Source: Candidatus Eiseniibacteriota bacterium (GTDB lineage: Bacteria; Orphanbacterota; Orphanbacteria; Orphanbacterales; Orphanbacteraceae). Taken from it: a stretch of DNA of 45,746 bases. Of this stretch, positions 1 through 45,746 are shown in pieces. The notes under the pieces are model-generated. The model was not told the origin of the DNA. It did not search any database and saw nothing but the letters and a program-made list of their open reading frames with translations. The stretch is taken from positions 1 through 45,746 of the forward strand of contig JAJRWB010000049.1 of assembly GCA_024276995.1 (NCBI GenBank). Direction: 5' to 3'. How positions within the stretch are numbered: the first letter of the stretch is position 1; each line of letters begins with the position of its first letter. The translations under genes were made by a program, and so were the position numbers.

Positions 1-834
1 GTCGCCGAGGCGACCGGAAGGGCCGACAGGGTGGTGGGCCTCCACTTCTTCTACCACCCCGCGAAGAACCGCCTCGTCGAGGTGATCCGTTGCGACGCCA
101 CGTCGGACGAAACGTTCGACGCGTGCTGGGCGCTCCAGGAGCTGATCGGCAAGACGCCGATCCGTTCCGCCGACGCCCCCGGCTTCGTGGTGAACCGTTT
201 CTTCGTTCCCTGGCTGAACGAGGCGGTCCGCCTTCTCGAGGAGGGGAAGGGGAACGAGGCGACCATCGACGCCGCCGCGAAGCGGGCGTTCCGCATCGGC
301 ATGGGACCGTTCGAACTGATGAACGTCACCGGCGTGCCGATCGCCATGCACGCCGCCGACACGCTCGGCCGTGAACTCGGACCGTTCTATGCCCCCGCCG
401 CGGCGCTTTGCGCGCAGGTGGAAAAGGGGGAGAACTGGAGCCTCGACGGCGAGATCGACGAGTCTACCTTCACCGAGGTGGGCGACCGCCTTCTCGGCGT
501 CGCGATCTATGTCGCCGCCGTCCTCGTCGATGAAAAGGTCGCTTCCATGGAGGAGACCGACATCGGCGCCCGCGTGGGCTTAAGGTGGGCGAAAGGACCG
601 TTCGAACTGGTGAACCTGATCGGCCTCGACAAGGCGGCCGGTCTCACCGCCGATCTCGCGAATCGCTATGACCTTCCCGAGGCGAACCGGATCACCGCGC
701 AGAAGGCGAAGGGCGAACCGTTCACCTTCGAGGTAGTCCGACTCGACGTGGACGACGGAATCGCCACGATCACGATCAACCGTCCCGATGCGATGAACGC
801 GCTGAACGAAGAAGTGGTGAGGCAGCTCGCCTAA
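1..834 (+). CDS. 3-hydroxyacyl-CoA dehydrogenase part of an HCDH-ECH fusion (5' partial, ends at premature TAA)
   Basis: The reading frame is open from the first base, so the gene begins upstream of the window. It starts near the end of the NAD-binding domain (GLHFFYHPAKNRLVEVI) and continues through the two helical C-terminal 3HCDH domains (APGFVVNRFF around residue 60, then a second copy with KGPFELVNLIGLDKA). At about residue 245 a crotonase domain begins (VRLDVDDGIATITINRPDAMNALN), but a TAA at 832-834 stops it. The same frame resumes and matches the rest of enoyl-CoA hydratase, so the ancestral protein was one HCDH-then-ECH polypeptide. This order is the reverse of FadB and matches the archaeal-type bifunctional crotonyl-CoA hydratase/3-hydroxybutyryl-CoA dehydrogenase. 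It would oxidise 3-hydroxyacyl-CoA in beta-oxidation or a related C4 pathway. The dehydrogenase half could still fold alone. Confidence 0.85.
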   Translation, partial: VAEATGRADRVVGLHFFYHPAKNRLVEVIRCDATSDETFDACWALQELIGKTPIRSADAPGFVVNRFFVPWLNEAVRLLEEGKGNEATIDAAAKRAFRIGMGPFELMNVTGVPIAMHAADTLGRELGPFYAPAAALCAQVEKGENWSLDGEIDESTFTEVGDRLLGVAIYVAAVLVDEKVASMEETDIGARVGLRWAKGPFELVNLIGLDKAAGLTADLANRYDLPEANRITAQKAKGEPFTFEVVRLDVDDGIATITINRPDAMNALNEEVVRQLA

Positions 835-864
835 CGATTCGACGAGGCGGAAAAGAGAGGCGAC

Positions 865-1656
865 GTGAAGGCGATCGTCCTAGACGGCGCCGGAAAGGCG
901 TTCGTCGCCGGCGCCGACATCCGCTTTTTCGTGAAGAATATGAAAGCGAAACGCCTCGATGCGATCCAATCGTTCACGGCGGCGGGCCAGGATCTTTACA
1001 AGCGTATCGACAACTGCCCGAAGCCGGTGGTGGCGAAGGTGGACGGCGTCTCCCTGGGCGGCGGCACCGAACTCGCCCTGACGGCGGACGAGATCATCGT
1101 CACCGACCGCGGCTGCTTCGGCTTTCCCGAGACGGGGATCGGCATCTATCCCGGTCTCGGCGGAACGCAGCGGACGAGAGAGAGAATCGGCGCCGACCTC
1201 ACGAAGTATCTCGTGTTCACCGGACAGATCCTCGACGGAAAAAGCGCCGTCGAACTCGGCCTCGCCGATCACTTCGTCGAGCGCACCGAGGTGGCGGCGA
1301 AGATCGGAGAGATCGCCCGATCGGCGACGGTGAAAAAACGGCGGCAAAGGAGCGTGCCCGAGCGCTATGACGCGATCGCCCGGTTCTTCCGGGACAACAG
1401 CGCCGATTCGATCCGCGAAGGAAAAGCGGATACGAAGGGAAACGAGAAACTGGCGAAGCCGGCGAAGAAGGTTTCCTCGAAGGCCCCGATCGCCTTGCGC
1501 ATTGCCGAGGAACTGATCGACAAGGGGAACGAAATGTCCCTCGACGAAGGGCTCGCCCTCGAACTGAGCCGTCTCGAGGAGATCTTCGCCACCGAGGACG
1601 CCATGACCGGGCTGACCTCTCTCGGAAAGGGAAGACCGGAGTTCAGCGGCCGGTAA
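865..1656 (+). CDS. enoyl-CoA hydratase/isomerase part of the split HCDH-ECH fusion
   Basis: This is in the same frame as the preceding gene, 30 nt after its TAA. Crotonase-family motifs are intact: AFVAGADIRFF, the oxyanion-hole and first catalytic Glu segment GGGTELAL, and the second Glu in FPETGIGIYPGLGGTQR. The piece lacks the first strands of the crotonase fold (about 40 residues), which are encoded before the TAA. It can therefore be a separate working hydratase only if translation re-initiates (GTG 865 has a GAGAGG four bases upstream) and the fold tolerates the loss, or if the stop is read through or is a sequencing error. It ends in TAA and its 3' end overlaps the convergent TPR membrane protein gene by 14 bp. 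Confidence 0.85.
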   Translation: MKAIVLDGAGKAFVAGADIRFFVKNMKAKRLDAIQSFTAAGQDLYKRIDNCPKPVVAKVDGVSLGGGTELALTADEIIVTDRGCFGFPETGIGIYPGLGGTQRTRERIGADLTKYLVFTGQILDGKSAVELGLADHFVERTEVAAKIGEIARSATVKKRRQRSVPERYDAIARFFRDNSADSIREGKADTKGNEKLAKPAKKVSSKAPIALRIAEELIDKGNEMSLDEGLALELSRLEEIFATEDAMTGLTSLGKGRPEFSGR

Positions 1657-4207
1657 GTTCTTTGCGGATTCGAACAAGGGGCGGAGGGCGGTAGGAGTTC
1701 TCAAGGTGCATCCTTGTCTCTCCATCGATTCGGAATGCCTCCTCGGCGAGTCGGTCGAGCCGTTCCGTTTCCCCCCGTTCCACAAGAAGGAGGACGAGTT
1801 TTCGTAGATCCTTTGTCTCGAGATCCATTCGCAGCGCTTCCTCCGCGAGATCGAGCGCTTCCGCGACCGCATCGAGATCGTCCCGCCGCGCCAGCAGCAA
1901 CGCCAGGTTTCCCCGCTCCTTCGCGCCGGTTCTGAAATCGTCCGCGGGGAGAAGGCGGATCGCTTCGCGTATTTCCCACACGGCGCCGGTGGTGTCGCCC
2001 GAAGCGAGAAGCGCGCGGGCGAGGGTCCCACGGCAGTAGCCGTCATCCGGAGCGAGCCGTGTCGCCTCGCCCGCCTCGCTCAGCGCCTCTTCGGTGTCCG
2101 CGGCGTCTTCCCCTTCGAGAAGGGTCCAGGCGAGATTGTTCCTGTAGTACGTCCCGCCGCCGGACGCGTCGAGAGCGAGCCGCGACAACTCGATCGCTTT
2201 TCGCCATTCCCTCGCGCCGCGCAGAAGAGACGCGAGACGAACCAGCTCGTCGGCGGGCGGCGTGCCGGGCGACATCGGAAGGAAACGTCGGGCGTCGCCG
2301 TCGCTCAGCCACTTCAGAAGCGCCCTGTCGTTTCGCGCCGCTACGCCGTCACCGGCCTTCTTCCAGTCCGATCGCGCCCCCTCCCGGTTGCCGAGGCGAA
2401 AACGCGCTTCACCACGAATACGGCGCAGCTCCCGCCGGATCGGGTCGTCTCCCGGCCGTGCAAGGGCGCCGTCGTCGATCGCTCTGTCGACCTCGTCCCA
2501 CTCTTCTCTCTCTTCGAGCAGGCGGGCGTAGACATAGAGCAGTCGCCCGGCATGTCGGTTCCACATGAACAGCCTGCTCACCTCCCCCAGCGCGCCGGCC
2601 TCCTCCTCGTACGATCCGACGTCGAAACCGCCAGTCGGATCGATCCTCTTCAGTTCGATTGGAACGAGCCTCGGCCCCTCCATCGCCCCCCGCCGGACAT
2701 AAACTTCCGACACATCATCGAAATAGACGAGCGCCCATTCGTCCGACGCGGCGGCGAGCCGGTTGACCGGATCCCGCCCGGTGGCGGGCGAGGAACGGAG
2801 AAGAAGGGTGTTCACATTGTAGCGGCGAAGTTCCTCTTCCCAACCCGGCCCACCTCCCAGAATCCGGAAGTAGTCGTTCTTCCAGAAATCCTCGCCGTAG
2901 ACCTCGACCCTTCCATCGACGAAGTTTTTCCGGTTCGGATAGAAATACCGAATGAATGCCCCGCCGAACTGGTCGGGGTGAAAAACCTCGCCCGGAAGGT
3001 CCCGTTTCTTTATGAATGAAAACGCCCGCTCCGGGTAGTTCGCCTCCGCCCAACAGCTCTCCTCGATCGTCCCGGACATCTCCGATGGAAGGGGAAAGCG
3101 GAGAGGATCGTTCCTCCACCACCAGGCGACGAGGAAGAGCGCGCCCGCCGCACCCGCCAGGCGGAGCACCCTTCCCCGGCGGGAACGATCGGGGAGCAGT
3201 CGCGCGACGGGGGGCATCCAGTTTCTCATGGCGATCGGCGCGGCCACCACGGCGAAGGGAAGAATCACGCGGACGGCGCGCACGGCAAAAAGGCCGAATA
3301 CCGCCACGGCGATCATCTCCGTGGCGTCCCGGCGCTTCCCGCGAATCAGCGACAGCGCCACGACGAGAAAGAGCGCGGTGAAGAAACGGTCGCGCCACCA
3401 ATCGGCGGGTTGGAATTCACTCAGCACCTGGAAGAAGAATCGAGTCTTGAGAAGGCCGATCGGGAGGAGGACCGCCGTCACTCCCGACGGATTGATCGCC
3501 GCCCCCGATACGAGCGCCGCCGCCACCGACAGAAGAGAGAAGATCACGAGCCTCCGCCATCGCTTCCGGTTCATCGCCTTCACGTCGCCCCGCACCGCCC
3601 GAAGCGCCGCCCGGATCCACTCGCCGGCGCAGTATACCCCGAGCAGGGCGACGCCGTAGAGAAAGCCGGGATGGATCTGCGCCCACACGGCGAAAAGGAT
3701 CGGCAGCAGCGCGAGGCGATCTCCTTTTTCGCGCCGGTACGACTCTACGATCAGCCCCGTAGCGGCGAGGAGAACGGCGGAGAGCAGGAACGGTCTGAGA
3801 ATCATGTGGGACGCCGACGCGAGAAGCGCGAGGAGAAGAACGCCCCCCGTCACCACCTCGCTCCCTCCGCCGGCAAGACGGCCCGATCGATGAAGAAGCA
3901 CGAACAGCGCCAGCGCGAGGAGGAAGCGGAGCGCCACGAGACCGCTTCCGCCGAAGCGGTGATCGACGGCGTAGAAGACGATCTCGGCGAGCGGCTGGTT
4001 CACCCACCACCTCTCCCCCTGCCGGGTGCTCGAGAAAGTGTCGCTGTCGGGAATCGCCCGTTCCTCGATGATCCTCTCGCCGGCGCGCAGGTGCCAGCCG
4101 AGATCGGGGCTCGAAAGGATCCTGGTGGAGATAAGGGCCAGCAGGAGGAAAAAGGCGGCGAGAAGGGGTCGGCGGAAAAGAGTTCGGAGAGGCGACGAAG
4201 GTGTCAC
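1643..4207 (-). CDS. polytopic membrane protein with C-terminal TPR repeats
   Basis: An 854-residue protein. The N-terminal half has about ten hydrophobic segments and begins, after a first membrane helix, with SSPDLGWHLRAGERI and IPDSDTFSST, a pattern I associate with membrane proteins distantly related to PMT/GT39 glycosyltransferases (cell-surface glycan work). A soluble central part follows (GGAFIRYFYPNRKNFVDGR), then helical TPR-like repeats to the end (EWRKAIELSRLALDASGG, NNLAWTLLEGEDA). GTG 4205-4207 is chosen because an AAGGAGGGG lies five bases before it; the frame also opens at GTG 4282, which has no ribosome site. No catalytic residue can be assigned with certainty, so the substrate is unknown. 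It is transcribed toward and overlaps the ECH gene. Confidence 0.8.
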   Translation of the reverse strand: MTPSSPLRTLFRRPLLAAFFLLLALISTRILSSPDLGWHLRAGERIIEERAIPDSDTFSSTRQGERWWVNQPLAEIVFYAVDHRFGGSGLVALRFLLALALFVLLHRSGRLAGGGSEVVTGGVLLLALLASASHMILRPFLLSAVLLAATGLIVESYRREKGDRLALLPILFAVWAQIHPGFLYGVALLGVYCAGEWIRAALRAVRGDVKAMNRKRWRRLVIFSLLSVAAALVSGAAINPSGVTAVLLPIGLLKTRFFFQVLSEFQPADWWRDRFFTALFLVVALSLIRGKRRDATEMIAVAVFGLFAVRAVRVILPFAVVAAPIAMRNWMPPVARLLPDRSRRGRVLRLAGAAGALFLVAWWWRNDPLRFPLPSEMSGTIEESCWAEANYPERAFSFIKKRDLPGEVFHPDQFGGAFIRYFYPNRKNFVDGRVEVYGEDFWKNDYFRILGGGPGWEEELRRYNVNTLLLRSSPATGRDPVNRLAAASDEWALVYFDDVSEVYVRRGAMEGPRLVPIELKRIDPTGGFDVGSYEEEAGALGEVSRLFMWNRHAGRLLYVYARLLEEREEWDEVDRAIDDGALARPGDDPIRRELRRIRGEARFRLGNREGARSDWKKAGDGVAARNDRALLKWLSDGDARRFLPMSPGTPPADELVRLASLLRGAREWRKAIELSRLALDASGGGTYYRNNLAWTLLEGEDAADTEEALSEAGEATRLAPDDGYCRGTLARALLASGDTTGAVWEIREAIRLLPADDFRTGAKERGNLALLLARRDDLDAVAEALDLAEEALRMDLETKDLRKLVLLLVERGETERLDRLAEEAFRIDGETRMHLENSYRPPPLVRIRKELTGR

Positions 4208-4331
4208 CGCATCCCCTCCTTTCCCTGTCGGGTCCGCGGAAAAGCGAAGAGCGCCGGAACCGCCGGAAAGAGCGCGACGCACGGCGCCCGCACGGCGAAA
4301 AGGTCCGGCGCTCGGTCGGTCGTTCTTTCGA

Positions 4332-4601
4332 TCAGACGTGAATCAGGTTCTCGCTGCCCCAGACACTCACGCGGCGGATCTGCGTGAACGGGATGAACTG
4401 GGTCACCGGCTGAACCTCGCCCTTCTTCTTCGCCTCGTAGCTCACCTCGACGAAATCCTCGCCCACGCGGACCAGCTTCGCTTCAAACGTTTCGAGATCG
4501 ATCGCGTCGGTGATCGCGCCCCGGCGGAAAGACTGCGGGTTGACCACGGTCACCGGCCCCCCCTGCCAAGACTTGAGCATCTCCTGAAAACCATTGGACA
4601 T
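4332..4601 (-). CDS. small beta-rich protein of unknown function
   Basis: An 89-residue protein with a strong ribosome site (AAAGGAGA) five bases before its ATG. The composition, with short alternating hydrophobic segments (GPVTVVNPQSF, AKLVRVGEDFVEVSYEA, TQFIPFTQIRRVSVW), suggests a small beta-barrel like the SH3 or LSm folds. I do not recognise a named family. There is no signal peptide or membrane helix, so it is probably cytoplasmic. It stands alone between the TPR membrane protein and the divergent histidine kinase; 124 bp separate its stop from the start of the TPR membrane protein gene, which runs the same way. Confidence 0.75.
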   Translation of the reverse strand: MSNGFQEMLKSWQGGPVTVVNPQSFRRGAITDAIDLETFEAKLVRVGEDFVEVSYEAKKKGEVQPVTQFIPFTQIRRVSVWGSENLIHV

Positions 4602-4796
4602 GTTTCTCTCCTTTCGAAGGCGGTGCCCTCGGCCCCGCTCGGTCGGTCGCCCGGGGACGGGGATCTTTCGATATTCCCATAAAGACTAGAAGAATTGTCC
4701 CCGGAGTACAAGCCCCCGGGTCTCGAAATACGGGGGAAAATACCCGGTTCCCGGCAGGGAGGATCTCATCCCGGCGCGTCGTCCTGCCGATAACAC

Positions 4797-4854
4797 AAAG
4801 GAGTAGACAGGGTTGCGCGAATCACGTCCCGGGCGGCCGGGAACGGGCGGTTGA
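4797..4854 (+). promoter_or_regulatory. ribosome site plus 13-codon leader ORF ahead of the histidine kinase
   Basis: AAAGGAG at 4797-4803 is the only good ribosome site in front of the kinase, but it is spaced for a TTG at 4813, not for the kinase ATG. The TTG opens a 13-codon frame rich in Arg, Gly and Pro that ends in TGA at 4852-4854, directly abutting the kinase ATG at 4855. This arrangement would make kinase translation depend on ribosomes that finish the leader. The reading frame and spacing are visible; translational coupling is inference. Confidence 0.35.
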
Positions 4855-6651
4855 ATGGCACCGAAGAAAATCCTCGTGATCGAAGACGACGCCGGGCGCT
4901 TTCGCGCGATCCGCCGCGTGCTGACAGGCAGAGGACACAGCGTGGTCGGCGTCCGTCACGGAAAGGGGTGCGTCGACCGCGTCCTCCGGGAAGGCCCCGA
5001 CCTGATCGTCGTCGGCATCGCAGCCTCGGGGAGGCCGGCGTTCGACGAGGCGAAACGACTCCGCGACGAGCCGCGCACATCCGCCATCCCGGTGATCGCC
5101 ATCACAACCGCCACGGTGTACGACGATCCGGAATCGCTGTCCGATATCTGTGCCGATCGGCTGGGCGACTCGTCGGTGGAAAACGATCTTTTCGTCCGGT
5201 CGGTGGAAGACATCCTCCAGGTAAAGGGGCCGGGGAGGGAGTCGGATCTCGCCGATCCGACGGGCGAAGCGCCGGCGGGCGTCGGGGACGAGACCGGCAT
5301 CATCGTGGTGGCGGACGACGAGGCGAGAAACCGGCGGAGGGTCGCTTCGATCCTCGAGCCGCTCGGATACACGGTGCGCCAGGTCGCGTCGGGGGAAGAG
5401 GCGCTCGATGCGGTCAATGAGCGGCAAATCGATCTTCTCCTCCTCGATTTCGCCATGCCCGGAACCGATAGCCTGGAGATCACCCGGCGCATTCGCTCCG
5501 ATCCGTCGATCCGCGCCATACCGATCATTCTCCTCACCGCTTTCGCGGACAGGGAGCGGAAACTCGAGGGAATCGAGGCGGGGTGCGACGATTTCATCGA
5601 CAAACCGTTCGACCGGGATGAACTCGTCATCCGGATTCGATCGCTGATCCGCCTCAGCCGCTTCCGGATGCGCGCCGAAGAGAGGGAAAGACTCGACACG
5701 GTGCTCGGCGAATCGGGCGAGGGAATCGTCTTCCTCGACGGCGCCTGGAGGATCACCGAGATCAACAACGCCGGCCGCAGACTCCTCGCTCTTCCACCGG
5801 AGGACTGCGCGGGCACAAGCCTTCTCGACCATCTCGCCGGACGGCGCACGCTGAGCGCCGATCTTTCGGCCCTCACCGATCCGGGCGGTGAAACGGTCCG
5901 CTTCCGGATCGAACAGGGTGAGACCGAATCGTCCGCTCCGCTCATCCTCTCGGCGTACGCGAAAAAATTCCGGTCCGCCGATGGAAAACTCAGGGAAGTG
6001 ATCCTCACGATCAAAGACATCTCGGCGAGCGCCGGAGAGGAAAGGATGAAAGACGAGTTTCTCTCCACCATGTCCCACAAGTTCAAGACGCCCCTTTCGG
6101 TGGTCATGGCGAACTGCGAGTACCTGACGAGCGGGTACTACGGCGATCTCGCCGAAGAACAGTCGGAGGCGGTGCGCGAAATCGGAACGGGCGCCACCCA
6201 GCTTCTCGACCTGTTCGACAAGCTGCTCGCCTTCATCGCGCCCGGTTCGCTCGACGGAGGAACGCCTCAACCGCGCGAACTCGGCGCGCTCCTCGGCGGC
6301 TATGTTTCGGATGTGAAGAAAAAACGGGATATCGGGGAGGTTCGCATCGACCTGGAGATCGATCGGGATGTGAAAAAGGAGATCATCGATTATCCTTCGT
6401 TCACCATCGCCTTGGACAACATCGTGGAAAACGCCATCAAGTTCAACCGGCGGCCCGGAGCGCGGGTGAAGATCTCCGCCGGTCGCGACGGGAACGGCGC
6501 CACGGCCGTTTCGGTCACCGACAACGGGCCCGGCATCCCCTCGGAGCACACGGAGAAGATCTTCCAGCGATTCTACCAGGTCGAGAAATTTCACACCGGC
6601 AAGGTGGAAGGCGTCGGGCTCGGGCTCCCGCTTGCCAGGCGGATCATCTAG
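4855..6651 (+). CDS. REC-REC-PAS-histidine kinase, truncated by in-frame TAG
   Basis: A 598-residue cytoplasmic signalling protein without membrane segments. Order: receiver 1 (residues 1-120), receiver 2 (about 143-265), a PAS-like sensor (about 280-390), HisKA with His408 in MSHKFKTPL, then HATPase with N box NIVENAIKFN, G1 VTDNGPGIP, F box and G2 VEGVGLGLPLARR. Receiver 1 has Gly54 where the phosphate-accepting Asp should be, so it is probably a pseudo-receiver; receiver 2 keeps Asp198 (LLDFAMPG). The H box has Lys after His where most kinases have Glu. The frame ends at TAG 6649-6651, just before the final strands of the ATPase domain, which follow in the same frame. It may retain partial activity, as the ATP-binding motifs are all before the stop. 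Confidence 0.85.
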   Translation: MAPKKILVIEDDAGRFRAIRRVLTGRGHSVVGVRHGKGCVDRVLREGPDLIVVGIAASGRPAFDEAKRLRDEPRTSAIPVIAITTATVYDDPESLSDICADRLGDSSVENDLFVRSVEDILQVKGPGRESDLADPTGEAPAGVGDETGIIVVADDEARNRRRVASILEPLGYTVRQVASGEEALDAVNERQIDLLLLDFAMPGTDSLEITRRIRSDPSIRAIPIILLTAFADRERKLEGIEAGCDDFIDKPFDRDELVIRIRSLIRLSRFRMRAEERERLDTVLGESGEGIVFLDGAWRITEINNAGRRLLALPPEDCAGTSLLDHLAGRRTLSADLSALTDPGGETVRFRIEQGETESSAPLILSAYAKKFRSADGKLREVILTIKDISASAGEERMKDEFLSTMSHKFKTPLSVVMANCEYLTSGYYGDLAEEQSEAVREIGTGATQLLDLFDKLLAFIAPGSLDGGTPQPRELGALLGGYVSDVKKKRDIGEVRIDLEIDRDVKKEIIDYPSFTIALDNIVENAIKFNRRPGARVKISAGRDGNGATAVSVTDNGPGIPSEHTEKIFQRFYQVEKFHTGKVEGVGLGLPLARRII

Positions 6652-6795
6652 GACCACGGCGGAACGGTGAACGTGGAGTCCCGCCTCGGGAAGGGCTCGA
6701 CCTTCCGCATCACCCTCGGCGCGAGAGATTCTCGAGGTACGACTCCGCGGCGGCCTCTCCTTCCCGTCCGAGCCGCTTCCGAATCACCTCTTTGA
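6652..6795 (+). pseudogene. severed C-terminal end of the histidine kinase
   Basis: Directly after the TAG the same frame reads DHGGTVNVESRLGKGSTF followed by RITLGA, the standard end of a HATPase domain (usually preceded by E or K where the stop now stands). The frame then runs on to TGA at 6793-6795. No start codon with a ribosome site is available, so these residues are made only by readthrough. It overlaps the 3' end of the convergent pseudouridine synthase gene. Confidence 0.7.
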
Positions 6796-7711
6796 AATCG
6801 GCGGGCGGAGCAGACGCGAAAGAGCGAAACTCCCCCACCCCGTCGGCCCGGAACTTCAGCCACGAAGCGTGGAGCATGAGACGGGGAACATGGTCTTCCT
6901 CCGCGCCCTTTCCGTACAGGACGTCTCCGAGCACGGGATGGCCCGCCCCGGCGAGGTGAACCCTGATCTGGTGCCGCCTCCCCTCACGGATGGAAACCGA
7001 AACGAGGGAACTCTTCCCACCGGCGCGAACGGGACGGACGAGGCTTTCGGCGCTTCTTCCCCCGTCGGAGATCACCATTCGCCTGGCGCTCTTCGGATGA
7101 TGGGCGATCGGCCGAAGGATGGTGAACGTCTTCTTCAACGACCCTTTCACGAGGGCGAAATACTCCTTTTCGACGCGGCGCCACTTCCACTGCTCTCTCA
7201 GCTTTTCCCACGTGTCGCCGTCCCGGGCGACCACGAGGAGACCCGACGTTCCGTTGTCGAGCCTGTGGACGAGGCCCGCTTCGAGCGGCCCTCCCACATC
7301 CGCCAGCTCGGGATAGTGCGCCACGAGGCGGCAGGCGAGGGCCGCGGTGTCCTCCCCGTTGCGCGGCATCGCCGCAAGGCCCGGCGGCTTCTCCACCACG
7401 AGGAACCGCTCCTCCTCGTGGACCACGATCAGTTCCCCCTCGCCGTCGGCGGCGATCGTCTCGAGACGCCGATCACGAAACGCGCTCAAGTCGATTCTCG
7501 CGCCTTCACGCACCGGCCGCCCGGCGGCGTGCGGCTTCCCATCCACCAGGATCCTGCCGAAAGCGATTTCACTTCGAATCGCGCCGCGCGACACGCCGGC
7601 GAGGCGGTCGCGAAGAAACAGGTCGAGCCGTTTCCCCGCACCGGCGGCGTCGACCACCACCGACGAAGGGAGCTCCGGATGATCCGATCCTCCGGCCATT
7701 GAAGACGACAT
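6710..7711 (-). CDS. RluA/RluD-family 23S rRNA pseudouridine synthase
   Basis: A 333-residue protein with an N-terminal S4 RNA-binding domain (GKRLDLFLRDRLAGVSRGAI, residues about 25-75) and a pseudouridine synthase domain with the catalytic Asp in GLVHRLDNGTSGLLV (around residue 150). Other family motifs follow: KEYFALVKG and GRRHQIRVHLAGAGHPVLGD. The family converts specific uridines to pseudouridine in large-subunit rRNA. The start may be the first ATG (7711) or the one four codons later. Length and motifs are normal. It is convergent with and overlaps the end of the histidine kinase; the next gene upstream on the same strand begins its stop 26 bp away. Confidence 0.92.
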   Translation of the reverse strand: MSSSMAGGSDHPELPSSVVVDAAGAGKRLDLFLRDRLAGVSRGAIRSEIAFGRILVDGKPHAAGRPVREGARIDLSAFRDRRLETIAADGEGELIVVHEEERFLVVEKPPGLAAMPRNGEDTAALACRLVAHYPELADVGGPLEAGLVHRLDNGTSGLLVVARDGDTWEKLREQWKWRRVEKEYFALVKGSLKKTFTILRPIAHHPKSARRMVISDGGRSAESLVRPVRAGGKSSLVSVSIREGRRHQIRVHLAGAGHPVLGDVLYGKGAEEDHVPRLMLHASWLKFRADGVGEFRSFASAPPADFKEVIRKRLGREGEAAAESYLENLSRRG

Positions 7712-7737
7712 CCTTTCCCGTACGCCCGGGACGCGCG

Positions 7738-9963
7738 CTACTGCGTGACGGTCATCTCGAGCGCCGCGTCGAGAGCATCGTCGTCGTGGACGGGCGCATC
7801 GCAGACATAGTTCCGGCAGACGAACACCGACGGCTCGCCCACGTCCTCCTTTCCCTCGAGCAGGGGGAGGAGCGCCACCGGTTCCGCCGCATCCTTCGAC
7901 GGATCGAGATAGGCGGTCACCGCGTCGGGCGCGTAGAGGGAAGATACCTTCCTGAGGAAGCGGCCGACGGAAGGATCGTTCCGGTTCCCCACGACGACGA
8001 TTTCCCTCGATTCACCATAGTGGAAATCGAGCGCCGCGAGAAGGGTGGTCGCCGCGGTCGGTTGCTGCAGCAGCGAGCGGGCGAAGCACCGGAAGGTTCG
8101 ATCCGCCTCTTCGCGCAGCTTCGTGTCGCCGGTGAGCTTCGCCAGCCGGGCGAGGTTGAAGGCGGCCACCGAGTTCCCCGACGGCACCGAACCGTCGAAG
8201 AGATCCTTCGACCGTGCAAGAAGTTTCTCGTTGTTCGTGCCGGTGAAATAGAAGCCCCCCCCGTCGGCGTCGGAGAAAAGGGCCACCATTCTCCCGTTCC
8301 AGAAGAGCGCCTCTTTCAGATAGTCGATCTTCCAGGTCGCCTCGTACAGGTCGATCAGCGCCTGGGTGAAATCGGCGTAGTCGGTGAGATAACCGGGGAT
8401 CTTCGCCTTCCCGTTCTTCCATGTATGAAGAAGAACATCCCCGTCGGTCATCTCGTCGAGGATGAGACGGGCGGCCCTTTCCGCCGTATCGATGTAGTGT
8501 TCCTCGCCGAACGCCCGGCCCGCCCTGGCGAAGGCGGAAATCGCCATGCCGTTCCAGGAGAGGATCGTCTTGTCGTCCTTCGCGGGCGCCACTCTCAGAT
8601 CGCGCGCCGCGAGCATCTTCCGGCGCGACTCATCGAGCAGGCGCTTCGCCTCGTCGAACGTGAGGGAGTTCTTTTTCGCCGCCTCCTCCAGCGGAACAGC
8701 GATGTGGAGTGCCGAACTTCCGTTCTCGAAGCTCCCCTCTTCGGTCACGCCGAAGTAGTCCGCCACGAATGTGCCGGTCTTCCCGCCAAGAAGGTCGAGT
8801 ATCCCGGCGCGGGTCCAGACGTAATACTTTCCCTCTTCCCCTTCCGAATCGGCGTCCTGGGATGAGTAGAAGACGCCGGCGGGATCGCGCATCTCCCGCT
8901 CGATGTAGGCGAGGATTTCCTCTACTACGCGGCGGTACTCTTCCTTCCCCGTGACGAGCCATCCGTCGAGATAGGCGGGCGCGAGGAGCGCGTTGTCGTA
9001 TAGCATCTTTTCGAAGTGGGGGATCAGCCACTTGTTGTCGGTGGAGTACCTGTGGAAACCGCCGCCGAGTTGGTCGTAGATCCCACCTTCCATCATCCTG
9101 TCGAGGGTGACGGTGGCCATTTCGAGCGAGTGCGCGTCACCCGTGCGAAAGTGATGGCGCAGAAGGAGCCCGAGGGTCGACGCCGACGGGAACTTCGGCG
9201 CCCCGCCGAAACCGCCCCAGCGCATGTCGAAACGGCGCGCCAGGCGGTCCACCGCCACCGAAAGATCGACCTCGTCGACGTCGCCTCCCCCAATTCGTCC
9301 CGCCGAAGAGGCGCGGATCTGCTCGGCGAGCTTGTCGATCTTCGCCATCGCCTCTTCCGAACCGGAATTGGCCGCGTAGAACTCCGCCACCCGGCGGAGA
9401 ATCGACCGGAATCCGGGGCGGCCGGCGCTGTCTTCCGGCGGGAAGTAGGTGCCGCCGAAGAACGGTTTCTTCTCGGGCGTAAGAAAGACGGTGAGCGGCC
9501 ACCCACCCCGCCCGGTCATCATCTGCACGGCGGTCATGTAGACGTTGTCCACGTCGGGTCGTTCCTCGCGGTCCACCTTGATGCAGACGAACTTCTCGTT
9601 CATCAGCGCCGCGATCTCTTCATTCTCGAACGATTCGCGCTCCATCACGTGGCACCAGTGACAAGCGGAATAGCCGATGGAAAGGAGGATCGGCTTATCT
9701 TCGGCGCGCGCCCTTTCGAACGCCTCCTCCCCCCACGGATACCAGTCGACCGGGTTGTGGGCGTGCTGGAGCAAGTAGGGCGACGTCTCATGGATCAGCC
9801 TGTTCGTGTGCTCTTCACCTTCGGTGCGTGTCAAGACGGCGTTTTCCTCCTTCGGAGCCGGCATGTCGTTCGGCTCCCCCCTTCTGTTGCACGACGGCAT
9901 CAGGAAGGCGGCAATGAGGAGCGTGGCGGCGAAACCGTCTCTTTTCCGTCCGCTTCCTTGCAA
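7738..9963 (-). CDS. DUF255 thioredoxin-domain protein (YyaL/SSP411-like) with lipoprotein signal
   Basis: A 741-residue protein. The N-terminus has a hydrophobic segment ending in a lipobox-like LMPSC (residues about 21-25), so it is likely exported and lipid-anchored. Then comes the DUF255 signature [20 protein letters not shown] and a thioredoxin-fold motif SACHWCHVM, with a CxxC pair. The C-terminal half is the alpha/alpha toroid seen in this family ([25 protein letters not shown]). The biochemical role of the family is not well settled. Translation appears to begin at TTG 9963 behind a GAGGGGGAA; this start places the signal at the N-terminus, which supports it. It ends in TAG. Confidence 0.9.
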
Positions 9964-10000
9964 TCGGTTCCCCCTCGCTTCCGGCCGTTGGTGGTTACAG

Positions 10001-10014
10001 GAAAAATATAATAA
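10001..10014. promoter_or_regulatory. AT-rich box in the divergent gap
   Basis: A TATAAT at 10007-10012 sits in a short AT-rich stretch between the divergent DUF255 gene and the unknown gene at 10121. No convincing -35 hexamer is found at 16-18 bp on either strand, so direction is uncertain. Confidence 0.3.
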
Positions 10015-10120
10015 AGAACGTGCCCCGCGAGGCGGATTTACGTACCGTTCGCCTTCCTTGCGCCTCCCCGAACCGGTTGCTATCCTCCACCGTGTGGAAA
10101 TACCGGACGACAGGCTGACG

Positions 10121-10840
10121 ATGCGGTTCCGTACGCTCAGTGCGCTTCTCGAGGAAAAGGGCCGTTTCGTGCTTCTCTCCGATCTTCTCGGCGTGAGTGG
10201 CGCGCTCTTTCGCCTCTATTGGCCGGCTAACGAGGCGCGGCCGGCCGGGGAGAGCGCCGCCGGTATCTGCTCAGGCGCTCCTCTCGAGCGCGCGGCCGGA
10301 GCCTACGGATTCCGCATCGAGCGTGCGGAGCGCGGCGGCGGATCTTCCCTTCATCTCGTGGAGACCGGCGGCGCGGACACTCTCGCCGACAGGATCCGCC
10401 GCTTCACCGCTTCCCTCGCCGAGGGGATCCGTCTCTACCGCGAACGGGAGTTCGTCGCCGGCGAAGAGCGCTTCTATTCGGGGCGCCGGGCCTACGGGAA
10501 GATGATCGATCGTGTCTCGAACGACATCGTTCCCGGGCGCGACCGGTGCGACGAAGAACTCCCGGCACTTCTCGACACGATCGGGAAGAGCCGAATCGTA
10601 CTCGGTAACTACCTCGACCGGATCGGCAACTTCCTCGGTACAGGTTCCGCCATCGCTCCCTTCGTTCGCGAAGGGAAAGCGCTTCTCGAGGCGGGGCGCC
10701 TCGTCGAGGGGCGCGGCGGTCTTCGTGACGAGAACCGCTCCGCCGTCGTCTCCCGTCTCCGCGAGGCGGAGAAGAACTGCCGCGAGGGGTTCGCCGTCAT
10801 CCTCCCTCTTGTCGGGGAAATGGGAAGGGATAAGAGTTGA
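10121..10840 (+). CDS. protein of unknown function coupled to a glycosyltransferase
   Basis: About 239 residues, mostly helical, with many charged residues and no signal peptide or membrane span. I do not recognise a family. The first part ([20 protein letters not shown]) is followed by a central segment with [19 protein letters not shown] and a region ending [14 protein letters not shown]. The start is uncertain: ATG 10121 or GTG 10094, neither with a clear ribosome site; the frame stays open further upstream. Its TGA overlaps the TTG start of the GT4 glycosyltransferase, so the two are translationally coupled, which suggests a role linked to glycan synthesis. Confidence that it is coding comes from codon use and that overlap. 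Confidence 0.7.
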
Positions 10841-11976
10841 AAGTCGCCATTGTCGGCATCTATCCGCAAAACGAGGATCGGATCCGGGGAGGCGTGGAGG
10901 CGGTCACCCTCGCTTTGAGTCGAGGTCTCGCCGCCATGGAAGGGATCGAAGTTCACGTGGTGGTCTGCGATGCCACACGGCCGACGGGAGATATTTCCCC
11001 CGCACCCGGCCTTCATGTTCACTCGATCGGCGGTGCGAAGCGCTTCGGCAATATCCTCCTCGGCATACCCGACCGGCAACGGATCGCCCGGGCGCTGCGA
11101 GGCATCGCGCCCGACGTCGTCCACGCCCACTCCGCCGACCGCTCGGCGCTCGGCGCCATGGAGAGCGGCTTCCCGACGGTGGTCACCATTCACGGAATCA
11201 TCGAGATGGAAACTTCGCTCGAATCGAATGCCGCCGGGAAGCTTCGCGGGCTGTTGAGGAATATGATCACCGCCGAGGCGCTTAGGAAGATGAAGAATGT
11301 GATCCTCCTCAGCCCGTATGTCGCCGAGTACTACGCGAAACAGCTTGCCGGCAGGCGGACATGGACGATCGAAAACCCGGTGGACGAGCGCTTCTTCGCT
11401 CTTCGCCGCGACGTCCGGCCGGGGACCCTCCTCCACTCGGGGCTCCTCATCCCACGCAAGGGGATCCGCAACCTCCTCGAAGCTCTTCACCTCGCCTCGC
11501 ACGACGCGCCCGGGATCCGGCTCCGTCTCGCCGGCGCCTCGACGATCCCCGAATACAGGCGGAAAATCGACGATACCATTTCATGGTTCAACCTTACGGA
11601 TCGCGTCGATTTTCTCGGAGGTCTTTCCCCTGCCGAGGTGGCGGAGGAACTCTCCCGCGCGGCGGCGCTCGTCATGGTCTCCCGGCAAGAGACGCTCCCC
11701 GTGGCGATCCAAGAGGCGATGGCGGCGGGCGTCCCGGTGATCGCCTCTCCCGTGGGGGGTATCCCGATGATCGTCCGCGAGGGGGAGACCGGATATCTCG
11801 TCGAATACGGCGACGCCAAAGCCCTCGCGAAGCGGATGGTGGAGATCGTCACAGACGATGAGGTCCGTCTTCGCATGGGAACTCGCGGGCGGGAGATAGC
11901 GAAGGAGCGCTTCACCCTCGAGAGTGTCTGCCAAAGGACGGTCGCCGTCTACCGGGAGGTGATCGCCGGTCGCTGA
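10837..11976 (+). CDS. GT4-family glycosyltransferase
   Basis: A 379-residue GT-B-fold enzyme. The N-terminal domain has [20 protein letters not shown] (acceptor side, Gly-rich loop) and DVVHAHSADRS. The C-terminal nucleotide-sugar domain has the linker LLHSGLLIPRKGIRNLLEAL and the GT4 E-x7-E type motif in SRQETLPVAIQEAMAAGVPV followed by ASPVGGIPMIV. Such enzymes transfer sugars from nucleotide donors onto lipid or glycan acceptors at the inner face of the membrane. It starts at TTG 10837, overlapping the stop of the preceding unknown gene. The donor and acceptor cannot be deduced. Confidence 0.9.
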   Translation: MKVAIVGIYPQNEDRIRGGVEAVTLALSRGLAAMEGIEVHVVVCDATRPTGDISPAPGLHVHSIGGAKRFGNILLGIPDRQRIARALRGIAPDVVHAHSADRSALGAMESGFPTVVTIHGIIEMETSLESNAAGKLRGLLRNMITAEALRKMKNVILLSPYVAEYYAKQLAGRRTWTIENPVDERFFALRRDVRPGTLLHSGLLIPRKGIRNLLEALHLASHDAPGIRLRLAGASTIPEYRRKIDDTISWFNLTDRVDFLGGLSPAEVAEELSRAAALVMVSRQETLPVAIQEAMAAGVPVIASPVGGIPMIVREGETGYLVEYGDAKALAKRMVEIVTDDEVRLRMGTRGREIAKERFTLESVCQRTVAVYREVIAGR

Positions 11977-12121
11977 GAAGAGGGGATTCGTTCTTCGCGC
12001 CGCGCGGAACGGTTTCGACGGGAAGATCAGAAAAGTGACGCTCGGCGTTTCCGAGGTCCGCTCCGTGACGCTCCTCGGGGAGCCCCCCCTTCTTGAAACG
12101 GCACCGCGCCCGACCACACCA

Positions 12122-12469
12122 TCAAGGTTCCTCTTCCGGTGCGGCGCGGCCCTTCTTCACTTTCGAGCGCTTCCGTTTCGATTCGAGACGCCTTCTCTTC
12201 GACGACGCCGTCGGCTTCGTGGGCACCCTCTTTCTCCGTTTCTTCCGTATCGCCGCGATCCGCGCGACAAGCCTCTGCCATGCGACGACCCTGTTTCTCG
12301 CCTGGGAGCGGCTCTCCGTGGCGGTCACCGTGATGCCCGTGGGGATATGTTTCAGCCGCACGCCGGTTTCGTTCTTGTTCTTGTGCTGCCCGCCGGGACC
12401 GCCGACACGGATGAACTCCTCGCTCGTCTCCTCGCGGAGGCGTTTCATGTCGATCCCGCCGGCGCTCAC
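12122..12469 (-). CDS. ArfB-like class I release-factor domain protein
   Basis: A 115-residue protein consisting of the catalytic domain of class I peptide release factors: the hydrolysis loop GGPGGQHKNKNETGVRL (residues about 23-39) is complete with GGQ, followed by HIPTGITV and ESRSQARNR. The C-terminus is a very basic tail (RKKRRKRVPTKP, KRRRLESKRKRSKVKKG) like the ArfB tail that enters the empty mRNA channel. It lacks codon-recognition domains, so the likely role is rescue of stalled ribosomes. Its GTG start overlaps the stop of the GT39 gene by four bases, so the two are co-translated; this pairing looks incidental. Confidence 0.85.
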   Translation of the reverse strand: MSAGGIDMKRLREETSEEFIRVGGPGGQHKNKNETGVRLKHIPTGITVTATESRSQARNRVVAWQRLVARIAAIRKKRRKRVPTKPTASSKRRRLESKRKRSKVKKGRAAPEEEP

Positions 12470-14196
12470 TTCCCCCCCTTTCGCTTCAAGGCCGCCTTTC
12501 GCTCTTCGTCCATGCCCCGAATCAGTTCACCCTTCATGTAATCTTCCATCCCCGCCCTCTTGTAGATCAGCGCAAGCTTGTCGTGCACCGAAGGATCGGC
12601 GCCGATGTCGTAGACGTCGATCGAATGGCCGATAGACGCGACCCTCGGGTAGTCGTCGACCCACCGGTAGAGCTTCTCGTCGGGGAGCCAGAAACCCTGG
12701 TAGGTCGAGCGGCTGATGGCGAGCAGTTCCGGTTCGGGGTGATAGGACGCGCCCGCCCGAACCGCTTCCATCGGCTTGTAGAGCCACCCGGGAAGGTACC
12801 GGAAGCGGATACCGTACCTCGACGGGTCGGCGTTGCCGAAATAGGCGAGATAGACGCCGCCGTATCCCTTCTCCTCGAGCCACCTCTTCAGCCCCGGGAG
12901 ATCCTGTCCCCAGTCGAGATTCGAGTCCCCGAGAATACGGACGCCGCCTTCCGCGCCCCCGGCGGCCTCGTTGAAGTAGGGAATGAAATGCGGCCACGCC
13001 GCCGCCGTTCCACCGACCATCCAGCCGGTGAGAACGACGCCCGCCGCCCGGCGCATCGCGCCGGTGCCGAGGAGTTTCGCAACGGCGTATCCCGCCGCCA
13101 GGGCGAGGAAGGGGTAGGCCGGCAGAAGATAGCGCACGCCGATCTGGATTCGCCCCGCTACGACGAAAAAGAGGAGAAGCGCCGCCGGCGGGAGGGCGAT
13201 GAGGAAAGCGTCGCGACGCCTCGCCGGAACGGCGGCGAGCATCCACAACCCCGTCACGGAGAGGAGGAGGAGGGGGATCGGCGTCTTGACGAGTAGCGCG
13301 GCGGGATAGTAGAGCGTCCAGCCGCCGTCGGAAACCCGCCCGAAGAAGAACGCCCTGTGTCCCTCGTTCGCTTTGAGCTGGTAGGCGATCCCGTCGACGT
13401 ACGGCGCCGGAAGCGCGGCGCGGATGGCGGGCGGACGGTCCGCTCCGTCGTGATGAACCCACAGCGGCAGGTATCCGGCATAGAGAACGGCGAGCGCCAC
13501 GACGACGATCAGGGCGAAGGACCTGAAGAGCCGGGCGAACCGGCGCCGATCTCCCCTCTCTGCCGCAAGGGCGAGAAGCGGGAGGATTCCGATGAGAAGC
13601 ACGGAAGTGTACTTCGAAAGCAGTGCCAGGCCGAGGGCGACTCCGGCGAGGACGAGATGGGTTGCGCCCCCCTCGCGGCGGTGGCGGAGAAAGCGCATCA
13701 CCGCCCAGAAAAACATCGCCGTCAGCGGGAGATCGGGTGTCGCCACGCCGGCATGGGCGAGAAGGTTCGGCTCGACCGCCGTGAAGAGCGCCGCGGCAAG
13801 GGCGGCGCCGTCGCCGAAAAGGCGGCGCCCCTCGAGAAAAACCATCACCACGAGGATCAGGAAGAGGATCCTATTCGGAATCCGCGTGAGCGTGACCACC
13901 CGCTCGCCCGGTCCGATGCGGAAAAGACGCCGCCCCCGCTCGTCCTGGCTCGGTGCGTTCCACACCTGTTCGGGGATGTCGAGTCCGCCGAGGAGGAGGG
14001 AGTTCATATAGTAGGAAAGCGGCGGGTGGAGCGCCGCGGAGCGATACGACCAGTCCCCCCGCTCCGCCAAGTATCTCCCCAAGCCGGCGTAGTGGGTCTC
14101 GTCCACGGTGGGCGACATGTCGTCGGAACTGGTGAAAAGCGCGATCGCCGACACCAGCACGATCACCGCGAGCGGTCCGATGTACGGCCTCCTCAT
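12466..14196 (-). CDS. GT39/PMT-family membrane glycosyltransferase
   Basis: A 576-residue polytopic protein with about eleven hydrophobic segments. After the first helix comes the first periplasmic loop with an acidic pair in SPTVDETHYAGLGRYLAERG, the usual catalytic region in GT39/ArnT-like enzymes, then PDLPLTAMFFWAVM and a long C-terminal periplasmic part (ILGDSNLDWGQDLPGLKRW). Such enzymes move a sugar from a polyprenyl-phosphate donor to protein or lipid in the periplasm. ATG 14194-14196 is preferred (AAGGAG three bases before it, first helix immediately after) over the upstream open frame from 14280. It precedes the release-factor gene with a 4-bp overlap. Confidence 0.85.
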   Translation of the reverse strand: MRRPYIGPLAVIVLVSAIALFTSSDDMSPTVDETHYAGLGRYLAERGDWSYRSAALHPPLSYYMNSLLLGGLDIPEQVWNAPSQDERGRRLFRIGPGERVVTLTRIPNRILFLILVVMVFLEGRRLFGDGAALAAALFTAVEPNLLAHAGVATPDLPLTAMFFWAVMRFLRHRREGGATHLVLAGVALGLALLSKYTSVLLIGILPLLALAAERGDRRRFARLFRSFALIVVVALAVLYAGYLPLWVHHDGADRPPAIRAALPAPYVDGIAYQLKANEGHRAFFFGRVSDGGWTLYYPAALLVKTPIPLLLLSVTGLWMLAAVPARRRDAFLIALPPAALLLFFVVAGRIQIGVRYLLPAYPFLALAAGYAVAKLLGTGAMRRAAGVVLTGWMVGGTAAAWPHFIPYFNEAAGGAEGGVRILGDSNLDWGQDLPGLKRWLEEKGYGGVYLAYFGNADPSRYGIRFRYLPGWLYKPMEAVRAGASYHPEPELLAISRSTYQGFWLPDEKLYRWVDDYPRVASIGHSIDVYDIGADPSVHDKLALIYKRAGMEDYMKGELIRGMDEERKAALKRKGGK

Positions 14197-14264
14197 GAAC
14201 TCCTTGTATCGCGCCGGACGAGGCGCTGTCAACGAAGCGAATGTCCACCGGGGCGCATAACCGC

Positions 14265-14293
14265 TTGCCGCGCGGCGCACCGGCCCCTATAAT
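14265..14293 (+). promoter_or_regulatory. sigma70-type promoter of the topoisomerase VI operon
   Basis: TTGCCG at 14265-14270 and a consensus TATAAT at 14288-14293 are separated by exactly 17 bp. Transcription would begin near 14300, giving a leader of about 17 nt before ATG 14317. It lies in the gap divergent from the GT39 gene. Confidence 0.65.
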
Positions 14294-14316
14294 CAGCCGC
14301 TGACAAGGGGGGCCGC

Positions 14317-16023
14317 ATGAAGAAGAATCGTGCGAGCCGGACGGGAAAGGGTGGGGCCCAGACCGCTCTGTTCGAAGAAGCGCCGGCGGAGAATACGAAA
14401 AAGGAAAAGAAAACGACGGTCCGGGCGGCGACCGCCGCCAACCTTCGTGTGACGAAAAAGAAAAGACCGGCGAAAGTGGCGAAACTCCGCGGCACCGCGA
14501 AGCAGCGGGAGATCTCGGTGAGCGAGTTCTTCTCGAAGAACCGCCATCTCCTCGGCTTCGATAACCCTTCGAAGGCGCTGCTCACCACGGTGAAGGAGGC
14601 GGTGGACAACTCTCTCGACGCGTGTGAAGAGGCGGGAATCCTCCCGGTGATCCATGTGCTGATCGAGCCGCTCGCCGACGATCGTTTCCGGGTCACCGTG
14701 AAGGACAACGGTCCGGGCATCGACAGGAAGGAAGTGCCCCGCGTCTTCGGTTCGCTCCTCTACGGGAGCAAGTTCCACCGTCTTCGCCAGTCGCGCGGCC
14801 AGCAGGGGATCGGCATCTCCGCCGCCGGCATGTACGGCCAGCTCACCACGGGAAAACCGGTGATCGTTGTCTCCCGCTGCGGATCGAAGAAGCCGGCTCA
14901 GCGCTTCTCCATCCTCCTCGATACGAGAACGAACCTCCCGGTGATCACGGCGAACGACGAAGTCGAATGGGATCAACCCCACGGCACGTCGATCGAGATC
15001 GAGCTCGAGGCGAGCTACAAGGGAGGGCGGCACTCGGTGGACGGCTATCTCTGGCAGGTCGCCCTCGCCAACCCCCACGTCGAGTTGCACTACCGCCCTC
15101 CGAAGGGCGATCCCGTCGATATCGAACGGGCGACGAAGGAGATGCCCGTCGAAGCGCGCGAGATCAAGCCCCACCCGCGGGGCGTCGAGCTGGGGCAGCT
15201 GATGAAGATGCTGAAGGAGACGAAGGCGCGGAACCTGAGCGGTTTCCTCACACGCGATTTCAGCCGCGTCAGCTCCCGGGTGGCGGCGGAGATCCTCGAG
15301 GGGGCGAAGCTGAAGCCGACGATGAGCCCGACACGCGCCCATAGGGACGCCGCGGAAGTGCTCTACCGGGCGATCCAGCGGACGAAGATCATGAATCCGC
15401 CGACGAACTGCCTCTCTCCGATCGGCGACGCACACCTGGCGAAATCGCTCGAAAGCCGGCATGAACCGGCGTTCGTCTGCGCCGTGTCTCGGCCGCCGGC
15501 GGTGTACAGGGGAAACCCCTTTCTCATCGAGGCGGCGCTCGCCTACGGCGGACCATCTTTCGAGGCGGACGCCCCGGCGCGCCTCTACCGCCTCGCGAAC
15601 CGCGTCCCACTCCAATATCAAAAGTCGGCGTGCGCCATCACGAAGAGCGTGATCGACGTGGCGTGGAAGGGATACGGCGTTCACCAGAGCCGCGGCGCCC
15701 TCCCGGCCGCGCCGATGGCGATCCTGGTGCACATCGCATCCGTCTGGGTTCCCTTCACATCCGAATCGAAAGAGGCGATCGCGTCGTATCCCGAAATCAC
15801 CAAGGAGATCCGACTCGCCATACAGGAGTGCGGACGCAAGCTCGGCGCACATATTAGACGGCGGCGACGACTGGCGGACGCGGAGAAGAAGAAGAGCTAC
15901 ATCGAAAAGTACATCCCCCACATCGGCCTCGCGCTTCAGGAGATCCTCGGGCTCACCGACAAGAAGCGGGCGACGACCGAGAGCCGGCTGAGGGAGATTC
16001 TCGAGAAGAGCCGCAAGATGTAA
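14317..16023 (+). CDS. top6B: DNA topoisomerase VI subunit B
   Basis: A 568-residue ATPase subunit of type IIB topoisomerase. A basic, low-complexity N-terminal extension of about 60 residues is followed by ISVSEFFSKNRHLLGFDN and the GHKL ATPase: N box TVKEAVDNSLDACEEAGI, G1 VKDNGPGID, and the ATP lid SRGQQGIGISAAGMYGQLT. The transducer domain with a lysine-rich stretch (GKPVIVVS onward; LVHIASVWVPFTSESKEAI late) completes it. ATP binding closes the B-subunit gate so that subunit A can pass one duplex through another. Most bacteria lack this enzyme; it is typical of archaea and plants, with scattered bacterial cases. It is followed by subunit A after 39 bp. ATG start with GGGGG ten bases upstream; ends in TAA. 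Confidence 0.95.
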   Translation: MKKNRASRTGKGGAQTALFEEAPAENTKKEKKTTVRAATAANLRVTKKKRPAKVAKLRGTAKQREISVSEFFSKNRHLLGFDNPSKALLTTVKEAVDNSLDACEEAGILPVIHVLIEPLADDRFRVTVKDNGPGIDRKEVPRVFGSLLYGSKFHRLRQSRGQQGIGISAAGMYGQLTTGKPVIVVSRCGSKKPAQRFSILLDTRTNLPVITANDEVEWDQPHGTSIEIELEASYKGGRHSVDGYLWQVALANPHVELHYRPPKGDPVDIERATKEMPVEAREIKPHPRGVELGQLMKMLKETKARNLSGFLTRDFSRVSSRVAAEILEGAKLKPTMSPTRAHRDAAEVLYRAIQRTKIMNPPTNCLSPIGDAHLAKSLESRHEPAFVCAVSRPPAVYRGNPFLIEAALAYGGPSFEADAPARLYRLANRVPLQYQKSACAITKSVIDVAWKGYGVHQSRGALPAAPMAILVHIASVWVPFTSESKEAIASYPEITKEIRLAIQECGRKLGAHIRRRRRLADAEKKKSYIEKYIPHIGLALQEILGLTDKKRATTESRLREILEKSRKM

Positions 16024-16062
16024 TCGCGTCCGGCACCGGCCGGACGACGGGAGAAAGCGGAA

Positions 16063-17172
16063 TTGGCGACCAGGCGAAAGACGAAGAACGACGGTGACAT
16101 CCTCGGCCGGATCCGCGCCGAGGCGGGTAACGTCGACGTGAAGATCAACAAGGGCGTGAAGCCGTCGATGAAGTTTCCCGTCCGTTCTCTCCAGAACGTG
16201 GCGTACCAGCCGAAGAAGGGCTACTTCGAGATCAAAGGGAGGATGAAGGAGCGGACCCTCACGGTGAACACGGTGAAAACCTTCGCCCAGACCCTCCGAA
16301 TGATGTCGTTCTCCAAGGAACTGGTGGAAACCGACGACATCGCCACGAAAAGAGAAGCGTATTACGTTTCGAAGAACTGGGCGGAGGCGCGGTTCGCCGA
16401 GCAGCCCGAATCGGATACGGTGATGGAGGATGTGGAGGCGCTCTTCGGGGTGAACCGTGAACAGCTCGGTTTCATACCGGAGGAGAAGGGGGGCGACGTG
16501 GCGGGGAAGCTCGTCGTGATCGACGTCGATCCCTCCACGGGGAAGGAGCTTCGCATCGATTGCACGAAGTTCGGCTCCGGCGCCTACTCGATTCCCATCT
16601 CGGTGGAACAGCTCAAGTTCGAAACGGAGGCGAAGTTCATTCTCGTCATCGAAACGGCGGGCATGTTCCAGCGTCTCGTCAAGCACAGCTACTGGAAGAA
16701 GGCGAACTGTATCCTCGTTTCGATGGGGGGCGTTCCCACCCGGGCGTGCCGGCGTTTCATCCGCCGTCTCGCCGATATCAAGAAGATCCCCGTGTACGTC
16801 TTCGTCGACGGCGACCCGTACGGTTTCATGAACATCTACCGCACCCTCAAGGTCGGTTCGGGGAACGCGGCGCATCTGAACGAATACTTCTGCGTTCCCC
16901 AGGCGCGCTTTCTCGGGATCACGCCGCAGGACATCACCGACTACGAACTGCCCACCCATCCGCTCAAAGAGGTCGATATCAAGCGGGCGAAGGACGCGCT
17001 GAAGAACGATCCTTTCGTGCTCCACCACAAGCCGTGGCAGCGGGCGCTCAAACAGATGGTGAAGATGGGGGTTCGCGCGGAGCAGCAGGCGCTCGCCAAG
17101 CACGGCCTCAACTACGTGATCGACGAGTATCTCCCGCGGAAGATCGCAAAGGCCGCGCAGTTCCTTCCCTGA
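16063..17172 (+). CDS. top6A: DNA topoisomerase VI subunit A (Spo11-like)
   Basis: A 369-residue DNA-cleaving subunit. The winged-helix domain carries the tyrosine pair Tyr100-Tyr101 in TKREAYYVSKNW, one of which forms the covalent bond with DNA. The Toprim domain has the conserved Glu in FILVIETAGMFQRL and the DxD in VFVDGDPYGFMNIYRTLK, which bind magnesium. Length and motifs match archaeal Top6A and eukaryotic Spo11. It starts at TTG 16063, 39 bp after subunit B, preceded by GGGAGAAAG, so both subunits come from one transcript. With subunit B it forms an A2B2 enzyme that relaxes and decatenates DNA. Confidence 0.95.
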   Translation: MATRRKTKNDGDILGRIRAEAGNVDVKINKGVKPSMKFPVRSLQNVAYQPKKGYFEIKGRMKERTLTVNTVKTFAQTLRMMSFSKELVETDDIATKREAYYVSKNWAEARFAEQPESDTVMEDVEALFGVNREQLGFIPEEKGGDVAGKLVVIDVDPSTGKELRIDCTKFGSGAYSIPISVEQLKFETEAKFILVIETAGMFQRLVKHSYWKKANCILVSMGGVPTRACRRFIRRLADIKKIPVYVFVDGDPYGFMNIYRTLKVGSGNAAHLNEYFCVPQARFLGITPQDITDYELPTHPLKEVDIKRAKDALKNDPFVLHHKPWQRALKQMVKMGVRAEQQALAKHGLNYVIDEYLPRKIAKAAQFLP

Positions 17173-17226
17173 TCGTCCTCCCGGGACGGTCGTTCATCGC
17201 CCTCGCACCGGCGCGGAGCGGCAATC

Positions 17227-18477
17227 ATGTATGACGTGAATAAAATCCGGAAGAGCTTTCCCATCCTATCGAGGAAGATAGGCGGCGAGCCGCTCGTCTA
17301 CCTCGATAACGCCTCCACGTCGCAGAAACCGGAAACGGTGATCCGTGCGGTGACCGACTTCTACCGCGGGCACTGCGGCAATGTTCACCGCGGCGTCCAC
17401 ACTCTCACCGAGGAGACGACGGCGATCTACGAGGAGGCTCGGAGCGCCGTGGCGCGCTTCATCGGCGCCGCCGAGTCGGCGGAAGTGGTGTTCACGAAGA
17501 ACGCCACCGAGGCGATCCATCTCGTGGCGTGGTCATGGGCGTGGGAGCGGGTCGGTGAGGGGGACGAGATCATCCTTTCCGAAATGGAGCATCACTCCAA
17601 CCTGGTGCCGTGGCAGATCCTCGCCCGCGAGCGACGTGCGAAGCTGAAAATGCTCGGACTCGGTCCGGAGGAGACGCTCGACCCGCACGAGCTGGAGAGA
17701 CTGATCACCGAACGGACGAAGCTCGTCACTTTCGTCCATGTATCGAACACCCTCGGAGTGATCAACCCGGCGGAGGAGTTTTGCGCCATCGCCCGGCGGC
17801 GCGGGATTCCGGTGTTCATCGACGGCGCGCAGTCGGTGCCCCATATTCCGGTCGATGTATCGCGCCTCGGGTGCGACTTCCTCGCCTTCTCGGGCCATAA
17901 GATGCTCGGACCCGTCGGGGTCGGCGTCCTTTACGGGCGGCGTGAACGGCTCGAGGCGATGCGGCCCTTTCTCGCGGGGGGGGGGATGATCGACCGGGTG
18001 AGCGAGGAGGGCGCCACGTTCAACGCCGTGCCGTACCGCTTCGAGGCGGGCACGCCCGCCGTGGCGGACGCCGCCGGTCTCGCCGAAGCGGTCCGCTTCC
18101 TCGAGGAGATCGGCATGGAGAATGTGCGCCGCCACGAGGAAGCCCTCACCCGGCGCGCTCTCGAAGCGATGGGGAGGATTCGCGGCGTCTCGGTGTACGG
18201 TCCCGACGACCCGGCTTTGCGCACGGGGGTGATCTCGTTCAACCTCGCCGGCGTGGAACCGCACGCCCTCGGCCGCTTCCTCGATTCGAAGGGGGTGGCG
18301 ATCCGCGCGGGCGACCATTGCACCCAGCCGCTCCTGCGCGCCCTGGGTATCACCGCCACGGCGCGCGTGTCGTTCTATCTCTACAACACGCCGGAGGAAG
18401 TCGACTTCTTCATCGCTCTTCTCGAGCAGGCGGCGGAACGTCCCCGTCCGGAGTGGAGCCGCCTCGCCGGAAGGTGA
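17227..18477 (+). CDS. sufS: SufS-type cysteine desulfurase
   Basis: A 416-residue PLP enzyme of the class V aminotransferase fold. It shows VYLDNASTSQKP near the start, the PLP-stacking and phosphate regions (TKNATEAIHLVAWSW, EMEHHSNLVPWQ), the Schiff-base lysine in FSGHKMLGPVGVG, and the sulfur-carrying cysteine in IRAGDHCTQPLL, placed as in group II (SufS/CsdA) enzymes. It takes sulfur from cysteine for iron-sulfur cluster assembly. It follows the topoisomerase genes by 54 bp and may share their transcript. No SufU or SufBCD genes are visible here. Note the run of nine guanines near 17980, a spot prone to sequencing slippage, though the frame is intact. Confidence 0.95.
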   Translation: MYDVNKIRKSFPILSRKIGGEPLVYLDNASTSQKPETVIRAVTDFYRGHCGNVHRGVHTLTEETTAIYEEARSAVARFIGAAESAEVVFTKNATEAIHLVAWSWAWERVGEGDEIILSEMEHHSNLVPWQILARERRAKLKMLGLGPEETLDPHELERLITERTKLVTFVHVSNTLGVINPAEEFCAIARRRGIPVFIDGAQSVPHIPVDVSRLGCDFLAFSGHKMLGPVGVGVLYGRRERLEAMRPFLAGGGMIDRVSEEGATFNAVPYRFEAGTPAVADAAGLAEAVRFLEEIGMENVRRHEEALTRRALEAMGRIRGVSVYGPDDPALRTGVISFNLAGVEPHALGRFLDSKGVAIRAGDHCTQPLLRALGITATARVSFYLYNTPEEVDFFIALLEQAAERPRPEWSRLAGR

Positions 18478-18502
18478 CGGCCGTGCGCAAACCGCTCTCC
18501 CG

Positions 18503-18934
18503 CTATGCCCCCTGCACGCCCTTCGCCTTCTTCCCGGTGCGACACGTTCCCTCGAACTCGACGTCGTCCTGGATCACCAGGGAGGGAGCGTTGATATCGC
18601 CGATCATGGCACTCCCTTCCATCAGCTCGATCTTGTTTCCCGCCGTCACCTTCCCCTCGAGCCGGCCGTGCACTACCACCCGCTCGGCGTTCACCTCGGC
18701 GTCCACCTTCCCTTCCTTCCCCACCATCAGCGTGCCGCGCACCTGCAATTCGCCCTTATAGAAGCCGTCGATCTGCACATTCGACGACGTTTCGAGCTTG
18801 CCGTCGAACTTCGCGTCCGGGCCGAGCACCGAGAAGCCGCTCCCGGCGGGAGCGCCCCCTTTCTTCTCCGTCATCGGAGTGGGCGAAGGCTTCACAGGAT
18901 CGATGGTTTTCGTTTTCTCGTCCTTTCCGAACAT
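18503..18934 (-). CDS. bactofilin (polymer-forming cytoskeletal protein)
   Basis: About 143 residues: a disordered, charged N-terminus (FGKDEKTKTIDPVK), then the bactofilin beta-helix with repeating VLGPDAKFDGKLETSS, VQIDGFYKGELQV, VVVHGRLEGKVTAGN and SAMIGDINAPSLVI. Bactofilins form non-polar filaments on the inner membrane that position cell-wall enzymes. ATG 18932-18934 has a GAGGGAGAG before it; an ATG ten codons upstream (18964) is an alternative. It lies 46 bp downstream of the LytM peptidase start-to-stop boundary on the same strand, the usual bactofilin/LytM pairing. It ends in TAG, convergent with sufS. Confidence 0.92.
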   Translation of the reverse strand: MFGKDEKTKTIDPVKPSPTPMTEKKGGAPAGSGFSVLGPDAKFDGKLETSSNVQIDGFYKGELQVRGTLMVGKEGKVDAEVNAERVVVHGRLEGKVTAGNKIELMEGSAMIGDINAPSLVIQDDVEFEGTCRTGKKAKGVQGA

Positions 18935-18980
18935 CGGCTCTCCCTCGTTTCCATTCTGGGTCATGGCTCTTGTCGCCTGA

Positions 18981-19823
18981 CTACGGTTCCTCTCTTGGAG
19001 CGAGAAGCAACAGGGGGTCGACGGCGAAGCCGTCCTGACGGATCTCGAAGTGAAGATGAGGGGCGCTCGACAACCCCGTGCTCCCTAGGAACGAGATCGT
19101 GTCGCCGCGCTTCACCTTGTCTCCGGTGGCGACCACCAGCTTCGCGTTGTGACAGTACACCGTCACCAATCCGCCGCCGTGATCGATCACCGCGACGTTG
19201 CCGTACTTCCTGTCCCATCCCGCGCTGATAACGGTACCCGAAAGAGGCGTTTCGATCAGCGTATTTCGCGCCGCGGCGATGTCGATCCCCGAGTGGATCC
19301 CCTCTCCCTCTCTCACGTCGCCGAACGAGGAGGAGACGAACCCCTTCACCGGCCATCGTAGACGACCGAGACGGGGCGCGAGGATCTTCTCGATGCGCGC
19401 CGCATCCGCCCCGCCCGGCATGGCCGCCTCCTCGAGTTCCACGTCGGGCATCCCGGGAGGCCTCGTGTCGACCGGCGCACCGGGAGACCGCGTCGCCGAG
19501 GCGGACCCGGTGAGCACCGGCTCGGGGAGACCGACGAGCTTCCGGATCTTCCGATCCATTTCGCGAAGGCCTTCCACCTCCTCCCGGAGCGCGTCGTACT
19601 CCGCCTGCTTCTCGGTCAGTTCGCTGAGACGGATCTGCAACTCCGTCCAGTTGCGCACCTTCCACATCAGCTCGCCGTAGGTGACCAGGAGGAACACCAC
19701 GGCGATTCCCGTGACGAACAGAGCCGCGCCGATCATGTAGAGCGTCCCGAGAGAGAGACGCAGGTGATACGTCTTCCTCCCGTCGGAAGGAGTCACGATG
19801 ACGGAATAACTCTTCGCCGGCAT
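18981..19823 (-). CDS. M23 (LytM) family membrane-anchored peptidoglycan peptidase
   Basis: A 280-residue protein with one membrane helix (LGTLYMIGAALFVTGIAVVF, residues about 25-48), a coiled coil (ELQIRLSELTEKQAEYDAL, to about residue 90), a low-complexity linker, and a LytM domain with zinc ligands in HSGIDIAA and HLHFEI, plus GNVAVIDHGGGLVTVYCH. The fold cuts peptide cross-links in peptidoglycan in the periplasm. Gene pairing with a bactofilin is known to matter for cell shape (for example CcmA with Csd1 in Helicobacter), so a cell-shape role is likely. ATG start; ends in TAG. Confidence 0.92.
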   Translation of the reverse strand: MPAKSYSVIVTPSDGRKTYHLRLSLGTLYMIGAALFVTGIAVVFLLVTYGELMWKVRNWTELQIRLSELTEKQAEYDALREEVEGLREMDRKIRKLVGLPEPVLTGSASATRSPGAPVDTRPPGMPDVELEEAAMPGGADAARIEKILAPRLGRLRWPVKGFVSSSFGDVREGEGIHSGIDIAAARNTLIETPLSGTVISAGWDRKYGNVAVIDHGGGLVTVYCHNAKLVVATGDKVKRGDTISFLGSTGLSSAPHLHFEIRQDGFAVDPLLLLAPREEP

Positions 19824-20765
19824 ACTCTGGAAGCTCCCGGTCGATGCTGCGAGGGGCGGGTCGGTTATTCATGTCATGAAGAGGGAGGAAAGTCAACGAC
19901 AATGGCGGGCGGTGGGGAGAACAGACAGAAGGGCGGGGGTCTTCCGGACGGTCATCGGAAAAGGGTGCTACCGTTTGCGATTGAGTTTCCCATCATCCTG
20001 ACCGTTTCAACCCCCGCCTTCCATCCGTGTTTTCCGAGGTGGAACCTCCTTGTTCGTACGCCGTTCTCGCGGCGGTCCCCATTCAAGGCACAGGGAACGG
20101 AAGCTCCCACACATCCCGCTCCGCGCGCCCCCGTCGAAGCTTGGAGGGCAATGCCGTTGCCGCTTCGACCTGGCGTTCGTGAGAACACCTCTTCCTGCTC
20201 TCAAGGAACGTGCCAATTTTGCGCGGATTCATCTTCTTGGGCTGTCCGGCCTTAACAGAAACAATATCAACAGATTCCAGAATCCATGCGGCGACAGGCC
20301 CTCCACGGCCGGCCGGGAATGTGTACAAAAACGAGGACGGTTTCTGTCCCGTGGGGTAGCCGGGTCGTTTCCGGCGAGGACCGATTCCGAACGGAAGTGG
20401 GTGAATATTGAACCCTTTGGTGCACCCGATCGGATCGATTTCGAGATCCGATGCAACCCGGCGGCGGGTCGCGGTGTATAACTTGCAGGCCGGTGTGGAG
20501 TTGAAACCGTCCGCCCCGATTATCCCGTCGATGGTACGTCGTTTGCTCAGGGAGTACGGCGGGGAAGGGGGCTGGAAGCGGTTTCGATCGTCAAGGCTCG
20601 TGCGGATCACTTGGGGAAGCGTGCACGAGGTCGACTTTCCGGATAATGGAAACGAGCACTCCTTATCCTGGTTGGAAAGTGACCCCCCTCCCCGTTTTTC
20701 GAAAAGGGTGCAACTTTCGAGTGAATTATGTAAGTTGAAGTTAAGAAACAACTGAATAACAGATT

Positions 20766-20877
20766 GGGCCGGAAGAGTCCTCCACATTCCCAATTCTTCG
20801 GGAAATTCGGCAATTATCGGGAGAGGGCGATTCGTCGTTTTCTCCTCCTTCACTATCTCCAATAGCTCTTCCGGCCC
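20766..20877. repeat. 12-bp perfect inverted repeat enclosing 88 bp
   Basis: GGGCCGGAAGAG at 20766-20777 is exactly complementary to CTCTTCCGGCCC at 20866-20877. The enclosed 88 bp contain shorter self-complementary pieces (TTCCC with GGGAA around 20787-20804). Directly after the right arm on the plus strand is GTTTTTATG, a short T run. The whole could fold as a branched RNA closed by a 12-bp stem, or mark the ends of a small element. No target duplication is visible. Confidence 0.5.
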
Positions 20878-21110
20878 GTTTTTATGCCCTGGAAAGAAGA
20901 CCGGATCAAGGATCTCCCCCGCTATTCTTTCTTGCCTCACCCAGATGATTCTGACATCATGGATGCCTCCGAAACGATGAAACTTTGCCGATCCGGTGCG
21001 TGACGCCGTTTCACCTCTCGTCGAGGCCAGCCCGGGCATGCCGGCGGCGGGCCGCCGCCCGACGGCCGGCCACCACGGCCGCGCGGCTGCCTTCCGCCCC
21101 TTCCTTTCCG

Positions 21111-21139
21111 TGGGCAACTGCAAAACCGCGACATATATT
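21111..21139 (+). promoter_or_regulatory. promoter of the caspase-like protein gene
   Basis: TGGGCA (21111-21116, four of six to consensus) and TATATT (21134-21139, five of six) with a 17-bp spacer. The expected transcript start near 21146 gives a 30-nt leader containing the GGAGG at 21165-21169. Confidence 0.5.
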
Positions 21140-21175
21140 GAGAGTGCCTGGGGACGCACGACGTGGAGGATGCGG

Positions 21176-23200
21176 ATGGCACTATCGAAAACTCTCGATC
21201 GCCGGACGGGAAGCGACGACGTCGCCGCGCGCGCCGGGCCGGGCGCCGGGCTGCGCGTTCGCCCGGGCGTTCGCACCGCCGGGGCGCTCGCTGTCGCCGC
21301 GCTGCTGGTCGTTCCCGCGCCGGCGGCCGCCTCGCTGCAGGCGGTTCTGGTCTCGGGATTCACCGACGCCGGTTTCCGGGCCGACCTCTCCCACATGTAC
21401 ATCACGCTCCTCGAGAGCGGCTACCAGGAGGAGAACATCCTCGTCTGCTACAACCTGGGACAGTCGCTCGACCTGAACGGCGACAGGATCAACGACGTCG
21501 ATTTCCCCTGCCGGGACTCGGCCGACGTGGCCGCCGCCTTCGACACGGTGGCGGCGCGCGTCACGGGGGGGGACGTCATCGTCTTCTTCGCCACCGGTCA
21601 CGGCGGCTCGACGGTCCGCGCGGGAAACGGCTACCCGAACAGCGGAATTTTCACGGAGAGCTGGGCGGATACGGTCTGGGATATCGAGGTGACGGGTTAT
21701 TTCAAGGATATCGATGCCGCCGCGGGAAGCCCGACGCGAAAGATCTGCCTCGTCGTGACGTGCCGGTCGGGGGGATTCATCACGAAGTTCGACGGGAAGG
21801 GGGACGATCTCGACGACCTGAAGAACATATCGGTCGCCACGTCGGTGAGATACGATCAGCGTGCCACCTACTACGCCGACGGCTACCCGATGACCCAGTG
21901 GTGGACCTCGGCGCTGAGAGGGCAGGATTGGGACGGGAACCCGGTCGACGCCGATCGCAACAACGACGGGTCGGTCAGTCTCCGTGAAGCGTTCCGCTAC
22001 GCGGGAAGCCGGTCGAAAGAGAGCGACAAGACGCCCCAGTACTTCGCCGACGGATGTCTCCTCGATCATTTCACCGCCCTGAACGGCGGCCAGCTCCCCG
22101 TCCCCGTGGTGACGATCAACATGACGTGCTGCCCCCCGGAGCCGCCCTACCCGTGGGACCCGGTCGGCTGCGGCGGCCTCGGCATCAATGTCAACGCGAA
22201 CCTGGGCAAGACGGGCACGATCGAGATGATCGCCCGGCTCGCCAACGGCGGGACGGCCCCCTCGCCCGCCGGGCAGCTCCACTATTTCTACCGTGATCCG
22301 ACACTCTGTCTCGGCTTCCACGACACCGGCTGGCAATCGGCCGGCACGGAGCCGATTCCGCCTCTCCTCCCCGGCGACACCCTCGACATGCCGCCCGTTG
22401 CATTCGCCCCGCCGCCAGCCAACTCTTTCGGCGAAACGAACTGGACACTGGCCGCCCGGGTCGACGACCCGGCGAATCCCCCCGGGTCGGGGTGGCTCGA
22501 CGACGACTTCCAAGTGAAGATGGTGAACCGGTGGACGATCGACGGGGCTCCGGGCGAGATTCACGAGACACATCTTTACGCGGTGAACCCGGAACCGGAG
22601 AGCGCGGCGGTGGTTCTCGCCGTCGACGCGACGCTCTATCCGGCCGAATGGAACGTGCAGATCGTCCCCGCTCCGGGCGACACGCTCCTTTTCGGGCCGG
22701 GTGAGGAGAGAGTGGTTACCGTCACGATGGAGGCGGTGGGGACGGCCCACACGATCGGAACGGCCGGCATCGTCGAATACCTTCTCCCGAAGGATAACAA
22801 CGGCTCGTGCGAAGAGAGCGGCTGCGTCGACACGACGTGCGGAGGCTATGTCCGGATGGTGGGAGGCGCGACGATCTCATTGGTCACGGGACCGACCGCC
22901 GTCGAGAGAGCGGAAAGCGCCCCGCCCGCCGCACGACTCGCCGTGCTCCCTTCGGTGTTCACCGGCGAAACCCGGATCACCTTCTACCTGGTGGAGCGAT
23001 CGGCGGTGAACGTGACGGTTTACAACGCCGCAGGGAGGCGGGTCCGAACGGTCGCGAATGCCGTTTTCGACCCGGGAGAGCATGCGGTTTCATGGAACGG
23101 TCTCGACGACCGCGGCAAGATCGCCGGCCCGGCGGTCTATTTCGTGCGGGCCGTGACGAACCGATCCGCCCGGGTCCGAAGAGTGATCAGACTGGAGTGA
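21176..23200 (+). CDS. secreted caspase-like (C13/C14-type) peptidase with C-terminal sorting-type domain
   Basis: A 674-residue exported protein. ATG 21176 is chosen because GGAGG ends six bases before it. An N-terminal signal segment (TAGALAVAALLVVPAPAAA, residues 34-52) leads into a caspase-hemoglobinase fold: catalytic His142 in ATGHGGS and Cys196 in VVTCRSGGF. Two calcium-loop-like sequences follow (LNGDRINDVDF; DRNNDGSVSLREAF, EF-hand/dockerin type). The middle is beta-rich with many cysteines (MTCCPPEPPYP, CEESGCVDTTC). The last 80 residues form a FlgD-like Ig domain (ITFYLVERSAVNVTVYN, WNGLDDRGKIAGPAVYFVRA) of the type that acts as a sorting signal in FCB-group bacteria. Secretion and proteolysis are inferred from these motifs; the substrate is unknown. 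Confidence 0.85.
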   Translation: MALSKTLDRRTGSDDVAARAGPGAGLRVRPGVRTAGALAVAALLVVPAPAAASLQAVLVSGFTDAGFRADLSHMYITLLESGYQEENILVCYNLGQSLDLNGDRINDVDFPCRDSADVAAAFDTVAARVTGGDVIVFFATGHGGSTVRAGNGYPNSGIFTESWADTVWDIEVTGYFKDIDAAAGSPTRKICLVVTCRSGGFITKFDGKGDDLDDLKNISVATSVRYDQRATYYADGYPMTQWWTSALRGQDWDGNPVDADRNNDGSVSLREAFRYAGSRSKESDKTPQYFADGCLLDHFTALNGGQLPVPVVTINMTCCPPEPPYPWDPVGCGGLGINVNANLGKTGTIEMIARLANGGTAPSPAGQLHYFYRDPTLCLGFHDTGWQSAGTEPIPPLLPGDTLDMPPVAFAPPPANSFGETNWTLAARVDDPANPPGSGWLDDDFQVKMVNRWTIDGAPGEIHETHLYAVNPEPESAAVVLAVDATLYPAEWNVQIVPAPGDTLLFGPGEERVVTVTMEAVGTAHTIGTAGIVEYLLPKDNNGSCEESGCVDTTCGGYVRMVGGATISLVTGPTAVERAESAPPAARLAVLPSVFTGETRITFYLVERSAVNVTVYNAAGRRVRTVANAVFDPGEHAVSWNGLDDRGKIAGPAVYFVRAVTNRSARVRRVIRLE

Positions 23201-24581
23201 ACACTCCCCGCTCGAGGTAGACGCCGCTTCCCTTCTCGCCGTGGAAGGTGTCGCCGTCGACGAGGAGTTCCCCGCGCCGATAAACGCGCACCGGAACGCC
23301 CTTCACCTTCATTCCTTCGTAAAGGGAATAATCGACGTTCATGTGGTGGGTTTTCGCGGAGATCGTCTTCTCCTTCTCCGGATCCCAGACGACGATATCG
23401 GCGTCGCTTCCGGGAAGAAGCGCGCCCTTGCGCGGGAAAAGGCCGAACAGCTTCGCCGGGTTCGCCGACGTGATCTCGACGAAGCGGCTGACGTCGTAGC
23501 GCCCTTCGTTCACGCCGCCGTGGTACATCACCATCATCCGGTCCTCGATACCGGGCGCGCCGTTGGGGATTTTCGAAAAATCATCTTTGCCGAGATCCTT
23601 CTGGCCGTCGAAGCAGAATGGGCAGTGGTCGGTGGAAACGACCTGGAGGGTGTCGTCGGCGAGACCCTGCCATAGGTGGGGCCAGTTGTCGGCCGAGCGG
23701 ATCGGCGGGGACATCACGACCTTCGCCCCCTCGAAACCGCGAAGCTCATAGTCCTCGAAGCGCTTGTAGAGGTACTGCGGGCATGTCTCCGCGTACGCCG
23801 GCAGGCCGCGGGAACGCGCGCGGCGGACCTGGTTGAGCGCCAGGGCGCACGTGAGATGGACGATATAGATCGGCGCGCCCGCCATCTCGGCGACGGCGAT
23901 CGCCCGGCCGGTCGCCTCCCCTTCCGCCTCGGGCGGCCTCGTCAGCGCGTGGTATTTCGGCGCGAGATTCCCCTTCTCATGCGCCTCGCGAACGAGCACA
24001 TCGATGACGTCGCCGTTCTCGGCGTGCACCATGACGAGCATCCCGCTGTCCCGAGCGATACGGAGCGTCTGGAAGAGGTCCTCATCGCTCACCTGGAAAA
24101 GCCCCTTGTACGCCATGAAAACCTTGAGGCTCGTGATCCCCCGTTTCCGCATGGTGGGAAGCTCGGCGAGAACCGCGTCATTGAAGTCGGTGACGGCGAG
24201 GTGGAAGCCATAATCGATCACCGCCTTGCCGTCCGCCTTCTCGTGCCAGCGGTCGACCGCTTCGGTGAGAGTCTCCCCCGGGGTCTGGATGGCGAAATCG
24301 ATGTGCGACGTGGTGCCGCCGAAAGCCGCCGCCATATGCCCCGTGAAGAAGTCGTCGTTCGAGACGGTGCCGCCGAAGGGGAGATCGAGGTGGGTATGAA
24401 CGTCGATCCCCCCCGGGAAGAGAAACTTCCCCGACACGTCGACCACTTCGCCGGCGCCCTGCCCGATGTTCCTCCCCGTGTCGGAGATCTTTCCGTTCTC
24501 CACGAGAAGGTCGCCCTCGTACGCGCCGCCGGCGTTCACGATGATCCCGCCGCGGAAGAGTATCTTTCTCTCACTCGCCAT
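23187..24581 (-). CDS. dihydropyrimidinase / D-hydantoinase
   Basis: A 464-residue cyclic amidohydrolase. Metal-binding residues are all present: FPGGIDVHTHLDLPFGG, the carbamylated-lysine motif SLKVFMAYKG, MVHAEN, YIVHLTC and STDHCPF. The beta-sandwich returns at the C-terminus (GALLPGSDADIVVWDP). The family opens dihydropyrimidine or hydantoin rings in pyrimidine breakdown. No dihydropyrimidine dehydrogenase or beta-ureidopropionase gene is nearby, so the exact substrate is open. It starts at ATG 24581 and ends in TGA, overlapping the 3' end of the caspase-like gene by 14 bp. Confidence 0.92.
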   Translation of the reverse strand: MASERKILFRGGIIVNAGGAYEGDLLVENGKISDTGRNIGQGAGEVVDVSGKFLFPGGIDVHTHLDLPFGGTVSNDDFFTGHMAAAFGGTTSHIDFAIQTPGETLTEAVDRWHEKADGKAVIDYGFHLAVTDFNDAVLAELPTMRKRGITSLKVFMAYKGLFQVSDEDLFQTLRIARDSGMLVMVHAENGDVIDVLVREAHEKGNLAPKYHALTRPPEAEGEATGRAIAVAEMAGAPIYIVHLTCALALNQVRRARSRGLPAYAETCPQYLYKRFEDYELRGFEGAKVVMSPPIRSADNWPHLWQGLADDTLQVVSTDHCPFCFDGQKDLGKDDFSKIPNGAPGIEDRMMVMYHGGVNEGRYDVSRFVEITSANPAKLFGLFPRKGALLPGSDADIVVWDPEKEKTISAKTHHMNVDYSLYEGMKVKGVPVRVYRRGELLVDGDTFHGEKGSGVYLERGVFTPV

Positions 24582-24634
24582 GATGATCCCCCGTCCGATT
24601 CGGTTGAAACTTCTTCTTAAGATTCGTTGCCATA

Positions 24635-24640
24635 ATTATA
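24635..24640 (-). promoter_or_regulatory. -10 element of the dihydropyrimidinase gene
   Basis: A consensus TATAAT on the minus strand, 54 bp upstream of the ATG, in an AT-rich patch. No good -35 is found at 16-18 bp, so an activator or another sigma factor might be needed. Confidence 0.4.
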
Positions 24641-24737
24641 GGACGAAATACAGGTAAAATCCCCGATCTCTTGCATCGTTGTCCCACCGGGACTCCGCGA
24701 GGACGAGAAAGAGCGGCGGTCGATCCGGGATTTCACC

Positions 24738-24773
24738 GCTCACGGCGGTGTGAGCGCGGCCGATCAGTATAAT
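24738..24773 (+). promoter_or_regulatory. operator-like palindrome and -10 element before the hybrid histidine kinase
   Basis: GCTCAC (24738-24743) and GTGAGC (24750-24755) form an 18-bp dyad with a 6-bp centre, overlapping a second hairpin of CACCGC (24734-24739) with GCGGTG (24745-24750). A consensus TATAAT lies at 24768-24773 and the dyad covers where its -35 should be; no -35 consensus is present. This is the layout of an activator or repressor site. Confidence 0.4.
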
Positions 24774-24851
24774 AATGCCGATACGTGCCTTGTGGAATTA
24801 TTCCGTTCACGCTGGATACCCCCCTTCCGCCGCGAACGACCGAGGACCGCA

Positions 24852-27407
24852 TTGTCCGACACGTCTCATACCGCCGCGGATCGTCCCTTCTCCGACAAGC
24901 GCCGTCCGGGAGTCCGCTGGTACAGGAGTCTCCGGTTCGCCTCGGTGATGCTCTTCGTCTTTCTCGCCTCGGTCCTCTTCGGCGCGGTGTTCCTCGTCAT
25001 GGAGACCGCCGGGCGCGACGAGATCACGCGGCTGAAACAGAAGGAGATCGACCTTCGCGGCAGGATGGTCATGGGGAACCTCGGCCAGACGATTTCCACC
25101 GTCGAGACGATCGCCCGTTCCCTCGCGAAGCTCGGCGCCACGCTGCCACACCACGATGCGCTCTTCCTCGAGACGGTGCCCGCGATCCTGGGCGACAACG
25201 ATCCGGCATCGATGGTGGCGGGCGGCGGCATTTGGCCCGAGCCTGGGAGGTTCACGCCGGGGATTGAACGGCGGAGTTTCTTCTGGGGACGCGATGCGGG
25301 CGGCGCGCTCCGCTACTACGACGACTACAACGCTCCCGGCGCCCCCCCCTACTACGGCGAGGAGTGGTACGTTCCCGCGAAGCTGATCGGCCCGGGTGAG
25401 ACGTACTGGTCGAGATCGTACATCGACCCGTACTCCCTCGAGCCGATGTCGACGTGCACCGTTCCGTATTTCGTGAACGGCGAACTCGCCGGTGTGGCCA
25501 CGGTGGACGTGAAGCTCTCCGGCCTCGCCTCGTTCCTTCGTCGCGAGTCGGAGAAGTACGAAGGTTATATCTTCGCCGTCGACAGGGCGAACCGCTTCCT
25601 CGCCTACCCGAGGGACGAAGACGCCAGAGTCGTTTCCACGGATGCGAAGGGTGAGCGGGTCGTCCGATACAGGACGCTGGCGGAACTCGCCGCGAAGGAT
25701 CCCGCGATGACCGCCATCGCCGGTCCCCTCGGGACGATGAGCCGCGAAAGAGTCGCATGGGTGAGGAACACGGACCCGGACGGCCTGGCGCGTCTTGCGG
25801 CGCGGGTCATCTCGGAGAGCCACAACATCGGCGACGTCGAGGCGGAGCTGATCGCAGCCGGGCTGATACGGGACCGGCTCTTGGTATCCGGCGACGAGGC
25901 GAGCTTCCGAATCGAGAACGATGGGCTTCTGGGTGAAGCGGCGCAGGTGACGGCATTCCAGATTCCGGGCGTTCACTGGACCGTCGGGGTGGTCGCTCCG
26001 CAAAGCCACGTCCAGGCGACAGTCGATTCGATCAGCAGGCGGCTGATCCTGCTGCTCATTCTCCCGGTGGCCGCCACACTTCTCACCGGCTTCTGGTTCG
26101 TCCAGATCCGCTTCACCGGCCCGGTGAGCCGCATGACGGAGAGGATCAAGGAACAGTTCCGCCGCCACGACGGCGGGCTCGAGCCCCTTCCCAACACGCG
26201 CCGAGACGAACTGGGCGAGCTGACACATTGGTTCAATAGGAGGACGGAAGCGCTCTGTTCCGCCACGGAAGCGGCGGAGAAGGCGGCGAAGGCAAAATCG
26301 CTCTTCCTCGCCAACATGAGCCACGAAATCCGCACGCCGATGAACGGCATTCTCGGAGCGTCGTACCTCCTCCAGGGAAACGGCGAGGCGGAGGAACAGC
26401 AGAACATCGGGATCATCCAGAACTCCGCCGAATCGCTGCTCGCCATTCTGAACGACATCCTCGATTACTCGAAGCTCGAGGCGGGGAAGTTCACCATCGA
26501 GAAGACTCCTTTCGACCTTAACGAACTGGTAACCAACTCCCACGCCCTACTGAAAGAACCGGCAGCGGCGAAGGGAATCGATTTTCCCTGCACGGTGCGC
26601 GTCGAGGGCGCCTCCTGGTTCCTCGGTGATTCGGGCCGGATCCGGCAGGTGCTTCTCAATCTCCTCTCCAACGCGATCAAGTTCACGAACAGGGGATCGG
26701 TATCGCTCACCGTTCTCGGCAGGCGCCTCGGCGACGGCGGGTGGCGCCTCGATTTCGAAGTGCGCGACACCGGGATCGGCATTCCGGAAGACGCCCGGGA
26801 GACGATCTTCGAGATGTTCCAACAGGTGGACGGCACCTCCACGCGGACCACCGGGGGAACGGGTCTCGGCCTTTCGATCAGCAGGCGCCTTTGCGAGCTG
26901 ATGGGGGGATCGCTCACCGTGGAAAGCCGCGTGGGCGAGGGATCGGTTTTCCGCGCCTCGATTCCGCTCATCGAGACGGAAGCGCGCCGGCGGAAACGGA
27001 AGGGAGAAGACCCCGCCGACACGCCTCTCGGACTGAAGGTTCTCGTCGCCGAGGACAACGTGACGAACCGGCTCGTGGCGGAACGCTTCCTCGAGAGGCT
27101 CGGCTGCACCGTGATGTGCGCCGAAGACGGCGTCGTGGCGGTGGAACTCTCCGCGACCGAACCATTCGACCTGATCCTGATGGACATGCAGATGCCGAAT
27201 CTCGGCGGCGTCGACGCGACGATCGCGATCCGGGAGGGGCCGGGGCCGAACCGGTCGACGCCTGTGGTGGCGCTCACGGCGAACGCCCTCGAGACCGATC
27301 GGAAACGGTGCATGGAGGCGGGGATGGACGGCTTCCTGACGAAACCGTTCAAGATCGAAGCACTCCGGAAGGAACTGGTCTATCGGACGGCGGCGCTCAC
27401 CGGCTGA
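24852..27407 (+). CDS. membrane hybrid sensor histidine kinase (dCache-HAMP-HisKA-HATPase-REC)
   Basis: About 851 residues. A first membrane helix (ASVMLFVFLASVLFGAVFLV, residues about 30-52) and a second (LILLLILPVAATLLTGFWFV, about 395-420) enclose a periplasmic dCache-like sensor of about 340 residues (EEWYVPAKLIGPGETYWS, YIDPYS). A HAMP-like linker leads to HisKA (NMSHEIRTPMNGILGA), HATPase (NLLSNAIKFTNRG, DTGIGIPED, GGTGLGLSISRR) and a C-terminal receiver with Asp in LMDMQMP and Lys in FLTKPFK. It senses a small molecule outside and phosphorylates its own receiver. TTG 24852 with CGAGGA before it is my choice; GTG 24792 or 24750 are alternatives. No partner regulator is adjacent. Confidence 0.88.
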   Translation: MSDTSHTAADRPFSDKRRPGVRWYRSLRFASVMLFVFLASVLFGAVFLVMETAGRDEITRLKQKEIDLRGRMVMGNLGQTISTVETIARSLAKLGATLPHHDALFLETVPAILGDNDPASMVAGGGIWPEPGRFTPGIERRSFFWGRDAGGALRYYDDYNAPGAPPYYGEEWYVPAKLIGPGETYWSRSYIDPYSLEPMSTCTVPYFVNGELAGVATVDVKLSGLASFLRRESEKYEGYIFAVDRANRFLAYPRDEDARVVSTDAKGERVVRYRTLAELAAKDPAMTAIAGPLGTMSRERVAWVRNTDPDGLARLAARVISESHNIGDVEAELIAAGLIRDRLLVSGDEASFRIENDGLLGEAAQVTAFQIPGVHWTVGVVAPQSHVQATVDSISRRLILLLILPVAATLLTGFWFVQIRFTGPVSRMTERIKEQFRRHDGGLEPLPNTRRDELGELTHWFNRRTEALCSATEAAEKAAKAKSLFLANMSHEIRTPMNGILGASYLLQGNGEAEEQQNIGIIQNSAESLLAILNDILDYSKLEAGKFTIEKTPFDLNELVTNSHALLKEPAAAKGIDFPCTVRVEGASWFLGDSGRIRQVLLNLLSNAIKFTNRGSVSLTVLGRRLGDGGWRLDFEVRDTGIGIPEDARETIFEMFQQVDGTSTRTTGGTGLGLSISRRLCELMGGSLTVESRVGEGSVFRASIPLIETEARRRKRKGEDPADTPLGLKVLVAEDNVTNRLVAERFLERLGCTVMCAEDGVVAVELSATEPFDLILMDMQMPNLGGVDATIAIREGPGPNRSTPVVALTANALETDRKRCMEAGMDGFLTKPFKIEALRKELVYRTAALTG

Positions 27408-27410
27408 ATC

Positions 27411-27429
27411 GCCCGGACCACCGCCGGGC
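27411..27429. terminator. GC-rich hairpin between convergent genes
   Basis: GCCCGG (27411-27416) pairs with CCGGGC (27424-27429) around a 7-nt loop, a few bases after the hybrid kinase stop and before the ispF stop on the other strand. There is no T run, so if it terminates it is probably with the help of Rho. Confidence 0.3.
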
Positions 27430-27457
27430 GGACTTCACCCCCGCACGCCGAAACGGC

Positions 27458-27943
27458 CTAGAGCGGAACGAGCATCACCACCGCGTGGGCGGCGATCCCC
27501 TCCCCCGCTCCGAGGCTCCCCATCTTCTCCGCGGTCTTCCCCTTGACGGAGATCACCGCGGGATCGACTCCGAGGGCGAAGCCGATATTGCCCCGGATCT
27601 TCTCCACGTAGGGGGCGATCCGCGGTTCCTCGGCGATCACCACGGCATCGAGATTCGAAACGCTGTAGCCGTGGCGGCGGATCACTTCGGCGGTCTGCAC
27701 GAGGAGATCGACGCTCGATGCGCCGCGATACGCCTCGTCGGTGTCGGGAAAACGGTTTCCGATATTTCCCGCCGCGAGGGCGCCGAGGAGCGCGTCGATA
27801 ATCGCATGGATCAGCACGTCGGCATCGGAATGGCCGGCAAGGCCCTTCGACCAGGGGATCGTATGCCCGCCGAGCACAAGGGGACGTCCCGACGTGAACC
27901 GATGGGAGTCGAAACCGATCCCGACGCGCGGAGGATTCATCAT
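27458..27943 (-). CDS. ispF: 2-C-methyl-D-erythritol 2,4-cyclodiphosphate synthase
   Basis: A 161-residue enzyme of the MEP isoprenoid pathway. It has RVGIGFDSHRF with the metal-binding Asp and His, GHSDADVLIHAIIDALLGA, and the C-terminal KTAEKMGSLGAGEGIAAHAVV. It cyclises CDP-methylerythritol phosphate with loss of CMP. Its ATG overlaps the TGA of ispD, as is common for this pair, so the two steps flanking IspE are made together. It ends in TAG and is the last gene of the long leftward operon. Confidence 0.96.
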   Translation of the reverse strand: MMNPPRVGIGFDSHRFTSGRPLVLGGHTIPWSKGLAGHSDADVLIHAIIDALLGALAAGNIGNRFPDTDEAYRGASSVDLLVQTAEVIRRHGYSVSNLDAVVIAEEPRIAPYVEKIRGNIGFALGVDPAVISVKGKTAEKMGSLGAGEGIAAHAVVMLVPL

Positions 27944-28650
27944 TTCCCCCTTCGCCCGGCGGAGGCGTCGTTCGAGACGGCGGCGAGATCGGCGGGCGTT
28001 GTGATTTTCCGGTTCGCCGGGTCGGCGTCCACCACGACCACCACCGCCCCGAGCCGTTCCACGAGAGATGATTCGTCGGTACCCACGAAACGGTCGTCGA
28101 ACGCTTTCGCGTATGCCCGCCGGAGAAGATCGACGCGGAACGCCTGGGGGGTCTGCGCCAGGCGGACCGTCTTCCGATCGACGGTTCTCACGATACGCGT
28201 TCGGTCCACTTCCTTCACCGTCTCCACCGGGGCGCTCGCCGCGATCGCCCCGCCTCTTGCGCGCGCCGCCGCGATCGTCTCCTCGATTTCCCGCACGGTG
28301 ACGAAAGGGCGGACACCGTCATGCACTACGACGATCTCCACTCCCTTCGGCACCGCATCGAGAGCGTTCCACACGGAATGGAAGCGCTCCTCTCCCCCCT
28401 CGACGACGACCCCCTTCCGGCACGATCCCTTCACGATCTCCACCACCCGCTCGATCTCGCCCGATGCCGCCGCGACGATCACATAGTCGACCGACGGCGC
28501 CTCGGCGACGGCCCGCACGGTGCGCCCGAGAATCGTTTCCCCATGAAGGAGATGGAACTGTTTCGGTTCGCCCTCGCCGAAACGCCTCCCCGCGCCCGCC
28601 GCCGGCACGATCGCCGCGACGCGGATATTTTCCGATGCAGCCGGTTCCAT
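27940..28650 (-). CDS. ispD: 2-C-methyl-D-erythritol 4-phosphate cytidylyltransferase
   Basis: A 236-residue nucleotidyltransferase. The CTP-binding loop AAIVPAAGAGRRFGEGEPKQ is near the N-terminus, and HDGVRPFV, TVKEVDRTRIV and RLAQTPQAFR follow, all typical of IspD. It makes CDP-methylerythritol in the MEP pathway. It starts two bases after the mlaD stop and overlaps ispF by four bases. Confidence 0.96.
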   Translation of the reverse strand: MEPAASENIRVAAIVPAAGAGRRFGEGEPKQFHLLHGETILGRTVRAVAEAPSVDYVIVAAASGEIERVVEIVKGSCRKGVVVEGGEERFHSVWNALDAVPKGVEIVVVHDGVRPFVTVREIEETIAAARARGGAIAASAPVETVKEVDRTRIVRTVDRKTVRLAQTPQAFRVDLLRRAYAKAFDDRFVGTDESSLVERLGAVVVVVDADPANRKITTPADLAAVSNDASAGRRGK

Positions 28651-28652
28651 GA

Positions 28653-29549
28653 TCAGAAGATTTCGATCTTCAAGTAGCGACCCGGGTTCTCACGGATATC
28701 ATCGATGAGCCGATTCATGTTGTCGAGAGTCTCCATGATTTCTGTATGAAGGGAATCGTCCTTTGTGAGCTTCCCGAGGGTGCCTTCGCCCCTCTCCACG
28801 CCGGAGAGGATCCCCTCGAGCAGGGTGGACGACCGGTCGAGCTTGTCCACCAGTTCGACCAACCGCCCGGAAGCCTCCTTCGCGGCGGCGAGGGAGGTGT
28901 CGATATTCGCCTCGTTCCTGGCGAGAAGCCGATCGACCCTCTCGGCGGACGACACACCCGCCGCCAGCGAACGTTGCAGGTCGCCGTCGTCCCCGCCCAG
29001 GATCGCCTCGAGGTCGCCCGAGATCTCCTTCAGGTTGCCGATCGTCTCCTCGACCGGCCGGATCATCCGCTCCTCGTCGAGCACCTCCTCCACCCGGCCG
29101 ATCACGCGACGCAGGTCCTCGAGGAGAGGGCCCGCCTCGGCCATCGTGCCGCCCAAGCCGCTCGAATAGGTTCCATGCTGAACCCTCTTCGGGTCGATCC
29201 GCTTCCCGCCGCTGCCGGGCGAGACGGAGACCATCATCTCGCCCATAAGACCGAACGCCTCGATGCGGAAAGCGGCGTCTTCATAGAGGATCGTATCGTT
29301 CTGGAGCTTCAGCGTGAGCCGCACGTTCCGGTCGCCCAGCTCGATCTTTTCCACCGTTCCCTTCTTCACGCCGGCAACGCGAACGGCGTCCCCCTCCTGG
29401 ATCCCGCCCGCGTGGTTGAACTCGACCACCAGGACCAATTCCGTGTCGCGGATATACGACTCGGAAAGAAAAATCACGCCGGCGATGAACACGAAGATCG
29501 CGCCGAGCACCGTGACGCCCACTTTCCATTCCATGTTCCGATCGGACAT
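28653..29549 (-). CDS. mlaD: MlaD-type MCE-domain lipid transport protein
   Basis: A 298-residue protein with an N-terminal membrane anchor (VGVTVLGAIFVFIAGVIFL, residues about 10-29), then a single MCE domain (FNHAGGIQEGDAVRVAGVKK, VSVSPGSGGKRI) and a long helical C-terminal region. MCE hexamers form a ring or tunnel that passes phospholipids between the inner and outer membranes. It is encoded directly after the ATPase and, with mlaE and mlaF, completes the inner-membrane complex. Its presence implies an outer membrane. Confidence 0.93.
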   Translation of the reverse strand: MSDRNMEWKVGVTVLGAIFVFIAGVIFLSESYIRDTELVLVVEFNHAGGIQEGDAVRVAGVKKGTVEKIELGDRNVRLTLKLQNDTILYEDAAFRIEAFGLMGEMMVSVSPGSGGKRIDPKRVQHGTYSSGLGGTMAEAGPLLEDLRRVIGRVEEVLDEERMIRPVEETIGNLKEISGDLEAILGGDDGDLQRSLAAGVSSAERVDRLLARNEANIDTSLAAAKEASGRLVELVDKLDRSSTLLEGILSGVERGEGTLGKLTKDDSLHTEIMETLDNMNRLIDDIRENPGRYLKIEIF

Positions 29550-29564
29550 TCGCGACTCCCGGGA

Positions 29565-30329
29565 TCAAACGGTTCGGATCGGCCCTTCCGCCTCACCCCT
29601 GATAAACTGTTTCACGTACTCGTTATCCGTGCTCTTCACGTCCGCGACGCCCCCGTCGTAGATGATTCGTCCATTGTGGAGCATCGCGATCCTGTCCGCA
29701 ACCTTGTAGGCGCTCACCATGTCGTGGGTCACCGTGATCGACGTGGCGTGGAACCGTTCCTGGAGCGACCGGATCAACACGTTGATCACGTCGGCGGTGA
29801 TCGGGTCGAGCCCCGTGGTCGGCTCATCGTAGAGGATGATCTCGGGGTCCATGGCGAGCGCCCGGGCGAGGGACGCCCGCTTCCTCATTCCTCCCGAAAG
29901 CTCGGACGGCTTCTTGTCGATGGCGCTCGCCATACCGACCAGTTCGAGCTGCATGAGCGCCGTCTTCCTCAGTTCCTCCGCCGAGAGCTTGAAATGCTCC
30001 TGGAGACCGATGGTCACGTTTTCCCCCACCGTGAGGGAATCGAAGAGCGCCGAGTTCTGGAAGAGCATGCCGAACTTCTTCCGGACGCCGTAAAGCTCCG
30101 ACCGCTTCATCTTCGCGATGTCCGATCCGTTGATCCGGATCGAACCGCGATCGGGATGGTGAAGGCCGATCAGGTGGCGAAGGAGCACCGACTTGCCGCA
30201 GCCGCTCGGCCCGATGATGACGAGCGATTCCCCCCGCATGATGTCGATGTCCACGCCCTTGAGAACGTGCTGATCCCCGAACGATTTCTCCACTCCCCTA
30301 ACGGAGATCACCACGTCACCGGTGGACAA
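29565..30329 (-). CDS. mlaF: MlaF-type ABC transporter ATPase
   Basis: About 254 residues. Walker A GPSGCGKSVLLRHL, Q loop region MLFQNSALFDSLTV, signature LSGGMRKRASLARAL, Walker B IILYDEPTTGLDP and the switch His in TSITVTHDM are intact. It powers phospholipid movement with MlaE and MlaD. The start is most likely TTG 30327-30329, four bases after GGAGGG; this overlaps the end of the protease gene by 14 bp. The open frame extends to 30368 but there it merely overlaps the protease. Confidence 0.93.
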   Translation of the reverse strand: MSTGDVVISVRGVEKSFGDQHVLKGVDIDIMRGESLVIIGPSGCGKSVLLRHLIGLHHPDRGSIRINGSDIAKMKRSELYGVRKKFGMLFQNSALFDSLTVGENVTIGLQEHFKLSAEELRKTALMQLELVGMASAIDKKPSELSGGMRKRASLARALAMDPEIILYDEPTTGLDPITADVINVLIRSLQERFHATSITVTHDMVSAYKVADRIAMLHNGRIIYDGGVADVKSTDNEYVKQFIRGEAEGPIRTV

Positions 30330-31128
30330 GACGCCCTCCGTTCCTCTCCACGAATCTCGCCAGGGCATCGATCGGAAGGGCGAGGCCGATACCGGCGGAA
30401 GAGGCCATCTGCTCCGGAACCGACTCGATCTCGCCGATCACATCGTCCTCGGAAGCCACCGGTCCCGGGGTGCGCACGTGGGACTTCATCATCCCCACCA
30501 CCTCTCCCGTGTCAACCAGGAAGAGGGGGCTCCCGCTCGTTCCGATCGCCACCGTCCCGTCGACCTGGATCATCGAAAGGGGCGGCGCCGCCGGGTGGAC
30601 GCGCCACCGCCGCCGGGCGGCAACGTATCCGACGGCGAGGGAAGGACCGAAACCGGCGTCCACCGTGTAGCCGAGAGGAAAACCGATGAAGCCGGTCTCG
30701 TCGCCGGCGCGGACGGTCGCGGAGCGGCCGAGGGGGAGCCCCTTCAGCCCGGGGGCGTCGGTGATCAAGAGCGCCGCGTCGAGATAGAGATCGACGACGA
30801 CGACGCGCGCCGGGTAGTTGCTCTCCAGGCCGTGCTCGGAAAGCGCCACGGTGACGAGTTTCTGATCCTTCACCACATGGGCGCACGTCAGTATATGCCC
30901 GATCGAGTCGACGGCGAAACCGGATCCGTAGCTGGAAAACCCGGTCTTCTCGTCCTGGTACCAAACGAGAACCACTTCGCGGCTGATCGATTCGACCCGG
31001 TCGGCGAGTGTCGGCGCCGCGGAGGCCGCCTGGGCGGGTACGCCGGGGACGGAGATCGAAAACATCGTAAGGAGCGCCGCGCGCCGGAGAAGCCGGCAAG
31101 AGATGCTTCCATATCGGATCGGCGTCAT
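30316..31128 (-). CDS. trypsin-like serine protease, exported, within the Mla operon
   Basis: A 270-residue protein with an N-terminal signal segment (LLRRAALLTMFSISVPGVPAQA, residues about 10-33) and a chymotrypsin-fold domain: catalytic His in LTCAHVVKD, Asp in VDLYLDAALLI and Ser in AIGTSGSPLFL. There is no PDZ domain, unlike DegP/HtrA. ATG 31126-31128 overlaps the mlaE stop (ATGA), and the 3' end overlaps mlaF, so it is expressed between two lipid-transport subunits. The open frame continues upstream to 32004 only as a shadow of mlaE. A role in trimming or quality control of envelope proteins is inference. Confidence 0.88.
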   Translation of the reverse strand: MTPIRYGSISCRLLRRAALLTMFSISVPGVPAQAASAAPTLADRVESISREVVLVWYQDEKTGFSSYGSGFAVDSIGHILTCAHVVKDQKLVTVALSEHGLESNYPARVVVVDLYLDAALLITDAPGLKGLPLGRSATVRAGDETGFIGFPLGYTVDAGFGPSLAVGYVAARRRWRVHPAAPPLSMIQVDGTVAIGTSGSPLFLVDTGEVVGMMKSHVRTPGPVASEDDVIGEIESVPEQMASSAGIGLALPIDALARFVERNGGRLVHR

Positions 31129-31913
31129 CACGCGAAAATCCAGCTGAAGAGGAACTCGGCGAGAATGTAGTCGGAAATCAGGATGAGAAGGCATGACGAC
31201 ACGACCGCGCGGGTGGCCGCCTTGCCGACCCCCTCGGCGCCCCCTTCGGTTTGCAACCCGTAATAGCAGCCCATGGTGGCGATGATCATGCCGAACACGA
31301 GCGACTTGATCAGGCCGCTCCACACGTCGCCCATCTCGAAAAAGAGGTGGAGTCCGCTCGTGAAGGTCTGCGTCGTCATGCCGATCGAGCCGACCGCGGC
31401 GAGCCACCCGCCGACGATGGCGAGGGCGTCGGCGAAAACGGTCACCACCGGGATCATGATCGCGCCGGCGACGAAACGGGGAAGCACGAGGTAGCGGATC
31501 GAGTCGATGGCGAGTGCCTCGAGGGCATCGATCTGTTCGGTCACCTTCATGGTGCCCAACTCGGCGGCGATCGACGCGCCGACGCGGCCGCCGACGACGA
31601 GGCCGGTGAGCACCGGGCCGAGCTCGATCAGCACCGATCGTCCGACGACGGAGCCGACGAAACGGTCGGGGATCCACGACTGGAACTGGTACGCCGCCTG
31701 CACCGCGGCCACGCCACCGGTGAAGAACGACGTGACCACCACGAGGGGGAGGGAACCGACGCCCATCTCGAACATCTGCACCACCGTGAGGCGCACGGTC
31801 TTGTGAAGCCGGGGGAGGACGCGGAAGATCTGCCCGATCAGGAGGGTCAGCTCCCCGAGTTCCGACACCGCACGCACGGCTCCCATGCCGATGTTCGCGA
31901 CCCGTTCGCGCAT
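31128..31913 (-). CDS. mlaE: MlaE-type ABC transporter permease
   Basis: A 261-residue membrane protein with about five hydrophobic segments and the MlaE family signature: VVVTSFFTGGVAAVQAAYQF, ELGPVLTGLVVGGRVGASIA, AAELGTMKVTEQIDALEAL and LGLTxxGAEGVGKAAT-type C-terminus (here GLQTEGGAEGVGKAATRAVV). It forms the membrane core of the Mla phospholipid transporter. It begins three bases after the dnaB stop and overlaps the protease start. Confidence 0.95.
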   Translation of the reverse strand: MRERVANIGMGAVRAVSELGELTLLIGQIFRVLPRLHKTVRLTVVQMFEMGVGSLPLVVVTSFFTGGVAAVQAAYQFQSWIPDRFVGSVVGRSVLIELGPVLTGLVVGGRVGASIAAELGTMKVTEQIDALEALAIDSIRYLVLPRFVAGAIMIPVVTVFADALAIVGGWLAAVGSIGMTTQTFTSGLHLFFEMGDVWSGLIKSLVFGMIIATMGCYYGLQTEGGAEGVGKAATRAVVSSCLLILISDYILAEFLFSWIFA

Positions 31914-31916
31914 CGC

Positions 31917-33326
31917 CTAACCCTCTCCGTAGACGTCGTCTTCCTCTTCGGAGATCCCCTCGGCGGGAAGCCCGCCCGAATAGTGATCCTCGAAGCGGGT
32001 GCACGACTTGATGAACGAGAGCTTCACCGTTCCAAGCGGCCCGTTTCGCTGCTTCCCGACGATCACCTCGGCGAGTCCCTCGATCTCTTTCTTATCCTTC
32101 TTGTACATCTCTTCGCGGTAAAGGAAGAGCACCACGTCGGCGTCCTGCTCGATGGCGCCCGATTCCCTCAGGTCGGAAAGCTGGGGACGCCTCGACGCCT
32201 GCGGGCGGTTTTCGACGGCCCGCGAAAGCTGCGAAAGCGCCATGACCGGTACTTTCAGCTCCTTCCCGAGCGCCTTGAGGTAACGGGAGATATGGGAGAT
32301 CTCCTGCTGACGGTTCTCCTGCGAGCCGCCGTGCATGAGCTGGAGATAATCGACGATGATCAGGCCGAGGCCGTGCTCCGCCCTCAGGCGCCGCGCCTTG
32401 GCGCGCATTTCAAGAACCCCCATGTTCGCGCTGTCGTCGATGAAAATCGGCGCGCTCGAGAGCTTGCTCGCCGCGTCGATCAGGTCCTTCCACTTATTCT
32501 TCGGGACGAAACCGTTCCGCGCGGCGTGGGAGTCGAGCTTCGCTTCGCTGCACAAGAGACGATGGACGAGCTGCTCCTTCGCCATTTCGAGGCTGAAAAT
32601 CGCCACCGGCGCCGACGAATCGGTCGCCGCGCTGATCGCCACGTTGAGACAAAACGCCGTCTTTCCCATCGACGGCCGGCCCGCCACGATGATCAAGTCG
32701 CCCGCCTGCATACCGGAGAGGATCGTGTCGAGATCACGGAAACCGGTGGGCAGCCCCGTCGCGCCCCCTTCTCCCTTCGAGAGTTCCTCCACCCGGCGGA
32801 ACACGCTTTTCACGATCGGCTGGATCTTCTGGAATCCCTGGGAGAGGCGGCTTTCGGATATGCGGAAGATCGACTGCTCGGCCGAGTCGAGCAGTTCATC
32901 CACCTCCTCGCCCCCCTCGTAGCTCTTCTGGACGATCCTCGTACCGGTGGTGATCAGCTTCCGCCGGATCCACTTCTCCTTCACCACCTTGGCGTGGTAG
33001 TTCACGTGGGCCGCCGTGGCGACGCTGTCCATGAGCGACGCGAGGTACGCCCTCCCGCCGGCCACCTCGAGCGTACCGAGGCGGGCCATTTCGTCGGCGA
33101 GAGTCACCAGGTCGACCACCTCGCTTCTTTCGTAGAGCGAGAGCATGGCGGCGTAGATCTTGCGATTCGGTTCGCGGTAGAAGGCATCCTCGTCGAGCAG
33201 CTCGATCACCCGGGCGAGCGCCTCCCCCTCGATCATGACGGCGCCGAGCACCGCCATCTCCGCCTCGAGCGCCTGCGGCGGCACGCGATCGTACGGGTCG
33301 GTCTTGCGGATCTCGGGCTGTGCCAC
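31917..33326 (-). CDS. dnaB: replicative DNA helicase DnaB
   Basis: A 469-residue hexameric helicase. The N-terminal domain begins RVPPQALEAEMAVLGAVMIE; the RecA-like domain has Walker A VAGRPSMGKTAFCLNVA, Walker B LGLIIVDYLQLM, and the arginine-finger region DLRESGAIEQDADVV. No intein is inserted at the usual sites. It unwinds DNA at the replication fork. It is set between a uracil-DNA glycosylase gene (11 bp away) and mlaE (3 bp). It ends in TAG. Confidence 0.96.
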   Translation of the reverse strand: MAQPEIRKTDPYDRVPPQALEAEMAVLGAVMIEGEALARVIELLDEDAFYREPNRKIYAAMLSLYERSEVVDLVTLADEMARLGTLEVAGGRAYLASLMDSVATAAHVNYHAKVVKEKWIRRKLITTGTRIVQKSYEGGEEVDELLDSAEQSIFRISESRLSQGFQKIQPIVKSVFRRVEELSKGEGGATGLPTGFRDLDTILSGMQAGDLIIVAGRPSMGKTAFCLNVAISAATDSSAPVAIFSLEMAKEQLVHRLLCSEAKLDSHAARNGFVPKNKWKDLIDAASKLSSAPIFIDDSANMGVLEMRAKARRLRAEHGLGLIIVDYLQLMHGGSQENRQQEISHISRYLKALGKELKVPVMALSQLSRAVENRPQASRRPQLSDLRESGAIEQDADVVLFLYREEMYKKDKKEIEGLAEVIVGKQRNGPLGTVKLSFIKSCTRFEDHYSGGLPAEGISEEEDDVYGEG

Positions 33327-33337
33327 GGCCTACCTCC

Positions 33338-33883
33338 TCACGCGGGGCGGATCTTCCTATACTCGTCCCGGAGCATCCGGAAGTCGTTCCATACCGGCTT
33401 CTTGTAATCGACGTTCCTCAGGCACGCCGATGGGTGGTACGTGCAGATCAGTTTCACGTCTTCGTTCCAGTCGTACCAGCGGCCCCGCACCCTTCCGATG
33501 CCGTCGTGAGTTTTAAGAAGGGTTTGGGCGGCGAACCGGCCGAGGGCGCAGATGATTTTCGGCCTCACGATCTCGATCTGCCTGAGCAGAAACGGATTGC
33601 ACGCGAACACCTCGTCGGGCCTTGGATCGCGGTTTCCCGGGGGCCGGCACTTCACGATATTGGTGATGTAGACTTCGCTTCTCGAAAACCCCGCGGCGGC
33701 GAGGATCTTGTCGAGCAGCCGGCCCGCCTTGCCGACGAACGGTTCGCCCCGGCGGTCCTCGTCGGCGCCCGGCGCCTCGCCGACGAACATCACGTCGGCC
33801 TCGCCGTTGCCGACACCGAAGACGATCGACCGCCGCCTTTCACGGAGCGCGCACCGCTCGCACCCGGCGAGGTCGGCGCGCAC
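33338..33883 (-). CDS. family 4-type (iron-sulfur) uracil-DNA glycosylase
   Basis: At least 181 residues. The four iron-sulfur cysteines are visible: CERC near the N-terminus, the one in [12 protein letters not shown], and [10 protein letters not shown] region near the end. Motif [21 protein letters not shown] and motif B-like TYHPSA match thermostable UDGs that remove uracil from DNA. GTG 33881-33883 is the first standard start but has no ribosome site; the frame continues upstream to the coaBC stop (34025-34027) with family-like sequence ([18 protein letters not shown]) yet without ATG, GTG or TTG. Either a rare start (ATC 34016-34018 with AGGAA before it) or a lost start codon is possible. 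Confidence 0.88.
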
Positions 33884-34024
33884 GGCATCGAGGGAGTCGG
33901 ATGCAAGGGGAAGCTCCTCCTCCGCGCCTGTGACGGCACGTTCGGGCGCTCGAACGATTGGATCGGGGTAGCCGAACTCCTGCTGCTGCCGCAGAAACCT
34001 CTGTATCCGCTCTTCGATGGTTTC

Positions 34025-34216
34025 CTACCGTTCTTTCCGATCGAGAAGCGCCGCCACGCGGTTGAGAAGCGCGACGGCGATCTCGCTCTTCGTGGTAAGG
34101 GGGATCTGTTCGCGGCCGCCGTCGCGGTCGAGAAAGATCACCTCCGTTTTCTCTCTGTCGATACCGCCGCCGGGCGGGTCGGGACGGTTGACCACGACGA
34201 CGTCGAGGTGTTTCTT
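34025..34216 (-). pseudogene. coaBC: severed C-terminal 63 codons of coaBC
   Basis: Beyond the TAA at 34217-34219 the same frame reads KKHLDVVVVNRPDPPGG and TEVIFLDRDGGREQIPL and ends LLNRVAALLDR, the normal end of the CoaB (phosphopantothenoylcysteine synthetase) domain, finishing at TAG 34025-34027. No start codon and ribosome site would allow separate synthesis, so these residues need readthrough or an intact codon in place of the TAA. Confidence 0.8.
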
Positions 34217-35269
34217 TTACAGTTTCCTCCGGCCGTTCTGTTCGAGGTTTTCCGTCTCCAGGGCGAAGCCGACGAGCACACCGATCGACTGGCGGTTTTC
34301 GCCGACCGAGCGGAGAATGTCTTCTGTCGGCTCGAGTTCGAGAATGAAATCCCCTTCCCGTTTCCGCTTCTTCGCGCTCGTCTTCTTCGGGCGGAAGTCG
34401 CCCACGGCGGCGGCCATGATAAGAACGTCGCAACCCTTCGCGGCGGAGCGCACGGCGGAGGCCATCGCCTCGACGGTGCGCGCCTCGACCACGTCGACGC
34501 CGCCCGGAGGTTCCACGGAGAGGGCGCCCGCCACGAGGGTGACATCGGCGCCGCGCCGGCGCGCCGCGCGGGCGATCGCCACGCCCATGCGCCCGCTCGA
34601 GCGGTTCGTCAGCACTCGCACCGGGTCGATCGGCTCCTCGGTCCGCCCGGCGGTGACCACCAGTCGCCGCCCGGCGAGATCGTTCGAGTCCGCACCGGAA
34701 AGGGTTTCGATTACCGCTTCCACCTGTTCGGCCGGCTCCGCCACCCTTCCGGGCCCCGAGTAGCCGCACGCGAGATCTCCCGTGCCGGGCGGGATGATCC
34801 GCACGCCGTCGGCGGCGATCCGCTCGGCGTTGCGCTTCACAGTGGGATGTTCCCACATGAAACAGTTCATCGCCGGCGCCGCGAGCACGGGGCAGTCGGC
34901 GGCGAGATACGCCGTGGTGAGGAGATCGTCGGCGATGCCCGCCGCCATCTTCGCGATGACATTCGCCGTGGCGGGAGTGATCAGGAAAAGGTCGGCTTTC
35001 TGGGCGAGATCGATGTGAATCGGCTTCGCCGCGTCGCCGAACGCTTCGGCGGGTCGGAAGTCGCGATCGCTCTCCCATAAGTCGACCGCCGCGCGCCGGC
35101 CGGTGATCGCCTCGAAGCTCTCCGGGCGGATCAGCATGGCCGCGGAGCGGGTCATCACCACCTGGCACGACGCCCCTTCGCGTGTGAGACACCGGATCAC
35201 GTCGAGCGTCTTGTACGCGGCCACCCCCCCGGTGACGCCGACGAGAATCCTCTTTCCGTCAATCTTCAA
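34217..35269 (-). CDS. coaBC: phosphopantothenoylcysteine decarboxylase/synthetase, truncated by in-frame TAA
   Basis: The bifunctional coenzyme A enzyme. CoaC domain (residues 1-180): ILVGVTGGVAAYKTLDVIRC, the FMN-binding/active-site His in KPIHIDLAQKADLFLITPAT and PAMNCFMWEHPTV. CoaB domain from about 190: LVVTAGRTEEPIDPVRVLTN, RSSGRMGVAIARAA, LIMAAAVGDFRPKK. TAA at 34217-34219 ends it at residue 350, inside the CoaB domain, although a matching 63-codon end follows in frame. TTG 35267-35269 with GGAG upstream is the likely start and overlaps rpoZ by 11 bp. The gene is normally essential, so the stop is suspicious. Confidence 0.92.
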   Translation of the reverse strand: MKIDGKRILVGVTGGVAAYKTLDVIRCLTREGASCQVVMTRSAAMLIRPESFEAITGRRAAVDLWESDRDFRPAEAFGDAAKPIHIDLAQKADLFLITPATANVIAKMAAGIADDLLTTAYLAADCPVLAAPAMNCFMWEHPTVKRNAERIAADGVRIIPPGTGDLACGYSGPGRVAEPAEQVEAVIETLSGADSNDLAGRRLVVTAGRTEEPIDPVRVLTNRSSGRMGVAIARAARRRGADVTLVAGALSVEPPGGVDVVEARTVEAMASAVRSAAKGCDVLIMAAAVGDFRPKKTSAKKRKREGDFILELEPTEDILRSVGENRQSIGVLVGFALETENLEQNGRRKL

Positions 35270-35534
35270 GCTTCGTTTCTCCGGCGGCATTGCCGGCGGA
35301 CACGTCTTCGGCGGCGGCTTCTGCCGCCGGAGAATCGTCCGCCGATTTCTCCACGATTTCCCAGTCCACCTCGCCGTTGATCATCCGGCGCATCGCCTCG
35401 GTGGTCACCTTACCCTCGACATCGCCACCGCCGTAGATCCGGACCGCGTTGATCCGTCTCGCCTCGGCGGCGGCGGCCACCACACGTTCGTACGACTCTC
35501 CCAGTGCGCGAAACTCCTGTTCCAGTTTGGACAT
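35259..35534 (-). CDS. rpoZ: RNA polymerase omega subunit
   Basis: A 91-residue protein: an N-terminal helix with SYERVVAAAAEARRINAVRI, then KVTTEAMRRMINGEVDWEIV, matching the short omega fold in which a Tyr-x-x-V-x-x-A-A-x-x-A-R helix packs on beta prime. The tail is acidic and Ala-rich. It lies between gmk and coaBC, the common arrangement. A GGGAGAAGAATCG precedes its ATG. Confidence 0.85.
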   Translation of the reverse strand: MSKLEQEFRALGESYERVVAAAAEARRINAVRIYGGGDVEGKVTTEAMRRMINGEVDWEIVEKSADDSPAAEAAAEDVSAGNAAGETKLED

Positions 35535-35578
35535 CGATTCTTCTCCCTTTGATCGGTCCGTTGCGCAGCCGCGATCCG

Positions 35579-36175
35579 CTATTCCACGCGTCTCAGCCGT
35601 GAAGCGCGGTGCCTCTCCGCCCGGACGATGGCGACCAGCTGGCCGATCGCCTCCTCGAGGCGGTCGTTCACAATAATATAATCATACTCGAACATATGGT
35701 TCAGCTCGGCGCGGGCGTTTTCCAGCCGGCGCTTCAAACGATCCTCATTCTCGGTGCCCCTCGCCCGGAGCCTCTCCTCGAGCAGCGCCATCGACGGCGG
35801 AACGACGAACACACCGAGCGACTCGGGATACGCCGCACGGATCAGGGCGCTCCCCTGGACGTCGATGTCGAGCACGATCGTCCTTCCCTCGCTCAGACCG
35901 CCGTCGATCTCCGAGAGAGGGGTGCCGTAGTAGTCGCCGTGCACCTTCGCCCACTCCGCGTACTTCTTTTCGTCGATCCGCCGGCGAAACGTTTCCTCGT
36001 CGAGAAAGCGGTAGTCGACGCCGTCCGTTTCCCCGCTCCGGATCGGCCGCGACGTGTCGGACACCGAGAAACGGCACCGTTTCACCTTCTCGAGAAGAGC
36101 GTGGGCGAGGGTCGTCTTCCCCGCTCCCGACGGCCCGGCGATCACCACCGGAAACGCTCCTTTCGATTCGACCAT
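35579..36175 (-). CDS. gmk: guanylate kinase
   Basis: A 198-residue kinase that phosphorylates GMP to GDP. P loop VIAGPSGAGKTTLAHALLEK, GMP-binding segment VSDTSRPIRSGETDGVDYRF and YYGTPLSEID, and LDIDVQGSALI are all present; length is normal. It follows yicC by 15 bp and precedes rpoZ by 44 bp, an order seen in many bacteria. It ends in TAG. Confidence 0.96.
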   Translation of the reverse strand: MVESKGAFPVVIAGPSGAGKTTLAHALLEKVKRCRFSVSDTSRPIRSGETDGVDYRFLDEETFRRRIDEKKYAEWAKVHGDYYGTPLSEIDGGLSEGRTIVLDIDVQGSALIRAAYPESLGVFVVPPSMALLEERLRARGTENEDRLKRRLENARAELNHMFEYDYIIVNDRLEEAIGQLVAIVRAERHRASRLRRVE

Positions 36176-36190
36176 TGCGGCGCCTTCCGT

Positions 36191-37072
36191 CTACTCGACG
36201 TTCTGGACCTGCTCTCTGAGTTTCTCCACTTCTTCCTTCATGGAGACGACGTCACGGGCCACCGAAGCGTCGTTCGCTTTCGACCCGATGGTGTTCACCT
36301 CCCTTTGCAGTTCCTGGAGAAGGAAATTCATCTTCCGCCCGGCGCCTTCGCCCTCGCGGATGATCCGGAGGAACTGGTCGAGATGCGAGCGGCCGCGCAC
36401 CACCTCCTCAGTCACGTCGAGCCTGTCGGAGAGGATGGCGATTTCGTTCACGATCCGCCCCTCGTCGATCTCGGCACCGGCGAGCGCCTTCTCGACGCGG
36501 CGTCTCAGCTCGGCGCGCCCCTCTTCCACGCGCAGGGGCATCCGCTTCTCCACCTTCGCGATCGACGCGCGGATCGACGCGAGGCGCTTCCTGAGGTCCG
36601 TCGCCAACGCGCGCCCTTCCCGGCGGCGCATCTGGAGCACCCCCTTGAGCGCCTTCGCGATCCCCTTTTTCACGGCGGGCCATGCCTCCTCGAGGGTCAG
36701 CTCCGCCGTCTCCCGCCGGAGAACGTCGGGAAGGCGAAGGAGCGTGTTGATATCGAGTTCTCCCGCCACCTTGTGGTCGGAGCCGATTTTCTTCGCGAGA
36801 CGGACATATCCGGCGATCTTCGCGTCATCCGGCACGAGAGCACCGTCGCCTTCGCCGTTCCCCTCGAGATCGACGGTGACGCTCACCCTTCCCCGGGCGA
36901 TCGATGCCTGGACGATCTCTCGGATCTGCTGTTCCGCCGGCGCCAAGAGCCGTGGAAGTCTCATGGAAGTCTCGAAAAAACGGTGGTTCACCGTCCGGAT
37001 TTCGACGATCACCGTCCTACCGGAGACACGTACCTCCGAACGCCCGAACCCGGTCATGCTCATGATTGCCAT
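36191..37072 (-). CDS. yicC: YicC family protein (putative endoribonuclease)
   Basis: A 293-residue protein beginning MSMTGFGRSE at residue 4, with EIRTVNHRFFETSMRLPR and the C-terminal DUF1732 signature GRKMNFLLQELQREVNTIGS followed by KAND. Members in Escherichia coli have been linked to RNA decay. It is the first gene of the long leftward operon, with GGGAG six bases before ATG 37072 and a promoter about 30-60 bp upstream. It ends in TAG. Confidence 0.94.
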   Translation of the reverse strand: MAIMSMTGFGRSEVRVSGRTVIVEIRTVNHRFFETSMRLPRLLAPAEQQIREIVQASIARGRVSVTVDLEGNGEGDGALVPDDAKIAGYVRLAKKIGSDHKVAGELDINTLLRLPDVLRRETAELTLEEAWPAVKKGIAKALKGVLQMRRREGRALATDLRKRLASIRASIAKVEKRMPLRVEEGRAELRRRVEKALAGAEIDEGRIVNEIAILSDRLDVTEEVVRGRSHLDQFLRIIREGEGAGRKMNFLLQELQREVNTIGSKANDASVARDVVSMKEEVEKLREQVQNVE

Positions 37073-37101
37073 GGATGTCTCCCGGAAAATGAAGGGTCAT
37101 T

Positions 37102-37131
37102 ATGATAGCTTAGTGCGTATCGACGCGTCAA
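37102..37131 (-). promoter_or_regulatory. sigma70-type promoter of the yicC-to-ispF operon
   Basis: On the minus strand TTGACG (37126-37131, five of six) and TATCAT (37102-37107, five of six) are 18 bp apart. The start of transcription would be near 37095, about 23 nt before the yicC ATG. With the downstream genes almost touching, it could drive about 9.6 kb. Confidence 0.65.
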
Positions 37132-37167
37132 CCGAGGATCGCCCCGGGCAGGAGAATCCGCCGCGGA

Positions 37168-38931
37168 ATGAACGCTCCCACCCTCTACGCATACGCCCCG
37201 CTTCTCGACCGCGCTCTCGCGGGCTGCGCGGTGCGCTATGTGCTCCAGGCGAAGGACGAGTCGCCGGCCGCGCCGCTTCTCCTCCGGCTCGACGGCGGCG
37301 CGGGCACGCTCTTTCTTTCGGTGGGACGGGATTTCCCGTGTGTCGCGCTCCTCCCCGCCGGGAAGTCGCCGTGGGGGGCGAAAACCGCCGAATCGGCACG
37401 ATTCGAGTCGTTTCTCAGCGGTCTCGCCTTCGCGGGAGTCCGGATGGAGGAGGTCGACAGGAGGATCCTGATCGACTGTCCCCCACTGGTGATCGGGGTC
37501 GACCTCGTGCCGGGGCGGGGGGCGATCGCCCTCTCCAGGGGAGGGGACGAGGTGCTGCGCCTCCCGTCGTCGGGAAAGGGGTGCGCCGGTGGAAAGAGCG
37601 GGGAACACCCTGCGCGGGGCGGTGCGCGATCGGCCCTTCCCGATCTTTTTCGGTTCGATCCGGAAACGGCGTTCGCCTCCCTTCCGGAAGGGAACGAGGG
37701 GCGCGAAGAGGCGCAGGCGTTGATCCGGCGGGCGGTGAGGAGCGTGCCGGTCGAGTGGATCGATGAACTGTTCCACAGGGCGGAGCGGGCGCCGAAGGCC
37801 GACCGCGGCGGCACCCTTCCGGGGCGTCTTGCCGGCGCGTGGCGCGATATGGCCGGGGCGCTCCGGGCGGCGGCCGGGAGCGGCGACGGCGGGCGCACCT
37901 GCAAGCCGGGCCTCTACCGGCGGAAAGGCCGCCTCATCCTCTCGCCCCTGCCGCTCACCCATCTCGGCGAGCCGGACGAGTGCTTCGCCGATCTCGGCGG
38001 GGCGGTGATCGCGTATGTCGAGGAACGACGAGCACAGCTCGCCCGGGAACGGGCGGTAACCGGGCTTCTCCGCACCGTCCGGGCCGAGAGGAAGAGGGCG
38101 GTCCGTCTCGCCCGGCGCCTCGAGAAAGACCGCGCCGAGGCGGAAAAAGCACCCCTCTTCCGGAAGAGGGGCGAAATCTTGAGCATCCATTTCCACCGGA
38201 TTCCGAAAGGGGCGTCTTCGATCCGCCTGCCGGATCCTTACGACGGGGGCGAGATCGAAATCCCCCTCGACCCGGCGCGATCGGCGAAGGATAATGTGGA
38301 CCGCTTCTTTCGGCGGAGTGCGCGGGGAGAGCGGGCGCTGCCGCAGGTTGAGAAACGGTTACGGGATACGCGCGAGAAGATCGCCGCCCTCGCCGGGATC
38401 GAGAGCGAAGGGACGCGGGTGCACACCGCCGAAGAGGCGGAAAAGCTCCTTCTCCGCGCCGGACCCCACCTTCCGCCAGAGCGGAAAGAGCCGGAATGGA
38501 GGAAGAGAATCCGTAAACCAAGGGATCGAAAGACGGCGGCGCGACCGAGAGAGTATACCGTCGCCGGGGGATACACCGTGCTCGTCGGCCGCGATAACCG
38601 GGAGAACGATGTTCTCACCTTCAAGATCGCCGGCCAGAGAGACCTATGGTTCCACGTGAGCCAGTCGCCCGGCTCCCACGTGGTACTTCTCAAGGGCGAT
38701 CCGAAAGAGAACCCGCCGAAGGAGGCAATCCTCGAGGCGGCGGCGCTCGCCGCGTTCCACTCGAAGGCGAAACACGGCGGGAAAGTGGCGGTGATCTGCA
38801 CCGAACGACGATTCGTCCGAAAACCGCGCGGCGCGCCGCCGGGACAGGTCACCTGTTCGCGGGAAAAGACCTACTTCGTCGACCCGGCGGTGCCGGACCC
38901 GCCGGGCGAACGATCGAAGCGCGGTGAATGA
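37168..38931 (+). CDS. NFACT-family protein (Rqc2/RqcH/FbpA-like)
   Basis: A 587-residue protein. The NFACT-N domain occupies the first 250 residues (LLRLDGGAGTLFLSVGRDFP), a coiled coil follows (RTVRAERKRAVRLARRLEKD, about 290-330, and EKRLRDTREKI), and the NFACT-R domain is at 450-560 (YTVLVGRDNRENDVLTFKIA, DLWFHVSQSPGSHVVL, KAKHGGKVAVICTE). RqcH homologues bind 60S/50S-nascent chain complexes and add alanine tails to stalled peptides. The conserved Asp-Arg pair of the N domain is not obvious here. ATG 37168; it diverges from yicC. Confidence 0.88.
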   Translation: MNAPTLYAYAPLLDRALAGCAVRYVLQAKDESPAAPLLLRLDGGAGTLFLSVGRDFPCVALLPAGKSPWGAKTAESARFESFLSGLAFAGVRMEEVDRRILIDCPPLVIGVDLVPGRGAIALSRGGDEVLRLPSSGKGCAGGKSGEHPARGGARSALPDLFRFDPETAFASLPEGNEGREEAQALIRRAVRSVPVEWIDELFHRAERAPKADRGGTLPGRLAGAWRDMAGALRAAAGSGDGGRTCKPGLYRRKGRLILSPLPLTHLGEPDECFADLGGAVIAYVEERRAQLARERAVTGLLRTVRAERKRAVRLARRLEKDRAEAEKAPLFRKRGEILSIHFHRIPKGASSIRLPDPYDGGEIEIPLDPARSAKDNVDRFFRRSARGERALPQVEKRLRDTREKIAALAGIESEGTRVHTAEEAEKLLLRAGPHLPPERKEPEWRKRIRKPRDRKTAARPREYTVAGGYTVLVGRDNRENDVLTFKIAGQRDLWFHVSQSPGSHVVLLKGDPKENPPKEAILEAAALAAFHSKAKHGGKVAVICTERRFVRKPRGAPPGQVTCSREKTYFVDPAVPDPPGERSKRGE

Positions 38932-38974
38932 CGAGGGGGGACCGCCGCGCGGGACGCGCCGGACCCGGGCCGGT

Positions 38975-39694
38975 TCACCGGAAGAGCGCCTTGATCCCGC
39001 CCCAGCTCGCTTCCTCGTTGTCCGCCGGTCCCTCGCAGGTGAACGCCGCCTTGACGAGAAGATCGACATAGCCGAGGTCGTCGCTGAAACGGATAGGCGG
39101 GCAATACGGCGTCGACTGCTTCTTGTACCGGTAGCTCGTTCCCGCCCCGGGCCCCGCGCCCGAACATCCCGCACCACCGTTGGCGTTTCGCACATTGTTG
39201 TCCGAAATGGCGTAGGGGAAAGTCCCGTTGAACCGGGCGAGGATCACGACCATGTCCGCCGTGGTGGTGCCGAGCGTGGCGGCATGGTTCCACCCTTCCA
39301 CAGGATCCTGGCCGACCGAGCCGAGGAGTGCGCCCGTCTTGCAACCCGCCGAGTCCGCCGCGTACATTTCGTAGGTGAGCGTGAAACCGCGCCCCGGAAC
39401 TGCGTTCCGCCAGTACCACCAGACATCGTTGTTCGTGCAGCTTCCACCGGCGCTTTTCGAGCAAAGGGCGGGAAGATCGAAGGTGACGCCGATCTCGTCG
39501 CCCGGCTGCAGGCCCGACCACGTCCAGACGAAGCCGGAGCAGATATCGTACTGGATGATCGTGCAGTTCCCCGCCGTCGCGGCCTGGTGCTGGAGGAGGG
39601 CCCCTTCGAAGGAGGATCGCCTCGTCAGATCGCCGGCGGCCGCGCCTCCGGCGGTGAACAGAAGAACAAGCATGAACGCCGCAACCGATCGCAT
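38975..39694 (-). CDS. secreted cysteine-rich protein with C-terminal EEASWGxxKxLFR tail
   Basis: A 239-residue protein. ATG 39692-39694 follows GGGGGGA and gives a clean signal peptide (SVAAFMLVLLFTAGGAAAG, cleaved near residue 20). The mature part is beta-rich with about eleven cysteines (GNCTIIQYDICSGF, LCSKSAGGSCTNND, CKTGALLG) and no recognised domain. It ends NEEASWGGIKALFR. The same tail ends the broken gene at 44246. The tail is not followed by a membrane helix, so it is not PEP-CTERM or LPXTG-like. An upstream ATG (39724) would hide the signal peptide and is unlikely. The end is convergent with the NFACT gene. Confidence 0.8.
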   Translation of the reverse strand: MRSVAAFMLVLLFTAGGAAAGDLTRRSSFEGALLQHQAATAGNCTIIQYDICSGFVWTWSGLQPGDEIGVTFDLPALCSKSAGGSCTNNDVWWYWRNAVPGRGFTLTYEMYAADSAGCKTGALLGSVGQDPVEGWNHAATLGTTTADMVVILARFNGTFPYAISDNNVRNANGGAGCSGAGPGAGTSYRYKKQSTPYCPPIRFSDDLGYVDLLVKAAFTCEGPADNEEASWGGIKALFR

Positions 39695-39782
39695 CGGAGT
39701 CCCCCCACGGATGAAATAGTGCATCGGAGCACAGGAGAAGACGCTAGCACTCCGGCGGCATTACGTCGAGGATTTCGATCGG

Positions 39783-39827
39783 GGCGCGACGACGGGCTTT
39801 TTCCGTTCGACAAACGACCGTCGCGCC
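39783..39827. repeat. 8-bp inverted repeat enclosing a promoter -35
   Basis: GGCGCGAC (39783-39790) and GTCGCGCC (39820-39827) are complementary, 29 bp apart. The right arm lies in the spacer of the ABC promoter and the loop contains its -35 hexamer, so it may serve as a binding site or as a hairpin. Confidence 0.35.
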
Positions 39828-39835
39828 GGTAGGAT
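39807..39835 (+). promoter_or_regulatory. promoter of the ABC transporter operon
   Basis: TCGACA (39807-39812, five of six) and TAGGAT (39830-39835, four of six) with a 17-bp spacer, 39 bp before ATG 39875. Confidence 0.5.
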
Positions 39836-39874
39836 GGTTTACAGGTGACATTCGAACACGATGGAGGCTTGTCC

Positions 39875-40645
39875 ATGAACCCGGCGATCCGAACCCGGGA
39901 TCTGTCGCGCTCTTTCAACGGAACGCCGGCGGTGAGGCAAGTCGATCTCCATGTCGAGAGGGGTACGTTCTACGGATTTCTCGGCCCCAACGGGGCGGGA
40001 AAATCGACGACCATCCGGATGCTCACCGGCCTCCTGGCACCCGGCTCGGGAGAGATGGAGGTGCTCGGCTTCAACCCGAGGGAACCGGCCGAGGCCCTCG
40101 AGATGAAGCGGCGCATCGGAGTGGTTCCCGAGGAGCTGCCGCTGTTCGAAGGCCTGACGGCCCGCGAGCAGTTGACCTTCGTCGGACGGATGTACCTGGT
40201 GCCCGGGGATACGCTGCGGGATCGAATCGACGATCTCCTCGCCATGATGAACCTCGACCGGGAACCGCACAAACTGACGGTCGAGTATTCCCACGGCATG
40301 AAGAAGAAGCTCGCCCTGGCGGCGGCGCTGCTGCCCGACCCCGATCTCCTTTTCCTCGACGAACCTTTCGAAGGGGTGGACGCCGTCGCTTCGAGGACCA
40401 TCCGGGACACGCTGGCCCGTTACGTGAAGCGCGGCTCGACGGTCTTCCTGACTTCCCACGTCCTCGAGATCGTCGAGCGCCTGTGCACCGATGTGGGCAT
40501 CATCGTCAATGGAGAACTGGTGGAGCAGACCTCTCTGGCGCATCTCGGCGGTGAAGGCAGCCTTGAAGAGCGCTTCTTGAAGGCGGTCGGCGCTCCCACC
40601 GGCGATCAGCCGGGACTCGACTGGCTGGGGAGCAAGGAGGCGTGA
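39875..40645 (+). CDS. ABC transporter ATPase (exporter, CcmA-type)
   Basis: A 256-residue nucleotide-binding subunit. Walker A FLGPNGAGKSTTIRML, Q loop VVPEELPLFEGLTAREQL, signature YSHGMKKKLALAAAL, Walker B DLLFLDEPFEGVD and switch His in FLTSHVLEIVERL are intact. The ATG at 39875 is eight bases after GGAGG; an upstream ATG (39845) lacks a ribosome site. The TGA overlaps the GTG of the permease gene, so the two form one exporter. Leucine codons here favour CTG, unlike the CTC-rich genes around it, which may mean a different origin. The cargo is unknown. Confidence 0.92.
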   Translation: MNPAIRTRDLSRSFNGTPAVRQVDLHVERGTFYGFLGPNGAGKSTTIRMLTGLLAPGSGEMEVLGFNPREPAEALEMKRRIGVVPEELPLFEGLTAREQLTFVGRMYLVPGDTLRDRIDDLLAMMNLDREPHKLTVEYSHGMKKKLALAAALLPDPDLLFLDEPFEGVDAVASRTIRDTLARYVKRGSTVFLTSHVLEIVERLCTDVGIIVNGELVEQTSLAHLGGEGSLEERFLKAVGAPTGDQPGLDWLGSKEA

Positions 40646-42414
40646 AGGCGGCCCACTTCGGAGCGATCGTATGGCTCCGTTGGCGTATCCTCAAGAATCG
40701 CGTCTCCCGCCGGGGAAGACTCGGAAATACGCTGATCACGATCCTGGCGATCTTCGCCGTGTTTTTCATGCTCTCGAGTTTCGCCGGAACTTTCCTGGCG
40801 GCCTCTTCCCTCCTGCCGGAGGCGAAACCGGTTCACATCCGGCTCGCCTGGGCGGGCGCCACTGGGTTGACACTGCTTGCCTGGATGGCGGGGGTGATGA
40901 CCGAACTGCAGCGCTCCGAAAGTGTGCCGCTCCAAAGCCTGCTCCACCTGCCAAGCTCCCTCCTGGAAGTACACATCTTCAATTACATCGGATCCTTTGT
41001 GAGTGTGAGCCTCTTCTTCACGTTACCGATCCTGTTCGGCTTCGCCTTCGCCTCGGTTTATGTCCTCGGCGGGCGGATGCTTCTCCTTCTTCCTCTGATC
41101 GCCGGTTTCGTCTTCCTCCTGACCGCGGTGACGTATCAACTGCGCGGCTGGCTCGAAACGCTGATGAAGAACAAGCGGAAACGCAGGAACGTGATCGTGC
41201 TGATCACCATCAGCTTCGTCCTTCTGGCCCAGACCCCGAGTATTTTGAATATCATCTCTTCGAATCTCGATACCGTCGGCGAACCTCTTCTCGAAGGCGC
41301 GGGAGTGCCGACCGACGGCGGCGGGAACCGGGACGCGACGGAACGGACCGCGAGGAAGCTCGCCATCGTCGACACGTGGGTCGGCCGCGCCTGCGTGGTG
41401 GTGCCCTTCGGCTGGCTTGCCTGGGGCGCCGGCAAGCTGATCGAGGGGAAGGAGTTCTACGCGCTCCTTTGCATACTGGGCATGTTCGGACTCGCGGCGC
41501 TCAGCCTTCGGCGCTCCTACCACACCACGATCGACTTCGTTACGGGGGCGCAGAGCGGCGCGGCGCGATCGACCCGAAAGATCGAGCGCACTCCAACAAA
41601 GGCCGATCGAGCGCACCCCCTGTTCGTGGCCCGGGTGCTTCCGCTCGCCGGCGAGGAAACGGCGGCCTTCGCTCTGGCGACAATGCGCAATCTCCTGCGC
41701 ACGCCGGAGTTCAAGATGCTGCTCGTGCTGCCTTTGATTCTGGTGGTTCTCGGCATCGTCATCTACCTGTCGGGAGCGGACGTCGATCTGAACGGATCTC
41801 TCCGGCCCGCGGCGGGACTCCTGGCGATGGCGATCGGACCGTTGTCGATGTTGCAGTTGCTGCAAAACCAGTTCGCCGTCGATCGCGACGCTTTCCTGGC
41901 CCTCGTTCTATGCCCGGCTCCGCGCCACCGGATTCTGCTCGGCAAGAACCTGGCGGTGGCGCCCTTCGTTCTGGGTACCAGCGTGGCCGCCCTGCTCGGG
42001 TCGCAGCTCTTCGTGCCGATGGGTGTCGCGGATCTCCTCGCGACACTGCTCCTCGCCGTAGCGATGTTCCTCCTTATCGCCGTCGTCACCAATTTCTTTT
42101 CCCTTCTCAACCCGATCCGTATCCGGGAGGGGAGTCTGCGGCCTGTGAATACAGATCTCAAGTCGATCCTCTTGCAGCTCGCGATTCTGCTCCTCCTGCC
42201 GGTGATCCTCTTTCCGATCGCGTTTCCCATGCTGCTCGAATGGATGATGACGACCCTCGATCCGGGGACGGCGCTTCCCGTCTATCCCCTGGCGAGCTTT
42301 CTCGTTCTGCTCGCTTCCCTTTTCCTTTACATCGTATTGATCTACGGCCAGGGCCGACTTTTGCACGAGCGCGAGCAGCGGATGTTGGAGATACTCATCG
42401 GCGCCGGTGGATAG
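40642..42414 (+). CDS. ABC exporter permease
   Basis: A 590-residue membrane protein with about eleven hydrophobic segments (TLITILAIFAVFFMLSSFAG, LLPLIAGFVFLLTAVTYQ, LLVLPLILVVLGIVIYLSG, LQLAILLLLPVILFPIAF) in two halves around a charged loop (SGAARSTRKIERTPTKADR). It resembles large ABC-2 type permeases found beside CcmA-type ATPases. GTG 40642 overlaps the ATPase stop. It shares the CTG-rich codon use of the ATPase gene. It ends in TAG. Confidence 0.88.
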   Translation: MKAAHFGAIVWLRWRILKNRVSRRGRLGNTLITILAIFAVFFMLSSFAGTFLAASSLLPEAKPVHIRLAWAGATGLTLLAWMAGVMTELQRSESVPLQSLLHLPSSLLEVHIFNYIGSFVSVSLFFTLPILFGFAFASVYVLGGRMLLLLPLIAGFVFLLTAVTYQLRGWLETLMKNKRKRRNVIVLITISFVLLAQTPSILNIISSNLDTVGEPLLEGAGVPTDGGGNRDATERTARKLAIVDTWVGRACVVVPFGWLAWGAGKLIEGKEFYALLCILGMFGLAALSLRRSYHTTIDFVTGAQSGAARSTRKIERTPTKADRAHPLFVARVLPLAGEETAAFALATMRNLLRTPEFKMLLVLPLILVVLGIVIYLSGADVDLNGSLRPAAGLLAMAIGPLSMLQLLQNQFAVDRDAFLALVLCPAPRHRILLGKNLAVAPFVLGTSVAALLGSQLFVPMGVADLLATLLLAVAMFLLIAVVTNFFSLLNPIRIREGSLRPVNTDLKSILLQLAILLLLPVILFPIAFPMLLEWMMTTLDPGTALPVYPLASFLVLLASLFLYIVLIYGQGRLLHEREQRMLEILIGAGG

Positions 42415-42563
42415 GGCGCGGTCTCCGGCACCGTCCAACTTCCCCGTCGATACGACGTACGTAAAGGACCGGATGCCGTTCATACGGGAAACGGACCGCG
42501 AGAGTGTCCGTCGAATCCTGAAGCGGAACCCGTGCGGTGTCACCGTCGGCGTCGACGAGTCGC

Positions 42564-43928
42564 TCAACCGCCGAGAAGGCCGATCAGGTAGGCCGACGCG
42601 AGCGTTCCCTTGTGGAAGTCGCCCAGGTCGAACCGCTCGTTCGGCGAGTGGATCCTGTCATCGTTCTGCCCCCAACCGAGAAGGAGGGTGTCCACGCCGA
42701 GCACTTCCTTGAACTCCTGGGTGATCGGGATCGATCCCCCCTCGCGGATCAGGAACGGCCTCCGGCCGAACGCCTTTTCGATCGCCGAGGACGCTTTCTC
42801 GAACCAAGGGGTATCGGTCGATACAAGAAGGGGTTTTCCGCCGCTCATATCGATCACCTCGACACGCACCCCTTCGGGGGCGATCTGCTTCACAAACTCA
42901 TTGAACAACCGGCCGATCTTCTCCGGGTCCTGGTTCGGCACGAGGCGCATGCTCACCTTCGCCCCGGCGCGCGCCGGGATGATCGTCTTCGCGCCGTCGC
43001 CCTGGTAGCCTCCCCAGATACCGTTCACGTCGAAGGTCGGGCGCGCCCAGCGCCGCTCGATGGTAGTGTATCCCTTCTCGCCGAAAAGCGCCGGAGAACC
43101 GGTCATCTCCCGGTACTCTTCCTCGTCGAAGGGGATCGAAGCGAACTCCTTCTTCTCCCAGTCGGCGAGGTCGGCGACGTCGTCGTAGAAACCGGGTATC
43201 AGCACGCGTCCGTCTTCATCGCGCATCTTCGCGATCATTCGACTGAGCACGTTCACGGGGTTCGCGATCGTTCCGCCGAAAGAGCCGGAATGAAGGTCGG
43301 CGGACGGCCCCTCGACGCGGATCTCGTGGTATGTCAATCCCTTAAGACCGTAAGTGATGGCGGGCATGCCGGGAGCGAACTGTCCCGTGTCGGACACGAC
43401 CACCGCGTCGCATGAGAGTTTCTCCCGGTTCGCCCGGAGGTAGGCCGGTAGATTGACCGATGAAACTTCCTCTTCACCCTCGAGAATGAACTTCACGTTG
43501 ATCGGGAGTTCTCCCGCCTCGGCGATCCACGCCTCCACGGCAAGGAGGTGGGTGAGGAGCTGCCCCTTGTCGTCCGAGGCGCCCCGACCGAAAATCTTCC
43601 CGTCTTTCACCACCGGCTCGAACGGCTCGCTCTCCCATTCATCGAGCGGATCGGGCGGCTGCACATCGTAGTGGCCGTAGATCAAGATCGTCGCCCCTCC
43701 CGGATGATCGAGTCGCTCGCCGTAGACGATCGGGTTCCCGTCGGTGGCATCCACCTCCGCGGCGAGCCCCGCCCTCTCCATGCCCGCCGCGAGCCAAGCC
43801 GCGGTCTTCGCGATATCTTCTTTCCGCTCCGGGTCGGCGGAGACGCTCGGGAAACGGAGGAGCTCCTTCAGCCGCTCCACCGCCTCCTCGCGGCTCTCTT
43901 CGAGCCTTCCAATCACCTTGTCGATCAT
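42564..43928 (-). CDS. M20-family metallo-dipeptidase
   Basis: A 454-residue zinc peptidase. Metal and catalytic residues: His and Asp in IYGHYDVQPPDP, Asp in GRGASDDKGQLL, the Glu pair in FILEGEEEVSS, Asp in VVSDTGQF and the last His in NDDRIHSPNERF. The dimerisation domain sits in the middle (HEIRVEGPSADLHSGSFGG). The family (CNDP/DapE-like) cuts dipeptides or similar amides in the cytoplasm. ATG 43926-43928 follows AAAGGAGAGG; the frame is open farther upstream to 44330 only by chance. It has its own promoter. Confidence 0.93.
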   Translation of the reverse strand: MIDKVIGRLEESREEAVERLKELLRFPSVSADPERKEDIAKTAAWLAAGMERAGLAAEVDATDGNPIVYGERLDHPGGATILIYGHYDVQPPDPLDEWESEPFEPVVKDGKIFGRGASDDKGQLLTHLLAVEAWIAEAGELPINVKFILEGEEEVSSVNLPAYLRANREKLSCDAVVVSDTGQFAPGMPAITYGLKGLTYHEIRVEGPSADLHSGSFGGTIANPVNVLSRMIAKMRDEDGRVLIPGFYDDVADLADWEKKEFASIPFDEEEYREMTGSPALFGEKGYTTIERRWARPTFDVNGIWGGYQGDGAKTIIPARAGAKVSMRLVPNQDPEKIGRLFNEFVKQIAPEGVRVEVIDMSGGKPLLVSTDTPWFEKASSAIEKAFGRRPFLIREGGSIPITQEFKEVLGVDTLLLGWGQNDDRIHSPNERFDLGDFHKGTLASAYLIGLLGG

Positions 43929-44245
43929 GAGACCTCTCCTTTGCCGAGATCGTGGTTCGTTCATATTTCTTCGGAAGCGACCATTGTACTCCCTGCCTCC
44001 GGAGACGACAACGACGCTCGGTCGAAGCCCTCCCGCGGAGGGCCACTTCCCCCCCAGGCTGGAATTCCATCGCCGTGCCACCGGACAGGAACCGACGGCG
44101 TCCTCGACCTGGGTTGGGAAGGTCTCTCCGATACGCGGGGGACATGATCCAATGCATCCGCGGATGAAAACGGTCGACCAGGGAATGGAACGCGGATAAA
44201 CCTTGTCGGCCGACGAGCCGATACTCCCGTCCTTCGACCTCCCTC
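43929..44245. other. 317-bp gap with a promoter and a 12-bp palindrome
   Basis: No gene is apparent. It contains the promoter of the dipeptidase gene (listed) and a perfect 12-bp palindrome CATCCGCGGATG at 44155-44166 of unknown use. Short open frames on the plus strand lack ribosome sites. Confidence 0.4.
43983..44011 (-). promoter_or_regulatory. promoter of the M20 dipeptidase gene
   Basis: On the minus strand TTGTCG (44006-44011, four of six) and TACAAT (43983-43988, five of six) are 17 bp apart, giving a leader of about 48 nt before ATG 43928. Confidence 0.5.
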
Positions 44246-44569
44246 CTAACGGAAGAGGGTCTTGACCGCTCCCCAGCTCGCCTCCTCGTATGACGAGGGC
44301 GGGAGGCTTGTCGCAGGACTGTTTATACACTGGCAGTTATCCAACGGGTCCGGTGGGCCGGGGGGACAGGATCCTGTCGTGAAATTAGTCAGGAACCAGC
44401 TCGAGTTCGCTCCATCGATGTGAAAACCGAGATCGCCGCTCTGCGCCGCATTGAAGGAGAACGTCCCCAAGTAGTGCTTCCCCGGGCCGATCGGAGAAAA
44501 AGTATAGTCGACCGCCTGGGCATACCAACACCTGTAAGAGCCGAGCGCCTGGATCCAGGAGAGAGTCCT
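44246..44569 (-). pseudogene. secreted tail protein, N-terminus removed by the insertion sequence
   Basis: About 107 codons remain: a soluble beta-rich piece (DYTFSPIGPGKHYLGTFSFN, SGDLGFHIDGANSSWF), a proline- and cysteine-rich stretch (CPPGPPDPLDNCQC) and the end YEEASWGAVKTLFR, then TAG. Ten of the last thirteen residues equal those of the secreted protein at 38975, while the codons differ, so the tail is kept at protein level. No signal peptide or start is present; the frame runs instead into the left end of the insertion sequence near 44565-44575, so the rest of the gene should lie beyond the IS, outside the window. Confidence 0.65.
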
Positions 44570-44593
44570 ACGTTTAGTTGGAAATAGAAAAGC

Positions 44594-44653
44594 GGCCTCC
44601 AGATCTGGTAAAACGGTGGTAGAGAAAAACCGCCAGATCAAAGAAAGGAGGCC
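44594..44653 (+). promoter_or_regulatory. hairpin masking the transposase ribosome site
   Basis: GGCCTCC (44594-44600) pairs with GGAGGCC (44647-44653), and inside it ATCTGG (44603-44608) pairs with CCAGAT (44633-44638) and CGGT (44614-44617) with ACCG (44629-44632). The outer 3' arm is the ribosome binding site itself (AAGGAGG, six bases before GTG 44658). Transcripts entering from outside the element would contain the full hairpin and be poorly translated, as known for IS10 and IS50. Confidence 0.6.
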
Positions 44654-44657
44654 ACTT

Positions 44658-45746
44658 GTGGCGAGTATCCATCCTATTCGTTCGCGACGCAAGAAGAAGG
44701 TTCTGGGGAAGGGAAAAGAACTGAGCCGAGCAGAGTAGGAAGCGATGGGCCTTGAGGGTCGAGTGTCCGCGATCCGCTCCCTGGTTCAACTGGGACTGAT
44801 CCAGGTCTACGAGGAACTGGACCGGGAAGTGGAATCGCTGGCCGGCCGCAAGCATTCGCGGAAAGCTTCTCAGCGTCCTTGCTGGCGCGGCGGGAGCAAT
44901 CCGGGGACGGTGGCCCTGGCGGGACAACGTGTTCCGGTTCGAGTGCCTCGAGTTCGCGGTCGCGGCGGGGAAGTTCGCCTTTCGAGCTACGACGCCTTGC
45001 ACCAGGGGACGGAATTGGACGAGACGCTGTTCCGTCGGGTTCTCTACGGGATCTCGTGCCGGAACTACGAGGCGGCGGCAGAAGCGATCCCGGGAGCGAT
45101 CGGGCTTTCACGGTCGACGGTATCTCGGAAATTCATCAAAGCGAGCGCGGCGAAGCTACGGGAACTCCAGGAGCGCGACCTCTCGGAGCACGACATTGTG
45201 GCGATCTTCCTGGACGGCAAGAGCTTCTCGGAAGACGAGCTGGTCTTGGGGATTGGTGTAACGATCCGGGGTGAGAAGGTGCTTCTGGGGTTCGTGGAGA
45301 GCGCGACCGAAAACACGGCGGTGATCACGGGCTTTCTCCGCTCACTCCAAGATCGCGGCCTCGACACTTCCGAGGGTGTCCTGGTGGTGATCGATGGTAG
45401 CCGGGGTTTCCGTTCGGCGGTGAAGAAGGCATTTCGGAAGACGGTGCTGATTCAGCGTTGTCAGTGGCACAAGCGCGAGAACGTTGTGAGGCATCTCCCC
45501 AAAGGAGAGCAGAGCCTCTGGCGATCTCGTCTTCAAAAGGCGTACGAGCGCCCCACCTACGACGAAGCCAAGGAAGCATTGGAAAACCTTCTGGAAGAAC
45601 TCGAGGAGATCAACCAGTCGGCGGCGGCGAGCCTTCGGGAAGGACTCGAAGAAACGCTCACACTCCACAAGCTCGGCGTCTTTTCCAGGATCGGGTTGTC
45701 CCTCAAGACGACGAACTGCATCGAATCGACTTTTGGCCAGGTCGAA
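44658..45746 (+). CDS. mutator-type transposase, 3' partial, with in-frame TAG at codon 27
   Basis: The frame begins at GTG 44658 (MASIHPIRSRRKKKVLGKGK) behind GGAGG, and except for TAG 44736-44738 stays open to the window edge. After the stop an ATG at 44745, preceded by AGGAAG, allows a restart. The sequence is that of an IS256/MULE-like transposase: VPVRVPRVRGRGGEVRLS, LFRRVLYGISCRNYEAAAEA, the first catalytic Asp in VAIFLDGKSFSEDEL, the second in VLVVIDGSRGFRSAV, the CxxWHKREN motif in QRCQWHKRENVVRHL, and LKTTNCIESTFGQVE. The final catalytic Glu is the one in NCIES. The C-terminus is beyond the window. Confidence 0.85.

What the first reader, a model, noticed from the sequence alone, without database searches (positions are those of the whole stretch)
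20766..20877. Candidate structured RNA or small element bounded by a 12-bp inverted repeat
Perfect 12-bp arms enclose 88 bp with smaller internal pairings, and a T run follows the right arm on the plus strand. It lies in gene-poor DNA between two well-defined genes, which is where an uncharacterised RNA or a MITE-like element would sit.
Basis: partly seen in the sequence, partly recalled or inferred. Interest (0 to 1): 0.5.

Follow-up and report, generated by a model that had tools for sequence, protein, structure and literature searches.

The report
Family-specific bacterial small RNA gene
The inverted repeat is the base of a small folded RNA of about 120 letters that the seven available genomes of one little-known bacterial family keep in the same place, so it is very probably a real regulatory RNA gene missing from the standard RNA catalogue, although what it regulates is not known.

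Summary
Comparison decides the case. All 7 held genomes of the window's family (5 genera) carry one copy; 379 other genomes show none. Copies are 65-95% identical. The 13-bp closing stem pairs in 7 of 7 and an inner hairpin covaries; the covariation score beats 500 of 500 shuffles. A T-rich tail follows on the plus strand. No common reading frame fits and Rfam has no match. It is a new family of small noncoding RNA, not a MITE. Likeliest mechanism, inferred only: an Hfq-independent antisense RNA whose unpaired CCUCC/CUCC segments mask ribosome-binding sites of other mRNAs. The same intergenic region holds sigma54-like promoter sites: toward M23-peptidase/bactofilin in 7 of 7 genomes, toward the RNA in 4 of 7 (one weaker), where a second probable structured RNA begins.

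The parts
20766..20778 (+). 5' arm of closing stem P1 (13 bp)
   Evidence: 13 pairs, standard pairs in 7 of 7 copies; 7 pairs never vary, 4 vary on one side, 2 have a change on both sides
20779..20785 (+). unpaired CCUCCAC, identical in 7 of 7; proposed anti-Shine-Dalgarno pairing segment
   Evidence: mean unpaired probability 0.71-0.98
20788..20803 (+). short hairpin P2, UCCC/GGGA (20788-20791 with 20800-20803)
   Evidence: 4 pairs in 7 of 7, almost invariant, so no covariation evidence; the predicted outer pair 20787-20804 fails in 5 of 7
20806..20814 (+). invariant segment UUCGGCAAU after P2, mostly unpaired
   Evidence: identical in 7 of 7; its two Gs are often predicted paired
20819..20846 (+). 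covarying hairpin P3 (20819-20830 with 20835-20846)
   Evidence: 12 pairs, 94% of cells paired, 4 pairs with a change on both sides; innermost pair 20830-20835 fails in 4 of 7
20847..20862 (+). pyrimidine-rich 3' segment with CUCC, partly unpaired; second proposed pairing segment
20865..20877 (+). 3' arm of closing stem P1
20879..20883 (+). T run, likely 3' end of the RNA
   Evidence: 5-8 T in the 10 bases after the stem in 7 of 7 copies
20532..20546 (+). sigma54-like -24/-12 site facing the RNA (TGGTACGTCGTTTGC, 10 of 11)
   Evidence: 10 of 11 also in G001 and G005, 9 of 11 in G004, at 220-249 nt before the RNA; best 7 of 11 within 400 nt in G002, G003, G006
20558..20701 (+). second probable structured RNA: closing stem with three arms, then T run
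   Evidence: same architecture in the 4 genomes that have it; motif in 4 of 386 genomes
20201..20215 (-). sigma54-like site facing the M23 peptidase gene (TGGCACGTTCCTTGA, 10 of 11)
   Evidence: 10 of 11 in 7 of 7 genomes
19964..19991 (.). block conserved in 7 of 7 inside the presumed M23 leader

Best explanation
The feature is a small noncoding RNA gene on the plus strand, about 20766 to 20885, found so far in one bacterial family. Its ends pair into a 13-bp stem; inside sit an almost invariant short hairpin, a covarying hairpin and two unpaired pyrimidine-rich segments (CCUCCAC and UCCUUC..CUCC); it ends in a T-rich tail. SHOWN by computation: conservation, pairing with covariation, one copy per genome, lack of a common reading frame, absence from Rfam. 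INFERRED: it is transcribed as its own unit and acts in trans as an antisense RNA; the stable closed stem protects it without Hfq, and the exposed CCUCC/CUCC segments pair with purine-rich ribosome-binding sites of target mRNAs, mostly repressing them. My odds: real structured RNA 0.93; trans-acting antisense RNA of this kind, given that it is real, about 0.4. Targets are unknown.
For: 7 of 7 family genomes hold it, 65-95% identical. Structure count on A3: 95.2% of 210 cells paired; 6 pairs and 8 cells with changes on both sides (3 and 1 of 500 shuffles reach this); covariation score 0.283 against 0.208, reached by 0 of 500 shuffles; sliding partners by 1-3 columns lowers every measure. Consensus fold -49.3 kcal/mol on the plus strand against -36.6 on the minus strand, and several kept pairs are G-U as read on the plus strand. 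T-rich tail on the plus strand in 7 of 7. The element and the block at 19949-19998 are the best-conserved parts of an otherwise diverged intergenic region of about 0.9 kb. CCUCCAC is identical in 7 of 7 and mostly unpaired. Hfq not found in 7 of 7 while the control search works. The gene downstream differs among genomes, so a cis role for a downstream gene is unlikely.
Against: No transcript evidence. Only 7 genomes, so covariation is modest; the measure 'further pair types' is reached by 35 of 500 shuffles. P2 has no covariation, and 5 of 7 break its outer predicted pair. Single-sequence folds are about equally stable on both strands, and in 4 of 7 copies the base composition beyond the other end of the stem is also T-rich read on the minus strand (4-6 of 10). 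No consistent complementarity of the CCUCCAC segment to the start regions of the M23 or bactofilin genes (some start codons there are uncertain). Ribosome-binding-site-like purines precede only 6 of 14 window genes checked, and the usual 16S 3' end was not found in this assembly, so the anti-Shine-Dalgarno idea is weakly anchored. The 88-nt interior is far longer than in an ordinary intrinsic terminator, so the T-tail may not mark the end. No conserved -35/-10 promoter directly before it was identified (alignment; scan).
Confidence: 0.5

Rival explanations
1. A structured RNA that works by binding a protein or as a scaffold, not by antisense pairing: the almost invariant P2 plus UUCGGCAAU would be the protein site, and the closing stem would bring the ends together as in 6S or Y RNAs.
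For: The P2 loop region and UUCGGCAAU are the most conserved letters; one copy per genome in 7 of 7; paired ends.
Against: It is not 6S or SRP RNA: the Rfam search of the element found nothing up to E 10; 6S-model matches lie elsewhere in 7 of 7 genomes, 3 above the cut-off and the one of G004 weak (E 0.13); SRP RNA lies elsewhere in 6 of 7. No TROVE (Ro) protein in 7 of 7, so a Y RNA is unlikely.
Confidence: 0.35
2. A cis-acting DNA or RNA signal of the locus (terminator or 3' processing element) with no function of its own in trans.
For: G+C-rich stem followed by a T-run on the plus strand in 7 of 7; plus-strand sigma54-like sites and a second RNA lie upstream in 4 of 7.
Against: 88 nt between arms with invariant unpaired letters is more than a terminator needs; the terminator scan did not pick it; in 3 of 7 genomes neither the upstream RNA motif nor a plus-strand sigma54-like site was found, yet the element is kept.
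Confidence: 0.12
3. A MITE or other mobile element bounded by terminal inverted repeats.
For: Perfect 12-bp terminal repeats.
Against: One copy in the genome by BLAST and by covariance model; same neighbours on one side in 7 of 7; interior conserved and covarying.
Confidence: 0.01
4. A short conserved protein-coding gene on either strand.
For: A long minus-strand ORF (20083-21405, 440 aa) runs through the element in the window.
Against: Element lengths of 109-115 nt differ by non-multiples of three; each of the six frames counted from the ends has a stop in at least one genome; similarity of the open frames occurs on both strands and in several frames at once.
Confidence: 0.02

Closest known systems
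PmaR of Agrobacterium tumefaciens (PMC6234868; passages seen)
   Different: No sequence relation tested or claimed. PmaR mostly activates, and the paper says its interacting sequence is not an anti-Shine-Dalgarno region; here the loop also holds two hairpins and CCUCC/CUCC motifs.
NfeR1 and AbcR1/2 of Sinorhizobium meliloti (PMC8844928; passages seen)
   Same: Similar length (NfeR1 115 nt) and exposed anti-Shine-Dalgarno motifs (AbcR CUCCUCCC) that repress translation by pairing at ribosome-binding sites.
   Different: The rhizobial RNAs are multi-hairpin molecules (AbcR: stem loops with motifs in a loop and between hairpins); here the motifs lie inside a closed terminal stem, and Hfq was not found in 7 of 7 genomes.
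RoxS/FsrA C-rich-region sRNAs of Bacillus subtilis (PMC8216469; passages seen)
   Same: C-rich single-stranded regions bind mRNAs at or near ribosome-binding sites; a G-rich sponge RNA (RosA) can bind them.
   Different: Different folds and hosts; no sequence match in Rfam.
6S RNA (RF00013)
   Same: Terminal closing stem and inner hairpin; one copy per genome.
   Different: About 120 nt against 187 model positions; no match to the model, and 6S-model matches lie elsewhere in the same genomes.

Membership tests
Structured small noncoding RNA (general kind) | pairing conserved by compensatory change | tested here: met
   6 pairs with changes on both sides; covariation score reached by 0 of 500 shuffles; modest sample of 7
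Structured small noncoding RNA (general kind) | no protein-coding frame | tested here: met
Structured small noncoding RNA (general kind) | transcribed as a discrete RNA | not testable with these tools
   no transcriptome held
Anti-Shine-Dalgarno / C-rich antisense sRNAs | conserved unpaired C-rich motif complementary to ribosome-binding sites | tested here: met
   CCUCCAC identical in 7 of 7 and mostly unpaired; ribosome-binding-site-like purines before only 6 of 14 window genes
Anti-Shine-Dalgarno / C-rich antisense sRNAs | mRNA targets bound at the start region | tested here: inconclusive
   only the two neighbouring genes tried; no consistent pairing over 7 genomes; no genome-wide search possible
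Rfam families (all 4227) | covariance-model match | tested here: not met
   no match at gathering score nor up to E 10
6S RNA | RF00013 match at this place | tested here: not met
Bacterial SRP RNA | RF00169 match at this place | tested here: not met
Bacterial Y RNA | Ro/TROVE partner protein in the genome | tested here: not met
   0 of 7
MITE | several copies in the genome | tested here: not met
   one copy
Intrinsic terminator | short loop (a few bases) on a G+C-rich stem, then T run | tested here: not met
   stem and T run present, but 88 nt between the arms; scan did not list it
Riboswitch or cis leader | same downstream gene on the same strand in relatives | tested here: not met
   no window plus-strand gene downstream of the element has a same-strand match in the relatives' loci; identified downstream genes face the element; in G005 the downstream gene was not identified and in G002 the contig ends

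The most novel reading that the evidence does not exclude
The intergenic region is a two-RNA regulatory centre of one bacterial lineage: divergent sigma54-type promoters read toward the cell-shape genes (M23 peptidase and bactofilin) on one side and toward one or two new structured RNAs on the other, so that RpoN sets wall remodelling and an antisense RNA programme together, without Hfq.
Probability: 0.15. Interest if true: 0.6.

Novelty: new member of a known kind. Interest (0 to 1): 0.42.

Why it matters
It adds a new RNA family, restricted as far as searched to one uncultivated bacterial family, with sequence, structure and a covariance model; such lineages have little RNA annotation. If the antisense reading holds, it is an Hfq-independent regulator that can be tested by moving a defined 120-nt RNA into a laboratory host. 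Beside it, conserved sigma54-like sites in front of M23 peptidase/bactofilin genes suggest RpoN control of cell-shape genes, which is also testable.

Tried and rejected
MITE/mobile element: rejected on copy number and fixed neighbours. 6S, SRP and Y RNA: not supported. Coding: rejected. Direct action on the neighbouring M23 or bactofilin mRNA: no consistent pairing; two single cases were low against shuffles (G004 M23 5 of 200, G003 M23 10 of 200), and the bactofilin start that I supplied for G003 and G006 was not a start codon. Wider relatives: pattern scan of named genomes gave 43 stretches; 4 equal family contigs in length; the other 39, plus one viral stretch, were searched with the covariance model and 0 of 40 matched. 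In that search the only further matches were weak opposite-strand shadows of known copies (25.4, 20.6 and 17.7 bits). The 386-genome search used stricter filters that lose weak matches. Rfam on the conserved block 19823-20400 gave only a chance-level microRNA match, E 1.4. Consensus folding of that block gave no clear structure (-19.1 and -17.3 kcal/mol on the two strands of an alignment of about 300 columns). Automatic alignment of the second RNA was poor, so its consensus energy is weak (-20.4 kcal/mol); the case for it rests on the single folds and their shared shape (z -1.8 to -4.1; the shape arises in 6-8% of shuffles of each). Anti-Shine-Dalgarno anchor: 16S 3' end pattern, 0 matches in this assembly, inconclusive. 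Paper searches listed no paper whose title or abstract start named this RNA or locus; that is a limited library and few terms, so it is not proof that nothing is in print.

Full report
Observation. The repeat is real: arms 20766-20777 and 20866-20877 are perfectly complementary, 88 nt apart, with TTTTT at 20879-20883. By itself it means little: the window has 3 perfect repeats with arms of at least 12 and spacer 20-150; 30 shuffles have 1.4 on average and up to 4. The plus strand of 20766-20877 folds at -47.1 kcal/mol, z -5.0, 0 of 200 shuffles as stable; the minus strand also folds well, z -4.4.

Distribution. BLAST finds one copy in the window's own genome. Of 60 genomes in the relatives search, 7 match: the own genome and all 6 others of its family. 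A covariance model built from the 7 copies finds the same 7 of 386 genomes, with filters that may lose weak matches. The relatives list goes directly from 'same family' to 'same domain', so no held genome lies at an intermediate rank. A pattern scan of named genomes gave 43 stretches; 4 equal family contigs in length (JAJCZU01 Candidatus Eisenbacteria OFTM309 = G001, JALGYY01 LQ108M_Bin_12 = G004, JABDJQ01 and JAGUYC01, both labelled Gemmatimonadetes = G005 and G006). The other 39, and the one viral stretch, gave 0 of 40 model matches.

Structure. The copies are 65-95% identical. On alignment A3 the structure P1 (13 bp), P2 (5), P3 (12) has 95.2% of 210 cells paired; 6 pairs have changes on both sides (3 of 500 shuffles reach this), 8 such cells (1 of 500), covariation score 0.283 (0 of 500), further pair types 20 (35 of 500). 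Sliding the partners lowers every measure. P1 pairs in 7 of 7. P3 pairs in 94% of cells and carries 4 of the 6 two-sided changes. P2 hardly varies, and its outer pair fails in 5 of 7. RNAalifold on its own alignment proposed nearly the same structure with 25 pairs, 4 with two-sided changes. Strand: on my alignment the consensus fold is -49.3 kcal/mol on the plus strand and -36.6 on the minus strand, while single folds are about equal. T counts in the 10 bases beyond the stem are 5-8 on the plus strand in 7 of 7, but also 4-6 on the minus strand in 4 of 7. Taken together the plus strand is favoured.

Not coding, not a known RNA. Lengths between the outer ends of the arms are 109-115 nt, and each of the six end-anchored frames has a stop in at least one genome. 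Rfam has no match at gathering score over the window nor up to E 10 in 20680-20920. 6S-model matches lie elsewhere in 7 of 7 genomes (3 above the cut-off; G004 weak, E 0.13), SRP RNA elsewhere in 6 of 7 (none in the 82% complete G005).

Context. In all 7 genomes the bactofilin and M23 peptidase genes lie on one side, reading away from the element, whose start is 870-992 nt from the M23 start I used (the start codon is uncertain in G001 and G004). On the other side the neighbours differ: amidohydrolase in G004, and in the window beyond an ORF that has no match in the relatives' loci; IspF in G003 and G006; a class I tRNA synthetase in G001. These genes face the element. G005 was not identified, and in G002 the contig ends soon after. 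So no downstream gene explains it as a leader.

Intergenic region. Besides the element, the best-conserved block is 19949-19998, with smaller ones near 20099-20123, 20199-20223 and 20324-20348. Scoring a recalled sigma54 consensus (TGGCACGNNNNTTGC, 11 letters) over 253,604 strand-bases of the window and six relatives' loci gave 10 sites with at least 10 matches. All 10 fall in this intergenic region: 7 toward M23, one per genome, and 3 toward the element, in the window, G001 and G005, with a 9-of-11 site at the same place in G004. G002, G003 and G006 have no better than 7 of 11 within 400 nt. RpoN is present in 7 of 7, Hfq in 0 of 7. From about 12 nt after the plus site, 20558-20701 and its three counterparts fold into a closing stem with three arms from diverged arm sequences; z is -1.8 to -4.1, and the shape alone arises in 6-8% of shuffles. 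Its two conserved loop motifs occur together in exactly those 4 of 386 genomes; the reversed control pattern matched once, in G034. I call this second RNA probable, not shown.

Mechanism. The letters most constrained outside helices are CCUCCAC (20779-20785), the P2 loop and UUCGGCAAU (20806-20814), followed by a 3' pyrimidine-rich segment with CUCC. CCUCC/CUCC is what anti-Shine-Dalgarno sRNAs expose: AbcR1/2 carry CUCCUCCC and NfeR1 (115 nt) three such motifs (PMC8844928, passages). PmaR is a spoon-like RNA with a C-rich loop acting on cell-wall genes (PMC6234868, passages), and RoxS and FsrA bind with C-rich regions (PMC8216469, passages). By analogy I infer trans-acting antisense regulation without Hfq. 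Against it: no target is shown, the neighbouring genes do not pair consistently, ribosome-binding-site-like purines precede only 6 of 14 genes checked, and the 16S 3' end was not found in this assembly. A protein-binding or scaffold RNA is nearly as likely.

Verdict. A real, conserved, structured small RNA gene (0.93), a new family of a known kind, with an inferred mechanism. The repeat that drew attention is its closing stem.

Noticed in passing
window 20201-20215 (minus) and 20532-20546 (plus): Divergent sigma54-like promoter sites: minus site in 7 of 7 genomes toward M23 peptidase/bactofilin, plus site in 3 of 7 at 10 of 11 and a fourth at 9 of 11. RpoN present in 7 of 7.
   Followed up: partly
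window 20558-20701 (plus): Second probable structured RNA (closing stem, three arms, T run) just after the plus sigma54-like site, in 4 of 7 genomes.
   Followed up: partly
window 19949-20010: About 30 nearly invariant bases (GGGTGCTACC.TTTGCGATTGAGTT.CCC) in 7 of 7 genomes, inside the presumed M23 leader if read on the minus strand; one copy in the own genome; no Rfam match of note; function unknown.
   Followed up: partly
window 20321-20338: Short conserved block GTGTACAAAAACGAGGAC about 110 bp upstream of the minus sigma54-like site, where an activator could bind (inference).
   Followed up: no
window 14317-17172: Topoisomerase VI B and A subunits encoded side by side in a bacterium (Pfam), matched in 3 of 6 relatives' loci (G001, G002, G004).
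   Followed up: no
window 20996-23200 and 24750-27407: An ORF with a FlgD Ig-like domain and a hybrid histidine kinase interposed around the amidohydrolase gene; neither ORF itself has a match in the relatives' loci held.
   Followed up: no
L022 (G004:C2:776712-776888): 6S RNA of this family scores low on the Rfam model (4 of 7 below the cut-off, G004 only 20.1 bits), so it may be a diverged variant.
   Followed up: no
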